NCBI GenBank assembly: GCA_004297165.1
Contig: SCUJ01000006.1
Coordinates: 372,001-436,000 of the forward strand
Length of the DNA: 64,000 nucleotides
Origin: Gammaproteobacteria bacterium
GTDB taxonomy: Bacteria; Pseudomonadota; Gammaproteobacteria; Eutrophobiales; Eutrophobiaceae
Direction: 5' to 3'
Shown: positions 1-64,000 of the stretch, piece after piece
How the letters are laid out: every line of letters starts with the position of its first letter
Position numbering within the stretch: position 1 is the first letter of the stretch
Program-made: the position numbers and the translations under genes
The notes under the pieces: model-generated
Database searches by the model: none
Told to the model about the DNA's origin: nothing
The model's input: only the letters and a program-made list of their open reading frames with translations

Positions 1-1
1 G

Positions 2-736
2 GAATCCCTGGACGCCGTGATCATGGCCTTCCGGTTGGCCGAGGGCGTGAATCTGCCGGTCATGATCTGTCACGATGCGTTCTATGTCTCGCACGCGCTG
101 GAGACGGTGATCGTTCCTGGGCAGGCGGCAGTGGATCGGTTTCTGCCCGCCTATAGCCCGCGGTTCAACATCGATCCCGCCGCGGCCCGATCGGTCGGGA
201 GTAATGTCGATCAAACGACGTATCGGCGCGCCAGAAAAGATATAGGTGCGGCGATGACTGAGGCCGGAGTCATGACGGATGCCATCGCCGCGGAGTGGTC
301 CGGACTCACCGGCCGTGACCAGCATGGCGCCGTTGAGATTTATCGCTGCGAAGATGCCGAACAGGTCTTCGTCACCATGGGCAGCTTGTGCGGCACCGTC
401 CGCGAGGCGGTGGACAGTCTGCGCGGGCAGGGGCACAGGATCGGTCTGTTGAAGGTCAGGCAGTTCCGGCCGTTTCCGGGGGACCAGCTACGGGGGCTGT
501 TGCGAGGCCGGGAGCGGGTGATGGTGCTGGATCGGAATTACTCGCCGGGCAACGGCGGTATCCTGCATCAGGAGGCGAGGGCGGCCCTGTACGGGATGCA
601 GGGGCAGCCCGCGGTACTGGGTTATCTGGCCGGGGTTGGCGGGGTGAATGTCACGCCCGCGGATCTCGTCCGCATGGCCATTGAGTCCGGTCCGGTGGGA
701 CAGGATGATAATAAATTCACGTCCGTCTGGTTATAA
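2..736 (+). CDS. porA: Pyruvate:ferredoxin oxidoreductase alpha subunit, C-terminal part (cut by window edge)
   Basis: The last 244 residues of a 2-oxoacid:ferredoxin oxidoreductase alpha chain are open from base 2. The gene begins upstream of the window. The order fits the family: the end of the pyrimidine-binding domain (ESLDAVIMAFRLAE), then the domain II core with the LLKVRQFRPFP strand and an RNYSPGNGG segment. This subunit holds the 2-oxoacid site that works with the TPP of the beta chain, converting pyruvate and CoA to acetyl-CoA and CO2 while reducing ferredoxin. The beta gene starts 5 bases after the stop, so the two are co-transcribed. Gamma and delta subunits, if separate, must lie to the left. 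Pyruvate as substrate is inferred; another 2-oxoacid is possible. Confidence 0.88.
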   Translation, partial: ESLDAVIMAFRLAEGVNLPVMICHDAFYVSHALETVIVPGQAAVDRFLPAYSPRFNIDPAAARSVGSNVDQTTYRRARKDIGAAMTEAGVMTDAIAAEWSGLTGRDQHGAVEIYRCEDAEQVFVTMGSLCGTVREAVDSLRGQGHRIGLLKVRQFRPFPGDQLRGLLRGRERVMVLDRNYSPGNGGILHQEARAALYGMQGQPAVLGYLAGVGGVNVTPADLVRMAIESGPVGQDDNKFTSVWL

Positions 737-741
737 ACGAC

Positions 742-1623
742 ATGGCGAAGACAATCGAATTTCACGATGAGGGACTGTTCCACTCCGGACACGCCGCCTG
801 CCCTGGGTGCGTTGAGGCGCTGGCGATCCGGGTCATTGCCAACCGGATCGGCCGGAACGCGGTCGCCGTGGTCCCGCCCTCATGCAGCGCCGTGATCGTC
901 GGTCCCCATCCCAACAGCGCACTGGATATTCCCGTCTATCACACCTCGCTCGAATCCAGCGCCGCCTCCGCCTCCGGGATCCGGCGGGCCCTGAACGCGA
1001 GCGACCGGCGGGATACGGAGGTGATTGTTCTGGCCGGCGATGGCGGCACCTACGATATCGGGTTTCAGGCGCTGTCATCCGCGGTGGAGCGCAATGAAGA
1101 CATCCTCTATTTCTGTTTCGACAACGAAGGCTACATGAATACCGGCGGGCAAAAGAGCTCATCAACCCCGTGGCTCGCGGCCACGGGTTCCACGCCGCGC
1201 GGCAAGCCTTCGAAAAAGAAGAATCTGGTGGAGATCCTGGCGGCGCACGGGATCCCCTATGTGGCCACGGCCACCCCCGGACACCTGGACGACCTCGGCA
1301 GGAAGATCGACAAGGCCATGACCATCGATGGAATGCGCATGATCATCATCCTCATCCCCTGTCTGGATGGCTGGGGCCTGGCCGATGATGTGGGCGTGAC
1401 CATGGCGCGGCTTGCAGTCGAATGCGGCATCTTTCCGCTCTATGAAGTCGAGCAGGGCCGGACGTATACCTTGAACCGGCAGTCGAAGACGCTCCCCGTG
1501 GGCGAATACCTGAAAAAACAGAAGCGATACCGGCATCTGAACGAGGCCCAGATCGGACTCATTCAGGCCGAGGTGGACGAGGACTGGATGCGCCTGCTGG
1601 AAAAAACGGGAAGCCGGCGCTAA
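742..1623 (+). CDS. porB: Pyruvate:ferredoxin oxidoreductase beta subunit (TPP-binding)
   Basis: A 293-residue TPP and iron-sulfur subunit of a 2-oxoacid:ferredoxin oxidoreductase. A CPGC pair at residues 20-23, Cys48 and Cys207 match the cysteines that hold a [4Fe-4S] cluster in this family. The TPP/magnesium motif runs from GDGG (99-102) to NEGYMNTGGQ (128-137). It lies 5 bases behind the alpha gene and ends the operon: the next gene is on the opposite strand and overlaps its last 4 bases. The enzyme is oxygen-sensitive in most bacteria, so its presence suggests low-oxygen or flexible carbon metabolism. The exact 2-oxoacid cannot be read from sequence alone. Confidence 0.93.
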   Translation: MAKTIEFHDEGLFHSGHAACPGCVEALAIRVIANRIGRNAVAVVPPSCSAVIVGPHPNSALDIPVYHTSLESSAASASGIRRALNASDRRDTEVIVLAGDGGTYDIGFQALSSAVERNEDILYFCFDNEGYMNTGGQKSSSTPWLAATGSTPRGKPSKKKNLVEILAAHGIPYVATATPGHLDDLGRKIDKAMTIDGMRMIIILIPCLDGWGLADDVGVTMARLAVECGIFPLYEVEQGRTYTLNRQSKTLPVGEYLKKQKRYRHLNEAQIGLIQAEVDEDWMRLLEKTGSRR

Positions 1624-2267
1624 AAACGATCGGAAAGCGTCATCAGGGCGCCCTCCCTGTGCATGGAGACCTGTTGCAGGAAGGAGTTGCCCAGCAGGAT
1701 CTCGTCGGGAAATTCGCTGTCATGCACGGCCGCGCGCACATCGCGCACCTGAATATCGCCGACCATGACCTTGTCCAGCATCACGACGTAGACCTCGTCG
1801 TCGCCGGACGCGGTTTTACTGATGGCCGGCTCGCCTTTATGCTTGAAATCGAGGTTCAAGCGTCTGGCGTGCGTGCGGTTCATGGAGATCAAGGTCGCCC
1901 CCGTATCCACGAGGAATTTCACTTGGAATCCCTTGATGCTGCCGTTGACCCAGTAGATCCCCTGCGCATCGGGCGCGATCGTTACGGTATGTGGCGTTTG
2001 CGCGTCCTGGTAGGAATCGCTGATGGCGGCATTTAGCGTGTAGGTCCTGCGTACGCCTTCGAACTCCAACACCGCCTCTTTGCTGTCCGCGGCGATCAGG
2101 CGCACGCCTTGAGCGGTCGTCTCGCCCGCGCGCAGCATCTGCTCCTTCCCATCGATCCGCGCCAGGACGGCATTGCGAAACAGCGCGATAATGGCGATTT
2201 CTGGCTCGGCCTGGGCCGGCGCACAGAGCAGCAGCAACAAAAAAGCTCGGGCAATTAACCTGTACAT
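1620..2267 (-). CDS. Secreted retropepsin-like aspartic protease (clan AA, single DTGA domain)
   Basis: A 215-residue protein with a clear signal peptide (hydrophobic residues 8-17, likely cut after AQA at 20), so it acts in the periplasm or is membrane-tethered. The catalytic motif is VDTGA with Asp121, followed by the flap-like SMNRTHARRLNL region typical of bacterial clan AA retropepsin-like proteins. Only one DTGA is present, so an active enzyme would have to dimerise. The N-terminal 100 residues resemble the small beta domain found before the protease in related proteins. It overlaps the end of porB by 4 bases on the other strand and is divergent from the DAHP synthase gene. Natural substrate unknown. 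Confidence 0.82.
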   Translation of the reverse strand: MYRLIARAFLLLLLCAPAQAEPEIAIIALFRNAVLARIDGKEQMLRAGETTAQGVRLIAADSKEAVLEFEGVRRTYTLNAAISDSYQDAQTPHTVTIAPDAQGIYWVNGSIKGFQVKFLVDTGATLISMNRTHARRLNLDFKHKGEPAISKTASGDDEVYVVMLDKVMVGDIQVRDVRAAVHDSEFPDEILLGNSFLQQVSMHREGALMTLSDRF

Positions 2268-2342
2268 AATTTATGCTGCGCGACTTCAGCGGATACCGGC
2301 GCGGGTTGTCTGCCGGTCATAACAGAGAAGCGGTTAAGGAAC

Positions 2343-3455
2343 ATGATCATCATACTCCATCCAGACGCCAGCAATTCCGATCCGGGCTACATGAAGCTCA
2401 TGGATTATCTGGCGGCATTGCGCAATATCCAGATTAAAACCCATGAGATAGCAGGTGTCGAGCAGAACCTGACCGAGATCTACCTGATCGGCGATACCTC
2501 CCAACTGGACATGCATCAGATCGAGAATTTCGAGGTGGTCGAACGCGTGGTCCGGGTGTCGCGCGAATACCGGGTCCTCGGCCGGCACAAGGACGATCAC
2601 CGCGCCAGTCATTTCGATTACAACGGGGTGCGGTTCGGGCAGGACAATCTCAACGTCTTCGCCGGATTGTGCGCCGTGGATACGCGCGAACACGTCGAAC
2701 TCATGCTGCGGGCGCTCCGGGACGCAGGTCAGACCTGCACGCGGATGGGGGCTTACAAGCCGCGCACCAGCCCCTATTCGTTTCAGGGCCATGGGGCCGC
2801 CTGCCTCTCGTACGTCTTCGAGTTGGCGGGGAAGTACGGCATCAAGGTGATCGCCATGGAGATCACACACGATGAACAGATTCGCGAGATCAATCAGGCG
2901 CTGGAACTAACCGGCAAACCAACCGGGGTGATGCTCCAAATCGGCACCCGGAATACGCAAAATTTCGAATTACTGAAAAGCGCCGGACGGCAGAAGGAAT
3001 TTCCCGTACTCCTGAAGCGCGGTTTCGGCATCACCCTGGAAGAATCGTTGAACGCGGCCGAGTATCTCGCGAGCGAAGGGAATCGCAATGTCGTGTTCTG
3101 TCTGCGCGGGATGAAGACGAATTACGGGGAACCGCATCGCAACCTGGTGGACTTTGCCCATGTCCCGGTAGTCAAGCAACTGACCCGCATGCCGGTTTGC
3201 ATAGACCCGTCACATTCCGTGGGACTGCGCAGCGCCGGCCCGGATCAGATCCTGGATATCTTCCAGGCCACGGCGCAGGGCGTGGTCGCCGGGGCCAACA
3301 TGGTCCTGGTCGACTTTCATCCGCATCCGGCGAGCGCCCTGGTTGACGGCGCACAGGCCTTGAGGCTGGATGAACTGCGCTGGTATCTGGAGGATGTCCG
3401 GATCGCGCGCGAGGCTTATGAGGCGCGTTGCCGGCTGGCAGCTTCCAATAATTAA
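2343..3455 (+). CDS. aroF: DAHP synthase-like protein, type I-beta, with altered active-site motifs
   Basis: A 370-residue member of the type I-beta DAHP synthase family, which joins PEP and erythrose 4-phosphate as the first shikimate step. An N-terminal ferredoxin-like regulatory domain (about 1-75) precedes the TIM barrel. GAYKPRTSPYSFQG (136-149), the QIG-RN-QNF strand and VLLKRG are family-typical. Several normally fixed motifs differ: AGPC is AGLC (Cys110 kept), CERG is CLRG (253-256), SHSGG is SHSVG, and the metal-binding Glu in VEVHP is Asp324 (VDFHP). It is a single gene with its own start after a GGTTAAGGA segment and no aromatic pathway neighbours. It may be an active variant or a paralogue with another aldol-type reaction. 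Confidence 0.8.
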   Translation: MIIILHPDASNSDPGYMKLMDYLAALRNIQIKTHEIAGVEQNLTEIYLIGDTSQLDMHQIENFEVVERVVRVSREYRVLGRHKDDHRASHFDYNGVRFGQDNLNVFAGLCAVDTREHVELMLRALRDAGQTCTRMGAYKPRTSPYSFQGHGAACLSYVFELAGKYGIKVIAMEITHDEQIREINQALELTGKPTGVMLQIGTRNTQNFELLKSAGRQKEFPVLLKRGFGITLEESLNAAEYLASEGNRNVVFCLRGMKTNYGEPHRNLVDFAHVPVVKQLTRMPVCIDPSHSVGLRSAGPDQILDIFQATAQGVVAGANMVLVDFHPHPASALVDGAQALRLDELRWYLEDVRIAREAYEARCRLAASNN

Positions 3456-3479
3456 GAAACTTCTGTAATAGAATCAATC

Positions 3480-3556
3480 CCGTCTTGCCGGGCTTGACCC
3501 GGCATCCACTATAATCAATGGTTTCTACTGGATTCCGGCCTACGCCGGAAAGACGG
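3480..3556. repeat. Two-hairpin palindromic element with terminal inverted repeats (REP/MITE-like)
   Basis: The 77-base element is bounded by CCGTCTTGCCGG (3480-3491) and CCGGAAAGACGG (3545-3556), which are inverted copies matching at 11 of 12 positions. Inside are two hairpins: GCCGGG/CCCGGC around a 5-base loop (3487-3503) and TTCCGGC/GCCGGAA around CTAC (3533-3550). It sits between the 3' ends of convergent genes (DAHP synthase and dksA), the usual place for REP-type elements, where it may also stabilise mRNA ends or help termination. No transposase or coding capacity is seen. I did not see a second full copy in the window. Confidence 0.6.
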
Positions 3557-3602
3557 CCAATGGAAATTGGCCCCTATTCAGAGCTTGCCTAACTTAAGCC
3601 CA

Positions 3603-4466
3603 CTACTGGCCCAGCTGTTTTTCCTTGATCTCGTCAAGCGTCTTGCAGTCAATGCAGAGCGTGGCCGTCGGCCGCGCCTCCAACCGCTGGACCCCAATTT
3701 CGACGCCGCATTGCTCGCAGTAGCCGTACTCGTTGTTATCCAGGGCGGTGAGGGCGTCGTTGATCTTCTTGATCAACTTCCGCTCCCGATCGCGGGTCCG
3801 TAATTCGAGGGCGAATTCCTCTTCCTGGGTCGCCCGGTCATTCGGGTCGGGAAAGTTGGCGGCCTCGTCCTGCATGTGATGGACGGTGCGATCCACTTCT
3901 TCCAGCAGGTCGTGTTTCCAGTCCAGCAGCAGCAGCCGGAAATGTTCGACCTGGGCCGGGCTCATGTATTCCTCGCCGGTTTTTTTCTGATAAGGGGCGC
4001 GCTTGTTGCGTGGAGCACCGATGATTGATTGGCTTTCAGTAGACATCTTGGTTTTTACGGGTACGGAGGTTACGACGGATTGGGTGGTTTTTTTCTGGGG
4101 TGAAGTTTTAACGGTTTGCTTCGCCGGTTTAATTGCCGCCGGCGCTTTCTTTACGGGTGCAGCAGACTTTACGGTTGCCGCAGGTTTGGTTCTGGTGGAC
4201 TTGACGGCCTTCGGCGCCGGTTTCTTCGCCGCGGTCTTTTTGGGCGCCGGTTTTTTCGCGGCGGCGGCTGGTCGTTTGGCGGTTTTCGATTTTCCCGCGG
4301 GTTTCTTTTTCGCCGCTGCCGCGGTTTTCTTTACGATCTTGGAGGCGGAGGCCCTGCCTACGGTTTTTTTCCTGCCGGACGCAGGTTTGCGAACCGCTTT
4401 CTTCGCCGGTTTGCCGGCGCCGCGGGTGACCTTCTTCTTCGCCGTCTTCTTCTTGGCAGCCATCAT
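3603..4466 (-). CDS. dksA: RNA polymerase-binding transcription factor DksA with histone-H1-like N-terminal extension
   Basis: The 287-residue product has two parts. Residues about 1-155 are almost entirely Lys, Ala, Pro, Thr and Arg, with many AAKK, KKPA and KTAK units like eukaryotic H1 tails. Residues about 168-287 are a complete DksA: coiled-coil tip DPNDRA with Asp207, Asp210 and Ala212 (the positions that matter in E. coli), and a C4 zinc finger at Cys250, Cys253, Cys271, Cys274. DksA binds the secondary channel of RNA polymerase and works with ppGpp at rRNA and amino-acid promoters. The basic arm could bind DNA or RNA nonspecifically. Start is ATG ATG at 4466/4463 behind GGAG. cysZ lies 87 bases upstream on the same strand. 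Long basic tails on DksA occur in some other Proteobacteria. Confidence 0.93.
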   Translation of the reverse strand: MMAAKKKTAKKKVTRGAGKPAKKAVRKPASGRKKTVGRASASKIVKKTAAAAKKKPAGKSKTAKRPAAAAKKPAPKKTAAKKPAPKAVKSTRTKPAATVKSAAPVKKAPAAIKPAKQTVKTSPQKKTTQSVVTSVPVKTKMSTESQSIIGAPRNKRAPYQKKTGEEYMSPAQVEHFRLLLLDWKHDLLEEVDRTVHHMQDEAANFPDPNDRATQEEEFALELRTRDRERKLIKKINDALTALDNNEYGYCEQCGVEIGVQRLEARPTATLCIDCKTLDEIKEKQLGQ

Positions 4467-4553
4467 TCATTCTCCGCTCGTTCGAAGCCCGCATCTATAC
4501 CAAAAAGGTCTGATGCTGGCAAATGTAATATCCAGTAGCTGACTTGCACCATA

Positions 4554-5279
4554 TCAGTTTTTGATGCGGTCGATCCACAACCGCGTGGCGCCCGCGACTC
4601 CGACCGGTATGGTGATGAAATTGATCACGGGGACCATGGCGAAAAGCGTGACGCCGGCGCCGAACCCGAGGGCGAGCGCCCTATGCTGGCGCAGAATGGG
4701 CCGTGCCGAGGAAAAGACGACGCCGTTATTGCTCATGGGATAATCCAGAAATTCGAGGCTCAGCATCCAGGAAGCGAAGATGAACCAGATCGCCGGCGCC
4801 GCGATCTGAATCACCGGGATCAGAAACAGCAGCAGCAGAGGGATGGCCCGCAGCAGGAAATATCCCAGTTTAGACAACTCCGCTTTAACGGCATGCCGCA
4901 TCTCCGCGAGCAGACCTCCGGTCCGCGCACTGGCGGCAGGCGCTTGACCTGTGAGGGTGCGTTGGACCGCCTCGGAGAGAAAGCCATTAAAGGGCGAACA
5001 CAGGAGGTTCGTCGCCAAACTGAAACAGAAAAAGACAATGGTCAGGCAGATCAGGAGAAACACCGGCCAGAGCAACCAGCGGACCACCTCAAGCCAGGGC
5101 CAGTGTTTGGTGATTGCTTCGATCAGATCGTTCAACTGCCCCGCGCCATAGATGATGATCGCGGTGAAGATCAAGGTATTGATGATGAGAGGGATGATCA
5201 CATATCGGCGGATGCCGGGTTTGAGCAGCAACTGCAACCCAATTTTGATGTAGGACAGTCCGGCGAGGAATTCGGTCAT
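4554..5279 (-). CDS. cysZ: Sulfate transporter CysZ / EI24 family membrane protein
   Basis: A 241-residue integral membrane protein of the CysZ (EI24) family. CysZ takes sulfate across the inner membrane for cysteine synthesis in enterobacteria. The N-terminus has the typical MTEFLAGLSYIKIGLQLL helix, followed by several hydrophobic segments (about 27-50, 66-100, 140-180, 200-225). I chose ATG 5279 because it gives the family N-terminus; the longer open frame to 5363 adds an arginine-rich stretch unlike CysZ and overlaps queF. It lies 22 bases behind queF on the same strand. No other sulfate assimilation gene is adjacent, so sulfate as the cargo rests on family membership. Confidence 0.88.
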   Translation of the reverse strand: MTEFLAGLSYIKIGLQLLLKPGIRRYVIIPLIINTLIFTAIIIYGAGQLNDLIEAITKHWPWLEVVRWLLWPVFLLICLTIVFFCFSLATNLLCSPFNGFLSEAVQRTLTGQAPAASARTGGLLAEMRHAVKAELSKLGYFLLRAIPLLLLFLIPVIQIAAPAIWFIFASWMLSLEFLDYPMSNNGVVFSSARPILRQHRALALGFGAGVTLFAMVPVINFITIPVGVAGATRLWIDRIKN

Positions 5280-5301
5280 AGTCCCGATCCCAAGTCCAGC
5301 T

Positions 5302-5670
5302 TCAGACCGGCGCGACCGTCGCGGAAGGCTGCCATCCGGGCTGCCGATATTCCACGATGACACTGGTCTGAATCCCGCCTCTTACATTAAAACGCGCGGT
5401 TACGCGCATGAAGCGCGGCGCCAGGCAGTCGCATAGATCCTTCAGGACTTGGTTGGTGACGGCCTCGTGAAAGGCCCCCTTATCGCGATAGGACCAGAAA
5501 TACAGTTTCAATGACTTGAGTTCCACACAGAGTCGATCCGGTATGTATTCGATGATGAAGGTGGCGAAATCAGGTTGCCCCGTCTTGGGACAGAGACAGG
5601 TGAATTCGGGGACTTCGATCCGGATTGTGTAATCCCTTTCGACCGCGGGGTTGGCAAAGGTTTCCAGCAT
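5302..5670 (-). CDS. queF: NADPH-dependent 7-cyano-7-deazaguanine reductase QueF (short type I form)
   Basis: At 122 residues this is the single-domain QueF form, not the doubled form of about 280 residues found in E. coli. QueF reduces the nitrile preQ0 to the amine preQ1 in queuosine synthesis. Cys27 in the CPKTGQPDF motif is the expected thioimide-forming cysteine and Asp34 the general acid. [20 protein letters not shown] is the substrate and NADPH-binding QueF signature. It starts at ATG 5670 and is divergent from smc, whose true start is 115 bases away. It is probably the first gene of a queF-cysZ transcript. Confidence 0.95.
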
Positions 5671-5785
5671 ATGGAAGTCGTTTACAGGCTCGAAAATTCA
5701 GGGGGTTATCGGACGGATTTTTGTTCGCGAACGGGTCGAATTATACGCTTGTCTACACTTATCGTTAAAGGTATTGTTACGCCCC

Positions 5786-8700
5786 ATGCGTTTAACCAAG
5801 ATCAAGCTCGCCGGTTTCAAATCCTTCGTCGATCCAACCACTCTGAACATCCCCGGCAACCTCGTCGGCATCGTCGGTCCGAACGGTTGCGGCAAATCGA
5901 ACATCATCGACGCCGTGACCTGGGTCATGGGCGAAAGCTCGGCCAAACATCTGCGCGGCGACGCGCTGACGGATGTCATTTTCAACGGTTCGAGGGAGCG
6001 GCAACCCGTCGGTCAGGCCATGGTGGAACTGGTCTTCGACAACTCGCAAGGCAAACTCGGCGGCCAGTACGCGAGCTATAACGAGATCTCGATCAAGCGG
6101 CAGATCAACCGGGAAGGGGTTTCGATATACACCCTCAACGGCAGCCGCTGCCGGCGCAAGGACATCCAATCGATCTTTCTCGGCACCGGTCTCGGGCCGC
6201 GCAGCTACAGCATCATCGAACAGGGTGTGGTCTCGCGCCTGGTGGAGGCGAAACCGGAGGATCTGCGATCGTTTATCGAAGAGGCCGCCGGCATCTCGAA
6301 GTACCGGGAGCGCCGCCGGGAGACCGAGAATCGCATGCTGCATACGCGCGAGAATCTGGATCGACTCAACGATCTGCGCGAGGAACTGGCGAAACAGCTG
6401 GGGCACCTCAAACGCCAGGCGAACGCGGCCGAGCGTTACCAACTGCTGAAACAACAGGAACGCCAACTCGGCGCCGAGTTGCTCGCCCTGGATTGGCGGG
6501 ACATGCAGCAGACCTTCAAGCTTCGTTCGGACAAGGCGGAGGCTGCGGCCACCCGCGTGGAGGAGGTCCTTGCCCGGTTGCGGGAGGTCGAGTCGACCAT
6601 CGAGACCCTGAGGCAGGGACAGACTTCGGCGCACGAACGCTTCAATCAGGCGCAATCGGAGTATTACCGGATCGGCAGCGAGATCGCCCAACTGGAACAG
6701 AAGATCCAGAATGCGGGCGAACGCCTGCGGGCCCTGGACACGGATTATTCCGGCGCCAACCGATCGCTCGCGGAGATCCGGCAACAGCAGGAAAACGATC
6801 AGCGCCGCCTCGGCGAACTTGTCCAGAAATCCGAGCAACTGGAACCCCAACTCAAAGGCTCCCGGGACGAGAGCAACCGGGCTTATGCGGCGCTGAACCA
6901 GGCCGAGGAGGCGATGCAGGCCTGGCAGCAGGAATGGGATGCCTGCAATAAGGCCGTGGCCGACATCACCCGGCAGATCGAGATCGACAATCACCGCGTG
7001 GAGCATCTGGAGGGCGAGATTGAAGAGGCGCAACGGCGGAAGGGCGCGATCAGCCGTGAAACCGAGGAGATCGACACCGATAAAATCCGCCGCGATCTGG
7101 AAACGCAGAGCGGTCAACTCGGCTTAACCCAGGATGCCATCCAGTCACTGCGCCAGGAGCTCGAACAACACCGGCAACAACTGGCGCAAGCCAGGGTGCT
7201 ATCGCAGAACCTCCAGGAGCGACTGGGCGGATGCCGCGCCGAGCTGCACAAGCTGGGCGGCAAACGCGCCTCGCTCGAGGCCTTGCAGCAACATGCCGCC
7301 GGTCTGGATCAGGCCGGTTATGCCGACTGGTTGCAGCGCTCGGGGCTGGCCGCGCTGCCGCGTCTGGCGCAGCGGATAACAGTGCGACAGGAATGGGCAG
7401 CGGCGCTGGAGGCGGTCCTCGGCGAGCGGTTGCAGGACATCTGTGTCGAGGGGATAGCCACCCACCTCGACGCCATGCGGACGCTGGACAAAGGTTCAAT
7501 CGGGATGCTCGATTACGCCGCACAGGCGCGCGAACCGGTCACGACAGGCACAGACAACAGACTCGCTGACAAAGTGACAGGCGCCTTGCCTGAATCTCTC
7601 GAACAGTTGCTGCAACAGGTCCATACCGCGGCCGATCTGGATGCCGCCATGCGGCTCCGTCCACAACTCCAGGGGCAGGAGACCATCGTCACGCAGGACG
7701 GGATCTGGCTGGGCCGGGATTGGGCCAGGGTCAAACGGCAGGATGCGCAAACCTCCGGTGTATTGGAGCGCGAGCGGCAATTGCGCGAGATTGCCGGCGA
7801 GTGGGGCCGGGTGGAGGCAGAGATTGCGAACCTGGACAGGCAACTCGCTGAGACCAAGGAAAGGATTGGCGCAACCGAACAGGGCTTGCAGGCCAGGCAG
7901 GCGGAACTGGATCGCCGGCAAGGGGAACATACCAGGATCAATTCGAGCGTCGTGGAACTGAAGACCCGGCTGCAACAGGCCGAGAAACGGCACCTGCAAC
8001 TGGCCGAGGAAATGGAACAACTGGAATTGCAGGAGGCGGAGGATGGCCAGGAACTGGAATCCCTGCGCGGGCGGGTGGACCGGACGACTGTCGATGGCGG
8101 CGCGCTGGAGCGCCAGAAGGTCTCGCTGGGCGAGCTGCGCGAGCGCCACCGTCTGGCCCTCGATCAGGCCAGAAGGCTCTGGCAGTCCACGCATGAACAT
8201 AGCCACGGCATCGCCCTGCAGATGGAGTCCATTACCTCCCAACGGGCCTCCATCGAACTGGCGATCCAGCGCACCACCCTGCAGATCGCCAATCTGGAAG
8301 CGCGGGCGGATCACATCCGCGGGGAAATGGAAGGTCTGCGCGGTCCGCTCGCGGACCACGAGCGGCAACTGGCGGGAAGATTAAACGAAAAACTCGCGGC
8401 CGAAAAAAACCTCGCCGAGGCGAGAAATGCGGTGCAGGCAATCGAACAGGATCTGCGCCGCCTGGAGCAGGACCGCAACGCCATAGAACAGCAATTGCAG
8501 GAATGCCGCGGGCAGCTTGAAGAGGCGCGGATTCACGCGCAAGAGGCCAGGATCAGACTGGAGACTGTCGCGGAGCAGTTGCAGACGCTGGGATTTGCCC
8601 CCGCGGACCTGATCCAGCAGCTTGGGGCGGAGGCGACACGCGATGACTGGCGCGCCAGGCTCGATGAGGTCGAGCGCAAGATTCAGAAACTCGGCCCCAT

Positions 8701-9307
8701 CAATCTCGCGGCCATCGACGAGTTCAATCAATTGTCGGAACGCAAGGAATACATGGATCGGCAGAATCAGGATCTGCTCGAGGCCCTGAAGACCCTGGAG
8801 GGCGCCATTCACAAGATCGATCGCGAAACGCGGACGCGGTTTCGCGAGACCTTCGACGAATTGAACCGGAACCTGAAGGAGATGTACCCCGTGCTCTTCG
8901 GCGGCGGTCATGCCTATCTCGCCTTGACGGGCGAGGACCTCCTGGAGACGGGCGTCACCATCATGGCGCAGCCCCCGGGCAAGCGCAACAGCACGATCCA
9001 TCTCCTGTCCGGCGGGGAGAAGGCCCTGACGGCGGTCGCCCTGGTGTTCGCGATATTCAAATTGAATCCCGCGCCGTTCTGCATTCTCGACGAGGTGGAC
9101 GCGCCGCTGGACGACACCAACGTGGGGCGGTTCAGCGAGTTGGTGAAGCAGATGTCCGCCGACATCCAGTTCATATTTATCACCCATAACAAGATCAGCA
9201 TGGAGATCGCGCAGCAACTCCTCGGCGTGACCATGCAGGAGGCAGGCGTCTCCCGTCTGGTCAGCGTGGACGTGGACGAGGCCGTGAAGATCGCGGCAAC
9301 AGCCTGA
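5786..9307 (+). CDS. smc: Chromosome segregation protein SMC
   Basis: A 1173-residue SMC ATPase. The Walker A motif GPNGCGKS is at 31-38, a first long coiled coil runs to about 500, a hinge domain spans about 510-650, and a second coiled coil leads to the ABC signature LLSGGEKAL (about 1073) and Walker B FCILDEVDAPL (about 1098). The head-hinge rod entraps DNA and, with kleisin and MukF/ScpB-type partners, organises the chromosome. I start it at ATG 5786, which yields the standard MRLTKIKLAGFKSF N-terminus; the open frame to 5651 would add 45 residues that overlap queF antisense. zipA follows after 11 bases and ligA after that, the usual gammaproteobacterial order. ScpA/ScpB genes are not in the window. 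Confidence 0.97.
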   Translation: MRLTKIKLAGFKSFVDPTTLNIPGNLVGIVGPNGCGKSNIIDAVTWVMGESSAKHLRGDALTDVIFNGSRERQPVGQAMVELVFDNSQGKLGGQYASYNEISIKRQINREGVSIYTLNGSRCRRKDIQSIFLGTGLGPRSYSIIEQGVVSRLVEAKPEDLRSFIEEAAGISKYRERRRETENRMLHTRENLDRLNDLREELAKQLGHLKRQANAAERYQLLKQQERQLGAELLALDWRDMQQTFKLRSDKAEAAATRVEEVLARLREVESTIETLRQGQTSAHERFNQAQSEYYRIGSEIAQLEQKIQNAGERLRALDTDYSGANRSLAEIRQQQENDQRRLGELVQKSEQLEPQLKGSRDESNRAYAALNQAEEAMQAWQQEWDACNKAVADITRQIEIDNHRVEHLEGEIEEAQRRKGAISRETEEIDTDKIRRDLETQSGQLGLTQDAIQSLRQELEQHRQQLAQARVLSQNLQERLGGCRAELHKLGGKRASLEALQQHAAGLDQAGYADWLQRSGLAALPRLAQRITVRQEWAAALEAVLGERLQDICVEGIATHLDAMRTLDKGSIGMLDYAAQAREPVTTGTDNRLADKVTGALPESLEQLLQQVHTAADLDAAMRLRPQLQGQETIVTQDGIWLGRDWARVKRQDAQTSGVLERERQLREIAGEWGRVEAEIANLDRQLAETKERIGATEQGLQARQAELDRRQGEHTRINSSVVELKTRLQQAEKRHLQLAEEMEQLELQEAEDGQELESLRGRVDRTTVDGGALERQKVSLGELRERHRLALDQARRLWQSTHEHSHGIALQMESITSQRASIELAIQRTTLQIANLEARADHIRGEMEGLRGPLADHERQLAGRLNEKLAAEKNLAEARNAVQAIEQDLRRLEQDRNAIEQQLQECRGQLEEARIHAQEARIRLETVAEQLQTLGFAPADLIQQLGAEATRDDWRARLDEVERKIQKLGPINLAAIDEFNQLSERKEYMDRQNQDLLEALKTLEGAIHKIDRETRTRFRETFDELNRNLKEMYPVLFGGGHAYLALTGEDLLETGVTIMAQPPGKRNSTIHLLSGGEKALTAVALVFAIFKLNPAPFCILDEVDAPLDDTNVGRFSELVKQMSADIQFIFITHNKISMEIAQQLLGVTMQEAGVSRLVSVDVDEAVKIAATA

Positions 9308-9318
9308 TCCGGCGGGCA

Positions 9319-13807
<4,489 letters not shown>

Positions 13808-13872
13808 AATTCGTTTACTATGCGATCGAAATAAACATAACGTTTTGAAATGCGTGCAATCTTACAGTCATC

Positions 13873-13947
13873 GGGAGAAGCATGAAAGGATCTCGATGGG
13901 GACGCAGTCGCTGATATGGGATTCAAATGAGAATTATTAATGAGTAA
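13873..13947 (+). promoter_or_regulatory. rpoE leader with two tiny ORFs and repeated GGA motifs
   Basis: The leader just before rpoE holds a 10-codon ORF (13882-13914, MKGSRWGRSR) closely behind GGGAGAAG (13873-13880). A 6-codon ORF follows (13927-13947, MRIINE) behind GGGA (13918-13921), and its last 8 bases overlap the rpoE start, giving a set-up for translational coupling. Four GGA triplets fall within about 50 bases (at 13874, 13888, 13900 and 13919), some in CsrA-like contexts such as AAGGA and ATGGGA. In E. coli rpoE translation depends on an upstream leader ORF (rseD) and is repressed by CsrA. The parallel here is inference from position and motifs only. Confidence 0.4.
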
Positions 13948-14518
13948 ATCTCCAAGCGATTCGCAACTGGTGGCGCGTGTACAAAAGGGAGATAAGGCGG
14001 CTTTCAATCTCCTGGTTTTGAAATACCAATCCCGGATTATAAATTTGGTGTCGCGTTTCATTCGAAACCATGCGGATGCCCTCGACGTCACCCAGGAGGC
14101 ATTCATCAAGGCCTACCGCGCCCTGCCGAACTTTCGCGGCGAGAGCGCATTCTACACCTGGTTGTACCGGATTGCCGTGAATACGGCCAAGAATTTTCTT
14201 GCCACACAGACGCGCCGGTATTCGGATCACGAGCAGGAATTTTCCGAGATTGAACAATTTGAGGGTAATGAAGCTCTAAAGGAGAATTCCACGCCAGAGC
14301 ACCTTCTTTTGACGGAAGAAATTCAAACAACGGTGATTTCCGCCATTGAGAAACTGCCGGACGATTTGCGCACGGCCATCACGCTGAGGGAGATCGATGG
14401 CCTGAGTTATGAGGAGATTGCGGGCGTTATGGAATGTCCCATCGGCACGGTTCGCTCCCGCATCTTTCGGGCGCGGGAGGCCGTGGATCAAGTACTGAAA
14501 CCGCTACTGGAAGAGTAA
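13940..14518 (+). CDS. rpoE: RNA polymerase sigma-E factor (ECF, RpoE/AlgU type)
   Basis: A 192-residue ECF sigma factor of the RpoE/AlgU group. Region 2 includes DALDVTQEAFIKAY and the promoter-melting stretch FYTWLYRIAVNTAKN. Region 4 has the helix-turn-helix GLSYEEIAGVMECPIGTVRSRIFRAR. It directs transcription of envelope stress genes once freed from the membrane anti-sigma factor. The following gene is that anti-sigma factor, 5 bases after the stop, then rseB and a DegP-type protease, so regulator and effector are linked. The start codon has no strong Shine-Dalgarno sequence, and an overlapping 6-codon ORF may couple its translation (see the leader entry). Confidence 0.97.
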   Translation: MSKSPSDSQLVARVQKGDKAAFNLLVLKYQSRIINLVSRFIRNHADALDVTQEAFIKAYRALPNFRGESAFYTWLYRIAVNTAKNFLATQTRRYSDHEQEFSEIEQFEGNEALKENSTPEHLLLTEEIQTTVISAIEKLPDDLRTAITLREIDGLSYEEIAGVMECPIGTVRSRIFRAREAVDQVLKPLLEE

Positions 14519-14523
14519 AACTC

Positions 14524-15117
14524 ATGAGTGAAGACATGCACGAGAAACTTTCCACATTCATGGACGGCGAGTCCGATCATCCGGGGGACGAGATCATCAA
14601 CTGGCTGTCCCATGACGAGGCCGCCCGCAAGACCTGGTGGCGGTACCACATCATTTCGGATGTGATCGGCAAAAATATCGATGCTTGCGCCGACACACAA
14701 CTGGCCGACCGCATCGCCGAACGCCTCCATACTGAACCCGCCCTGCTGATCCCCTCCCGCAACAAAACCCCAAGATACCTCAAACCCCTGGCCGGACTGG
14801 CGATCGCCGCAACCGTCGCGACCATCGCCATCCTGGGTGTGCGCTGGAATACCGGGCAGGATATCGAAGCAACCTCCATAAGCCACCCAGTCGCCGTGGT
14901 GCAAAAACCGATCGCGATGCCGAAACCGACCCTGGCCACAACGACAAGTACGGCGCAATTTCCGCTGCCGGGAAGCGCCCGCTTAACCAGCGCCGAGGCG
15001 AATAACCGGATGAATGCCTATCTGTTAAACTACTACGAATACCGGACGATGGGCGCCGGAATGCAAGGCGTAAACCCCTACATGAGAATCATCGCGAATG
15101 ATCCTGAAAAAGAGTAA
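14524..15117 (+). CDS. rseA: Anti-sigma-E factor RseA
   Basis: A 197-residue single-pass membrane protein. The cytoplasmic N-terminal domain (about 1-80, with HEKLSTFMDGE and the RKTWWRYHIISDVI segment) is the RseA sigma-binding domain. A transmembrane helix spans about 88-105, and the rest is periplasmic and low in complexity, for contact with RseB and site-1 protease. It holds RpoE at the membrane until misfolded outer-membrane proteins trigger proteolysis. I start it at ATG 14524, not the longer frame from 14434 that runs inside rpoE. It overlaps rseB by 20 bases. Sequence identity to E. coli RseA is low outside the N-terminal domain, but the context is decisive. Confidence 0.92.
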   Translation: MSEDMHEKLSTFMDGESDHPGDEIINWLSHDEAARKTWWRYHIISDVIGKNIDACADTQLADRIAERLHTEPALLIPSRNKTPRYLKPLAGLAIAATVATIAILGVRWNTGQDIEATSISHPVAVVQKPIAMPKPTLATTTSTAQFPLPGSARLTSAEANNRMNAYLLNYYEYRTMGAGMQGVNPYMRIIANDPEKE

Positions 15118-16105
15118 ACCGGCATTTCCGCCTTCGGTCTACGGGATCATTCTCACCGCGTATCTCTTCCTCAATCAGACAGCTGGCGCCGCAGAGGCCA
15201 TACAAGCAGACGCGCGCGACCTGCTGGACCGCATGGGACGCGCCACGCGCGAATTGAATTACGACGGGATCTTCATCTACCGGCGCGAACATGGCATGGA
15301 TACCATGCGGTTGATACACAGGTCCGGCCAGGATGGGGAAACGGAACGCTTGATCACGCTCGACGGGCAGCCCAGGGAAGTCATCCGGACAAAGGATTCC
15401 GTCACCTGCATATTTCCTGAGAACCGGCAAATCCTCATCGAGAAAAGCCGGGCCCACAAATTGCCGTTCGACCAATTTCCCGAGGCTTTGGAACGGATCG
15501 GCGAATACTACAGATTCGCCGTCGCCGGTGAGGATCGGATCGCCGGCAAGGATGCCTGGGTGGTCGAGATTGTGCCGGGTGACGAATACCGTTACGGTTA
15601 CCGGATCTGGATTGACAAGGAGAATCACCTCTTGCTCAAATCCGAACTCGACGACAAGACCGGGATGCCCGTTGAGCAGATACTCTTCACCCAACTGGAA
15701 GTTCTTGAATCCATCCCCGACGATTTGCTCAAGCCGGCCACAAGCGGCACTGATTACACCCTCCACAACAGTTCCACCATAGAACACTACCGCGAAGCCA
15801 AGGGGATATACTGGAAGACCGGCTGGCTGCCCCGGGGCTTCGCCCTCGTGAATTACGAACAGAAGCTGAACGCTGAAGACGCCGATGCCGTCGAACATCT
15901 TATCTATACCGATGGTCTGGCGATGGTATCGGTATTCGTGGAACAGGCCGACGCCAATCCCGATTTCAAACCGGGAGGTCAGAGGCTGGGCGCGGTGAAC
16001 GCCTTTTCCGAGGTGACTAACGGTTATGTCGTCACCGCTGTCGGCGAGGCGCCATATGCCACAGTAAGGGGCATGGCGACCTCGGTTGTTTCCGGCAACC
16101 GGTAA
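15098..16105 (+). CDS. rseB: Periplasmic sigma-E regulator RseB (MucB)
   Basis: A 335-residue exported protein. The N-terminal signal peptide has its hydrophobic core at about 13-28 and is probably cut near AGA-AEA at about 30. The large RseB domain with LolA-like fold follows (LRYDGIF-type motif ELNYDGIFIYRREHGMDTMR), then the small C-terminal domain from about 225. RseB binds the periplasmic part of RseA and protects it from DegS-type cleavage; lipopolysaccharide intermediates release it in E. coli. The start ATG 15098 lies inside the end of rseA, a coupled arrangement. The serine protease gene follows after 29 bases. An RseC gene is missing from this operon. Confidence 0.94.
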   Translation: MILKKSKPAFPPSVYGIILTAYLFLNQTAGAAEAIQADARDLLDRMGRATRELNYDGIFIYRREHGMDTMRLIHRSGQDGETERLITLDGQPREVIRTKDSVTCIFPENRQILIEKSRAHKLPFDQFPEALERIGEYYRFAVAGEDRIAGKDAWVVEIVPGDEYRYGYRIWIDKENHLLLKSELDDKTGMPVEQILFTQLEVLESIPDDLLKPATSGTDYTLHNSSTIEHYREAKGIYWKTGWLPRGFALVNYEQKLNAEDADAVEHLIYTDGLAMVSVFVEQADANPDFKPGGQRLGAVNAFSEVTNGYVVTAVGEAPYATVRGMATSVVSGNR

Positions 16106-16134
16106 TTCCCCCCCAATCAAAGCTGGATAACTGC

Positions 16135-17577
16135 ATGAACCTTGGCCATAAAATGCCGATTACCCTTCTGTCATCCCTCTTCCTGGGGCTGGCGGTCCAT
16201 ACAACTCGCCCTAAAGCCGAGGATTTTCCCGATTTCACGCAACTCGCGGAGACAAATGCCAGGGCCGTAGTGCATATCAACACGACGTTTAAGGCGGATC
16301 GTCCCGCTGCCGGCGAGATGCCTTTCCGCCTGCCGGATATCCCGGAAGACAGTCCCTTCCATGAATTTTTCCGCCGCTATTTCGAGGAAATGCCGGATGA
16401 CGAACAGCATTTCAACGAGCGCGCTTCCTTGGGTTCGGGGTTCATCATGGCGAGCGACGGTTACATCATCACCAATAATCATGTCGTCGAGAACTCCGAC
16501 AAGATTGTGGTGCGGCTCAATGACCGCAGGGAATTCGACGCCGAAATCGTCGGGATCGATGCGCGCAGCGACATCGCCGTTTTAAAGATTAACGAGGATG
16601 ATTTGCCGGTATTGCGGCTGGGAGACTCCGAAAAACTCAAGGTCGGCGAATGGGTGCTGGCGATCGGTTCGCCATTCAACCTGGATTACTCGGTGACCAA
16701 AGGCATCGTCAGCGCGATCGGCAGACCGTTGCCCAACGAGAGTTACGTACCGTTCATCCAGACGGATGTGCCGATCAATCCCGGCAATTCCGGCGGCCCG
16801 CTGATAAACATGGACGGAGAGGTCGTGGGCGTCAATTCCCAGATCTACAGCCGGACCGGCGGCTATATGGGATTATCTTTCGCGGTGCCATCGAATCTGG
16901 TCGCCAATGTCTACCGGCAGATCCGGGAGTACGGGCATGTCTCAAGAGGCTGGTTGGGGGTGTTGATCCAGGATGTGACCAAGGAGCTTGCCGAATCGTT
17001 CAGCATGGAAAAATCCTATGGCGCGGCTGTCGCCAAGGTCCTGGCGGGCAGTCCGGCGAACGAAGCCGGGATTGAGGTCGGCGATGTGATCATACGTTTC
17101 GCCGGCGCCGAGGTCAGTTCCTCACTGCATCTCCCGGCCATGGTCGGTAATGCGAAGGTGGGCGACACCATACCGGTGGAAGTGGTTCGACGCGGCCATA
17201 ACAAGACCTTGCAGGTGACCATAGCCGAACTTCCGGATGAAGAGGAGATCACCGCAACGGAGACCCGACCGGAGCCGGTACAGGGGGCTTCCAGCGACAA
17301 CCGGTTGAACGTCAGCGTACGGGATCTGACCGATGCGGAGCGGGATGAACTCGAATTGCCGGAAGGCGGGGTCATCGTCGCCGGGGTCGAGGATGGTCCG
17401 GCGAGTCAGGCCGGCGTCAGGGACGGAGATGTCATCCTGATTCTTGATAATCTCAAGGTCATCAATTCCATACACTTTATCGAGCTGGTGGCGGGTTTGC
17501 CGTCCGGAAAATCCATCCCGCTGCTGGTCCAGCGCCGGGGCACTCCCACCTTTCTCGCGATCAAGGTGGTGGAATAA
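16135..17577 (+). CDS. mucD: Periplasmic serine endoprotease DegP/MucD (Do family)
   Basis: A 480-residue HtrA/Do protease. A signal peptide is followed by the trypsin-like domain with catalytic triad His116 (NNHVV), Asp146 (SDIAVLKI) and Ser219 (GNSGGPL). Two PDZ domains come next (about 285-375 and 395-475). It degrades or refolds misfolded envelope proteins. Its place as the last gene of rpoE-rseA-rseB is the same as mucD in Pseudomonas, where it limits sigma activation. LepA starts 125 bases later, with no strong terminator visible between them. Confidence 0.96.
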   Translation: MNLGHKMPITLLSSLFLGLAVHTTRPKAEDFPDFTQLAETNARAVVHINTTFKADRPAAGEMPFRLPDIPEDSPFHEFFRRYFEEMPDDEQHFNERASLGSGFIMASDGYIITNNHVVENSDKIVVRLNDRREFDAEIVGIDARSDIAVLKINEDDLPVLRLGDSEKLKVGEWVLAIGSPFNLDYSVTKGIVSAIGRPLPNESYVPFIQTDVPINPGNSGGPLINMDGEVVGVNSQIYSRTGGYMGLSFAVPSNLVANVYRQIREYGHVSRGWLGVLIQDVTKELAESFSMEKSYGAAVAKVLAGSPANEAGIEVGDVIIRFAGAEVSSSLHLPAMVGNAKVGDTIPVEVVRRGHNKTLQVTIAELPDEEEITATETRPEPVQGASSDNRLNVSVRDLTDAERDELELPEGGVIVAGVEDGPASQAGVRDGDVILILDNLKVINSIHFIELVAGLPSGKSIPLLVQRRGTPTFLAIKVVE

Positions 17578-17702
17578 GACGATTGGCGGGCGCGATCCTG
17601 ATAGAAAAATAAGGTATCAGCGGTTAGAATCGCCGCCTTTGATCGATATCGGTCAGATCGCCAAACGGCCCCGCGCCGGTCACGAGCTCTTCAAACCCTG
17701 TT

Positions 17703-19499
17703 ATGCAGAACATACGGAATTTCTCCATCATCGCGCACATCGATCACGGCAAATCCACGCTGGCGGATCGGTTCATCCAACATTGCGGCGGATTGACGGA
17801 AAGAGAGATGTCCGAACAGGTGCTGGATTCCATGGATCTGGAGCGGGAGCGCGGCATCACCATCAAGGCGCAGAGCGTACGGCTTGAGTATCGCGCCGTC
17901 GATGGCCAAATCTATCAGTTCAACATCATCGATACCCCCGGCCATGTCGATTTCAGTTACGAAGTGTCGCGTTCCCTATCGGCGTGTGAAGGCGCATTAC
18001 TGGTAGTGGACGCCGCGCAGGGCGTGGAGGCGCAGAGCGTCGCCAATTGTTTCACCGCGATAGAGAACAATCTGGAGGTGCTGCCGGTCCTGAACAAGAT
18101 CGACCTGCCTTCCGCCGATCCGGAAAAGGTGATCGTGGAGATCGAGGAGATCATCGGGATCGAGGCCATGGATGCCGTGCGGGTCAGCGCCAAGACCGGT
18201 CAAGGCGTCCCGGAACTGCTGGAACAGATCATCCGCGGGATCCCGCCGCCCAAAGGGAACGTCACCGGACCGTTGAAAGCGCTCATCATCGACTCCTGGT
18301 TCGATAATTATCTGGGCGTCGTTTCGCTGGTGCGGGTCTTCGATGGCGCGATCAATACGGGGGACAAGATACGCGTGATGTCCACCGGGCAGAATCATGA
18401 GATAACGCAACTCGGCGTATTCACCCCCAAACGGACGGTGCGCCAGACCCTGGCGACGGGCGAGGTCGGCTACGTGGTGACGGGATTGAAGGACATCAAC
18501 GCCGCGCCCGTCGGAGATACCCTGACGTCGGCGCGCACGCCCGCGGCGACTCCGCTCGCGGGATTCAAGATCATCCAACCGCGAGTATTTGCGGGGATGT
18601 TTCCGGTGGATTCGGGCGAATTCGAGAACTTCCGCGACGCGTTATCCAAACTGAAACTGAATGACGCATCGCTGCATTATGAACCGGAGACCTCCCAGGC
18701 CCTGGGATCCGGCTTCCGCTGCGGCTTCCTCGGCATGTTGCACATGGAAATCGTCCAGGAGCGGCTGGAGCGCGAATATGACCTGGATCTGATCACCACA
18801 ACGCCGACGGTCGTCTATGAAGTGGAAACCACCGACGGTCAGGTCACACGGGTGGACAACCCGGCAAAACTGCCGGATCCGGGAAGATTGAAGGAGATCC
18901 GGGAGCCGATCATCCGCGCCGATATATTGGTGCCGCAGGAATATATAGGCAATGTGATTACTTTATGCATCGAAAAACGCGGGATCCAGAAGCGAATGCA
19001 GTATCTCGGCAAACAGATGAGCCTGGAGTTCGAACTCCCGCTGAATGAGGTCGTGCTGGATTTTTTTGACCGCTTGAAATCGGTCAGCCGGGGCTACGCC
19101 TCGTTCGATTACACCTATCTGCGGCACCAACCGGCAAATCTGGTTAAACTCGATATCCTCATCAACGGCGATCGGGTTGATGCGTTATCCTGCATCGTGC
19201 ATTACGATATGGCGATGAAGCGCGGCGGAGAACTGGCCAGGAAATTGAAGGAATTCATTCCCAGACAGATGTTTGAAGTGGCGATTCAGGCAGCCATCGG
19301 TTCCAAGATCCTGGCCCGCACCACGGTAAAGGCCTTGCGCAAGAATGTGACCGCCAAGTGCTACGGGGGCGACATCACCCGCAAACGGAAACTCCTGGAG
19401 AAACAGAAGGAAGGGAAGAAACGCATGAAACAGTTCGGTTCGATCGAAATCCCCCAGAAGGCCTTTATGGCGATATTGCATGTGGGCAAGGAGGAGTAA
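17703..19499 (+). CDS. lepA: Translation elongation factor 4 (LepA)
   Basis: A 598-residue LepA/EF4 GTPase, exactly the usual length. P-loop AHIDHGKS is at 11-18, switch II is DTPGHVDF, and the guanine motif is [10 protein letters not shown]. Domains II and III and the LepA-specific C-terminal domain ([23 protein letters not shown]) follow. It binds ribosomes and can promote back-translocation; roles in initiation and 30S assembly have also been reported. The gene precedes lepB by 33 bases, as in E. coli, so lepA-lepB probably form one transcript. Confidence 0.98.
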
Positions 19500-19532
19500 A
19501 GTGGTTATGCATAAAGACACGGTGCGAGTGTT

Positions 19533-20345
19533 ATGAATTTTGATTTTTCCGCATTACTGGTTTTTCTGACCTTCAGCAGTGGGATCATCTGGGCGGTGGA
19601 TGCCTGGAAATTCGCCCCGGCGAGAAACAGGGGCGCTGGTGGGGATGCTGCAATTCCAGGCGATGCCGCCAAAACAGGGCGGGAACCTTTCCTGGTCGAG
19701 ACCGCGCGTTCCTTTTTTCCCATCTTTTTGATTGTGCTGCTGTTACGGTCGTTCGTCGCCGAACCCTTCAGGATCCCTTCCGCCTCCATGATGCCCACCT
19801 TGCTGATTGGTGATTTCATCCTGGTCAACAAGTTCGATTACGGCTTGCGTCTGCCGGTGCTCAATACCAAGGTCCTGGAAAATGACCGGCCGGAAAAGGG
19901 GGACGTGATCGTGTTTCGTTATCCCCCGGATCCCAGCATTCCCTATATAAAAAGAGTCATCGGCGTTCCGGGAGATCATATCCGCTATGACAACAAGACG
20001 TTGTATGTCAATGGCAAAGTCATGGAACAGGAGGACCTGGGCAGTTTCCGGGTCCGGGGGTCCGGCCGGGAGATGAATGGCTGGGGTCTGAAACAGGAAA
20101 AACTAAACGATGTCGAGCATGATATATTAATCGCGCCAACCCGTGGTTTTACCGATGCCATCGAACTGGTTGTGCCGGAGAACAGTTATTTCGTGCTCGG
20201 GGATAATCGGGATAACAGCAGGGATAGTCGTTATTGGGGGTTTGTGCCCGATGAAAACCTGATCGGCCGGGCGTTCTTCATCTGGATGAATTGGGACTGG
20301 AAAGGCGGCGGCATCAACTGGAAACGGATTGGAAAAATCATATAG
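19533..20345 (+). CDS. lepB: Signal peptidase I
   Basis: A 270-residue signal peptidase I. Two N-terminal membrane helices lie at about 6-22 and 60-76. Nucleophile Ser85 is in PSASMMPT and general base Lys140 in the IKRVIGVPGD box; GDNRDNSRDSRYWGFV is the family box E. It cleaves signal peptides of exported proteins on the periplasmic face, including those of the DegP, RseB and amidase proteins in this window. It is shorter than the 324-residue E. coli enzyme because the beta-hairpin insertion is reduced. It follows lepA, and a DUF4845 gene comes after. Confidence 0.97.
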   Translation: MNFDFSALLVFLTFSSGIIWAVDAWKFAPARNRGAGGDAAIPGDAAKTGREPFLVETARSFFPIFLIVLLLRSFVAEPFRIPSASMMPTLLIGDFILVNKFDYGLRLPVLNTKVLENDRPEKGDVIVFRYPPDPSIPYIKRVIGVPGDHIRYDNKTLYVNGKVMEQEDLGSFRVRGSGREMNGWGLKQEKLNDVEHDILIAPTRGFTDAIELVVPENSYFVLGDNRDNSRDSRYWGFVPDENLIGRAFFIWMNWDWKGGGINWKRIGKII

Positions 20346-20382
20346 TCAGTTTTATTTCCATATTAACGACGAGGTCTTGACC

Positions 20383-20793
20383 ATGAGAAAAGGTATCTAT
20401 CATCAACATGGCATCACCATGTGGGGCTTTCTTTTTGTCCTGGCTTTTATCGCCATCGTAGTCTTGTTTACGATGCGGGCCTTCCCTCTATACAACGAAA
20501 AGTTTCAGGTGGTTTCGGCCATGAATTCCGTCGCCTCCAGACCGGATTCCGCGGAATACACGCTGCGGCAGGTCCACGAATCGTTCTATAAACAGATTAC
20601 GATGACCAATCTCACGCGCTTCTCCAGCAAGACACTCAAGGATTTTGTCTTTCTCGAAAAAGCCAAAAAGAAAGGCGATCCGAATATCATGCGGGTCAAA
20701 TACACGGCGTCGAATAAACTGTTCGCCGATCTCTATCTGACGATGGAATTCGAGCGCAGCGTTCCATTGAACGGCCAGGCAGGCGGTGAGTGA
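20383..20793 (+). CDS. DUF4845 membrane-anchored protein
   Basis: A 136-residue protein with one N-terminal transmembrane helix (about 9-30, WGFLFVLAFIAIVVLFTMRAFPLY) and a small extracytoplasmic domain matching DUF4845. The ATG at 20383 follows GACGAGG and gives the family N-terminus (MRKGIYHQHGITMWG). The longer frame from 20329 overlaps lepB and adds nothing recognisable. Function is unknown. The lepB-DUF4845-rnc order is common in gamma- and betaproteobacteria, which points to the envelope or pseudopilin-like biology but proves nothing. The rnc start overlaps its last 8 bases. Confidence 0.85.
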   Translation: MRKGIYHQHGITMWGFLFVLAFIAIVVLFTMRAFPLYNEKFQVVSAMNSVASRPDSAEYTLRQVHESFYKQITMTNLTRFSSKTLKDFVFLEKAKKKGDPNIMRVKYTASNKLFADLYLTMEFERSVPLNGQAGGE

Positions 20794-21463
20794 AATAAAC
20801 GCCGCATTGCAACTTGAATACCGGTTCCGGAATACCGACCTGCTGGAGGAGGCGTTAACCCACTGCAGTCACGGCGGCGTCAATAACGAACGTCTGGAAT
20901 ATCTGGGCGACGCCATACTCGGTTTCCTGATCGCGGAGATCCTGTTTGCCCGTTTTCCCAGGCACAATGAGGGCGCGTTGACCCGGATGCGCTCATCCCT
21001 GGTCAAGCGGGAAACCCTCGCCGGGATCGCCCGTGAAGCGGGAATCGGACCCCAAATCAGATTGGGCATTGGCGAGAGAAAAAGCGGGGGCTGGCGCCGG
21101 GATTCAATCCTGGCCAATGCCGTTGAAGCCATCATCGGCGCTGTCTATCTCGATTCGGATATCGACACGTGCCGAAATTTCATCAATCATCTATATGCCG
21201 ATCGTCTCGCCCGCCTGACGCCGGAGCCGCCGATCAAGGATCCCAAAACACGATTGCAGGAGTTTCTGCAGGCCAGGGGCAGAGAATTGCCGACATATGC
21301 GGTAATCGACGAATCGGGCGAGGCCCATGACCGTGAATTCGTCGTTAACTGCCTAATCAAGGGTATGGATGCGGAATTCAAGGCCAGCGGTAGAAGCAAG
21401 CGGGAAGCGGAGCAGTCCGCCGCGAGTTACGCATTACAAGCCCTGGAGTCTGAACTTGAATGA
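20786..21463 (+). CDS. rnc: Ribonuclease III
   Basis: A 225-residue RNase III. The nuclease signature NERLEYLGDAILGF carries the acidic metal ligands, and the second acidic cluster is in NAVEAIIGAVYLDS. A C-terminal double-stranded RNA-binding domain covers about 155-225. It processes rRNA precursors and cuts structured mRNAs. It begins with GTG at 20786, inside the end of the DUF4845 gene, and its TGA overlaps the era start as ATGA. This tight rnc-era coupling is conserved in many Proteobacteria. Confidence 0.97.
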   Translation: MSEINAALQLEYRFRNTDLLEEALTHCSHGGVNNERLEYLGDAILGFLIAEILFARFPRHNEGALTRMRSSLVKRETLAGIAREAGIGPQIRLGIGERKSGGWRRDSILANAVEAIIGAVYLDSDIDTCRNFINHLYADRLARLTPEPPIKDPKTRLQEFLQARGRELPTYAVIDESGEAHDREFVVNCLIKGMDAEFKASGRSKREAEQSAASYALQALESELE

Positions 21464-22371
21464 ATGATCGGGAGCAGATTCCGCCTGTCGACTATCGCTG
21501 TGGCTATGTAGCGCTTGTGGGCAGGCCGAATGTCGGTAAATCATCCTTGCTGAACCGTATGGTCGGGCAGAAGATCAGCATCACCTCGCCCAAGCCACAG
21601 ACCACGCACTGGGCGCTGTACGGCATACGCACTGAACCGGACTATCAGGCGATCTTTGTCGATACGCCGGGCCTGCAGAACAGACACCGCGATTCGATTA
21701 ACCGGCATCTGACGCGCGAGACCCGTTCGGCCATCGCGCAGGTTGATGTGCTGGTGTTCATGACGGAAGCCATGTCATGGTATGCAGGCGACGCACAGGT
21801 GCTGGACATGCTGGGCAAGACGGAAGCGCCGATTGTCTGTGTCATAAACAAGATCGACCGCGTGCCGGATCGCGACCGATTATTGCCGTTCATCCAGCAA
21901 GTTTCCGCTGCCGCGAAATTCGAGGCGATCATCCCGGTATCGGCGCTCCGGAATGAGAATATAGAAACTCTGCAAGCTACGATAGCGAAGCTGTTGCCGG
22001 TGGCCCCGCCTGTATATCCCGTCGATCAGTTATCCAACCGTGACGAGCGCTTCTTCGCGGCGGAGTTCATCCGGGAGAAGCTGGTGCGGGTATTGGGGCA
22101 GGAATTGCCTTATCGAATCGCGGTCACCATAGAACGAATCCAGCGGCAACCCAAGATCACCAAGATTGATGCGGTGATCTGGGTGGAGGGGGAAAGTCAG
22201 AAACGGATTATCGTTGGAAAAAATGGCGCGGTGTTGAAGGCCGTTGGCGAAAAGGCCAGAAAGGATCTGGAAGCCATGTTTGGGGTCAGACTGTTTCTTA
22301 GAACCTGGGTGAAAATCAGAAAAAACTGGACTGACAATGCCAAGGCCATGAAGGAATTCGGTTATGTTTGA
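21460..22371 (+). CDS. era: Ribosome-assembly GTPase Era
   Basis: A 303-residue GTPase. P-loop GRPNVGKS is at 21-28, switch II is DTPGLQ, the guanine motif is NKID, and a C-terminal KH domain (about 205-290) includes VEGESQKRIIVGKNGAVLK. Era binds the 3' end of 16S rRNA and helps mature the small ribosomal subunit. Its ATG overlaps the rnc stop (ATGA), so translation is coupled to RNase III. recO follows 23 bases after the stop. Confidence 0.98.
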   Translation: MNDREQIPPVDYRCGYVALVGRPNVGKSSLLNRMVGQKISITSPKPQTTHWALYGIRTEPDYQAIFVDTPGLQNRHRDSINRHLTRETRSAIAQVDVLVFMTEAMSWYAGDAQVLDMLGKTEAPIVCVINKIDRVPDRDRLLPFIQQVSAAAKFEAIIPVSALRNENIETLQATIAKLLPVAPPVYPVDQLSNRDERFFAAEFIREKLVRVLGQELPYRIAVTIERIQRQPKITKIDAVIWVEGESQKRIIVGKNGAVLKAVGEKARKDLEAMFGVRLFLRTWVKIRKNWTDNAKAMKEFGYV

Positions 22372-22394
22372 GCTTGTGCCGGGCGTAGCTTGAT

Positions 22395-23117
22395 GTGAGG
22401 GTGACATTGCATCCATGCTATATACTTCACCAGCGGGATTATCGGGAAACCAGTAAACTCCTGGAGGTATTCTCCAGCGAACATGGCAGGGTTTCGCTGG
22501 TGGCCAGAGGGGTCAAGCGAAAGAGTTTCCGAAACGGACATCTCCTCCAGATAAACCGCAAGCTCGATCTCGCCTGGTCCGGGCGCGGCGATCTGTATAC
22601 TTTGATCAACCTCGAATCGGGATATCCGGCTTTGGAGATCCAGGGTAGAAGGTTGTTGTCGGCGTTTTATGTCAACGAACTACTGATGCGCCTGCTGCAC
22701 CGGCATGATGCGCATCCGCAATTATTCAGGATATACGAACATACCCTGCATGCCCTGCAAAGTGGCGAGAACGAGGAGAGAGTCCTGCGCTGTTTCGAGA
22801 TCGAACTCCTCAAGGAACTCGGCTATGGACCCGTGCTGGATCATGCGATAGACACCGGCAGGAAGGTGGAACCCGGCCGGGATTATCATTTCCAGATCAA
22901 TCATGGACCGATGGAAGCAGCCAAGCCGGGTAAGGATTCGATACCCGTCGCGGGGAACACGCTCCTCGCGCTGGCGAGGGGTGAATTGGAATCGCCGGAG
23001 GCGATCCGGCAGACGAAACGCATCATGCGCGGGATAATCGCGCAGCACCTGGGCGGCAAACCCCTCGCGAGCAGGAAGATGTATCAGGAATATCTGCATC
23101 TGGCGGGTTCGGAATAA
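22395..23117 (+). CDS. recO: DNA repair protein RecO
   Basis: A 240-residue RecO. It has an N-terminal OB fold (about 1-80, with the YRETSKLLEVFSSEHGRVSLVARGVK strand set) and a helical C-terminal domain (CFEIELLKELGYGPVLD). RecO binds SSB and, with RecR, loads RecA on gaps. The start is GTG 22395, and a second in-frame GTG lies two codons downstream. It is the third gene of rnc-era-recO and precedes pdxJ, the standard order in Gammaproteobacteria. Confidence 0.95.
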   Translation: MRVTLHPCYILHQRDYRETSKLLEVFSSEHGRVSLVARGVKRKSFRNGHLLQINRKLDLAWSGRGDLYTLINLESGYPALEIQGRRLLSAFYVNELLMRLLHRHDAHPQLFRIYEHTLHALQSGENEERVLRCFEIELLKELGYGPVLDHAIDTGRKVEPGRDYHFQINHGPMEAAKPGKDSIPVAGNTLLALARGELESPEAIRQTKRIMRGIIAQHLGGKPLASRKMYQEYLHLAGSE

Positions 23118-23178
23118 GCCTTGCCCGCGATAATTTAATACAATAAGCGTTCAATATATTTTCGGTTGGAGCATCCCC

Positions 23179-23907
23179 GTGCAACGGATATTACTTGGCG
23201 TCAATATCGATCATGTGGCGACCTTGAGGCAGGTCAGAAAGACCAGCTATCCCGAGCCGCTGCAGGCCGCTTTGCTCGCGGAACAGGCAGGGGCCGATTC
23301 GATCACGGTGCATCTGCGCGAGGATCGCCGCCATATTCAGGAACGCGACGTTACCCTGCTCAAGGAAGTCATGGGCATCCCGCTGAATCTGGAGATGGCG
23401 GTTACCGACGCCATGCTGGCCTTCGCCGAACGCCTCAAGCCAGAATATTGTTGTCTGGTGCCGGAGAAACGCGAAGAACTCACCACGGAAGGCGGTCTAG
23501 ACGTTAGCGGCAGGCAGGCACAGGTGGCGCATGCCTGCCAGTCCCTGAAAGCGGCGGGGATTCTCGTCTCGTTGTTTGTCGATCCGGATGCGGAACAAAT
23601 CGCCGCCAGCCGCGAGGCCGGCGCAGCCGCCGTCGAGATCCATACCGGGAGATACGCCGATACCGGCGATGACGAACGGGGCATCGAACTCGAAAAAATC
23701 ATTCAGGCCGTCCGGCTGGCCCATGACTCCGGACTGCGCGTGAACGCCGGGCATGGCCTGAATTACCGCAATGTACAAACGATCGCGGGGATACCGGAGT
23801 TACACGAATTGAATATCGGCCATGCCATTGTGGCCCGGGCCGTGCTTTGCGGCATGATGCAGGCGGTGGCGGAGATGAAACAACTCATGAACCAGGCCAG
23901 GATGTGA
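23179..23907 (+). CDS. pdxJ: Pyridoxine 5'-phosphate synthase PdxJ
   Basis: A 242-residue TIM-barrel enzyme that condenses 1-deoxyxylulose 5-phosphate with 3-amino-1-hydroxyacetone phosphate to form pyridoxine 5'-phosphate. Signature segments are [12 protein letters not shown] at the N-terminus, [20 protein letters not shown] and the phosphate-binding VNAGHGLNY. The start is GTG 23179 with a well-placed GGAG seven bases upstream. It follows recO as usual, but acpS, which often comes next, is replaced here by prfC. PLP made by this route feeds the tryptophan synthase and class V PLP enzyme in the window. Confidence 0.97.
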
Positions 23908-23920
23908 ATTCGATATACAT

Positions 23921-25525
23921 ATGCAGACTGACATTCTAGCAGCCGGCCCGGCACAGCAACCGGTTGCCGATGAGATAGACAGACGCCGGACCTTCGCGAT
24001 CATCTCCCATCCCGATGCGGGCAAGACCACCGTGACGGAACAGCTTTTATATATCGGCGGCGCGATCCAGTTGGCAGGTACGGTGAAGGCGCGCAAATCC
24101 TCGAGACATGCCACCTCCGACTGGATGGCCATGGAGAAGGAACGGGGAATTTCGATCACCAGTTCCGTCATGCAGTTTCTCTACCGTGACAAGGTCTTCA
24201 ATCTGCTGGATACGCCGGGTCACGCGGATTTCTCCGAAGATACCTACCGCACCCTGACCGCGGTGGATTCCGCCCTGATGGTGATTGACGTCGCCAAAGG
24301 GGTTGAGGAGCGCACCATCAAGCTGATGGATGTGTGCAGGTTACGCGATACACCGGTGACAACTTTCATCAACAAGCTCGATCGCGAAGGCAAGGAACCC
24401 ATCGACTTGTTTGATGAGATCGAACGGCAGCTGCAGATCCAGTGCGTGCCGCTTACCTGGCCGGTGGGGATGGGCTCGCGACTGCGGGGCATCTATCACC
24501 TGGAGCGTGACGAATACCATCTCTATGCGAAAGGGCACAAGGACGAGGGCAGGACAATACGCGGACTGGCCAGCGCCGAGGCGAGGACAGAGTTCGGTCA
24601 CGATCTGGATGCCGTGATCGAGGAGATTCATCTGGTCAAGGGAATTTATCCGGAATTTAACAGGCAGGATTATCTGGCGGGCAGACAGACGCCCGTGTAC
24701 TTCGGCAGCGCCCTGCACCGTTTCGGCGTGCGCGAGTTTCTGGATCATCTGGTTGAATATGCCCCGGCCCCACTGCCCAGACAGGCGCGCGAGCGCAAGA
24801 TTTCCGGCGCTGAGGATCGGTTCACGGGTTTTGTCTTCAAGATCCAGGCGAACATGGATCCGGCGCATCGCGATCGGGTGGCATTCCTGCGGATCTGTTC
24901 GGGGAGCTACCAGCGCGGCATGCGGGTTTACCATGTGCGACAGGACCGGGAATTTACCGTCGCCAATGCCCTGACCTTCATGGCAGGGGAGCGGGATTTG
25001 GCGGAGCGGGCCTATGCCGGCGATATCCTGGGTCTGCACAACCACGGCACGATTCAGGTCGGCGACACCTTCACCGAAGGCGAGGAACTTACCTTTATCG
25101 GAATACCGTACTTTGCCCCGGAACTTTTTCGCCGCGTGCAGTTGCGCGATCCTTTGAAATCCAAGGCCCTCTTGAAAGGGCTGCTGGAGTTGGGTGAAGA
25201 AGGGGCGGTGCAGGTGTTCAGGCCCCTGGAGAGCAACGAGATCATACTCGGGGCGGTCGGTACGCTACAGTTCGATGTGGTGGCCTACCGGCTCAAGAAC
25301 GAGTACGGCGTCGATTGCAGTTACGATGCGGTGTCAGTCGCCACCGCGCGCTGGATATCCTGCACAGATCCTGTCCGCTTGCGGGAGTTCAAGAACAAGA
25401 CTGCCACAAATCTGGCGACGGATGGAGGGGGGCACCTCACATACCTCGCCCCCACCCGGATAAATCTGGATCTGGTTATGGAACGCTGGCCTGAGGTTGC
25501 GTTCCATAAATCGCGGGAACATTAG
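23921..25525 (+). CDS. prfC: Peptide chain release factor 3
   Basis: A 534-residue translational GTPase of the RF3 family, full length. P-loop HPDAGKTT is at 30-37, switch II is [16 protein letters not shown], and the guanine motif is NKLDRE. The RF3-specific stretch [24 protein letters not shown] lies in switch I. RF3 removes RF1/RF2 from the ribosome after termination. No clear Shine-Dalgarno sequence precedes ATG 23921. It runs convergently into rne; a perfect hairpin lies between them at 25550-25567. Confidence 0.97.
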
Positions 25526-25549
25526 AACCAAGCGTTGCAATCAGTCCCC

Positions 25550-25578
25550 GTGACGCGATTGCGTCACTCGCCCGGTTT
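25550..25578. repeat. Hairpin copy of an imperfect repeat at the 3' end of rne (possible terminator)
   Basis: GTGACGC and GCGTCAC form a perfect 7-base-pair stem around GATT (25550-25567) between the convergent ends of prfC and rne. A short T run (25576-25579) follows on the plus strand, but about 9 bases away, so intrinsic termination would be weak; on the minus strand no T run follows. The 29 bases 25550-25578 match 28321-28349 in the rne leader at 23 of 29 positions, including the first 11 bases and TCGCCC. Confidence 0.5.
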
Positions 25579-28106
25579 TATTCCTTTGGGGATTCCGTAG
25601 GTTGCGTGTGATTCTCCTGACCCGCGGGCGCGGCAGGTTCAGTTTTGTTCGCCTGCGGCGCGGGTTGCCATACCGGTTCCGCCACGTACCGCGGATTTAC
25701 CTGGGTGATCGTATTGTCTTCGCGCTCAAGCCGTTCTTCCCGCGCTTCCGGCTGGCGCGAGTGCGCCGGAATGGTAATCTCATCGGCACCCGTGCGTGCA
25801 ACCGGGGTATCCGAAGCTTGCGTCGCCGGGCTGCCGCCTTCCGCAACCGGAGCGGGGACTGTGGAAGTACGGTTTGAATCGGCGGTATCCGCGGACCCGG
25901 TCAGGTTTGCGACCGGCCGGTCGGCAGACTCTCCAGACCCCTGAGCAGCATCCTCACGTTGCTTTTCCGGTTGAGCGGGATTCCGATTGCGATTTCTCTG
26001 GTGACCTGAGTGTCTGCTCCGTCCTTCCGGATTGTCCTGCCGGCCTTGCGAATCCCCCTGCCTGGGTTCCTGACGGTTTCTTTGGCGATCGCTATTACGG
26101 TTTTCGCGCGGTTGACCGGAGGATTCTCCCGGGCTGCGTCCGCCCTGCCGGTTGCCCTGGCTCTTCTTTCTCCTGCCGCGACCTTCACTACCCACGGCGC
26201 CCGTTCCGCCTTCCGCGACGTTGCCGGTTTGTTCCCCGCCGCTTCTCGCGGATTGTTGTTGCCGCTGGGGTCTGGGGCGGTTTCTGCCTCCGCCCGGCCT
26301 AGTGGATTCTGACTGTGGTTGAGGTGCCGCGGGAGGCGTGGCGGTTTGCGGCGGCCTTTTGGCGATTGCTTGTTGCGGCCGCGCTGGCGGTCTGGGTTCT
26401 TCGGTCTCCAGGCCGAAGAAACTCCCGAAGATCCGGGCGATCAGGCTTTTTTTCCTGGGCGCTGGTACTGGAGCAGGCGCCGGGACGTGTTTTTCCGGCA
26501 GTATCTGTTTGACTGCGGGTTCTTCCACCCGCCGCGGCGTCGTCACGGTTCTGCGTTCGTCGCTCCCGCTTTCCTCAGTCTGCCGCGGTAAGGCGTAGCT
26601 GGCCTTGTTCTGTGTCATTGCCTCGACTTCCGACAGACGGACGCGCTGCACTTGATAGTGTGGCGATTCAATCTTGGGATCGGGCACTATGATGACCTCA
26701 ACGTCCAGACGCGTTTCTATCTCCCGGATGCCCTGGCGTTTTTCGTTCAACAGGAAGGTTGCCGTGTCGATAGGCAGTCGCGCGATGATCTTGGCCGTGG
26801 AATCCTTCATCGCTTCCTCTTCGATCAGGCGCAACACGGCGAGCGACAACGATTCGATGCCGCGAATGGTTCCCTGGCCTTCGCATCGCGGGCAGGGGAC
26901 ATGGCTGGATTCGCCGAGCGAAGGCCGCAGCCGCTGGCGGGACATCTCCAGCAGACCGAATCGCGAGATCCTGCCCACTTGCACCCTGGCGCGATCGATC
27001 TTCAAGGCGTCTTTGAGGCGGTTTTCCACATCCCGCTGATGCCTGGAATTTGTCATATCGATGAAGTCGATGACAATCAGGCCGCCCAGGTCGCGGAGCC
27101 GCATCTGCCGCGTTACCTCATCGGCAGCCTCCAGATTCGTGTTGTAGGCGGTTTCTTCGATGTCTCCGCCGGCGGTAGCCCGGGCGGAGTTGATGTCGAT
27201 GCTGGTCAAGGCCTCGGTATGATCGATGATCACGGCGCCGCCGGAGGGCAGGTTTACCTTGCGCGAAAAGGCCGTTTCGATCTGACCTTCAATCTGATAA
27301 CGGTTGAAGAGCGGATCGTTTTCCGCATAGAGCTTGAGTTTGTTCAGGTTGGCAGGCATGACCTGCTGCATGAAATCCCGCGCGCGGTCGTATACTTCCG
27401 CGTCATCCACCCAGATCTCGCTGATGTCGTTGCGCAGGTAATCGCGGATGGCCCGGATGACCAAATCGCTCTCCTGGTGGATCAGAAAGGGCGCGGGTCT
27501 GCCCTTGGCGGCGGTCGAGATGGCCTCCCACAGATGCAACAAGTAGTCGAGGTCCCATTGCAACTCGTCGCTGTTCTTGCCAATGCCGGCGGTGCGCAGG
27601 ATGAGTCCCATGCCTTGAGGTATTTCCAGGACGCTCATGGCCTCCCTTGCATCGGAACGGTCTGTGCCTTCGATTTGTCTCGAAACGCCGCCCGCGCGTG
27701 GGTTGTTGGGCATCAGCACCAGATAGCGGCCCGCCAGGCTTATCGAAGTGGTCAGGGCGGCGCCCTTGTTGCCGCGTTCCTCTTTTTCAATCTGGACGAT
27801 GAATTCCTGACCGGGTTGCAGTTCCTCCTTGAGATTGACCCGGCCCTGGCCGCCATCGCCTTCCTGCTGCTTGAAGAGTGAGCGGGAGATCTCCTTGAAG
27901 GGCAGAAAGCCATGCCGCGCCGCGCCATAATCGACGAATGCCGCCTCGAGGCTGGGTTCTATGCGAACCACCCTGGCCTTGTAAATGTTGGATTTTTTCT
28001 TTTCCCTGGAAGGCGTCTCGATATCCAGGTCGTACAATCGCTGGCCATCAACCAGGGCCACTCGCAACTCTTCCGGCTGAGTTGCGTTAATCAGCATTCT
28101 TTTCAT
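25578..28106 (-). CDS. rne: Ribonuclease E
   Basis: An 842-residue RNase E. The catalytic half (about 1-510) holds the S1 domain (about 37-119), the 5'-sensor and RNase H-like region, the DNase I-like catalytic core with [13 protein letters not shown] and [12 protein letters not shown] carrying the two catalytic aspartates, and the zinc-link Cys405 and Cys408 (CPRC). From about 540 the chain becomes a disordered arm rich in Arg, Gln, Gly, Asn and Pro, which in RNase E scaffolds the degradosome and binds RNA. E. coli RNase E is 1061 residues, so this arm is shorter. The gene is divergent from rluC across a 459-base gap, the classical rne-rluC arrangement. Confidence 0.97.
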
Positions 28107-28565
28107 GTATTGAATTCCTGAACGTCATCACCGGTCCTGTTCATGAGACCTGCCCGCAGGTCGCGGTTGGCAGATCGGACTGGCGATCCCCGGCCCCCGG
28201 ACTTCGTCCGGGTTCCAGGTGTGTATTTCTGTTTAATCGCGTTCAGATTCCGGTGCTGATAAAATCGAACACTTCAGGTTCAGGGCTAAAATGCCTATAC
28301 CCCTGACGGACCGGATATTGGTGACGCGATTCCCGTAATCGCCCAGTTTGTCAAAATCATGTTACACGGCCATCCAGCCGGGACAGAGGGGTGAGGCGCA
28401 GAATATGCCTGGGGCACATCGGCATCACTGGTGTTTGCCGACTCCGTCGCTGCGAGTGGACAGAATTACATGATGACATTCGTTCTGGGCATGAAAGGAA
28501 ATTTTCATTTCCAGTCATATGGATACTATATCAATCTTAGGTAGGACCGGCAACGTCCGGACGGA
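28107..28565. promoter_or_regulatory. rne/rluC divergent intergenic region (rne 5' leader candidate)
   Basis: This is the only gap above 300 bases. Nothing coding is convincing in it. Read towards rne it offers three hairpins: ACCTG/CAGGT (28148-28161), CCCGGAC/GTCCGGG around a 3-base loop (28196-28212), and GCGATT/AATCGC within 28321-28349. In E. coli the rne transcript has a leader of several hundred bases, and RNase E controls its own mRNA by binding hairpins there. The length and structure here fit that, by inference. A TTGACA matching a -35 box is present on the minus strand (28347-28352 region), but I see no good -10 after it. I cannot place the rluC promoter. Confidence 0.5.
28321..28349. 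repeat. Leader copy of the imperfect repeat flanking rne
   Basis: These 29 bases match 25550-25578 at the other end of rne at 23 of 29 positions. On the rne-coding strand both copies begin AAAC-GGGCGA and end in GCGTCAC. Both can fold: here GCGATT pairs with AATCGC around ACGGG; at the 3' copy GTGACGC pairs with GCGTCAC. This copy lies 215-243 bases before the rne start codon. Confidence 0.45.
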
Positions 28566-29525
28566 ATGACGATGGATGAACGCGAAGTAAAAGCGCCTGG
28601 CAGGCTGCGGCAGGTTGGTCCCGACCATCAATCCAGGAGGATAGATAATTATCTATTTGGCGAGTTGAAGGACATTCCCAAGTCCCGCATCTACCAAATG
28701 CTGCGCCGCGGGGAGGTCAGGGTCAATGGCGGCCGCATCAAGCCATTTTATAAGCTGCAACCCGGCGACCAGGTGAGGATCCCTCCCACCAGACAGACGC
28801 TCGCCAATGAGCCGGCGCCGGCCGGCGATTTCCTTAAACAGAAGGTGGCAGACAGCTTCATTTATGAGGATGACGATCTGGTGGTGCTCAACAAACCCGC
28901 CGGGATTGTTGTGCATGGTGGCACCGGGAGAAGCTGGGGGGTCATCGAGTTGTTGCGGGCGCTGCGCGCGGACGCCAATGCCTGGCAACTGGTGCATCGC
29001 CTCGACCGCGAGACCTCCGGTTGTCTTTTGATAGCGAAATCGATGCCGGTTCTGAGAAGGCTGAACGCGGCCATGGTGGCTGGCGACTTGGAAAAGGAGT
29101 ATCTGAGTCTGCTCAAGGGGCGATTGCCAGAAAGGAGGCGCGAGGTAAAGGCGCCACTTGCGAGTCATCGCACAGGCGAGGGCGAGCGCATGGTTGCGGT
29201 CGATGAAACCGGTAAAACGGCGCAAACCCAATTCGAAACCCTGCGTGAATTCCCTCAAGCCACACTGGTTCGGGTGCGTCTATTGACCGGCCGGACCCAT
29301 CAAATCCGTGTGCATGCCGCTCATCTGGGTCATCCGGTCGCCGGCGACGATAAATACGGCGACCGGGATTTCAACCGCCAGATGCGGCAGTTCGGTCTGC
29401 GCAGGATCTTTCTGCATGCCTGCCAGATAGATTTGCCCGCCGACATGGGCTTGCAATGCAACAGGTTTGCCGCCCCTATGCCGGAAGGACTCCAGTCGGT
29501 TATTGATAGGTTGGAGTTCTGTTAA
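28566..29525 (+). CDS. rluC: 23S rRNA pseudouridine synthase RluC
   Basis: A 319-residue RluA-family pseudouridine synthase. An N-terminal S4 RNA-binding domain (about 22-85, SRIYQMLRRGEVRVNGGRIKP) precedes the catalytic domain with HRLDRETSGCLL, whose Asp is the nucleophile, and the TGRTHQIRVHAAHLGHP motif. E. coli RluC modifies 23S rRNA positions 955, 2504 and 2580. The position opposite rne supports RluC over its paralogue RluD. The start could be ATG 28566 or 28572. sppA follows after 43 bases. Confidence 0.95.
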   Translation: MTMDEREVKAPGRLRQVGPDHQSRRIDNYLFGELKDIPKSRIYQMLRRGEVRVNGGRIKPFYKLQPGDQVRIPPTRQTLANEPAPAGDFLKQKVADSFIYEDDDLVVLNKPAGIVVHGGTGRSWGVIELLRALRADANAWQLVHRLDRETSGCLLIAKSMPVLRRLNAAMVAGDLEKEYLSLLKGRLPERRREVKAPLASHRTGEGERMVAVDETGKTAQTQFETLREFPQATLVRVRLLTGRTHQIRVHAAHLGHPVAGDDKYGDRDFNRQMRQFGLRRIFLHACQIDLPADMGLQCNRFAAPMPEGLQSVIDRLEFC

Positions 29526-29568
29526 ACTGTAGGCTGCAAATCACTCTTACCGATCCGGAGTTGCCGTC

Positions 29569-30534
29569 ATGAGCGAGAACCTTGCCGATCCCAGCGGCGC
29601 CAATGCGGCGCGGGCTGCCTCATCTCAACTCCTGGTCAATCAACTCGCGAAGGAGTTTCTCGCAGAACAACGCGCGAGCCGCCGCTGGGGCATCGTTTTC
29701 AAATCGCTGACAGTCTTTTGGCTGTTTCTTTTTCTCCTGGCATATGCCTCACGACATGAGGAATTGGCTGCTCTCCATGCCGGCCGGCATACCGCGCTGG
29801 TGGACATCAGCGGAGTGATCGCCGCCGATTCCCAGGCCAGCGCCGATAACATCATCGGCAGTCTCCGCGCTGCCTACCGCAATCGAAATATCGCGGGGAT
29901 CATACTGCGTATCGACAGTCCCGGAGGCAGTCCGGTACAGGCCGGTTATGTCTACGATGAAATCAAGCGCCTGCGCAAATTGCACCCCGACATCCCGTTG
30001 TATTCGGTGATCGTCGATACCTGCGCCTCCGGCGGTTACTACATTGCTGCCGCGGCGGACAAGATCTTCGCCGACAAGGCCAGTCTGGTCGGTTCCATCG
30101 GCGTGATCATGTCGGGATTCGGCTTTGTGGGGGCGATGGAGAAAACCGGGATTGAGAGGCGGTTGCTCCATGCAGGAGAAAACAAGGGATTCATGGATTC
30201 CTTTTCCCCCTTGAGCGATGAGGACAAACAACACGCGGGCGTACTGCTCGACGGCATCTATCGGCAATTTATAAACGTCGTCAAGGAGGGGCGGGGCGAT
30301 CGTCTGAAGGATGACGACAGCATTTTTTCCGGGTTGGTCTGGACGGGAGAACAGTCGCTGGAACTCGGGCTGATCGATGCGCTCGGCAGCGCCGACTTTG
30401 TCGCCAGGGAGGTGATCGGCGCGGAGGAGATTGTCAATTACACCTATCAGGAAAACTATATCGATCGCCTTGCCAGAGGCATTGGGACAAGGGTGGCGGA
30501 GAAGCTCTCCCTGCCTGAACTGGCGCTGTATTAA
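29569..30534 (+). CDS. sppA: Signal peptide peptidase SppA (S49 family, short form)
   Basis: A 321-residue membrane-anchored S49 protease. One transmembrane helix lies at about 45-62. The catalytic domain has RIDSPGGSPVQ, the nucleophile serine in DTCASGGYYIAAAADKI, and a lysine in GENKGFMDSFSPL as general base. It is the short single-domain form that would need to oligomerise, unlike the 618-residue E. coli SppA. It cleaves leftover signal peptides in the membrane. It follows rluC in the same orientation and converges on maf. Confidence 0.94.
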   Translation: MSENLADPSGANAARAASSQLLVNQLAKEFLAEQRASRRWGIVFKSLTVFWLFLFLLAYASRHEELAALHAGRHTALVDISGVIAADSQASADNIIGSLRAAYRNRNIAGIILRIDSPGGSPVQAGYVYDEIKRLRKLHPDIPLYSVIVDTCASGGYYIAAAADKIFADKASLVGSIGVIMSGFGFVGAMEKTGIERRLLHAGENKGFMDSFSPLSDEDKQHAGVLLDGIYRQFINVVKEGRGDRLKDDDSIFSGLVWTGEQSLELGLIDALGSADFVAREVIGAEEIVNYTYQENYIDRLARGIGTRVAEKLSLPELALY

Positions 30535-30560
30535 GCCTCAGTCAAGCAACCTTTAACGTA

Positions 30561-31136
30561 TCAAGGCAGCTTGAACCCGGTCTGCCGCAGCATGGCGCAC
30601 AGGCGGATGAGGGGCAGGCCGATCAGGGCCGTCGCATCGCCGCCCGTGATGCTCTCAAGCAGGGTGATGCCGTAGCCTTCGGATTTGAAGCTGCCAGCGC
30701 AATCGTATGGCCGTTCCTGCAACAGGTAGCGATCGATTTCCTCGGTTGTGAGAGTGCGAAACTTCACCAGGCATTCCACGCTATCGATCCAGGTTTCGTT
30801 CCTGTCGCTGTCCCAGACGCATAATCCGGTGTGGAAATGCATGATCTTTCCGCTCGCCTCCTGTAATTGAGCCGCGGCGGCGGCGTGATTGCCGGGTTTC
30901 CCGACGATCTTGTCAGCGAGCGTCGCCATTTGGTCAGAACCGATCACAATAGAGCCTGGCGGCAGGGCAGGAATCCCCTTGGCCTTGGCCTCGGCGAGCC
31001 GCTCCACCATCTGGCGGACATTCTCATGCGCCAGCCTGGTTTCCTCGATGGCAGGCGCCATGGATTGAAATGGGATATTTAGCCGCTTGAGCAATGCGGC
31101 CCGATACGGCGAGGTCGATGCGAGGATGATGGGAAT
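30561..31136 (-). CDS. yceF: Maf-family nucleoside triphosphate pyrophosphatase (YceF type), probable ATT start
   Basis: A Maf/YceF protein, which hydrolyses modified nucleotides (m7GTP in E. coli YceF). Motifs are ASTSPYR at the N-terminus, GSDQMA, the KPGNHAAAAAQL segment and CAGSFKSEGYGITLLE. The first ordinary start in frame (TTG 31094) would cut off the essential ASTSPYR. Upstream in the same frame, back to the stop at 31179-31181, there is no ATG, GTG or TTG. ATT at 31136 lies 8 bases after GGAG (31148-31145) and aligns with the first residue of E. coli YceF, giving 191 residues. The ATG at 31143 just after the ribosome site is out of frame. So either ATT initiates or one base is wrong here. 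Confidence 0.82.
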   Translation of the reverse strand: MPIILASTSPYRAALLKRLNIPFQSMAPAIEETRLAHENVRQMVERLAEAKAKGIPALPPGSIVIGSDQMATLADKIVGKPGNHAAAAAQLQEASGKIMHFHTGLCVWDSDRNETWIDSVECLVKFRTLTTEEIDRYLLQERPYDCAGSFKSEGYGITLLESITGGDATALIGLPLIRLCAMLRQTGFKLP

Positions 31137-31218
31137 GACACATTCTCCTTGTCGATAAATTCTATTCGGGTCAAAGGCTTAAAATTATAAGCGTAGATGA
31201 TTCCCTTTGACACCTTGA

Positions 31219-31743
31219 ATGTGGGTGATTAAACTTGCCGGCCTGATGGCGTCCGTCCCTCAGTTCATTGATCTTCCGCTCTTGATTGAACAGCGCGGAG
31301 AGTTATCGGGTGAATTTCCGCTTGTTTCCATGCCCAGATTGCTGGAGTTGGCGACATCGGAAGACGGCTGTGTCAGCTTCGATTTGACGTTCGGCAAGGA
31401 TGCGCAGGGCATAGATTTTATTACCGGACATTACCGCGCCAGCTTGCAGGTGAAATGTCAGCGGTGTCTGACGCCGATCAATCTGAACCTGACGGGGAAG
31501 ATAAATCTGGCGGTTATCGAAAATGAGGCCGCGACAGGGGAGTTGCCCGGCTTTTATGAACCTTTGATTCATGGCAGCGGCCGTCTCTCGTTGCCTGCCC
31601 TGTTGGAAGACGAGATTATTCTGACCTTGCCCATGGCGCCGCTGCACCTGATCGCCGAGTGTCCATCCGGCGATCTGCTGCGAGAGTATGCGACCACGCG
31701 GGAATCGCCGTTCGCGGTGTTGAAAGGAATTAAAAACAAGTAG
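31219..31743 (+). CDS. yceD: YceD/DUF177 protein, 23S rRNA accumulation factor
   Basis: A 174-residue DUF177 protein. The core VKCQRCLTPINLNL holds the paired cysteines, and the C-terminal EDEIILTLPMAPLH and NPFAVL-like SPFAVLKGIKNK end are characteristic. In E. coli YceD is needed for normal 23S rRNA levels; the mechanism is unclear. It sits directly before rpmF, as almost everywhere in bacteria. Two starts are possible, ATG 31219 and ATG 31246, and neither has a strong ribosome-binding site; the shorter one (165 residues) fits the family better. Confidence 0.92.
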   Translation: MWVIKLAGLMASVPQFIDLPLLIEQRGELSGEFPLVSMPRLLELATSEDGCVSFDLTFGKDAQGIDFITGHYRASLQVKCQRCLTPINLNLTGKINLAVIENEAATGELPGFYEPLIHGSGRLSLPALLEDEIILTLPMAPLHLIAECPSGDLLREYATTRESPFAVLKGIKNK

Positions 31744-31779
31744 TTCGATAGTAACCAAATCACACAAGAGGATTTATTT

Positions 31780-31965
31780 ATGGCAGTGCAACAGAACCGG
31801 AAAACTTCTTCCAGAAGGGATATGCGACGTTCGCATGACGCCCTCAAACCGCCTGCCTTGTCGACTGACTCAACCACTGGTGAAATTCACAGGCGGCATC
31901 ATATCAGCCCGAATGGTTATTACCGCGGAAAGAAGGTCATCGCGGACAAGGAAGCGGCGGAATAG
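31780..31965 (+). CDS. rpmF: 50S ribosomal protein L32
   Basis: A 61-residue L32 protein. [20 protein letters not shown] and the [18 protein letters not shown] region are highly conserved in Gammaproteobacteria. It is the cysteine-free form, so it needs no zinc. It lies 36 bases after yceD with AGAGGA upstream, and 65 bases before plsX. rpmF-plsX-fab linkage ties ribosome and membrane lipid synthesis in many bacteria. Confidence 0.98.
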
Positions 31966-32030
31966 ATCAGTTACGGTTGGCTCGACGCAGCTTCGTTTCT
32001 TAGTTCGATTACAACAGAAACCGACGCGTA

Positions 32031-33044
32031 ATGGCCGCTTGCATCGCACTGGATGCCATGGGGGGTGACCATGGCCCTGTCGAAATTATCCCGGCGGCGC
32101 TCGATATCCTGAAGAAATTTCCGGATATAAATTTAATCCTGGTCGGCCGGGAGGAAGTCCTCGATCCCATACTAAAAGCGAACGGCGCCGCCGTTAACGA
32201 TCGTTTGCGGATCAAACACGCCCCTGAAGTGGTGGAGATGAATGAGCCGCCTTCTTCGGCGCTGCGCAGCAAGAAACTATCCTCGATGCGCCTGGCCATC
32301 GATCTGGTCAGGGATAATACGGCCAACGCCTGCGTCAGCGCGGGCAACACCGGTGCGCTCATGGCCATCGCCCGTTTTGTCTTGAAAATGCTGCCGGGAA
32401 TCGAGCGGCCGGCCATCTGCACCACCATGCCGGGGATCAATGGGAACACCCATCTGCTGGACCTCGGCGCCAACGTTGACCCCGATGCGGCTCAGCTATT
32501 TCAGTATGCGGTCATGGGCTCCGAACTGACCAAGGCCGTGCAAAATATTGCCTCTCCCCGAATCGCCCTGCTCAATGTGGGGTCGGAGGAGATCAAGGGC
32601 AACGACCGGGTAAAACAGGCGGCCAGTCTGTTGGCGAACAGTCATTTGAATTATGCGGGATTCGTCGAAGGCAACGACATCTACTCGGGCAACGTGGACG
32701 TCATCGTGTGCGATGGTTTTACCGGGAATGTCGCGCTCAAGGCGAGCGAGGGCGTGGCCGGATTCCTGATGCACCACGTCAAACATGAATTCAAGAAATC
32801 CCTGTACGGGAAACTCGCCGCCCTGATCTCCATGCCGGTGCTCAAATCAATTCAGCGAAAAATCGATCCGCGCCGTTATAATGGCGCAAGCCTCCTGGGC
32901 CTGAAGGGGATCGTCATCAAAAGTCACGGTAGCGCCGACCGGCTGTCATTTTTTCACGCCATCGAAGAGGCCATCGTGGAGATAGAAAAACAGGTCCCGG
33001 ATAAAATAACCAATCGTCTGGAAGAACTTCTGATCTACAGGTAG
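32031..33044 (+). CDS. plsX: Phosphate acyltransferase PlsX
   Basis: A 337-residue PlsX. It makes acyl-phosphate from acyl-ACP, which PlsY then uses to acylate glycerol 3-phosphate. The N-terminal [12 protein letters not shown], the [12 protein letters not shown] loop and [20 protein letters not shown] are family signatures. It is a peripheral membrane protein. ATG 32031 has a poor ribosome-binding site. fabH begins 5 bases after its stop. Confidence 0.98.
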
Positions 33045-33049
33045 TTATT

Positions 33050-34006
33050 TTGGTCTACTCAAAAATAATCGGCACCGGGGGATATTTACCGGAACGGATC
33101 ATGTTCAATGCCGAACTCGAAGCCATGGTGAATACCTCGGACGAATGGATTCGTGCCAGGACCGGCATCCGGCAGAGGCATATCGCCGCAGCGGATGAAA
33201 CCACCTGCGACATGGCTGAACAGGCGGCGTTGCGGGCAATCGAGGCCGCGGATATCTCCCTGGATTCGATCGATCTCATCGTGCTGGCCACTTCGACGCC
33301 GGACCTTATTTTTCCAAGCACCGCGTGTCTGCTGCAGGCGCGTCTGGGCATCGCCACGGAAATCCCCGCATTCGACATCCAGGCGGTCTGTTCCGGATTC
33401 GTCTATGCCCTGAGCGTCGCGGACAAATTCATTCGATGTGGCGATTGCAAACGTGTCCTGGTCGTGGGCGCGGACACCAACTCGAAGATTCTGGACTGGA
33501 CGGATCGCGGCACGTGCGTGATATTCGGCGACGGGGCCGGCGCGTTCGTGCTGGAGGCTGCCACCGAACCAGGCATCTACAGTACGCACCTCCATGCCGA
33601 TGGCAGCCATTCCGATCTCCTCTATGTGCCTGGAGGCGCATCCAGGCCGAATAGCGCGCCTGTCATGCATATGAAGGGCAACGAGGTGTTCAGGATCGCC
33701 GTGAAGAAGCTTGACGAATTGGTTGATGAAACCCTGGAAAAAAACAAACTTACACGTGGCGATATCGACTGGCTGGTGCCGCATCAGGCCAACATCCGGA
33801 TCATTTCCGCCACGGCCAAACGGCTCGAACTACCGATGGAGAAGGTGGTGCTGACCGTGGCGGAACATGGCAATACCTCGGGTGGTTCGATCCCCCTGGC
33901 CTTGGATACCGCCGTGCGCAGGGGGGACATCAAGGTCGGGGATCTGTTGCTCCTCGAGGCCTTTGGCGGCGGATTTACCTGGGGTTCGGCGCTCATCCGC
34001 TATTAG
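33050..34006 (+). CDS. fabH: Beta-ketoacyl-ACP synthase III
   Basis: A 318-residue KAS III that condenses acetyl-CoA with malonyl-ACP to start fatty-acid synthesis. The catalytic triad is Cys114 (AVCSGF), His245 (PHQANIRI) and Asn275 (HGNTSGGS). The start is TTG 33050; no ATG or GTG in frame gives the conserved N-terminus ([14 protein letters not shown]), and AGG at 33039-33041 is well placed. The serine usual after NTS is Gly-Gly here. It follows plsX after 5 bases and precedes fabD by 44. Confidence 0.97.
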
Positions 34007-34050
34007 AAACTGACGTAACAGTTCATGGCGCCAGTACCGCGTAAACTTAT

Positions 34051-34983
34051 ATGACTTTGGCAATGGTTTTCCCCGGACAGGGCTCACAATCGGTTGGAAT
34101 GCTGAAGGATCTGGCTGCCGCCTTCCCCTTGGTTCATGAGGTTTTCGGCGAGGCATCTGCCCAGCTCGGTTATGACCTCTGGCGGATGGTGCACGAAGGC
34201 ACCGCGAATGAACTCGATCGAACCGTCAACACGCAGCCTGCCATGCTCACGGCGGGATACGCCTGCTGGAAGGCATGGAAGGTCATGGGCGGGAGCGACC
34301 CGGCGATGCTCGCCGGTCATAGTCTGGGTGAATATACCGCCCTGGTGTGCGCTGGCGTTCTGAAATTTACCGATGCCATCAGACTGGTGAGTGAACGGGG
34401 TCGCTACATGCAGGAGGCCGTGCCCGCGGGCGAGGGCGCGATGGCGGCAATCCTCGGTCTGGATGATGAAAAAATCGTAGCGGTATGCGCGAACATCAAC
34501 GGAGCGCGGGTCGTATCCGCGGCCAATTTCAACGCCCCCGGGCAGGTGGTCATCTCCGGCCATACCGATGCCGTACAGGCAGCGATAGATGCGGCCAAGC
34601 AGGCCGGGGCCAAACGCGCGGTGCAGTTGCCGGTCAGTGTGCCTTCCCATTGCCAGCTCATGCGACCCGCGGCGTTGCGCCTGAGCGTCCTACTGGATGA
34701 ACTGGAAATGCACGACGCTGCGATACCGATCATGCAGAATGCCGACAGCGAGCTGCGCCGGAATGCCGACGCGATCAAACATTCGCTCGAAGAGCAATTG
34801 CATCAACCGGTGCACTGGCACCGGGGGATCAGGCGGCTGGTCGAGGCGGGCGTCGATCGCATCGTCGAATGCGGACCCGGCAAGATCCTGACCGGATTAT
34901 GTAAAAGGATCGCCCCGGAAGTCATGCATCAGGCGGTGTATGATCCGCCATCCCTCAAGGCCGCTTTGGGAGAATTGAACTAG
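34051..34983 (+). CDS. fabD: Malonyl-CoA:ACP transacylase
   Basis: A 310-residue FabD. Nucleophile Ser91 lies in AGHSLGEYTALV, the partner His near 199 in VPSHCQLM, and the N-terminal FPGQGSQ loop forms the oxyanion hole. It moves malonyl groups from CoA to acyl carrier protein. fabG starts with the base after its stop codon, so the pair is translated together. Length and motifs match E. coli FabD throughout. Confidence 0.98.
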   Translation: MTLAMVFPGQGSQSVGMLKDLAAAFPLVHEVFGEASAQLGYDLWRMVHEGTANELDRTVNTQPAMLTAGYACWKAWKVMGGSDPAMLAGHSLGEYTALVCAGVLKFTDAIRLVSERGRYMQEAVPAGEGAMAAILGLDDEKIVAVCANINGARVVSAANFNAPGQVVISGHTDAVQAAIDAAKQAGAKRAVQLPVSVPSHCQLMRPAALRLSVLLDELEMHDAAIPIMQNADSELRRNADAIKHSLEEQLHQPVHWHRGIRRLVEAGVDRIVECGPGKILTGLCKRIAPEVMHQAVYDPPSLKAALGELN

Positions 34984-35733
34984 ATGACGCAGATTTTTCA
35001 AGGCAAGACGGCGCTGGTCACCGGCGCGAGCCGCGGTATCGGGAAGGCCATCGCGCGCGTCTTGGGCGGCTGCGGCGCCTTTGTCATCGGCACGGCGACA
35101 ACAGAAAACGGCAGCCAGGAGATTGCGAAGGCATTCGCGTCCGCGGGGATCGCAGGCACGGGAATGGTCCTCGAGGTGAAGGACCGGGCATCCCGCGAAC
35201 AATTCGCCGAGCGTTTGCAGGCGAGCGGGCAGACGCCCCTGATCCTCGTCAACAATGCCGGGATTACCAGGGATAATCTGTTTCTCCGGATGAAGGATGA
35301 AGAATGGAGCGATGTCATCTCCACCAATCTGGACTCCGTATATCATTTGTGCCGGATCTGCATACGCGGCATGATCAAGGCAAGGTTCGGCCGCATCATC
35401 AATATCAGTTCGGTCGTGGCGCTCTCCGGCAACCCCGGACAGACGAATTATTCCGCCTCGAAGGCGGGCATCATCGGTTTCACGCGCTCACTCGCGCGCG
35501 AGATCGGCAGCAGAAACATCACTGTGAACGCCGTGGCGCCTGGTTATATCGATACGGAGATGACGTCCGCCCTCAGCGAAGAACAACAGAACAGCCTGCA
35601 CGAGCGGATTGCCCTGGGCAGGATGGGCAATGTCGAAGAAGTCGCCAACGTTGTGAAGTTTCTGGCCTCGGATGACGCCTCCTACATCACCGGCGAAACG
35701 GTCAACGTCAACGGAGGGATGTACATGGCTTGA
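34984..35733 (+). CDS. fabG: 3-oxoacyl-ACP reductase
   Basis: A 249-residue short-chain dehydrogenase. The NADPH motif TGASRGIG is at 14-21 and the catalytic residues are Ser143, Tyr156 and Lys160 (YSASK). It reduces 3-oxoacyl-ACP in each elongation round. It abuts the fabD stop with no gap. After it comes 157 bases before acpP, where a separate promoter for the highly expressed carrier protein is likely. Confidence 0.98.
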   Translation: MTQIFQGKTALVTGASRGIGKAIARVLGGCGAFVIGTATTENGSQEIAKAFASAGIAGTGMVLEVKDRASREQFAERLQASGQTPLILVNNAGITRDNLFLRMKDEEWSDVISTNLDSVYHLCRICIRGMIKARFGRIINISSVVALSGNPGQTNYSASKAGIIGFTRSLAREIGSRNITVNAVAPGYIDTEMTSALSEEQQNSLHERIALGRMGNVEEVANVVKFLASDDASYITGETVNVNGGMYMA

Positions 35734-35814
35734 TTCCATTTCCAGACATATGCTGATAAACAATCCGCAACTGACTGTTTATACGATAAATAATATTTTC
35801 GTTAATCATCAAGC

Positions 35815-35880
35815 TTGCAAGTTATCGGCTTTTCTCTAAACTAACAGCCGCATTTTGGCCCTTGGCCCGTGAAGGGAGGA
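35815..35880 (+). promoter_or_regulatory. Candidate acpP promoter and strong ribosome-binding site
   Basis: TTGCAA (35815-35820) and TAAACT (35837-35842) are 16 bases apart and form a plausible sigma-70 promoter in the AT-rich gap after fabG. GGGAGGA at 35874-35880 is the strongest ribosome-binding site in this operon and fits the high demand for acyl carrier protein. A TTTAT-ACG-ATAAA dyad lies further upstream (35778-35790); no known regulator site is recognised in it. Confidence 0.4.
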
Positions 35881-35890
35881 AAAAGAAATC

Positions 35891-36127
35891 ATGAGTAGTA
35901 TTGAAGAACGCGTCAAAAAGATTGTCGTTGAACAACTCGGCGTCAAAGAAGAAGAAGTACACAACGAAGCATCCTTCGTCGATGATCTGGGAGCGGATTC
36001 TCTCGATACCGTTGAACTGGTGATGGCTCTGGAAGAGGAATTCAAGACAGAAATACCTGATGAGGAAGCGGAGAAAATCACCACGGTGCAGCAAGCGATA
36101 GATTACGTAACCGCGCACATGGAATAA
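35891..36127 (+). CDS. acpP: Acyl carrier protein
   Basis: A 78-residue, strongly acidic ACP. Ser37 in [18 protein letters not shown] is the site of the 4'-phosphopantetheine arm. It carries all intermediates of fatty-acid synthesis and supplies lipid A, phospholipid and lipoate synthesis. A strong ribosome-binding site precedes it and a factor-independent terminator follows it, so its mRNA can end before fabF and give an excess of ACP. Confidence 0.99.
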
Positions 36128-36152
36128 GTCGTCTCGTTCACTATCCCAACAG

Positions 36153-36175
36153 GGCCGCGGTTACGCGGCCTTTTT
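36153..36175 (+). terminator. Rho-independent terminator between acpP and fabF
   Basis: GGCCGCG (36153-36159) and CGCGGCC (36164-36170) form a 7-base-pair GC-only stem around GTTA, followed directly by TTTTT (36171-36175). It lies 25 bases after the acpP stop. Some readthrough must supply fabF unless fabF has its own promoter in the remaining 30 bases. Confidence 0.88.
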
Positions 36176-36206
36176 CGTTAATAATATTGCTTTAGATGGA
36201 ATTCAT

Positions 36207-37448
36207 GTGACTAAACGTCGGGTGGTGGTAACTGGCCTTGGCATGGTGACGCCCATCGGCAACAATGTGGCGGATACCTGGAACAATCTTCTGCAAGGGA
36301 AGAGCGGAATCGCGCCGCTTACCCACTTCGATGTAAAGGATTATCCGGTGCGGTTTGGCGGGTCGATCCGGAATTTCAATGCAGAAGATTATATCCCGCG
36401 CAAGGACATCAAAAAGATGGATGTCTTCATCCATTACGGCATGGCCGCTGGTTTGGAGGCATTGAACGATTCCGGTCTCATCATCGATGAGACAAACGCT
36501 AACCGCGTGGGCGTGGCGATTGGATCTGGAATCGGCGGTTTGGGCGGCATCGAACAAGGCACGCAGACCATCCTGGAATCAGGACCGCGCCGGCTGACGC
36601 CGTTCTTTGTCCCCAGCAACATCATCAACATGATCTCGGGGAATCTTTCGATCCGCATCGGCGCGAAGGGCCCTAACTTTGCCATTGTCACCGCCTGTAC
36701 GACAGGCACTCACAACATCGGCGAGGCGGCCCGCATCATCGCCTATGGCGACGCGGATGCGATGGTGGCGGGCGGCGCGGAAATGGCGACATCGCCAACC
36801 GGACTTGCCGGTTTCGCCAATGCCAAGGCACTCTCCACGCGCAATGACGCCCCGGAACGCGCCAGCCGCCCGTGGGATCGCGACCGCGACGGCTTTGTGC
36901 TGAGCGACGGCGCCGGTGTGATCGTGCTGGAAGAATACGGCCATGCGGTAAAACGCGGCGCGCGCATCTATGCCGAATTGATAGGTTACGGGATGAGCGG
37001 CGACGCCTACCACATGACCCTGCCGTCCCCCGGCGGCGAAGGCGCCATGCGTTGCATGCGCAACGCCATCGCCGACGCGGCCATTACCCCGGAGGCCATC
37101 GACTACATCAACGCGCATGGCACCTCGACGCCGGCGGGCGATGTCATCGAAAGCAATGCCATCAAACAAGTTTTCCAGGGGCATGCCTACAAGGTCGCGA
37201 TCAGTTCCACCAAATCCATGGTCGGACACATGCTCGGAGCGGCCGGCGGCGTCGAGGCGATCTTCTCGATCCTGGCCCTGCGCGATCAGGTGGCGCCGCC
37301 GACCATCAATCTGGATAATCCGGACCCGGAATGCGACCTCGACTACGTTCCACATACCGCGAGACAGATGCAGATGGAGATCGCCCTGTCCAATTCCTTC
37401 GGTTTTGGCGGCACCAACGGGACGATAATTTTTCGCCGTTTGGCCTGA
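36207..37448 (+). CDS. fabF: Beta-ketoacyl-ACP synthase II
   Basis: A 413-residue KAS II. Catalytic Cys164 is in [14 protein letters not shown], with the two histidines in [11 protein letters not shown] and [13 protein letters not shown]. It elongates acyl-ACP and controls unsaturated chain length with temperature in E. coli. The start is GTG 36207, behind GATGGA. It follows the acpP terminator. The pabC gene that often separates fabF from mltG is absent. Confidence 0.98.
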
Positions 37449-37531
37449 GCGCGGTTGTCTGTAGCCCTGCCTTACAGGGGGCAAATTCTTTCACGACAAA
37501 TACCGCCGTCTCCCGGTAGAATCCGCGGGCT

Positions 37532-38566
37532 ATGAAATATCAGGTTGTCAGGTTTGTCCTGCTGATTTTGCTGACAGGCGCAGCCGCCCTGGGTTGGCTG
37601 ATTTACGATATTCAGGCCTTCATGATACAGCCGCTGCCGCTCACCGAACGCGCGATATTCACTATCGAAAAAGGCATGAGCCTCAGGGATGTTAGCGCCG
37701 GACTGGCCCGATCCGGCTGGCTCACGAAACCGTATTACCTGAGGCTTGCCGGACGCCACTCCGGTCAGGCAACGGCCATCAAGGCCGGAGAGTACGCCCT
37801 GATACCGGGAATGGACCCACGCTCGCTCCTGGAGATGTTTGTGGCCGGCCGGGTGGTGCAATATCCGATTACCCTGCCTGAAGGCTGGAGCTTCAGACAG
37901 ATCCTGAAGGCGCTGGCCGATAATCCGATCCTGCGCCAGTCCCTCACGGAACACTCACCGGCTGGCGTCATGCGGCAACTCGGAGTGGAGGAACCGTTTC
38001 TGGAAGGGTTGCTGTTCCCCGATACCTATCACTTCTCTCGCGGGACGACCGATATCGAGATCCTCCGACGCAGTTATCGCGAGATGAAATCCAAGCTGGC
38101 CGAGGAATGGGCCAATCGGGCCCTCGATCTCCCTTATCAGAATGAATACGAGGCGTTGATCATGGCCTCGATCATCGAGAAAGAGACGGGCTTTGCCGAG
38201 GAGCGCGCGACGATCGCCGGAGTCTTCGTCCGCCGGCTGGAACGCCGGATGAAATTACAGACCGACCCGACGGTAATCTATGCAATGGACGACGCCTATG
38301 CCGGGGATATCAAACGCGCCGATCTGACTATAGATTCTCCCTACAATACCTATCTGTATCCCGGCCTGCCGCCGACGCCCATCGCCTCGCCAGGGAGGGC
38401 AGCGATCCATGCAGCCTTGCATCCGGAGGCCGGGGATTCGTTATACTTCGTGGCCATGGGCAGCGGCCGTCATTATTTTTCCGCGACCCTTGTGGAACAC
38501 AATCGGGCGGTGGCCCGCTATCAGCTATCACGCCGCTCGGACAGCCAGGAGAAAGTACAGGAATGA
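37532..38566 (+). CDS. mltG: Endolytic murein transglycosylase MltG
   Basis: A 344-residue YceG/MltG. One N-terminal transmembrane helix (about 7-27), a LysM-like domain (about 40-105) and the catalytic domain with LIMASIIEKETGFAEERATI, whose glutamate is catalytic, and LQTDPTVIYAM. It cuts nascent glycan strands and is thought to set their length. Its stop overlaps tmk as ATGA. The 83 bases before it contain a weak hairpin (37464-37479) but no convincing terminator. Confidence 0.96.
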   Translation: MKYQVVRFVLLILLTGAAALGWLIYDIQAFMIQPLPLTERAIFTIEKGMSLRDVSAGLARSGWLTKPYYLRLAGRHSGQATAIKAGEYALIPGMDPRSLLEMFVAGRVVQYPITLPEGWSFRQILKALADNPILRQSLTEHSPAGVMRQLGVEEPFLEGLLFPDTYHFSRGTTDIEILRRSYREMKSKLAEEWANRALDLPYQNEYEALIMASIIEKETGFAEERATIAGVFVRRLERRMKLQTDPTVIYAMDDAYAGDIKRADLTIDSPYNTYLYPGLPPTPIASPGRAAIHAALHPEAGDSLYFVAMGSGRHYFSATLVEHNRAVARYQLSRRSDSQEKVQE

Positions 38567-39195
38567 CCGCGAAGAAAGGCTTGTTCATCACCCTTGAAGG
38601 CGTCGAAGGCGTTGGCAAGAGCACCCATGCCGCCTTCATCAGCGAACAGATCCGGCGGACGGGCAGGGTGGTCACGCTGACCCGTGAGCCTGGAGGCACC
38701 AGGGCCGGCGAGGAGATACGCAACATTCTGCTGCATGCCCACGAGACGGGCGTGACCGCAATGACGGAGCTGTTGTTGATCTTCAGCGCCAGGAACCAGC
38801 ACCTGGAAGAGGTCATTCGTCCCGCCCTGGCCAGAGACGAGGTCGTATTATGCGACCGGTTTACCGATGCCACCTATGCCTATCAGGGCGGCGGACGGAA
38901 GATCGCATGGGACCGGATAGGAACCCTGGAATGGCTCATACAACATGGCCTGCAACCCGATCTGACCATCCTGTTCGATCTGGACCCGCAAACCGGGCTG
39001 CAGCGTGCGAACGGACGCTCCGTTGCGGACCGTTTCGAAAAGGAATCGCTGGAATTTTTCGCGCGGGTTCGGGCCGCCTATCTCCAGATCGCCCGGGATG
39101 AGCCCCGGAGGATGGTGGTGTTGGACGCCGCGCCTCCCATCGAGGTCGTGCAGGCTGAACTGCTCAAGCTGCTGAAAGACCGGGGCATATGCTAG
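38563..39195 (+). CDS. tmk: Thymidylate kinase
   Basis: A 210-residue dTMP kinase. P-loop EGVEGVGKST is near 12-21, the dTMP-binding LTREPGGT follows, and CDRFTDATYAYQGGGR is the DRY-like motif. It makes dTDP for DNA synthesis. It overlaps mltG by 4 bases and holB by 7, so mltG-tmk-holB are coupled in translation, as in many Gammaproteobacteria. Confidence 0.97.
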   Translation: MTAKKGLFITLEGVEGVGKSTHAAFISEQIRRTGRVVTLTREPGGTRAGEEIRNILLHAHETGVTAMTELLLIFSARNQHLEEVIRPALARDEVVLCDRFTDATYAYQGGGRKIAWDRIGTLEWLIQHGLQPDLTILFDLDPQTGLQRANGRSVADRFEKESLEFFARVRAAYLQIARDEPRRMVVLDAAPPIEVVQAELLKLLKDRGIC

Positions 39196-40184
39196 AGCTG
39201 TTTCCCTGGCACCAGACACAATGGCGGCAGTTGCTCGCCGCCAGGGACCGGTCCCGATTGCACCACGCCTTGTTATTGGCCGGCCCCGGCGGCGTCGGGG
39301 TCGATAGGTTTGCGGAATGCCTGGCGCGGCGGATGCTCTGTGAAAATCCTCCTGGCGAGGACGTGGCGTGCGGACTGTGCCGCGCCTGCGCCTTGCTCGA
39401 GGCCGGCAGTCATCCCGATACCTTGCGGGTCGCGCCGGAAGAAGAGGGGAAGCAGATCCCGGTGGATGCCATCAGGGACCTGATAGATTATCTACAACTC
39501 AGCAGTCATGGCGGCAGTATCAAGATTGCAATCGTTGCCCCTGCCGAGCGCATGAACTGGAATGCCGCCAACACCCTCCTCAAGGTCCTGGAAGAGCCGC
39601 CGGGATCGGCCCTGATCATGCTGGTGTCATCGCGACCTTCTTTATTGCCCGCGACGATCCGCAGCCGTTGCCAGATCGTCGAATTTCCGCCGGTTCATGA
39701 CCAGAGCGCCCAGGACTGGCTCAGGCAGCGTCTGCCCGAAGGCCAGGAGGCCGGCGATCTCCTGCTGCTGGCGCGCGGCGAACCGATCAAGGCGGCGGCC
39801 ATGCTGGAGAACGGCGCCGATAAAAAACAACTGGAAATACTCCAGGACTTGAAAGCCGGGGGCGACCCGATCGGGCTGGCGACAAAATGGCAGTTTCTGG
39901 ATATCGCCGAGGTCTTCGCCACCATAGCAGTCTTCCTGGCGCAGTTGAGCCGCCTGAAATCGGGGGCGATGCCCCATGCCTTGGCTGATAAAGGAATCAT
40001 GTCGGAGTTGCGCGCCCTGACGCCTCGGCTTGAATTGACGCAGATGCTCGCCTGCTATGAGCGGGCAAACCAGAACCATGCCCTGGCCGTCGGCCCTTAC
40101 AACATCAACAAGCAGGGGTTACTGGAAGATTTTATCATTTACTGGCAAAATTCATTCGCAAGCAACAGAGGACGCCAATCGTGA
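39189..40184 (+). CDS. holB: DNA polymerase III delta' subunit
   Basis: A 331-residue clamp-loader delta' subunit. The AAA+ fold is present, but its P-loop reads GPGGVGVDR with no Lys, as expected for delta', which does not bind ATP. The zinc module has Cys51, Cys61, Cys64 and Cys67. NAANTLLKVLEEPP and the SRC-like RSRCQIVEF motif (arginine finger) are intact. It helps open and load the sliding clamp. The PilZ gene start overlaps its stop codon. Confidence 0.95.
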   Translation: MLELFPWHQTQWRQLLAARDRSRLHHALLLAGPGGVGVDRFAECLARRMLCENPPGEDVACGLCRACALLEAGSHPDTLRVAPEEEGKQIPVDAIRDLIDYLQLSSHGGSIKIAIVAPAERMNWNAANTLLKVLEEPPGSALIMLVSSRPSLLPATIRSRCQIVEFPPVHDQSAQDWLRQRLPEGQEAGDLLLLARGEPIKAAAMLENGADKKQLEILQDLKAGGDPIGLATKWQFLDIAEVFATIAVFLAQLSRLKSGAMPHALADKGIMSELRALTPRLELTQMLACYERANQNHALAVGPYNINKQGLLEDFIIYWQNSFASNRGRQS

Positions 40185-40540
40185 GTACTCCAGGTGGTCG
40201 TGATCCAAGACAAGGCATTTTGTCGCTGACGATTCGTGACAAGAGCGCCCTGTACGCCTCTTATATGCCGTTCATCAAGAATGGGGGATTGTTCATCCCC
40301 ACCGCCAAGCCATACAAGCTGGGGGATGAGGTGTTCATGCTGCTGACCCTGACCGACAGCAAGGAGAAACTGCCGGTGGCCGGCAAGGTCGTCTGGATCA
40401 CGCCGCGGGGGGCGCAAGGCAACAAGACCGCGGGCATCGGCGTGCAGTTCAGCGAACTGGACAAGGGCGCGACCAAGAACAAGATCGAAAACCAGTTGGC
40501 GGGCGCCCTTAAATCCGATCGCGCCACGCATACTATCTAA
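40181..40540 (+). CDS. pilZ: PilZ domain protein
   Basis: A 119-residue PilZ protein of the type first seen in Pseudomonas, where it is needed for type IV pilus biogenesis. It lacks the RxxxR and D/NxSxxG motifs that bind cyclic di-GMP: the N-terminus reads GILSLTIRDKSALYASYMPF, so it probably does not bind the signal. It starts at GTG 40181 overlapping the holB TGA. The holB-pilZ-tatD order is conserved in Pseudomonas and relatives. Confidence 0.92.
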   Translation: MSTPGGRDPRQGILSLTIRDKSALYASYMPFIKNGGLFIPTAKPYKLGDEVFMLLTLTDSKEKLPVAGKVVWITPRGAQGNKTAGIGVQFSELDKGATKNKIENQLAGALKSDRATHTI

Positions 40541-40625
40541 CTACCAAAACCCTCGTCCGGGTATTCCACCCGTTTACGTAACAACCCCATCCTTGTAACA
40601 GGGATTACCGGACGTAACGCCCGTG

Positions 40626-41429
40626 ATGCTCATCGATTCCCACTGCCATCTGCCCGAGATTGAGATGCCCGGAGGCGTCGCCGCGGTCATCGCGGAGGCG
40701 CAACAAGCGGGGATCGGGCATCTTTTGTGTGTCGCCATCGACGCGCAGACCTGGCCGAACCTCATCAATTTGTGCCAGGAATATCCCTGCGTGTCGGCCT
40801 CAATCGGAGTCCATCCCAATGCCAATCCCGGTACAGTGCTCGATCGCGCGGCCATGCTCGCGGCCGCGGGCAACGCCGGGGTCGTGGCGATCGGCGAGAC
40901 CGGGCTCGATTATTTCCGCAGCGAGGGGGATCTCGCCTGGCAGCAGGAGCGCTTTCGGGAACATATACATATCGCCCGTGACCTCAAGAAGCCGCTCATC
41001 GTCCATTCCCGCGAGGCGCGGGACGACGTCATCAGGATCCTCAAAGAAGAATCGGCCCATACGGTTGGCGGCGTGATGCATTGTTTCGTGGACGATCTGG
41101 AGACCGCCGGGCGCGCCATGGATCTGGGTTTTTATATCTCTTTCTCGGGGATCGTGACCTTCCGGAACGCGGCCGCCCTCCGGGAGGTGGCAAAACAGAT
41201 GCCGCTGGAGCGGATGCTGATCGAAACCGACGCCCCTTATCTTGCCCCCATGCCGCATCGCGGGAAGCAAAACCGGCCGGCCTTCGTCCGTTACGTGGCG
41301 GAATGCCTCGCGGAGTTGCGCGGGTTGCCGCTTGAGGAGATCGCCTGCGTCACCACGGAAAATTTTTATCGGCTCTTCCTGGCATCGATCAACTCGGACA
41401 CGCAGGCCACCGCACGGTCAAGCTCCTGA
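40626..41429 (+). CDS. TatD family metal-dependent hydrolase (YcfH type)
   Basis: A 267-residue TatD-type amidohydrolase. Metal-binding DSHCHLP (His6, His8), GETGLDYF, HSREARDD, MHCF and the ETDAPYLAP loop are all intact. Related proteins act as DNases or D-aminoacyl-tRNA/peptide hydrolases, and the real substrate is open. I choose ATG 40626 over the GTG one codon earlier. It ends this housekeeping block; its last 64 bases overlap the opposite-strand class V PLP gene. Confidence 0.94.
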   Translation: MLIDSHCHLPEIEMPGGVAAVIAEAQQAGIGHLLCVAIDAQTWPNLINLCQEYPCVSASIGVHPNANPGTVLDRAAMLAAAGNAGVVAIGETGLDYFRSEGDLAWQQERFREHIHIARDLKKPLIVHSREARDDVIRILKEESAHTVGGVMHCFVDDLETAGRAMDLGFYISFSGIVTFRNAAALREVAKQMPLERMLIETDAPYLAPMPHRGKQNRPAFVRYVAECLAELRGLPLEEIACVTTENFYRLFLASINSDTQATARSSS

Positions 41430-42517
41430 AGACTCGTGTAGAAGTGCGGGGAAAGGCGGACCCCGCCGCCCCGGTGGGCGCAGATGACGTTTCGATCCAG
41501 CAGACCGCGATGCAGCCGGGCCGGATCACAGTCCGCGATAGAGAAATTGATTATCCCGGCGCGGCGCCGCTCCTCCCCTGGAGTCAGGAATCGTATGCCG
41601 GGCACGGCCGTCAGCCGTTCGTACAAATAAGTTGACCGTTCCAGCACACGGCGGGAGATCTCCACCATTCCGATCTCCTGCAGCAGCGAGAGGCTCGCGG
41701 AGAGGGCGTGGATACCCAGCATGTTCGGACTGCCGCACTCGAACCGTTGCGCGGAATGGGCGATGCGCCAGTCGCGCTGATCGAAGTTGCCGGCGGCCTC
41801 AACCATGTGCCAGCCGAATTGATGCAGCCGCAGGCGATCCCTGGCCTCGGGGCGCGAATAAAAGAGGGCCAACCCTTCCGGGCCCAGCAGCCATTTATGG
41901 CCATCGGCCATGACAAAATCCGCCCCGCTGGCCTGGACGTCGCAGGCGATGGCGCCAAGGCTTTGAATGGCGTCCACGCAGAACAGGATGCCCCGCTTGC
42001 GGCAATGCGCCCCGAGTAATTCAAGGTCGAGACGGGCGCCGGAACCGTATTGCACGGAGCTTATGGTCAGGAGGCGGGTGGCGCGATCACAGGCATCGAT
42101 CAGGGCCTGTTCGGGCCCCGGTTGCTCGATGCGCACCTCCCGTAAAGCTACGCCCCGTTGCGTCTGTGCCTGCCAGGGGATGCGGTTGGAAGGAAATTCC
42201 TCGGTCGTGGTGACGATATTGTCGCCCGCTTGCCAGTCGATCCCTTCTGCCACCAGCGAGATCGCCTCTGAGGTGTTCTTGGTCAGGGCGATGTCATCGA
42301 CCGAGGTCGCGTTGACGAGTTCTCGCAATTGCTCCCGCAACCTGGCCTCGCGCGCCAGCCACCGGGGGTAGTGTTGCGCGCCCGAACGGGTGTTTTCGGC
42401 GGCGAAGGCGCGCACTGCCTCAGCGGTGCGCAATGGCCAGGGCGCCACCGCCGCGTGATTCAGATAGATCAATCCCCCGGCCTGGGGAAATTCTTCGGCA
42501 AAGAGCGCATCGGGCAT
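41366..42517 (-). CDS. Class V PLP-dependent aminotransferase-fold enzyme
   Basis: A 383-residue fold-type I PLP enzyme of the class V group (cysteine desulfurase, isopenicillin N epimerase and C-S lyase relatives). YLNHAAVAP is the N-terminal substrate loop, Asp182 in CVDAIQSLGA faces the PLP pyridine, and Lys208 in ADGHKWLLGPEG is the Schiff-base residue. No cysteine loop of group I desulfurases is visible. I start it at ATG 42517; the frame stays open to 43456 but that part is antisense to the hydrolase gene. It overlaps tatD by 64 bases tail to tail and is divergent from the hydrolase-trpB-trpA-PepSY set. Reaction unknown. Confidence 0.85.
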   Translation of the reverse strand: MPDALFAEEFPQAGGLIYLNHAAVAPWPLRTAEAVRAFAAENTRSGAQHYPRWLAREARLREQLRELVNATSVDDIALTKNTSEAISLVAEGIDWQAGDNIVTTTEEFPSNRIPWQAQTQRGVALREVRIEQPGPEQALIDACDRATRLLTISSVQYGSGARLDLELLGAHCRKRGILFCVDAIQSLGAIACDVQASGADFVMADGHKWLLGPEGLALFYSRPEARDRLRLHQFGWHMVEAAGNFDQRDWRIAHSAQRFECGSPNMLGIHALSASLSLLQEIGMVEISRRVLERSTYLYERLTAVPGIRFLTPGEERRRAGIINFSIADCDPARLHRGLLDRNVICAHRGGGVRLSPHFYTSLQELDRAVACVSELIDARKSR

Positions 42518-42613
42518 GCCTGTGACTCCGGGTGGACTGGATGGATTTCCGCTATGGTAAATCCGCGTGCCGCACCCCGGAAGTATTTTGTCCGTCTGGG
42601 GAATTACGGCAGA

Positions 42614-43516
42614 ATGCGGGATATGACGTATCTCCCCGTGCATCCGCCGCGTGTGCTCCGCATCCCGATCCGATCGCTGGAGCATGCCGTGTACCTCTGG
42701 GGTGCGGACTCGGCCCCGGCTATTTTTCTGCTGCACGGTTTTGCCGATACCGCGATGAGTTTTCAGTTTCTCGCGGACCGCCTGGCGGATCGCTGGCGGG
42801 TCATCGCCCCGGATTTGCAGGGTTTCGGCGCCACCGGCTGGAATCCCAGGGGCTACTGGTTTCCGGATTATTTCGCCGATCTCGACGCCTTGCTCAACGA
42901 ATTCAGCCCGGATGAGCCGGTGCGTCTCGCCGGGCACAGCATGGGCGGCAACATCGCCACCCATTATGCGGGCATCCTGCCGGAGCGGGTCGCTCTGCTC
43001 GTCTCCCTCGATTCCTTCGGTCTGCGCGAGACCAATCCCGAACAGGCCCCGGAGCGATTCGCGGAATGGTTGCGGCAGTGGCGGACCCGGCCGGAATTCA
43101 ATGTCTATGACGATGAGAACGCTTATGCTGGCATCATTCGCGAACGCGCCCCGCACATCACCGCCGATCGCGCCGTGTATCTCGCGCCGTTCTGGAGCAA
43201 GCGGACGGAGTCGGGCAAATGGACGAGCCGGATCGATCCGAATCACAAAATGGTCAATCCAATACTCTATCGCCGGGCGGAGGCCCGCGCCTGCTGGCAG
43301 CGCATCCGCGCGCGAACCTTGCTGGTCCTGGGCGGCGAGTCGAAGACCTGGGCGCGTTATTATCGGGAAGGCGGCCGGGACGATTTCCACCCCTGGTTCG
43401 CGGACCTTCGCGAAACCACCATTCCCGGCGCCGGACACATGATCCACCTCGATCAACCGGAATTGCTCGCGCGGACCCTGGATGATTTTTTCTCCCGCTC
43501 CGGTATTCCCATATAA
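42614..43516 (+). CDS. Alpha/beta hydrolase
   Basis: A 300-residue alpha/beta hydrolase. The oxyanion strand is LLHGFADT, nucleophile Ser109 lies in the elbow AGHSMGG, and the catalytic His is in PGAGHMIHLDQPE. The acid is probably in the LVLGGESK loop. The cap region (about 135-225) is tryptophan- and arginine-rich. Possible starts are ATG 42554, 42614 and 42623; 42614 is chosen for the GGGG upstream and because the segment before it is unlike the family. It precedes trpB by 33 bases on the same strand. Esterase, dehalogenase-like or formamidase activity cannot be told apart. Confidence 0.85.
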   Translation: MRDMTYLPVHPPRVLRIPIRSLEHAVYLWGADSAPAIFLLHGFADTAMSFQFLADRLADRWRVIAPDLQGFGATGWNPRGYWFPDYFADLDALLNEFSPDEPVRLAGHSMGGNIATHYAGILPERVALLVSLDSFGLRETNPEQAPERFAEWLRQWRTRPEFNVYDDENAYAGIIRERAPHITADRAVYLAPFWSKRTESGKWTSRIDPNHKMVNPILYRRAEARACWQRIRARTLLVLGGESKTWARYYREGGRDDFHPWFADLRETTIPGAGHMIHLDQPELLARTLDDFFSRSGIPI

Positions 43517-43549
43517 TGCCGCGCTGTTGATGAGAGACCTTATCTACCG

Positions 43550-44809
43550 ATGAGCATGAAGAAATTCGAGGAGTTGTTTCAATTCGAGCCGGGACGCGAG
43601 GGCTTCTATGGCGAGTACGGCGGCGCCTACATACCCGAGATCCTGCACGAAACACTCGCGGAACTCACCCGCGCCTTCGAGAACGCACGCCGGGATCCGG
43701 CCTTCTGGCGGGAGTATGCGGAACTAATGGGCAGCTATTCCTGCCGGCCCACGCCGATCACCCGCTGTGATAACCTCAGCCGGCAATACGACATCGACAT
43801 CTTCTTGAAGCGCGAGGACCTGAACCACACCGGGGCGCACAAGGCGAACAATGTCCTGGGTCAGGGGTTGCTGGTGCGGCGCATGGGCAAGAAACGGGTC
43901 ATCGCCGAGACCGGCGCGGGCCAGCATGGCGTGGCGACCGCCACGATGGCGGCGAAACTGGGTTTCGAATGCACGATCTACATGGGCGCGGTGGATGTCG
44001 AGCGCCAGCGACCGAATGTCTTCTGGATGGAGCAATTGGGCGCGCAAGTGGTGGCGGTGGAGGACGGTACCCGGACCCTGAAGGATGCGATCAACGCGGC
44101 GATGCGCGACTGGTGCGCCTCCATGGCGGACACCCACTACGTACTGGGCACGGTCTGCGGTCCCCATCCCTTTCCCCTGATGGTGACCTATTTTCAATCC
44201 ATCATCGGCCGCGAGGCCAGGGACCAGATGCTGCGGATCCAGGGCAGGCTGCCGGACCGTGTCTATGCCTGCGTGGGCGGCGGCTCGAACGCGAGCGGGA
44301 TCTTCGCCGGCTTTCTCGACGATAAGGTCGAACTGGTGGGCGTCGAGGCCGGCGGGCTTGGTCTGGATACGCATCAGCATGCGGCGAGGATCGCGGGGCA
44401 CGATGCCTGCGCCGGGGTCGCGCAGGGTTACCGCACCTATTTCATCCAGGATGCGGAAGGGCAGATGCGGGAGACGCACTCCATCTCGGCGGGGCTCGAT
44501 TACATCGGCGTCGGTCCCATCCTGGCGTGGCTGCACGATTCCGGCCGGATCCGCTTCGCGGCCGCGACGGATCAGGAGGTCATCCAGGCCTTCAAGACGC
44601 TCGTCAGACAGGAGGGGATCATCCCGGCGCTGGAGAGCAGTCATGCGATCGCCCAGGTCTTGAAAGAGGCGCCGGCGATGCCGCGAGGAACCACGGTTCT
44701 AATCAACCTGTCCGGGCGCGGCGACAAGGACATCTTTACCATCGCCGAGGCGCTGGCGGACGAACGCTGGCTGGAATTCCTGCGGCGCAAGGTCGCGGCG
44801 GCCGGATGA
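43550..44809 (+). CDS. trpB: Tryptophan synthase beta chain
   Basis: A 419-residue TrpB. Lys98 in HTGAHKANN forms the PLP Schiff base, Glu120 in AETGAGQHG is the catalytic acid-base, and GGGSNASG binds the PLP phosphate; LSGRGDKDIF is intact. So it should condense indole with serine. The stretch VEAGGLGLDTHQHAARI differs from the VEPGGHGIETGEHGAPL of enteric TrpB and recalls chlamydial TrpB, from memory. trpF, trpC and trpD are not nearby. It starts 33 bases after the hydrolase and ends 4 bases before trpA. It may be the only copy or a second one with a special role. Confidence 0.94.
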   Translation: MSMKKFEELFQFEPGREGFYGEYGGAYIPEILHETLAELTRAFENARRDPAFWREYAELMGSYSCRPTPITRCDNLSRQYDIDIFLKREDLNHTGAHKANNVLGQGLLVRRMGKKRVIAETGAGQHGVATATMAAKLGFECTIYMGAVDVERQRPNVFWMEQLGAQVVAVEDGTRTLKDAINAAMRDWCASMADTHYVLGTVCGPHPFPLMVTYFQSIIGREARDQMLRIQGRLPDRVYACVGGGSNASGIFAGFLDDKVELVGVEAGGLGLDTHQHAARIAGHDACAGVAQGYRTYFIQDAEGQMRETHSISAGLDYIGVGPILAWLHDSGRIRFAAATDQEVIQAFKTLVRQEGIIPALESSHAIAQVLKEAPAMPRGTTVLINLSGRGDKDIFTIAEALADERWLEFLRRKVAAAG

Positions 44810-44813
44810 GAGG

Positions 44814-45602
44814 GTGAGACAAGTGCTGGAAGACTATTTACGGAACAAGCTGCAATCGCAACCGTTGTTGGTGATGACGCATCTGGTGGCAGGTTATCCG
44901 TCCCTGGAGGATAACTGGCGCATGCTGGAGGCGATGCGCGATGCGGGCGTGGCCCTGGTCGAGCTGCAATTCCCTTTCAGCGAGCCCATCGCCGACGGCC
45001 CGGTCTTTGTGCGCGCCAACCAACTCGCCTTGCAGCAAGGCATGAACGGGGAACGCTATTTCGATTTCATGCGCCGGGCGGCGCGGGAATTCGAATTTCC
45101 ATTGTTATACATGGGCTATTACAACCCGGTGTTCAGGCTGGGCGGGCAACGCTTCTGCGATGCCCTCAAGGACGCCGGAGGGCGGGGTTATATCATTGCC
45201 GATCTGCCGCCGGAGCTGGCTGTGGATCTGGACGTGAAGGCGCGCGAGGCAGGGCTCGATCCCATTCATCTCATGACGCCCGCCAACAGCGAGGCGCGCC
45301 TGCGGGAGATCGCGGTCAACGCCGCGGGTTTCGTTTATTGCGTCGCGCGCAAGGGCGTGACCGGAAGGCAGACCGCGCTGGGACTGGACGTGACGGATTA
45401 TCTGGACCGTTGCCGCAAGGCAACCGGTCTGCCGATCGGATTGGGATTCGGCATCCGCACAACAGAGGACCTCCGGCAACTCAAAGGGCACGCGGACATC
45501 GCCATCATCGGCACCGCCTGTCTCGAGATATGGGAACAGGAAGGCGAGCAGGCTTATCGGGATTATCTACACGCGCTGCAAAAGGCGGCGGGAAGGAATT
45601 AA
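44814..45602 (+). CDS. trpA: Tryptophan synthase alpha chain (divergent)
   Basis: A 262-residue TrpA. The catalytic pair Glu50 (VELQFPFSEP) and Asp61 (DGP) is present, as are YYNPVF, GVTGRQT in loop 6 and GFGIRTTEDL, so it should split indole-glycerol phosphate. The N-terminus (LVMTHLVAGYPSLEDN) and MTPANSEARL depart from the enteric sequence (FVTLGDP, LIAP-type). It starts at GTG 44814 behind GAGAGG, 4 bases after trpB, and the PepSY gene follows after 2 bases. All three are surely co-translated. Confidence 0.92.
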   Translation: MRQVLEDYLRNKLQSQPLLVMTHLVAGYPSLEDNWRMLEAMRDAGVALVELQFPFSEPIADGPVFVRANQLALQQGMNGERYFDFMRRAAREFEFPLLYMGYYNPVFRLGGQRFCDALKDAGGRGYIIADLPPELAVDLDVKAREAGLDPIHLMTPANSEARLREIAVNAAGFVYCVARKGVTGRQTALGLDVTDYLDRCRKATGLPIGLGFGIRTTEDLRQLKGHADIAIIGTACLEIWEQEGEQAYRDYLHALQKAAGRN

Positions 45603-45604
45603 TC

Positions 45605-46765
45605 ATGGTGTCGAAATTCAACCGGTTCATTTTCTGGACCCATCTGATCTGTGCCCTGCTTACGGCGCCCGTGATCCTCATCATGTCGATCACGGGGGTG
45701 CTGCTGATGTATGAAAAACAGGTTGTCCACTACCTGGAAAGAATCCCCGCCCCGAAGAATGGCGCAAACACACAATCCTTTCGTTTGAACGACTTGCTGA
45801 AGGGTGACCAGGCCAGTGTCCCGCGATCGATTACGCTGTCCGTCGATCCCGCCGCGCCCATCGTCATCGGTGCGGGCATGCGTGGTCCCGGCCTTTACCT
45901 CGATCCCTATTCCGGACAGGTCATCGCCGATCCGGCTGCGGGTACCCGGCGTTTTTTTCAACTGCTGACCGCCTGGCATCGCTGGTTCGCCCTCGCTGAT
46001 GAACACCGCGGCGTAGGCAGGATGATCACAGGAGCAAGCAATCTGGTCTTTCTTTATCTGATATGCAGCGGACTGTATCTCTGGATGCCGAGGATCTGGA
46101 AGTGGTCGCAGGTGCGCGCAGCCCTGTATGTAAGGCCAGGGTTGACCTCAGGACGGGCGCGGGATTGGAACCGGCACCGGGTCTATGGGTTTTGGTGCGC
46201 CTTGCCACTCGCGGTCGTTGTGGCCACCGCGGTGGTGTTCTCCTACGGCTGGGCAAATGCCCTGGTCTTCCGGCTGGCCGGCGAGAGTCCCACATCCGGA
46301 CAGCGCGGCGGGCCGCCGGGCATGGCCCGGCAGGGGGAATTCGGCCCTCCGGGACAATCGACCGCCCCAGCCGTTCCGCCACGCCCCCTGGAGGAGTACA
46401 TTCAAGCCGTAACGGCCAGCATGCCCGACTGGCGCACCCTGACGCTGCAACTCCCGCGCGCGGGCGAGAAGGCGATACGGATTGACGTCGATCGCGGCTA
46501 TGGCGGCGAACCGCAAAAACGGTCGACGCTCGAAGTGGATCTGGAGAGCGCCGGATTGATCTCCACGCAATCCTTCGCCGATCAAACCACGGGCCGCCGC
46601 TGGCGGACCCTCATCCGCTTCCTGCACACCGGCGAAGCACTGGGGCTTGCGGGACAGACCCTGGCTGGCGTTGTGTCTTTCGTCTCGCTGATCCTGATCT
46701 GGACCGGGGTCAAGTTGGCCTGGCGCAGATATATCCGCCCGTTATTTGGCGCTACACCGGCCTAA
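45605..46765 (+). CDS. PepSY-associated transmembrane protein
   Basis: A 386-residue membrane protein of the PepSY-TM family. Hydrophobic helices lie at about 8-32, 138-158, 195-215 and 350-372. A large periplasmic loop follows the first helix, and a Gly/Pro-rich linker (about 230-265) precedes a PepSY-like domain (about 265-335). Histidines near membrane ends (His13, AWHRWF, RFLHTGE) are at positions that could hold heme, as proposed for redox-active relatives linked to iron reductases. It begins 2 bases after trpA, an odd neighbour. A terminator follows. Function unknown; a membrane redox role is a guess. Confidence 0.85.
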   Translation: MVSKFNRFIFWTHLICALLTAPVILIMSITGVLLMYEKQVVHYLERIPAPKNGANTQSFRLNDLLKGDQASVPRSITLSVDPAAPIVIGAGMRGPGLYLDPYSGQVIADPAAGTRRFFQLLTAWHRWFALADEHRGVGRMITGASNLVFLYLICSGLYLWMPRIWKWSQVRAALYVRPGLTSGRARDWNRHRVYGFWCALPLAVVVATAVVFSYGWANALVFRLAGESPTSGQRGGPPGMARQGEFGPPGQSTAPAVPPRPLEEYIQAVTASMPDWRTLTLQLPRAGEKAIRIDVDRGYGGEPQKRSTLEVDLESAGLISTQSFADQTTGRRWRTLIRFLHTGEALGLAGQTLAGVVSFVSLILIWTGVKLAWRRYIRPLFGATPA

Positions 46766-46795
46766 TAGTAGGTTATTAAGACACACCAAACGTCA

Positions 46796-46824
46796 ACCCA
46801 CAGCCAGGTTGTGTGGGTGTTTTC
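46796..46824 (+). terminator. Probable rho-independent terminator after the trpBA-PepSY operon
   Basis: ACCCACA (46796-46802) pairs with TGTGGGT (46812-46818) around a 9-base loop, followed by GTGTTTT. The stem is 30 bases after the PepSY stop. The U run is interrupted, so efficiency is uncertain. Confidence 0.6.
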
Positions 46825-46836
46825 GTACGTTATAAT
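46809..46836 (+). promoter_or_regulatory. Candidate sigma-70 promoter for the acyl-CoA synthetase gene
   Basis: A perfect TATAAT (46831-46836) lies 16 bases after TTGTGT (46809-46814), about 26 bases before the first possible start codon. The -35 box falls inside the right arm and loop of the preceding terminator, so the two signals overlap. Confidence 0.5.
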
Positions 46837-46861
46837 CCCTTCTTAGACAAACTCTAAGACG

Positions 46862-48940
46862 ATGGAAGGATTAGATACTGGAACCAATATGAACAAGAAA
46901 AACCTGGACGCACTATTCGATCCCCAATCCATTGCCATCGTCGGCGCATCGGCCACCGCCGGCAAGGCAGGCTATATGGCGGTGAAACTCCTGGAGACGT
47001 ATGCCGGCAAGGTATACCCGGTCAACCCGAAGGCAAAGGAGATCCTGGGCCACAAGGTCTATCCCTCACTGTCGACGATTGGCCAGCCGGTGGATCTGGT
47101 GCTCTTCGCCGTTCCGGCCTCCGAGTGTCCCGCCCTCATGCGGGAGGCGGCCGGTATCGGCGCCAGGGCCGCGATCATCATGGGCGGCGGTTTTGGCGAG
47201 ACAGGCGCTGAGGGATTGAAGATACAGAACGAACTCGTGGCCATCAGCCGGCAATATGATATGCGCATGCTGGGACCTAATACCGGCGGTTATGCGAATC
47301 CCGTCAAGCGCCTGGTGGCCAGTTTCTCCGTGTCGTACTCCAAGCTGCCGCCCGGCAGTATTGCCGTCGTCTCGCAGAGCGGCGGGATCAGCCTGATCCT
47401 GGCCTGCATGCTGGAGAATCAGGGCTTCGGGGTCAGCCTGACCGTGGGGCTGGGCAATTCCGTGGATGTGGACGCCGCGGATGTCATCGATTACCTCGCG
47501 CAGGATTCGAATACACGGGCAATCGCCCTTTACCTCGAAGGAATCGGAGATGGCCGCCGCTTGTACGAATCGATCCGGCGGGCCACGAGGATCAAACCGG
47601 TCATCGCCCTGACCATCGGCCGCAACGCGATCGGGGACTTCGCCAAATCCCATACCGGCAATCTGGTGGGTTCCTATCAAATCAAAACCGCGGCCTTCCG
47701 GCAGGCCGGGGCGGTTGTCGTGGAGAATTCCAATGACCTCGTGGATGCGGCGTGCGCGTTTTCGTTGCTGCGGTTGCCGCCGGCCGCCGATCCCGCGATT
47801 GGCGTGCTGGTCGGTCAGGCCGGCGCGGGGCTCTTGATCCTGGACCAGTTGAAATCCCTCTCCATCAATGTCCCGCACCTTGGCGAGGCGACCATCGCCA
47901 GGATCGCGGAGCAACTCCCGCCGATGCATTACCTCAACAATCCGGTCGATGCCGGGCGGCCCACCCCGGAGTTTCCGGAAGTTTTGCGCATACTTGCACA
48001 GGACGACCAATTGCATGCGATCGTCGTGTTCGTTCTGCACGAACCCACCGTACTGGACCCCGTGGCGATGTTTCGGGAACTCAAACCGCAATTAACCAAA
48101 CCCGTCATCTACGGTACGGCTGGAGAGACGGCCGACATGGCGGCAACCTGTCGCGGACTCGTCGAGCAAGGGGTGGCGCCGTACACCTCGCCCGAACGGA
48201 CCGCCCGCGCCATGAGGGCGCTCGCCGAGGATGCGCGCAACCGTCAGCGCCTGTCCTTCCAGGATGAGAATCGGCCAAGTTCGCAGCGGGAGATCAGACT
48301 GCCGCCTGGGAGGATCGATGAGGCTACAGGCAAGGACCTGTGCCGGACGGCCGGGATACCGGCGCCGGAATTCAGGACTTGCCGCGATCGCCAGGAGGCA
48401 CATAAGACGTTTGCCGAATTGCGCAAGCCGCTTGCCGTGAAGGTGTTAAGCGCGGATATCCTGCACAAAACCGAAGTGGGCGGCGTTTTTCTGAACATCA
48501 GGACGGCGGACGAACTCGATAACGCGCTACAAAAGATCGATCGCATCCCTGCTGCGGGATCGGTGGCCTATCTGCTGGAAGAGATGGCGGAACCAGGGTT
48601 GGATCTGATTCTTGGCGGCATGCGCGATCCGGTCTTCGGACCGGTCGTGCTGCTCGGTATCGGCGGCACCATCGCCGAGGCCATCAAGGATGTCAGCATG
48701 CGGCTTGCGCCCATCCAGCCTCAGGATGCCGCCGAGATGTTGCAGGAACTGCGGGCGAAGGTCTTGCTGGAGGGGTGGCGTGGCGCTCCGCCCGTCAACC
48801 GGCAGGCCGTGATCGACGCCATGTTGGCCGTCTCGGATCTCCTGGTCGGCTGCCCGGACATCCAGGAACTGGATATCAATCCCTTGCGGGCCACCGCTAC
48901 CGGCGTTCTGGCGCTGGATGCCTTGATCGTGCGGGCTTGA
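46862..48940 (+). CDS. Acyl-CoA synthetase, NDP-forming (fused alpha-beta ADP-forming type)
   Basis: A 692-residue ADP-forming acyl-CoA synthetase. The alpha part has a CoA-binding Rossmann domain (about 14-140), a succinyl-CoA-ligase-like domain with VVSQSGG, and the phosphorylated His264 in KSHTGNLVG. The beta part (about 480-692) is an ATP-grasp domain with VLSADILHKTEVGGVFLNI and ELDINPLRA. It interconverts acyl-CoA, ADP and phosphate with acid, ATP and CoA; in many anaerobes it makes ATP from acetyl-CoA. The usual GPNC-G reads GPNTGG. Starts at 46862 or 46889; the latter gives the usual N-terminus. It converges on the thiolase gene with a 3-base gap. Confidence 0.9.
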   Translation: MEGLDTGTNMNKKNLDALFDPQSIAIVGASATAGKAGYMAVKLLETYAGKVYPVNPKAKEILGHKVYPSLSTIGQPVDLVLFAVPASECPALMREAAGIGARAAIIMGGGFGETGAEGLKIQNELVAISRQYDMRMLGPNTGGYANPVKRLVASFSVSYSKLPPGSIAVVSQSGGISLILACMLENQGFGVSLTVGLGNSVDVDAADVIDYLAQDSNTRAIALYLEGIGDGRRLYESIRRATRIKPVIALTIGRNAIGDFAKSHTGNLVGSYQIKTAAFRQAGAVVVENSNDLVDAACAFSLLRLPPAADPAIGVLVGQAGAGLLILDQLKSLSINVPHLGEATIARIAEQLPPMHYLNNPVDAGRPTPEFPEVLRILAQDDQLHAIVVFVLHEPTVLDPVAMFRELKPQLTKPVIYGTAGETADMAATCRGLVEQGVAPYTSPERTARAMRALAEDARNRQRLSFQDENRPSSQREIRLPPGRIDEATGKDLCRTAGIPAPEFRTCRDRQEAHKTFAELRKPLAVKVLSADILHKTEVGGVFLNIRTADELDNALQKIDRIPAAGSVAYLLEEMAEPGLDLILGGMRDPVFGPVVLLGIGGTIAEAIKDVSMRLAPIQPQDAAEMLQELRAKVLLEGWRGAPPVNRQAVIDAMLAVSDLLVGCPDIQELDINPLRATATGVLALDALIVRA

Positions 48941-48943
48941 GTC

Positions 48944-50197
48944 TCAGCCTGCGAATTTCGGATTTTCGATCAATAGCGCGATCCCCTGACCGCCGCCGAT
49001 GCAGGCAGAGGCGATGCCGTAACGCAGATTTGATCGCCGCAGTTCCCTCGACAGCGTCGTGGCAAGGCGCACGCCCGATGCGGCCAGGGGGTGGCCGATG
49101 GCGATGGCCCCGCCGTTGACATTGACCTTGGCGTGATCCAGACCGAGCTCACGTTCCACGGCGAGACATTGCGCCGCAAAGGCCTCGTTGATCTCGAAGC
49201 GATCGATGTCGGCGAGCTTGAGTCCGGCCCGAGCGAGTAACGGACGAATCGCGGCCACCGGACCGATACCCATGTTTTCCGGCGGTACGCCTACCACAGT
49301 CGCCCCCGCCAGGCGTCCCAACGGCCCGATCCCCTTGGTCTTGATATAGCTGCCCGCCGCGACCAGCGCCGCGCCGGCGCCATCGGTTATCCCCGAACTG
49401 TTGCCGCCGGTCTGTACGCCATCGAATACCGCGGGGAGTTTGGCCAGGACCTCCATGGGAGATCGGCGCACATGCGTGTCTGATTGCTGGTCCTGCGCGC
49501 CGCGGGGCAGTTTGATGCCCCGCGGTTTATAACCTTCCAGTTCAAATTTTTCCGTGGTAACTGGAACAATCTCGCCCGCGAGAAAACCGTTTTCCTGGGC
49601 CTGGATCGCCCGTTCGAAACTCGCGCAGGCGAAGGCATCGGCATCCGTACGGGTGATCGAATATTCCACCGCCAGGCGTTCCGCGCAGACGCCCATGCCT
49701 GCGCCGATGGCGGAATCGATCAGGGCCTCCCAGAGGAAATCCTTGAACTCCACCTGTCCCAGATTGAAGCCATTCCGATGGGTGTAGGCGGCGATGGGGT
49801 TGCGGCTCATGGACTCCGCGGCGACGCACAGGCCCAGCTCGATCTTGCCGAGCGTGATGGCGTCAGCGGCCTGCAAGAGTAATTCAAACCCTGTACCGCA
49901 GACCCGCTGCACGAGCGTTGAAGGCACGCCAACGGGCACCCCGGAGTAGAGGCCGATGTGGCGCGGGAGGACATAGGCGTCATACGCCGCCTGCGCCATG
50001 CAGCCGGCAACGACCGCGCCGACATCCTCGGGCGGGAGGCCGGTGCGGGCAAAGATCCCCATGGCCGCCTTGATGCCGAGATCGGTGGGAGAAACTAAAG
50101 AGAAGGCGTCTTTGTAATCGACAAAAGGCGTACGCACGCCATCGATCAACCAGATATCGTTATAGATACTGGTGATGGCCGGATTCTTATCCCGCAT
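48944..50197 (-). CDS. Thiolase (acetyl-CoA C-acyltransferase)
   Basis: A 417-residue thiolase. Nucleophile Cys100 (QRVCGTGFE), NEAFAAQ, His in GGAIAIGHPLAASG and the second Cys in ACIGGGQGIAL are all present. It either splits 3-oxoacyl-CoA or condenses two acetyl-CoA. The start is ATG 50197 with GGAG eight bases upstream; the longer frame from 50230 lacks such a site. Residues around the active site (NRLCGSG replaced by QRVCGTG) set it a little apart from FadA and PhaA. The convergent acyl-CoA synthetase neighbour suggests shared acyl-CoA metabolism. Direction and chain length are open. Confidence 0.92.
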   Translation of the reverse strand: MRDKNPAITSIYNDIWLIDGVRTPFVDYKDAFSLVSPTDLGIKAAMGIFARTGLPPEDVGAVVAGCMAQAAYDAYVLPRHIGLYSGVPVGVPSTLVQRVCGTGFELLLQAADAITLGKIELGLCVAAESMSRNPIAAYTHRNGFNLGQVEFKDFLWEALIDSAIGAGMGVCAERLAVEYSITRTDADAFACASFERAIQAQENGFLAGEIVPVTTEKFELEGYKPRGIKLPRGAQDQQSDTHVRRSPMEVLAKLPAVFDGVQTGGNSSGITDGAGAALVAAGSYIKTKGIGPLGRLAGATVVGVPPENMGIGPVAAIRPLLARAGLKLADIDRFEINEAFAAQCLAVERELGLDHAKVNVNGGAIAIGHPLAASGVRLATTLSRELRRSNLRYGIASACIGGGQGIALLIENPKFAG

Positions 50198-50265
50198 ATG
50201 CAAGTCTCCGTCAATTTTAACAGACCGCATGGATGTTCATGCGGTTCCTCATCATAGGGATTATG

Positions 50266-51534
50266 CTAACAGAGCCCCGCCGGGGATGGAAAAGGATTCA
50301 CTTCCCTGAGTCGCGCAATCCGTAACGGGGCGGGCGGGTGCGAGTCATGAAACGCGGAATACAGCGGGTCGGGTGTCAGGGTGCTGGCGTTCTCGCGATA
50401 GAGTTTGACCAGCGCCTGCACGAGATCCTCCGCCGCAGTCTGGGCGGCGGCAAAGCGGTCCGCCTCGTATTCATGCGCCCGCGACAACCAGGAAAACGCC
50501 GGTTGCAGGAAGAAACTGAACAAGGGCGCGACCAGCATGAACAGGGTTAGCGCCATGTACGGGGTTTGGGTGATTACACCGAGGCCTGCATAGTACCAGG
50601 GCATCTGCATGAGCCAGCCCAACAAGGCGAGACCCAGCAGCGAGAGGCCGGCGCTCAGCGCGATACGTTTCTTGATATGGTGGCGTTTGAAATGGCCCAA
50701 CTCATGCGCCAGAACCGCCTCGGTCTCGGCATCTGTCAATCCCTTGAGGAGGGTATCGAAGAAGACGATGCGTTTGTTGGCGCCAAGTCCTGTGAAATAC
50801 GCATTACCGTGACTCGATCGCCGGGAGCCATCCATCACGAATATGCCGCGCGAGGCGAAGCCGTTGCGTTGCAGGAGTGATTCGATGCGCGCGCGCAGAT
50901 CCTCGCGTTCGAGCGGTTTGAATTTGTTGAAAAGCGGGGCGATGAATGCGGGCCAGGCCCACATCATGAACAGACTGAACGCGAACCAGACGCCCCAGAC
51001 ATAAAGCCACCACAGGGCGCCGGCGGCGGCCATGAGCCAGAGTACCACCCACAGAAAAGGAAGGCCGATTACAAACAACAACAGACATTGTTTGAGGAGG
51101 TCGAGCACGAAGGTTCCGGGGGTGGTCTTGTTGAAACCGAAGCGTTGCTCCAGATAGAAGGTGTGATAGATGGACAGCGGCAGGCCGAGGGCCGCCGAGA
51201 TCAAGGTGAAGGAAAGCATGAACAGGGCGCCGGTCGCGATCTGATTCAGACCGAAGGCGGTCCAGAAATCGGCCAGCCATTGCAGACCGCCGCCCAGAGT
51301 CCAGACCAGCAGCAGCGCGGCCTCGATGCTCAAATCGACCAGACCAGTCCTGGCTTTGGCGATGTTATACGCCGCGGCCTTGGCGTGTTCCGCGGGCGTG
51401 ATCTTTTCGCGGAATTCGGCAGGCGCCTGCTGCCGGTGTTTGTCGATATGGCTGATGTGGCGCAATACCAGGTAATACTGCAGCAGGAAACCGCAGGCCA
51501 GGATAATGATGAAGATTACGGTGAATGTATTCAT
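50266..51534 (-). CDS. M48 family zinc metalloprotease (Ste24/CAAX protease-like)
   Basis: A 422-residue integral membrane protease. The N-terminal half has several helices (about 3-25, 70-92, 100-125, 150-175, 180-205) as in the peptidase M48 N domain of Ste24. The zinc site is HELGH at 277-281 with the third ligand in HEYEADRFA, and two more helices lie at about 293-340. In eukaryotes Ste24 processes prenylated proteins; the bacterial homologues are thought to act in membrane protein quality control. ATG 51534 gives the family start; the frame to 51624 adds a proline/arginine-rich stretch. It is divergent from orn. Confidence 0.92.
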   Translation of the reverse strand: MNTFTVIFIIILACGFLLQYYLVLRHISHIDKHRQQAPAEFREKITPAEHAKAAAYNIAKARTGLVDLSIEAALLLVWTLGGGLQWLADFWTAFGLNQIATGALFMLSFTLISAALGLPLSIYHTFYLEQRFGFNKTTPGTFVLDLLKQCLLLFVIGLPFLWVVLWLMAAAGALWWLYVWGVWFAFSLFMMWAWPAFIAPLFNKFKPLEREDLRARIESLLQRNGFASRGIFVMDGSRRSSHGNAYFTGLGANKRIVFFDTLLKGLTDAETEAVLAHELGHFKRHHIKKRIALSAGLSLLGLALLGWLMQMPWYYAGLGVITQTPYMALTLFMLVAPLFSFFLQPAFSWLSRAHEYEADRFAAAQTAAEDLVQALVKLYRENASTLTPDPLYSAFHDSHPPAPLRIARLREVNPFPSPAGLC

Positions 51535-51644
51535 TGTGTTCCGGTCCGGCCGATAGTACCTTAAGGCGCCCGGCCGCGCGGCGCTTGAGGGATCGCGATT
51601 CGATACCGGCATGATAATAAACATTTCACCGCCATGACAACGCC

Positions 51645-52187
51645 ATGATGCAATCTGAAAACAACCTGATCTGGATCGACCTGGAAATGACCGGGCTCGA
51701 TTCCCTGCGCGATCGCATCATCGAGATCGCGACCATCATCACCACAAACGACCTGGACATCCTCGCCGAAGGGCCGGTGCTGGCTATTCATGTCGAAGAA
51801 TCGATTCTCTCCGGCATGGATGAGTGGAATACGACTCAACATGCGCGTTCCGGTTTGATCGAGCGGGTCAGAAAGAGTCGGCTGAGCAATCGAGAAGCGG
51901 AGCGACTGACCCTCGATTTTATACGGCAATATGTCCCGGAGCGCATCTCCCCGATGTGCGGCAACAGCATCTGTCAGGATCGCCGGTTCCTCGCGCGCCT
52001 TATGCCGGAGCTGGAGGGCTTTTTTCATTATCGGAACCTGGACGTTTCCACCCTCAAGATACTGGTGAACCGCTGGGCGCCGGGACAACAACAATTCATC
52101 AAGGAATCCACTCACCTCGCGTTGCAGGATGTGCGCGATTCCATCGAGGAATTGCGTTTCTACCGGCATCGCTATCTCAAGATCTGA
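51645..52187 (+). CDS. orn: Oligoribonuclease
   Basis: A 180-residue DEDDh exonuclease that finishes RNA decay by cutting 2- to 5-base RNAs, including pGpG from cyclic di-GMP. Motifs are [10 protein letters not shown] (the Asp and Glu metal ligands), [11 protein letters not shown], and [14 protein letters not shown] (His and Asp). Start ATG 51645, or 51648 as the next codon. It opens the orn-nnrD-tsaE-amidase-mutL-miaA-hfq series. NnrD begins 11 bases after the stop. Confidence 0.97.
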
Positions 52188-52198
52188 ATCCGCTGGCC

Positions 52199-53710
52199 AT
52201 GTCTTCCCTGCCCGTCGATCTTTACCGCGCCGATCAGGTCAGGGCCCTTGATCGCAGGATTATCGAACAGCATGCCATAACCGGATTCCAACTCATGGAA
52301 CGGGCCGCCGCAAGCGCCTGGCAGGAACTGGTTGGCGCCTGGCCGGAGGCCCGCCGTATAACCGTACTCTGCGGTAGCGGGAATAATGCCGGCGATGGAT
52401 TCCTGCTGGCCGGGCTCGCGCACGATTCGGGGCGTAAGGTCAGGCTGATAACCCTGACCGATCCGGAAAATCTTGCGGGCGACGCCAACCGGGCGGCGCG
52501 ACTGACCCTGGGGCGGATACAGACCAAACCCTTTTTGGGATCGGATCAACTCACGGACGCCGATGTCCTGGTCGATGCCATGTTGGGCACCGGCCTGGAT
52601 CGCGCCCTGGAAGGGAACTATCTCCAGGCGGTGAAGGCGATTAATGCCGCGGGGAGGCCGGTTCTCGCGATCGATATCCCGACCGGATTGCATGCGGATA
52701 GCGGCCGGGTCATGGGCGATGCCGTCCAGGCAACACTCACCGTAACCTTCATCGGGCTGAAACAGGGGATGTTCACGGGCTGCGCCGCCGATTACTGCGG
52801 CAGGATCGTCTTTGCCGATCTGGACGCCCCGGAAGAGATTTATTCGGCGGTCCCTCCCGCGGCGCGCCGGATCGATTATGCCTCGCAGGCCAGTCTTCTA
52901 TCGCCCAGGCGACGAACGGCGCACAAAGGTTCCTACGGCCATGTCCTGGTCGTGGGCGGCGATTACGGTTACAGCGGCGCCGTGAGAATGGCAGCCACGG
53001 CCGCCGCCCGCTGCGGCGCGGGCCTGATCAGCGTCGCCACGCGGTGCGGACATGCCAATGCCATTCCGCTGGCGGTCCCGGAACTGATGGTCCGCGGTAT
53101 AGAGCAGTCAGCGGAATTGGATCCCATGCTCAGCAGGGCATCCCTCGTCGTAGCCGGGCCTGGATTGGGACAGGACGATTGGGGACAACGATTATTCACT
53201 AAAATATTGGACTCGGCACTGCCGCTGGTGCTGGATGCCGATGCCCTGAATCTCCTCGCCAGGGAACCGGCGCGATCCAATCGCTGGATCCTGACCCCCC
53301 ATCCGGGCGAGGCGGCGCGGCTGCTGGACCTCGATGCCGCGGCAGTACAAGCCGATCGCTTCCAGGCGATCGAGATGTTGCAGGCAAGATATGGCGGCGT
53401 GATTGTGCTCAAGGGCAGCGGGACGATTGTTTATGGGGGTGCGGGATTGCCGATGGTGTGTACGGACGGAAACCCTGGCATGGCCAGCGGCGGCATGGGC
53501 GATGTCTTGAGCGGCGTGATCGCCGGTTTGCTGGTCCAGTGGCTCTCACCCCTGCAAGCGGCCGCGCTCGGCGTCGCGATCCATGCCGCGGCGGGCGATC
53601 GCGCAGCCAGGCAGGACGGCGAGCGGGGAATGCTGGCGACGGACCTACTGCCCTGGATCCGACGCCTGGTGAACCCGATGCACGATTCGCCTGTGAAGCA
53701 GTGCGAGTAA
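52199..53710 (+). CDS. nnrD: Bifunctional NAD(P)H-hydrate epimerase / ADP-dependent NAD(P)H-hydrate dehydratase
   Basis: A 503-residue fusion of two repair enzymes. The N-terminal YjeF domain (about 1-215; GSGNNAGDGFLLA, DAMLGTGLDR) epimerises damaged NAD(P)H hydrate. The C-terminal ribokinase-like domain (about 225-495; KGSYGHVLVVGG, AGPGLGQDDWG, LDADALNLLA, MASGGMGDVLSG) dehydrates the S form with ADP. I start it at ATG 52199, as the open frame further upstream lies within orn. It is in its usual place between orn and tsaE. Confidence 0.96.
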   Translation: MSSLPVDLYRADQVRALDRRIIEQHAITGFQLMERAAASAWQELVGAWPEARRITVLCGSGNNAGDGFLLAGLAHDSGRKVRLITLTDPENLAGDANRAARLTLGRIQTKPFLGSDQLTDADVLVDAMLGTGLDRALEGNYLQAVKAINAAGRPVLAIDIPTGLHADSGRVMGDAVQATLTVTFIGLKQGMFTGCAADYCGRIVFADLDAPEEIYSAVPPAARRIDYASQASLLSPRRRTAHKGSYGHVLVVGGDYGYSGAVRMAATAAARCGAGLISVATRCGHANAIPLAVPELMVRGIEQSAELDPMLSRASLVVAGPGLGQDDWGQRLFTKILDSALPLVLDADALNLLAREPARSNRWILTPHPGEAARLLDLDAAAVQADRFQAIEMLQARYGGVIVLKGSGTIVYGGAGLPMVCTDGNPGMASGGMGDVLSGVIAGLLVQWLSPLQAAALGVAIHAAAGDRAARQDGERGMLATDLLPWIRRLVNPMHDSPVKQCE

Positions 53711-53759
53711 GGTTCAACCCTCCATGCAACCCAGTTAGATTTCAATCGGTTTGCCTAAA

Positions 53760-54248
53760 ATGCGAGACATTCAATCGCAACGGCTCCTGGAAACGAAGGC
53801 GACAGATGCCTCTGCCATGGAGGAGCTTGGCGAAATCCTCGGCCGGGAATGTCCCGCCGGCACGTTGATCTATTTGCAGGGCGATCTGGGAGCAGGGAAA
53901 ACGACATTGGTCCGGGGTTTTCTCAAGGGGCGCGGCTACATCGGGCGTGTCAAGAGCCCAACCTACACACTGCTCGAACCGTACTCAACACGGCGTTCAC
54001 CTGTGTACCACTTCGATCTTTACAGGCTGAAATCTCCGGAGGAACTTGAGGGGATCGGATTCCGGGATTATCTCGATGGGGTAGGCATTTGTCTGATCGA
54101 ATGGCCTGAGAAGGCTGCAACGCTTCTGCCTGATCCGGACCTGCATATCCGGATCGCTTTCGCCGAACCAGGTCGGACCCTCACCCTCGTACCGTATACC
54201 CAATCTGGCGGGTTCCTAGTCGATACCGTATTGAAAACATATAGATAG
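53760..54248 (+). CDS. tsaE: tRNA threonylcarbamoyladenosine biosynthesis protein TsaE
   Basis: A 162-residue P-loop ATPase. Walker A GDLGAGKTT, SPTYTL switch and HFDLYRL are family signatures, and IEWPEKAATLLP is the conserved C-terminal motif. With TsaD and TsaB it installs threonylcarbamoyl on A37 of ANN-decoding tRNAs. The start is ATG 53760; a TTG three codons earlier is less likely. The amidase follows after 81 AT-rich bases with nothing notable. Confidence 0.96.
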   Translation: MRDIQSQRLLETKATDASAMEELGEILGRECPAGTLIYLQGDLGAGKTTLVRGFLKGRGYIGRVKSPTYTLLEPYSTRRSPVYHFDLYRLKSPEELEGIGFRDYLDGVGICLIEWPEKAATLLPDPDLHIRIAFAEPGRTLTLVPYTQSGGFLVDTVLKTYR

Positions 54249-54329
54249 CTTGATTTTTTAATGGAAAATTGAAAAGATTGCACTAACAGTCAATAATATG
54301 AAGAATAATTCAGAGATATTGATCTTGTT

Positions 54330-55634
54330 ATGCGCATCCTTAAAGCTCTGACATTGGGATTACTTTTGGCGCCGGGCATCCTGCTGGCGCAAGGTGTGTC
54401 GGTTGATAATGTCCGTATCTGGGCCGCGCCTGACAACACCCGAATCGTCTTCGATGTCAGCGCCCCCGTCCAGTATCAACTCAGCTTGCTGGAAGACCCC
54501 TACCGCCTGGTCGTCGACTTGCGGGAAGTTCGCGTAAAACGACAACCGGCCCAACCCGCGCCCACCGACAAGTTTCTGCAACGACTCCGTGGCGCTTCAG
54601 ACAACGGCAAAGACTGGCGTTTTGTCCTGGACCTGAAAAAATACGCGCAAACGAAGAGTTTTCAACTCCCTCCGAACGAGCAGTATGGTCACCGTCTGGT
54701 GGTCGATGTATTCAATCCGGAGGTGGAACTTTCGCCGCCCGATGCCCCGCTGGAGGTCGAGCAGGGACCGGATCGATCGCGGGAGATTGTCATCGCGGTT
54801 GACGCCGGTCACGGTGGTGAAGACCCGGGTTCGATCGGTCCGAGCGGCACATACGAAAAGGACGTAATCTATAAGGTTGCGGACCGTCTCACCGCCATGA
54901 TCAACCGGGAACCGGGCATGCGCGCGGTGATGGTTCGGGAAGGTGATTACTTCATTCCGCTGCGAAAGCGCATCCAGAAGGCGCGCGATCACAAGGCGGA
55001 TCTGTTTATCTCTATCCATGCGGATGCGTTTCGCGATCGACGCGTCAACGGGGCATCGGTGTATGTGCTCTCGCAGAAGGGCGCGAGCAGCGAATACGCG
55101 CGGTGGCTGGCGGCGCGGGAAAACGCCTCTGACCTGATCGGCGGCGTTTCGCTGGATGACAAGGACGACGTGCTGGCTTCGGTGTTGCTGGACCTATCCC
55201 AGACTGCGAGCCTGGAGGAGAGCATAGAGATTGCCGAGGAGGTCCTCGGCGGACTTCGGGAAGTCGGGAAACTGCACAAATCGCGCGTCGAGGCGGCCGG
55301 ATTCGCGGTGCTGAAATCGCCGGACATCCCTTCCATCCTGGTTGAGACGGCCTATCTGTCCAATCCAGCTGAAGAAAAAAAGCTGCGTAATCCGGAACAA
55401 CAACAGAAGATCGCCGCCTCCATCATGAAAGGCGTGCGCAATTATTTCCGCAGCAACCGGCCGGAAGGAATGCAACTGGCGCTGCGCAAGCACGTGATTA
55501 CCAAAGGCGATACCCTGTCGGAGATCGCCGAGTCTTATCAGGTCAGCGTGCAGCATCTGCGTGAGTACAACAATTTGAAAAACGACGTTGTGCGAACCGG
55601 TCAGGTGCTCGAGATCCCGACCAGCGGCGGTTGA
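54330..55634 (+). CDS. amiC: N-acetylmuramoyl-L-alanine amidase (AmiB/AmiC type) with LysM
   Basis: A 434-residue exported amidase. It has a signal peptide (about 1-20, cut near LLAQG), an AMIN domain for septal targeting (about 22-130), the zinc amidase_3 domain (about 155-375; AVDAGHGGEDPGS, FISIHADAF, VETAYLSN) and a C-terminal LysM repeat (388-431). It splits septal peptidoglycan for daughter-cell separation and normally needs an EnvC/NlpD-type activator. The C-terminal LysM agrees with AmiB of E. coli, which also lies next to mutL. ATG 54330. Confidence 0.95.
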   Translation: MRILKALTLGLLLAPGILLAQGVSVDNVRIWAAPDNTRIVFDVSAPVQYQLSLLEDPYRLVVDLREVRVKRQPAQPAPTDKFLQRLRGASDNGKDWRFVLDLKKYAQTKSFQLPPNEQYGHRLVVDVFNPEVELSPPDAPLEVEQGPDRSREIVIAVDAGHGGEDPGSIGPSGTYEKDVIYKVADRLTAMINREPGMRAVMVREGDYFIPLRKRIQKARDHKADLFISIHADAFRDRRVNGASVYVLSQKGASSEYARWLAARENASDLIGGVSLDDKDDVLASVLLDLSQTASLEESIEIAEEVLGGLREVGKLHKSRVEAAGFAVLKSPDIPSILVETAYLSNPAEEKKLRNPEQQQKIAASIMKGVRNYFRSNRPEGMQLALRKHVITKGDTLSEIAESYQVSVQHLREYNNLKNDVVRTGQVLEIPTSGG

Positions 55635-55695
55635 CTTATTCATTTATCCCCGCGCTTCACTCGCAAGTCAGCAAGGGCTAAGCTAGCGCGTGATC

Positions 55696-57432
55696 ATGAA
55701 GCCCGAAAGCCTGCCCAGAATCCACAAGCTGCCACCGCTCCTGAGTAACCAGATTGCCGCCGGCGAGGTCATCGAACGGCCTGCTTCGATCGTAAAAGAA
55801 CTTATGGAAAACAGCCTCGATGCGGGCGCCGGAACGATCGAGATCCAGATAGAGCGGGGCGGTACGCGCATTATCCGGGTGCAGGACGACGGCATCGGCA
55901 TTCACCCGGAGGACCTGCGGCTCGCGATCGAGAGTCACGCAACCAGCAAACTCCATACTCCCGAGGATCTGCTCGCGATCCGGACCCTGGGTTTTCGTGG
56001 CGAGGCATTGTCAAGCATCGCTGCCGTGGCCAGGGTCAGCATCCAGTCGAAAGCGATTGACGCGAACGTGGCGTGGTCGATTCTTTACGACCCTCTGACC
56101 GGCGATACGAAAACGGGACCTGCCGCGCATCCCCAGGGCGCCACGGTGACAGTAGGCAATCTCTTCTACAATGTGCCCGCGCGGAAAAAATTTCTCCGCT
56201 CCGAGCGGACGGAGTTTCTCCATATTCTGGAAACCGTTAAAAGATTGGCGCTTTCGGTCTGGGATACGACCATCCGCTTGCAGCACGACGGTAAGTCCTG
56301 CCTGCATTGCCGCGGTCAGGAGGACCCTGCGCGCAGGGTCAGGGAACTCCTGGGTAAAGGCTTCGTTGAAAATGCCGTCCGGGTGGATCGGCGAAGTGAT
56401 GCATTCAGGTTATGGGGTTGGCTGGGCAACGAGAATGCACACAGCAGTCAGGTTGAACGCCAGTATCTCTATTTTAATAACCGCATCATTCGGGACAGGA
56501 AACTGAGCCATGCCATCCGTACTGCCTATGGCGAGACGATCCCGACCGGCCGCTATCCGCAATATCTGCTCTATCTGGAGATGGATCCTGCGCTCGCGGA
56601 TGTCAACGTGCATCCCGCCAAGCATGAAGTACGTTTCCGCGAGACGCGCGAGGTCCATGATTTTGTCCACGGTTGTGTCAAACAGGCCCTGAGCAAATCG
56701 ACAGTCAGTAATTCCAGGCTGGAAAACTCGATCCTGCCCGCGCGGGGTGATTACGCATGCCCGACGCCAGGCGAAAGCGCACAAGTTCGTGAGGCGGTAT
56801 TGCATTACCGCAAAGATACGCCACTTTCTATAACCGAGACTCGCGGGGGTTTATCGACGGATGAACCCAGGATGCTTTTGGCGCTTACCGACAGACGCCT
56901 GATAGTCGAGTGCCGGGAAGGTGTGTTATTGCTGGATATCGCCGGCGCGCGCAGGTTTCTCGCCCGAACCAGGCTTGAGCGTCTGGCTGAAAACGAGGTG
57001 CTGCAATCCCGTCCGTTACTCGTCCCCATCAGTCTCGGCATAAACCGGGAATTGCCGTCGTCGGAGGACGATTTCCATGAATTGTGCCGTCGATTCGGTC
57101 TGCAACTGAATTTTTCCGGACCTCGAACACTCACGTTGCGCACCATTCCCTTGATCCTGGAAGACACGGATCTGCAAGACTTGATTGACGATATCCTGGA
57201 GTCCCTGCGCTCCCATCCTGTAACTGACAGCAAAGCCCAGGCGTCGGAGATGCGGTCGATCTTGGCCAGACATGCCGGCGCACCTGGGTTTCAGTTTCAC
57301 TCGGATTCACTGAGGACGTTGTTGCAACAACTCAGACAGGCCGGATCGGACCTCACTTCCGCGGGTCATGCGGGCGTCTGGCGTAAACTGGATCCCCGGC
57401 TGCTGGACGAGATTATCGGCGATGCCCTCTGA
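55696..57432 (+). CDS. mutL: DNA mismatch repair protein MutL
   Basis: A 578-residue MutL. The GHKL ATPase half (about 1-335) has NQIAAGEVIERPASIVKEL, ENSLDAGA, DDGIGI, GFRGEAL and VNVHPAKHEVRF. The C-terminal dimerisation half lacks the DQHA-x2-E-x4-E endonuclease motif, as in methyl-directed gammaproteobacterial MutL. So repair here probably depends on MutH or another nickase. Start is ATG 55696 rather than GTG 55690. Its last 11 bases overlap miaA. Confidence 0.97.
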   Translation: MKPESLPRIHKLPPLLSNQIAAGEVIERPASIVKELMENSLDAGAGTIEIQIERGGTRIIRVQDDGIGIHPEDLRLAIESHATSKLHTPEDLLAIRTLGFRGEALSSIAAVARVSIQSKAIDANVAWSILYDPLTGDTKTGPAAHPQGATVTVGNLFYNVPARKKFLRSERTEFLHILETVKRLALSVWDTTIRLQHDGKSCLHCRGQEDPARRVRELLGKGFVENAVRVDRRSDAFRLWGWLGNENAHSSQVERQYLYFNNRIIRDRKLSHAIRTAYGETIPTGRYPQYLLYLEMDPALADVNVHPAKHEVRFRETREVHDFVHGCVKQALSKSTVSNSRLENSILPARGDYACPTPGESAQVREAVLHYRKDTPLSITETRGGLSTDEPRMLLALTDRRLIVECREGVLLLDIAGARRFLARTRLERLAENEVLQSRPLLVPISLGINRELPSSEDDFHELCRRFGLQLNFSGPRTLTLRTIPLILEDTDLQDLIDDILESLRSHPVTDSKAQASEMRSILARHAGAPGFQFHSDSLRTLLQQLRQAGSDLTSAGHAGVWRKLDPRLLDEIIGDAL

Positions 57433-58375
57433 AGGATTGCCCGTCATATTTTTGATGGGTCCGACCGCCAGCGGCAAAACCGAGCTTGCATTGTCTCTCC
57501 ATGATGATCTCCCGGTAGAGATCATCAGTGCGGATTCCGCCATGGTTTACAGGGGTATGGACATCGGCACGGCCAAGCCGGACAGGGAGATCCGATCCAG
57601 AGTCACCCACCACCTCATCGATATCTGTGACCCGGCGGAGGCCTATTCCGCCGGGCGGTTCCAGACTGATGCCAGGGCGTTGATAGATGTGATTCATGCC
57701 CAGCGCAGGATACCGCTGGTCACCGGGGGCACTGGTCTGTATTTTCGCGCCCTGGAACAAGGTTTTTCAGAATTGCCCCCGGCTGATCCCTCCATTCGTG
57801 AGCGGATCTCGCGCCTTGCACAAATTGAAGGCTGGGATGCCTTGCATGCACAACTCGCGCATGTCGACACGGAATCAGCTGCCCGCATCCATGTGAATGA
57901 TCCACAGAGGATCCAGCGGGCATTGGAGGTGTTCGAACTCACCGGAAAGCCATTGTCGGAATTTTTTTCACTCGGCCGGGCCAGGCCGCTCCCATACCGG
58001 ATTATAAAGATTCTGATTAATCCCCAGGAGCGTAATGTCATCCATGAGCGAATCGCCGAACGGTTTGAACGTATGCTGGAACTGGGTCTGGTGGATGAAG
58101 TCAGGACCTTGTACGAACGGGGAGACCTCACACCGGTGATGCCCTCCATCCGGATGGTCGGCTACCGGCAGGTGTGGCGCTACCTGGACGGCAAACTGGA
58201 CTTTGGGACCATGCGCGAGCATGCGATTATCTCCACCAGACAACTCGCCAAAAGACAGTTGACCTGGTTGCGATCGGAACAGGGCGCCATCTGGATAGAC
58301 AGCAGTGCTGCGGATTTACAGCAGACTGTATTGAAAATTATTCGACATGACCCTACCTTCCATTCCGAAGTGTAA
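57422..58375 (+). CDS. miaA: tRNA dimethylallyltransferase MiaA
   Basis: A 317-residue MiaA. P-loop GPTASGKTELAL, DSAMVYRGMDIGTAKP, and the GGTGLYFRAL tRNA-binding motif are complete. It adds dimethylallyl to A37 of tRNAs reading UNN codons. The start at ATG 57422 lies in the end of mutL; the longer frame adds residues antisense to nothing but inside mutL. hfq follows after 104 bases, in which I see no clear promoter. Confidence 0.97.
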   Translation: MPSEGLPVIFLMGPTASGKTELALSLHDDLPVEIISADSAMVYRGMDIGTAKPDREIRSRVTHHLIDICDPAEAYSAGRFQTDARALIDVIHAQRRIPLVTGGTGLYFRALEQGFSELPPADPSIRERISRLAQIEGWDALHAQLAHVDTESAARIHVNDPQRIQRALEVFELTGKPLSEFFSLGRARPLPYRIIKILINPQERNVIHERIAERFERMLELGLVDEVRTLYERGDLTPVMPSIRMVGYRQVWRYLDGKLDFGTMREHAIISTRQLAKRQLTWLRSEQGAIWIDSSAADLQQTVLKIIRHDPTFHSEV

Positions 58376-58479
58376 TATAATAATTACTGAAGATAAGGAA
58401 AGTATTCGTTCAATGCCTGTACTGGATCGAGTGGCTTATAGTTGTCGCGTAATAATAAGTAAAATAAGGAGAAAATATC

Positions 58480-58719
58480 ATGAGCAAGGGGCACTCATTG
58501 CAAGACCCGTTTTTAAATGCGTTGCGCAAGGAAAGGATTCCTGTATCTATCTATCTGGTCAACGGCATCAAGCTACAAGGGCAGGTCGAATCATTCGATC
58601 AGTTTGTTGTACTCCTCAAGAATTCCGTCAGCCAGCTCGTCTATAAGCACGCCATCTCGACGGTGGTGCCGTCGCGTAATATCAAGATGCCGAGAACCGA
58701 TGAGGATACTGAGGAATAG
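58480..58719 (+). CDS. hfq: RNA chaperone Hfq
   Basis: A 79-residue Hfq, shorter than E. coli (102) because the disordered C-terminal tail is small. The Sm1 and Sm2 motifs ([27 protein letters not shown] and [13 protein letters not shown]) are nearly identical to those of enteric Hfq. It forms a hexamer that pairs small RNAs with mRNAs. AAGGAG is well placed before ATG 58480. The miaA-hfq-hflX order is conserved. Confidence 0.98.
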
Positions 58720-58781
58720 TCGTTTTAGTTTGTGCCCGGCACCACCCGTGATCTCGCCGGAACCGTTCCGCCCGCTGATTC

Positions 58782-60062
58782 GTGCAGCCAGCTAGCCGCG
58801 AAAAGGCAGTCCTCGTCCATATCGACTTTCGCAATCCTCTTCTTAGCGAAGAGATTGAGGAATTCGTTCATCTGGCTAAATCGGCTGGTCTTCGGGACTC
58901 CATTTGCATAACCGGCGCAAGGACCGCGCCCGATCCGAGGACCTTCATAGGGTCGGGTAAACTTGCCGAGGTCCGGGATGCCGTCAACCGGTTGACCGCG
59001 GATGTGGTGGTGTTCAATCACGGACTCACGCCCAGCCAGGAGAGAAACCTCGAACGGGAATTGGGTTGCAAGGTTATCGATCGAATCGGTCTGATCCTCG
59101 ATATCTTTGCCCAGCGGGCGCGCAGTCACGAAGGAAAACTGCAAGTGGAGCTGGCGCAACTGGAGTTCATGTCAAGCCGGTTGGTAAGGGGCTGGACGCA
59201 TCTGGAACGTCAGAAAGGCGGTATCGGTCTGCGCGGTCCAGGCGAAACCCAACTGGAAACCGACCGCAGGCTCATCAGTCGGCGCATCAAGACGATCAAC
59301 AACCAACTCGACAAGGTGCGCCGCAGACGCCTGCAAGGGAAGCGGCTTCGCCAACGCGCCGGCATCCCCGTAGTCTCAATGGTGGGATACACAAACGCCG
59401 GCAAGACCACGCTGTTCAACCTACTGACCGGGGCCGGACTCCATGCGGCGGATCAGCTCTTTGCGACCCTGGACACCACACTGCGGAGGATCGAAGTGGC
59501 GTCCGGAAAACGGGCCATTCTCAGCGATACCGTTGGTTTTATCCGCCATATCCCGCCTGACATCATCCGGGCCTTTCACGGTACGCTGGAGGAAATCAAT
59601 GAGGCTGATCTCCTGTTGCATGTCGTGGATATCACCGATGAGCGCCGTTACGAACATATCAGACAGGTCAACGATGTGATCGCCGAGATCGGCGCTGCGG
59701 AGGTTCCGCAGATTATGGTGTTTAACAAGATTGATGCGATAGAGGGGCTGCAAGCCGGGGGCTCGGTGATGCAGGGCAGTCCACCCGAGATCAGGTTGTC
59801 GGCGCGCAGCGGCGCCGGGGTCGGGGAATTGTTGCGCGTCATGGATGAACAACTGGCGCCCCGGCGAATCTGGCAGACCCTGAAACTACCGCCTGAGGCC
59901 GGCGATATCCGCGCCTGTCTCTTTCGCAAGGGTCTGGTTCGCGAAGAAACGGTTGATGCGGCAGGTAACTGGATAATCGACGTTATGCTGGCACCGGATG
60001 ATTTGCGGAAATTCTGTCGTGATAATGACCTGGATGTTAACATGGTTCGGTATGGGATATAG
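58782..60062 (+). CDS. hflX: GTPase HflX
   Basis: A 426-residue HflX. The N-terminal glycine-rich HflX domain (about 1-190; RTAPDPRTFIGSGKLAE and RGPGETQLETDRR) precedes the GTPase domain with GYTNAGKTTLFNLL, DTVGFI and FNKID. HflX splits stalled ribosomes after heat stress. The start GTG 58782 has no clear ribosome-binding site; no ATG in frame lies near. The open gap before hflK is 41 bases. Confidence 0.95.
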   Translation: MQPASREKAVLVHIDFRNPLLSEEIEEFVHLAKSAGLRDSICITGARTAPDPRTFIGSGKLAEVRDAVNRLTADVVVFNHGLTPSQERNLERELGCKVIDRIGLILDIFAQRARSHEGKLQVELAQLEFMSSRLVRGWTHLERQKGGIGLRGPGETQLETDRRLISRRIKTINNQLDKVRRRRLQGKRLRQRAGIPVVSMVGYTNAGKTTLFNLLTGAGLHAADQLFATLDTTLRRIEVASGKRAILSDTVGFIRHIPPDIIRAFHGTLEEINEADLLLHVVDITDERRYEHIRQVNDVIAEIGAAEVPQIMVFNKIDAIEGLQAGGSVMQGSPPEIRLSARSGAGVGELLRVMDEQLAPRRIWQTLKLPPEAGDIRACLFRKGLVREETVDAAGNWIIDVMLAPDDLRKFCRDNDLDVNMVRYGI

Positions 60063-60103
60063 TTTCACTCCCTATATATTTAGTATTTCTGGAGAGTTAG
60101 CTG

Positions 60104-61255
60104 ATGGGTTGGAATGAACCGCCTGGCGGAAACCGTGATCGGGATCCCTGGGGTGGCCGAAATAAAAATGACGGACCTCCCGATCTCGACGAGGTCGTGC
60201 GCAAGATGCAACAAGGGTTGGGCCGTTTATTCGGGCGGAAAACCGCAAGCACGGATGCGGGCCCGCCAATTCCGATTGCAATATGGCTGCTCTTCATCGT
60301 CGTGTTGCTGATCTTTTGCGTTATCGACATGGTGTATTTTGTGGATACACAGGAACGCGGAGTCGTGTTGCGATTCGGCCGTTATGATCGCACCTGGCAA
60401 CCCGGCTTGAATATCCGGTTGCCACGCCCCATCGAGACGGTGGAACTGGTCAACGTGGAAAAGATTCGCTCCTTATCGCACAAGAATAATATGCTCACGC
60501 AGGATGAAAACATTGTGGATGTGGAGGTCGCGGTACAGTGGAAGATAAAGGATCCCGCCCAATATCTCTTCAGCGTCAGACAGCCTGACGAAACCTTGAA
60601 CAACATCGTGGAAAGCGCCGTACGCGAGGTGATCGGCAAGAGCAAACTGGATTTTGTGTTGACCGAAGGCCGGAGCCGGATTGCCCAGAGCCAGATGGAG
60701 CTTATTCAGGAAACGGTGGACGATTACGCCATGGGAATCCTGGTCTCCACCGTCGAGATGCAACCCGCCAAACCGCCGGAACAGGTCAAGGATGCCTTCG
60801 ATGACGCCATCAAGGCGCGTGAGGATGAACAACGACTCGTCAACGAATCCGAGGCCTATGTGAATGACATCATCCCGCGGGCCCGCGGCGGCGCCGCCAG
60901 GATCATGGAAGAAGCCAACGGCTATAAGGCGAGGATAATCGCGCAGGCGGAAGGCGATGCGGCGCGCTTCGATCAACTCCTGGCGGAATACAGCAAGGCC
61001 CCGGAAATAACCCGTAAAAGAATGTATCTCGACACCATGGAGTCGGTCCTCAGCAACACCAACAAGGTTTTGCTCGATGCGGATGGCAACAACAGCCTGA
61101 TGTATCTGCCGCTCGATCGCCTGCTGGATCAAAGCCGGACCGGAAGCCAGCCGCAAACTCAGGAGTCCACGACGCGAATCATCGAATCCCAGGGATCCGT
61201 GGTTAACGGCAACGCTCGCACTGTTCCCGACAGCCGCTCCAGAGGCGTGAGGTAA
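60104..61255 (+). CDS. hflK: HflK, FtsH-modulating SPFH membrane protein
   Basis: A 383-residue SPFH-family protein. The N-terminus is Gly/Asn/Asp-rich, one transmembrane helix spans about 65-85, followed by the SPFH domain (VDTQERGVVLRFGRYDRTWQPGLNIRLP) and a coiled-coil (about 240-310). HflK and HflC form a cage around FtsH in the inner membrane and control its proteolysis. Co-transcribed with hflC, 5 bases ahead of it. Confidence 0.97.
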   Translation: MGWNEPPGGNRDRDPWGGRNKNDGPPDLDEVVRKMQQGLGRLFGRKTASTDAGPPIPIAIWLLFIVVLLIFCVIDMVYFVDTQERGVVLRFGRYDRTWQPGLNIRLPRPIETVELVNVEKIRSLSHKNNMLTQDENIVDVEVAVQWKIKDPAQYLFSVRQPDETLNNIVESAVREVIGKSKLDFVLTEGRSRIAQSQMELIQETVDDYAMGILVSTVEMQPAKPPEQVKDAFDDAIKAREDEQRLVNESEAYVNDIIPRARGGAARIMEEANGYKARIIAQAEGDAARFDQLLAEYSKAPEITRKRMYLDTMESVLSNTNKVLLDADGNNSLMYLPLDRLLDQSRTGSQPQTQESTTRIIESQGSVVNGNARTVPDSRSRGVR

Positions 61256-61260
61256 GGGCC

Positions 61261-62133
61261 ATGAACGGTAAAATGATGTTACTGTTTACGGTAATACTTG
61301 CGGCCTTACTGTCGTTTTTTTCGATTTTTCAGGTACAGCAGTGGGAACGGGCAATCCTGTTCGAATTCGGAGAGATAAAACGCTCCGATTATTCCGCGGG
61401 ACTGCATTTCAAAATGCCCTGGATCCAGAGCGTAAAAAAATTCGAGACCCGTCTGCTCAACCTGGATCAGGAGCCGCAGCGCTTTATGACCTCGGAGAAG
61501 AAAGAGGTCATCGTGGATTACTTCGCCAAATGGCTGATCTCGGATGTGGAACAGTTTTATCGCGCCACCAACGGCGGCGATATCACCTATGCCAACAACC
61601 TGCTGGCCCAACGCATCAACAGCGCAATCCGTGACGAGTTCGGCCACAATACCGTACAGCAAGTAGTGGCGGGAGACCGTAATGACCTGTTATCTCTGGT
61701 GGTAAGCAATACCGCGCGACTCCCCGAAGAAATGGGCATTAATATGGTGGATGTGCAGATCAAGGCCATCAATCTTCCGGATGAAGTCAGTTCTTCCGTC
61801 TATGATCGCATGCGTGCGGAACGGACCCGGGTCGCAAAGGACTATCGGGCGCGGGGTTCGGAGGCGGCGGAGCGCATCCAGGCGAATGCGGATCGTGAAC
61901 GCGAGGTCATTCTCGCCGATGCCTATCGCGATGCCGAACGCATTCGCGGCGAGGGCGATGCACGGGCGACGGAGATCTATGCCGCTTCGTTCGGCAACAA
62001 TGAGGAATTCTACGGCCTGTACCGCAGCCTGAATGCCTATCGGCAGAGTTTCAACAGCGGCAAGGACATGATGTTGTTAAAACCAGACTCCGATTTCTTC
62101 AAATACTTCAACGATCCCGACGGCAGGAAATAA
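61261..62133 (+). CDS. hflC: HflC, FtsH-modulating SPFH membrane protein
   Basis: A 290-residue partner of HflK. One N-terminal membrane helix (about 5-22), then the SPFH domain (VQQWERAILFEFGEI, GLHFKMPWIQSVKKFETR) and a helical region rich in Glu, Arg and Ala (about 185-235). It starts at ATG 61261 behind GTAAGGGCC. DUF2065 follows after 75 bases. Confidence 0.97.
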   Translation: MNGKMMLLFTVILAALLSFFSIFQVQQWERAILFEFGEIKRSDYSAGLHFKMPWIQSVKKFETRLLNLDQEPQRFMTSEKKEVIVDYFAKWLISDVEQFYRATNGGDITYANNLLAQRINSAIRDEFGHNTVQQVVAGDRNDLLSLVVSNTARLPEEMGINMVDVQIKAINLPDEVSSSVYDRMRAERTRVAKDYRARGSEAAERIQANADREREVILADAYRDAERIRGEGDARATEIYAASFGNNEEFYGLYRSLNAYRQSFNSGKDMMLLKPDSDFFKYFNDPDGRK

Positions 62134-62208
62134 GCAGCAATATTTTCTGATGGATTTGTTGAGTTGGATCGGCGGATCCTGGATTTCCGCGGTGAGCGGC
62201 CAAGAATA

Positions 62209-62394
62209 ATGTGGACAGATCTGTTTTCCGCCCTTGCCCTGGTGCTGGTGCTGGAGGGGATATTGCCATTCGTCGCTCCAGAAAGCCTGAAGCGGATGTA
62301 TCTCGCTGCCGCGCAAATGAACGATTCAACCTTGAGAATAATGGGTCTGATATGCATGATCTTTGGGGTATTAATGCTGTATTTCATACGCTGA
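62209..62394 (+). CDS. yjeT: DUF2065 (YjeT) small membrane protein
   Basis: A 61-residue protein with two hydrophobic helices (about 5-23 and 40-58), matching DUF2065. The N-terminus MWTDLFSALALVLVLEGILPF and the RIMGLICMIFGVLMLYFIR end fit E. coli YjeT, which also lies between hflC and purA. I start at ATG 62209; the frame from 62164 adds an unrelated hydrophilic stretch. Function unknown. Confidence 0.88.
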   Translation: MWTDLFSALALVLVLEGILPFVAPESLKRMYLAAAQMNDSTLRIMGLICMIFGVLMLYFIR

Positions 62395-62398
62395 TGCC

Positions 62399-63583
62399 AT
62401 GACTACCGACAATCGCTGGCTTTTGCCCGAAGGCATTGAAGAAGTTTTACCGCCAACGGCGGCTGAACTCGATCGGGTGTGCCGGAGGATCCTGGATCTT
62501 TATGCCAGCTTCGGGTATGAACTGGTGATCCCGCCATTGATTGAGCACCTGGAATCGCTGCTCACGGGCACCGGCGAGGACCTGGAGTTGCAGACCTTCA
62601 AGCTCACGGATCAACTCAGCGGCAGAACCCTCGGCGTGCGCGCCGATTCCACTCCTCAGGTGGTCCGGATCGATGTACACAACCTCAAACGGCGGTGTCC
62701 CACACGGTTGTGCTACCTCGGCCCGGTTTTGCACACCCGGCCAACCGGGCGGGGCGGGGCGCGTGAGTTGCTACAAACCGGCGCGGAGCTTTACGGATCG
62801 TCCTCGCGCGAGAGCGAGGCGGAAATCATCGTCCTGATGTTGAAGACATTGGCATGCGCGGGATTGAAGGAAATTCATATCGATCTCGGACATGTCGGCA
62901 TTTACCGGGGCATCACCGACAGGCTCGGTCTGGCGAAGGCCCAGGCACAGATTTTATTCGATATCTTGCAGCGCAAGGCAACTGCGGAATTAAGAGAGGT
63001 TATCGAACAATGGACGATACCGGCTGCCGCAGGCGAGGCCCTGCTGACGGTCGTGGACTTGAACGGCGACAGCGCCGTGCTCGAATCGGCGAGTAGGGTC
63101 TTGGCGGGGCAGGGCGATGAAGTATTACGCAGTATCGAGGAACTCCGGCAGACGGCTTCGCTTGTGAACAGGCGCTACCCGAACGCGCCGATATATTTCG
63201 ATCTCGCCGAACTGCGCGGTTACCACTATTACACCGGCATGAGCTTCGCGGCGTACATCCCAGGACTAGGCCAGGGCATCGCCTTCGGCGGACGCTATGA
63301 CGACATCGGCAAGGCCTTCGGGACGGCGAGGCCCGCGATCGGTTTCAGCGCGGACATCCGGGCGCTATTCGGCTTGGCCGCCCGGCCGCTGCATCCGCCC
63401 AGAGGCGTCTTCGCACCTGTATCGGAGGACCCGGAATGTCAACGTATGATTGATCATCTGCGCGACCAGAATGAAAGAGTGGTTTGCGCGTTGCCGGATC
63501 AGGCGGACAATGCCGTCGATCATGGCTGTGATCGCATCCTGATCCGGAAAGAAGGCATCTGGAAAGTGCGCGATCTCGGTTGA
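62399..63583 (+). CDS. hisZ: ATP phosphoribosyltransferase regulatory subunit HisZ
   Basis: A 394-residue paralogue of histidyl-tRNA synthetase without tRNA function. Motif 2-like LRPE is altered (GVRADSTPQVVRID), and the C-terminal anticodon domain is absent. HisZ is the regulatory partner of the short HisG, so the genome should hold a short hisG elsewhere. YYTGMSFAAYIPGLG and IAFGGRYDDI are family-typical. The hisZ-purA order is common outside the enterics. Confidence 0.94.
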   Translation: MTTDNRWLLPEGIEEVLPPTAAELDRVCRRILDLYASFGYELVIPPLIEHLESLLTGTGEDLELQTFKLTDQLSGRTLGVRADSTPQVVRIDVHNLKRRCPTRLCYLGPVLHTRPTGRGGARELLQTGAELYGSSSRESEAEIIVLMLKTLACAGLKEIHIDLGHVGIYRGITDRLGLAKAQAQILFDILQRKATAELREVIEQWTIPAAAGEALLTVVDLNGDSAVLESASRVLAGQGDEVLRSIEELRQTASLVNRRYPNAPIYFDLAELRGYHYYTGMSFAAYIPGLGQGIAFGGRYDDIGKAFGTARPAIGFSADIRALFGLAARPLHPPRGVFAPVSEDPECQRMIDHLRDQNERVVCALPDQADNAVDHGCDRILIRKEGIWKVRDLG

Positions 63584-63629
63584 TGACCGCACGCCGCATA
63601 CAAAATCATAACTTAACATTTTTGGATAA

Positions 63630-64000
<371 letters not shown>

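Follow-up and report, generated by a model that had tools for sequence, protein, structure and literature searches.

We analyzed a stretch of gammaproteobacterial DNA of 64,000 nucleotides, referred to here as the window, and examined a maf/yceF gene located on its minus strand next to a divergent yceD gene (31219-31743, plus strand; Pfam YceD). The maf frame is open throughout (31178-30561), between an upstream in-frame stop TAA at 31181-31179 and the stop TGA at 30563-30561. Its translation matched TIGR00172 with 158.1 bits (cut-off 117.15) and Pfam Maf with 169 bits, with profile position 1 falling on residue 16 of the stop-to-stop frame. The Maf signature S-R-E-K-D-K (PMC3899018) was present at all six positions (S9, R12, E32, K51, D68, and K80), and an alignment of 29 sequences showed little or no variation at these residues. 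In place of the Arg, Thr, and Gln of YhdE, the window protein carries the YceF-type aromatic residue, Gln, and Glu (SPYR, GSDQ, and SFKSE), while the other maf of the same genome carries the YhdE-type SPRR. By these sequence features the product is a YceF-type Maf, the subfamily whose E. coli member is described as an m7GTP pyrophosphatase (PMC3899018).

The original prediction stated that no ATG, GTG, or TTG occurs in this frame between the upstream stop and the ASTSPYR motif. We re-read the frame and obtained the same result; the first such codon is a TTG at 31094-31092, downstream of the motif. An ATT is located at 31136-31134, 8 nt after the GGAG at 31148-31145, and the coordinates of the original prediction were confirmed. 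The GGAG belongs to a Shine-Dalgarno (SD) sequence, AAGGAG (31150-31145), with a duplex energy with the anti-SD of -8.5 kcal/mol. Initiation at this ATT, which is indicated by its position, its SD spacing, and its conservation in relatives, would yield a product of 191 amino acids (30561-31136 including the stop codon, minus strand). A second in-frame ATT was found 10 codons upstream of the motif. One alternative is that the gene is dead or that translation begins at TTG 31094, the earliest canonical codon in the frame. A protein started at this TTG would lack the signature Ser and Arg, and all six signature residues are present in a frame that is open over its whole length. We therefore give this alternative almost no credence.

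The ATG at 31143-31141, 1 nt after GGAG and 7 nt from the ATT, does lie in a different frame from maf, as had been noted. It opens a frame of 39 codons (31143-31024, minus strand; read by eye) that overlaps the maf start and might compete for ribosomes in the window genome; this ATG is not kept in a relative from the same genus. Upstream, we found a promoter-like site, GTGTCA-18-TATAAT (31184-31213, minus strand). The region gave three sites in total on both strands compared with a shuffle mean of 0.1, all defined by consensus match only. Transcription from the site at 31184-31213 would begin near 31177, past the upstream stop, which would make the AUU the sole sensible start on the message. 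Folding of the window leader gave no sign of RNA structure at the start, being no better than that of shuffled sequences (z 0.36).

We then compared maf with the other genes of the window. Of 58 candidate frames, 50 were scanned with profiles (10 with NCBIfam and 40 with Pfam) and 45 gave a match, with positions entered by hand. A canonical codon was found at or before the profile start in 44 of the 45 matched frames, and maf alone had a profile starting upstream of the first canonical codon of its frame. Twenty of the other 44 profiles start no more than 20 residues from the first canonical codon and are thus close tests. The first canonical codon of fabH (33050) is a TTG, and for plsX, 24 of 41 loci of the order to which the window genome belongs have TTG or GTG as the closest upstream codon. 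Weak canonical starts thus look common in this fatty-acid cluster.

Start codons of maf in relatives

The absence of a canonical start could also be explained by the gain or loss of a single base, technical or real, which split ATG 31143 from the maf frame; this ATG lies right after the SD and one frame off, in keeping with such an event. We ran the comparison with relatives that bears on this explanation. G001, a genome of the same genus whose protein is 66% identical, has GGAGAATCCGTCATTACC at the place of GGAGAATGTGTCATTCCC in the window; the two are of equal length, the ATT is kept, and the ATG of the window is absent. In the start region (GGAGAATCCGTCATTACCATCATA in G001 and GGAGAATGTGTCATTCCCATCATC in the window), the SD, the spacer, and the ATT are conserved with no base more or fewer. 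The distance from SD to motif is unchanged in G001. The spacing of 1 nt between GGAG and ATG is also too short for a normal start.

We extended the comparison to 53 genomes of the order, representing one family and 18 genera. Of these, 48 contained this maf at an E-value of 1e-30 or better, and all 48 starts were inspected. A start was denoted AUH if an in-frame ATT, ATC, or ATA (AUU, AUC, or AUA in the message) preceded the motif by 1-8 codons and was itself preceded, at a distance of 4-10 nt, by the end of a 4-nt SD core. AUH starts behind an SD were found in 30 of the 48 genes, from 12 of the 18 genera, and comprised ATT (18), ATC (10), and ATA (2). The preference of the original prediction for ATT over an insertion or deletion is thus supported by a same-genus relative free of any such change and by the recurrence of the arrangement across genera. 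We consider a one-base change in the window extremely improbable, and on the evidence of the relatives we rejected a frameshift or assembly error as the origin of the missing start.

In 19 of the 30 AUH genes, the frame was devoid of canonical codons from the upstream stop to the motif. The remaining 11 genomes had a canonical codon somewhere in the maf frame, including G001, whose in-frame ATGs precede the motif by 11 and 7 codons; the closer of the two adjoins the SD and is preceded by a weak AGGG. Some relatives (G011, G050, G018, G052, and G053) had two candidate AUH codons. The 18 genes lacking the AUH arrangement had ATG or GTG in 16 cases and unclear canonical codons in G004 and G066, which indicates that the arrangement is not indispensable.

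These genomes also bear on the possibility that ribosomes start at the out-of-frame ATG 31143 and reach the maf frame by programmed frameshifting. The ATG is near the SD. However, the same-genus relative lacks it, and in 24 of the 30 AUH genomes the stretch from 30 nt before the AUH codon up to the motif is free of ATG in all three frames. We regard frameshifting as highly unlikely.

To place the order in its class, we used a class-wide sample, in which the gene was detected in 145 of 185 genomes at an E-value of 1e-50. Of these, 143 were outside the order, and 116 of the 143 were inspected. None of the 116 had an AUH codon behind an SD, none lacked an in-frame canonical codon, and 101 had an ATG within 14 codons. 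The Fisher value for the order against the outside sample was 3e-12; it ignores kinship and is not used here as a probability. Among 80 named loci, the 78 that lay outside the order and could be judged all had an in-frame canonical codon, which was far from the motif in L045, L091, L097, and L104. The named loci and the class sample probably share some genomes, and their counts were not added. In the maf frames of L091, L223, and L230, the sole canonical codon was a distant TTG, 14-15 codons ahead of the motif, and L091 and L223 also had an out-of-frame ATG close by; L223 and L230 represent one genus outside the order. E. coli YceF belongs to the same subfamily as the window Maf, with the aromatic-Gln-Glu residues, but its gene starts with ATG rather than ATT.

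In a tree of the maf genes, built by a quick method that poorly resolves the deep forks, AUH starts occurred across the order and required at least 4 changes of state. This distribution fits an ancestral AUH start with losses as well as more than one gain, and the tree favors neither. There were at least 6 changes among ATT, ATC, and ATA. That these roughly six changes ran among T, C, and A and never to G is weak evidence against AUG.

Control genes and Shine-Dalgarno strength

The AUH starts could reflect a lineage that reads these codons as ordinary starts, through an altered initiator tRNA or a lax IF3. We found that infC of the order also has an AUH start: AUC (23), AUU (4), or AUA (2) was located at the expected place behind an SD in all 29 genes that could be placed among 30 loci. 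In five of these 29, a canonical codon was also present, 17-24 codons ahead of the RLN/RVN motif. The infC of the window genome lies outside the window (L322, G000:C13:459964-460774) and has an apparent AUA start behind TTGGAGG; an in-frame ATG lies further upstream, before the SD.

Although the AUH starts of both infC and maf would fit such a general reading, the control genes argue against it. The nearest upstream codon of rpmF was ATG in 31 of 31 genes placed among 48 loci, and that of plsX was canonical in 41 of 41 placed among 48; both genes lie on the opposite strand from maf in the loci where they were placed. The second, YhdE-type maf had a canonical codon within 7 codons of the motif in 19 of 19 genomes (18 with an AUH maf, and G004). 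The gene pcnB of E. coli resembles the window maf as an enzyme gene with an AUU start. In the order, however, 18 of the 19 pcnB genes placed among 30 loci had ATG (16) or GTG (2) in the usual position, and pcnB was rejected as a second positive control for AUH starts. The pcnB of G049 (L194) had no ATG, GTG, or TTG from the upstream stop to the conserved part, which may represent a non-canonical start or an error. Together with the canonical codons of 44 of the 45 matched window frames, these results make a lineage-wide reading of AUH codons a very improbable explanation. In this order the AUH start is gene-specific, being found in maf and infC, while the control genes are canonical.

We also analyzed SD strength in relation to the start codon. 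The median duplex energy was -6.65 kcal/mol for the AUH maf starts of the order (n=30) and -0.55 kcal/mol for its other maf starts (n=18), a contrast to which the AUH rule itself contributes, since it requires an SD core. In the class sample, the best canonical maf start within 14 codons had a median of -3.0 kcal/mol (n=113). For other genes of the order, the value was -9.3 kcal/mol for infC (n=27), about -7 for rpmF, and about -3 for plsX and the second maf. None of the 48 maf genes of the order combined a strong SD (-5 kcal/mol or stronger) with a canonical codon within 14 codons. Thus, maf has either a good codon with a weak SD or a poor codon with a strong SD, which suggests that strong translation is selected against. 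Weak SDs are also usual for plsX and the second maf in the order, and so are by themselves no proof of selection for low output.

A possible role of IF3 in keeping the AUU start

We conclude that the AUU start itself (31136-31134) is well supported, and that the AUH start of maf looks like a kept translation brake rather than a sequencing mistake. Taken as a whole, the explanation that we consider probable is that the window maf starts at a genuine and IF3-sensitive AUU. IF3 is described as repressing starts other than ATG, GTG, and TTG (PMC5472188). By analogy with work on E. coli and Streptomyces, IF3 may discriminate against the AUU of maf in the same manner. The strong SD would set fMet-tRNA over the AUU, and IF3 would dissociate the 30S complex there more often than at AUG, as at other non-canonical starts. 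YceF would then be made sparingly, and its output would rise as the ratio of free IF3 to 30S subunits falls. The SD and codon pattern points to possible selection for weak or adjustable YceF translation.

Among the closest known systems are infC and sigR. The infC gene, with an ATT start in E. coli and an ATC start in Streptomyces, is autoregulated through IF3 repression (PMC5472188). It resembles the window maf in having an AUH start behind a strong SD, as does the infC of the order with AUC, AUU, or AUA. However, infC forms an autoregulatory loop, whereas Maf is not a translation factor and has no known feedback on IF3. The sigR gene of Streptomyces has a GTC start repressed by IF3 (PMC5472188). 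It is an example, as maf would be, of a non-canonical start holding down the amount of a protein other than IF3. It differs in that the codon is GTC rather than AUH, in that it encodes a sigma factor rather than a nucleotide-cleaning enzyme, and in that the effect of IF3 is experimental in sigR and inferred for maf. As sigR is under IF3 control like infC, YceF may by analogy be made sparingly and answer to free IF3.

A genuine AUU start could also serve as a fixed throttle only, if excess Maf is harmful and IF3 varies too little to matter. This differs from the IF3-sensitive start in purpose and not in the codon used, and the chances of the two overlap. The relatives with canonical starts have weak SDs (median -0.55 kcal/mol), so that low output is seemingly reached either way. 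In addition, extra copies of a maf of the other, YhdE-type subfamily block septation in B. subtilis (PMC3899018), which provides a motive for keeping YceF low. On the other hand, a weak SD alone would suffice for a throttle, and the pairing of a poor codon with a strong SD is what infC of the order shows. We give the fixed throttle slightly less than an even chance, and whether IF3 control or a plain throttle is the reason for keeping the AUU is about an even bet.

If IF3 does act on both genes, infC and maf could together constitute a small IF3-sensing pair. A drop in free IF3 relative to 30S subunits would raise YceF along with IF3, and YceF would clear modified nucleotides such as m7GTP and perhaps delay division until initiation fidelity recovers. 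We regard this as possible but rather doubtful.

Very few non-canonical start codons have been characterized experimentally, start prediction assumes ATG, GTG, or TTG, and none of the available streptomycete genomes had the start of sigR annotated correctly (PMC5472188). Given this assumption, the window maf would probably be annotated 14 codons short, with part of the active site lost, or missed. Among the matches listed from open-licence PMC papers, none, judged by title, concerned a maf/yceF with a non-canonical start. The maf of this order would be a further conserved gene with an AUH start, encoding a nucleotide-cleaning enzyme, and a new member of a small known class. If IF3 control is true, it would link initiation fidelity to the cleaning of the nucleotide pool, and the order would offer a clean comparative system in which one gene is found with both types of start.
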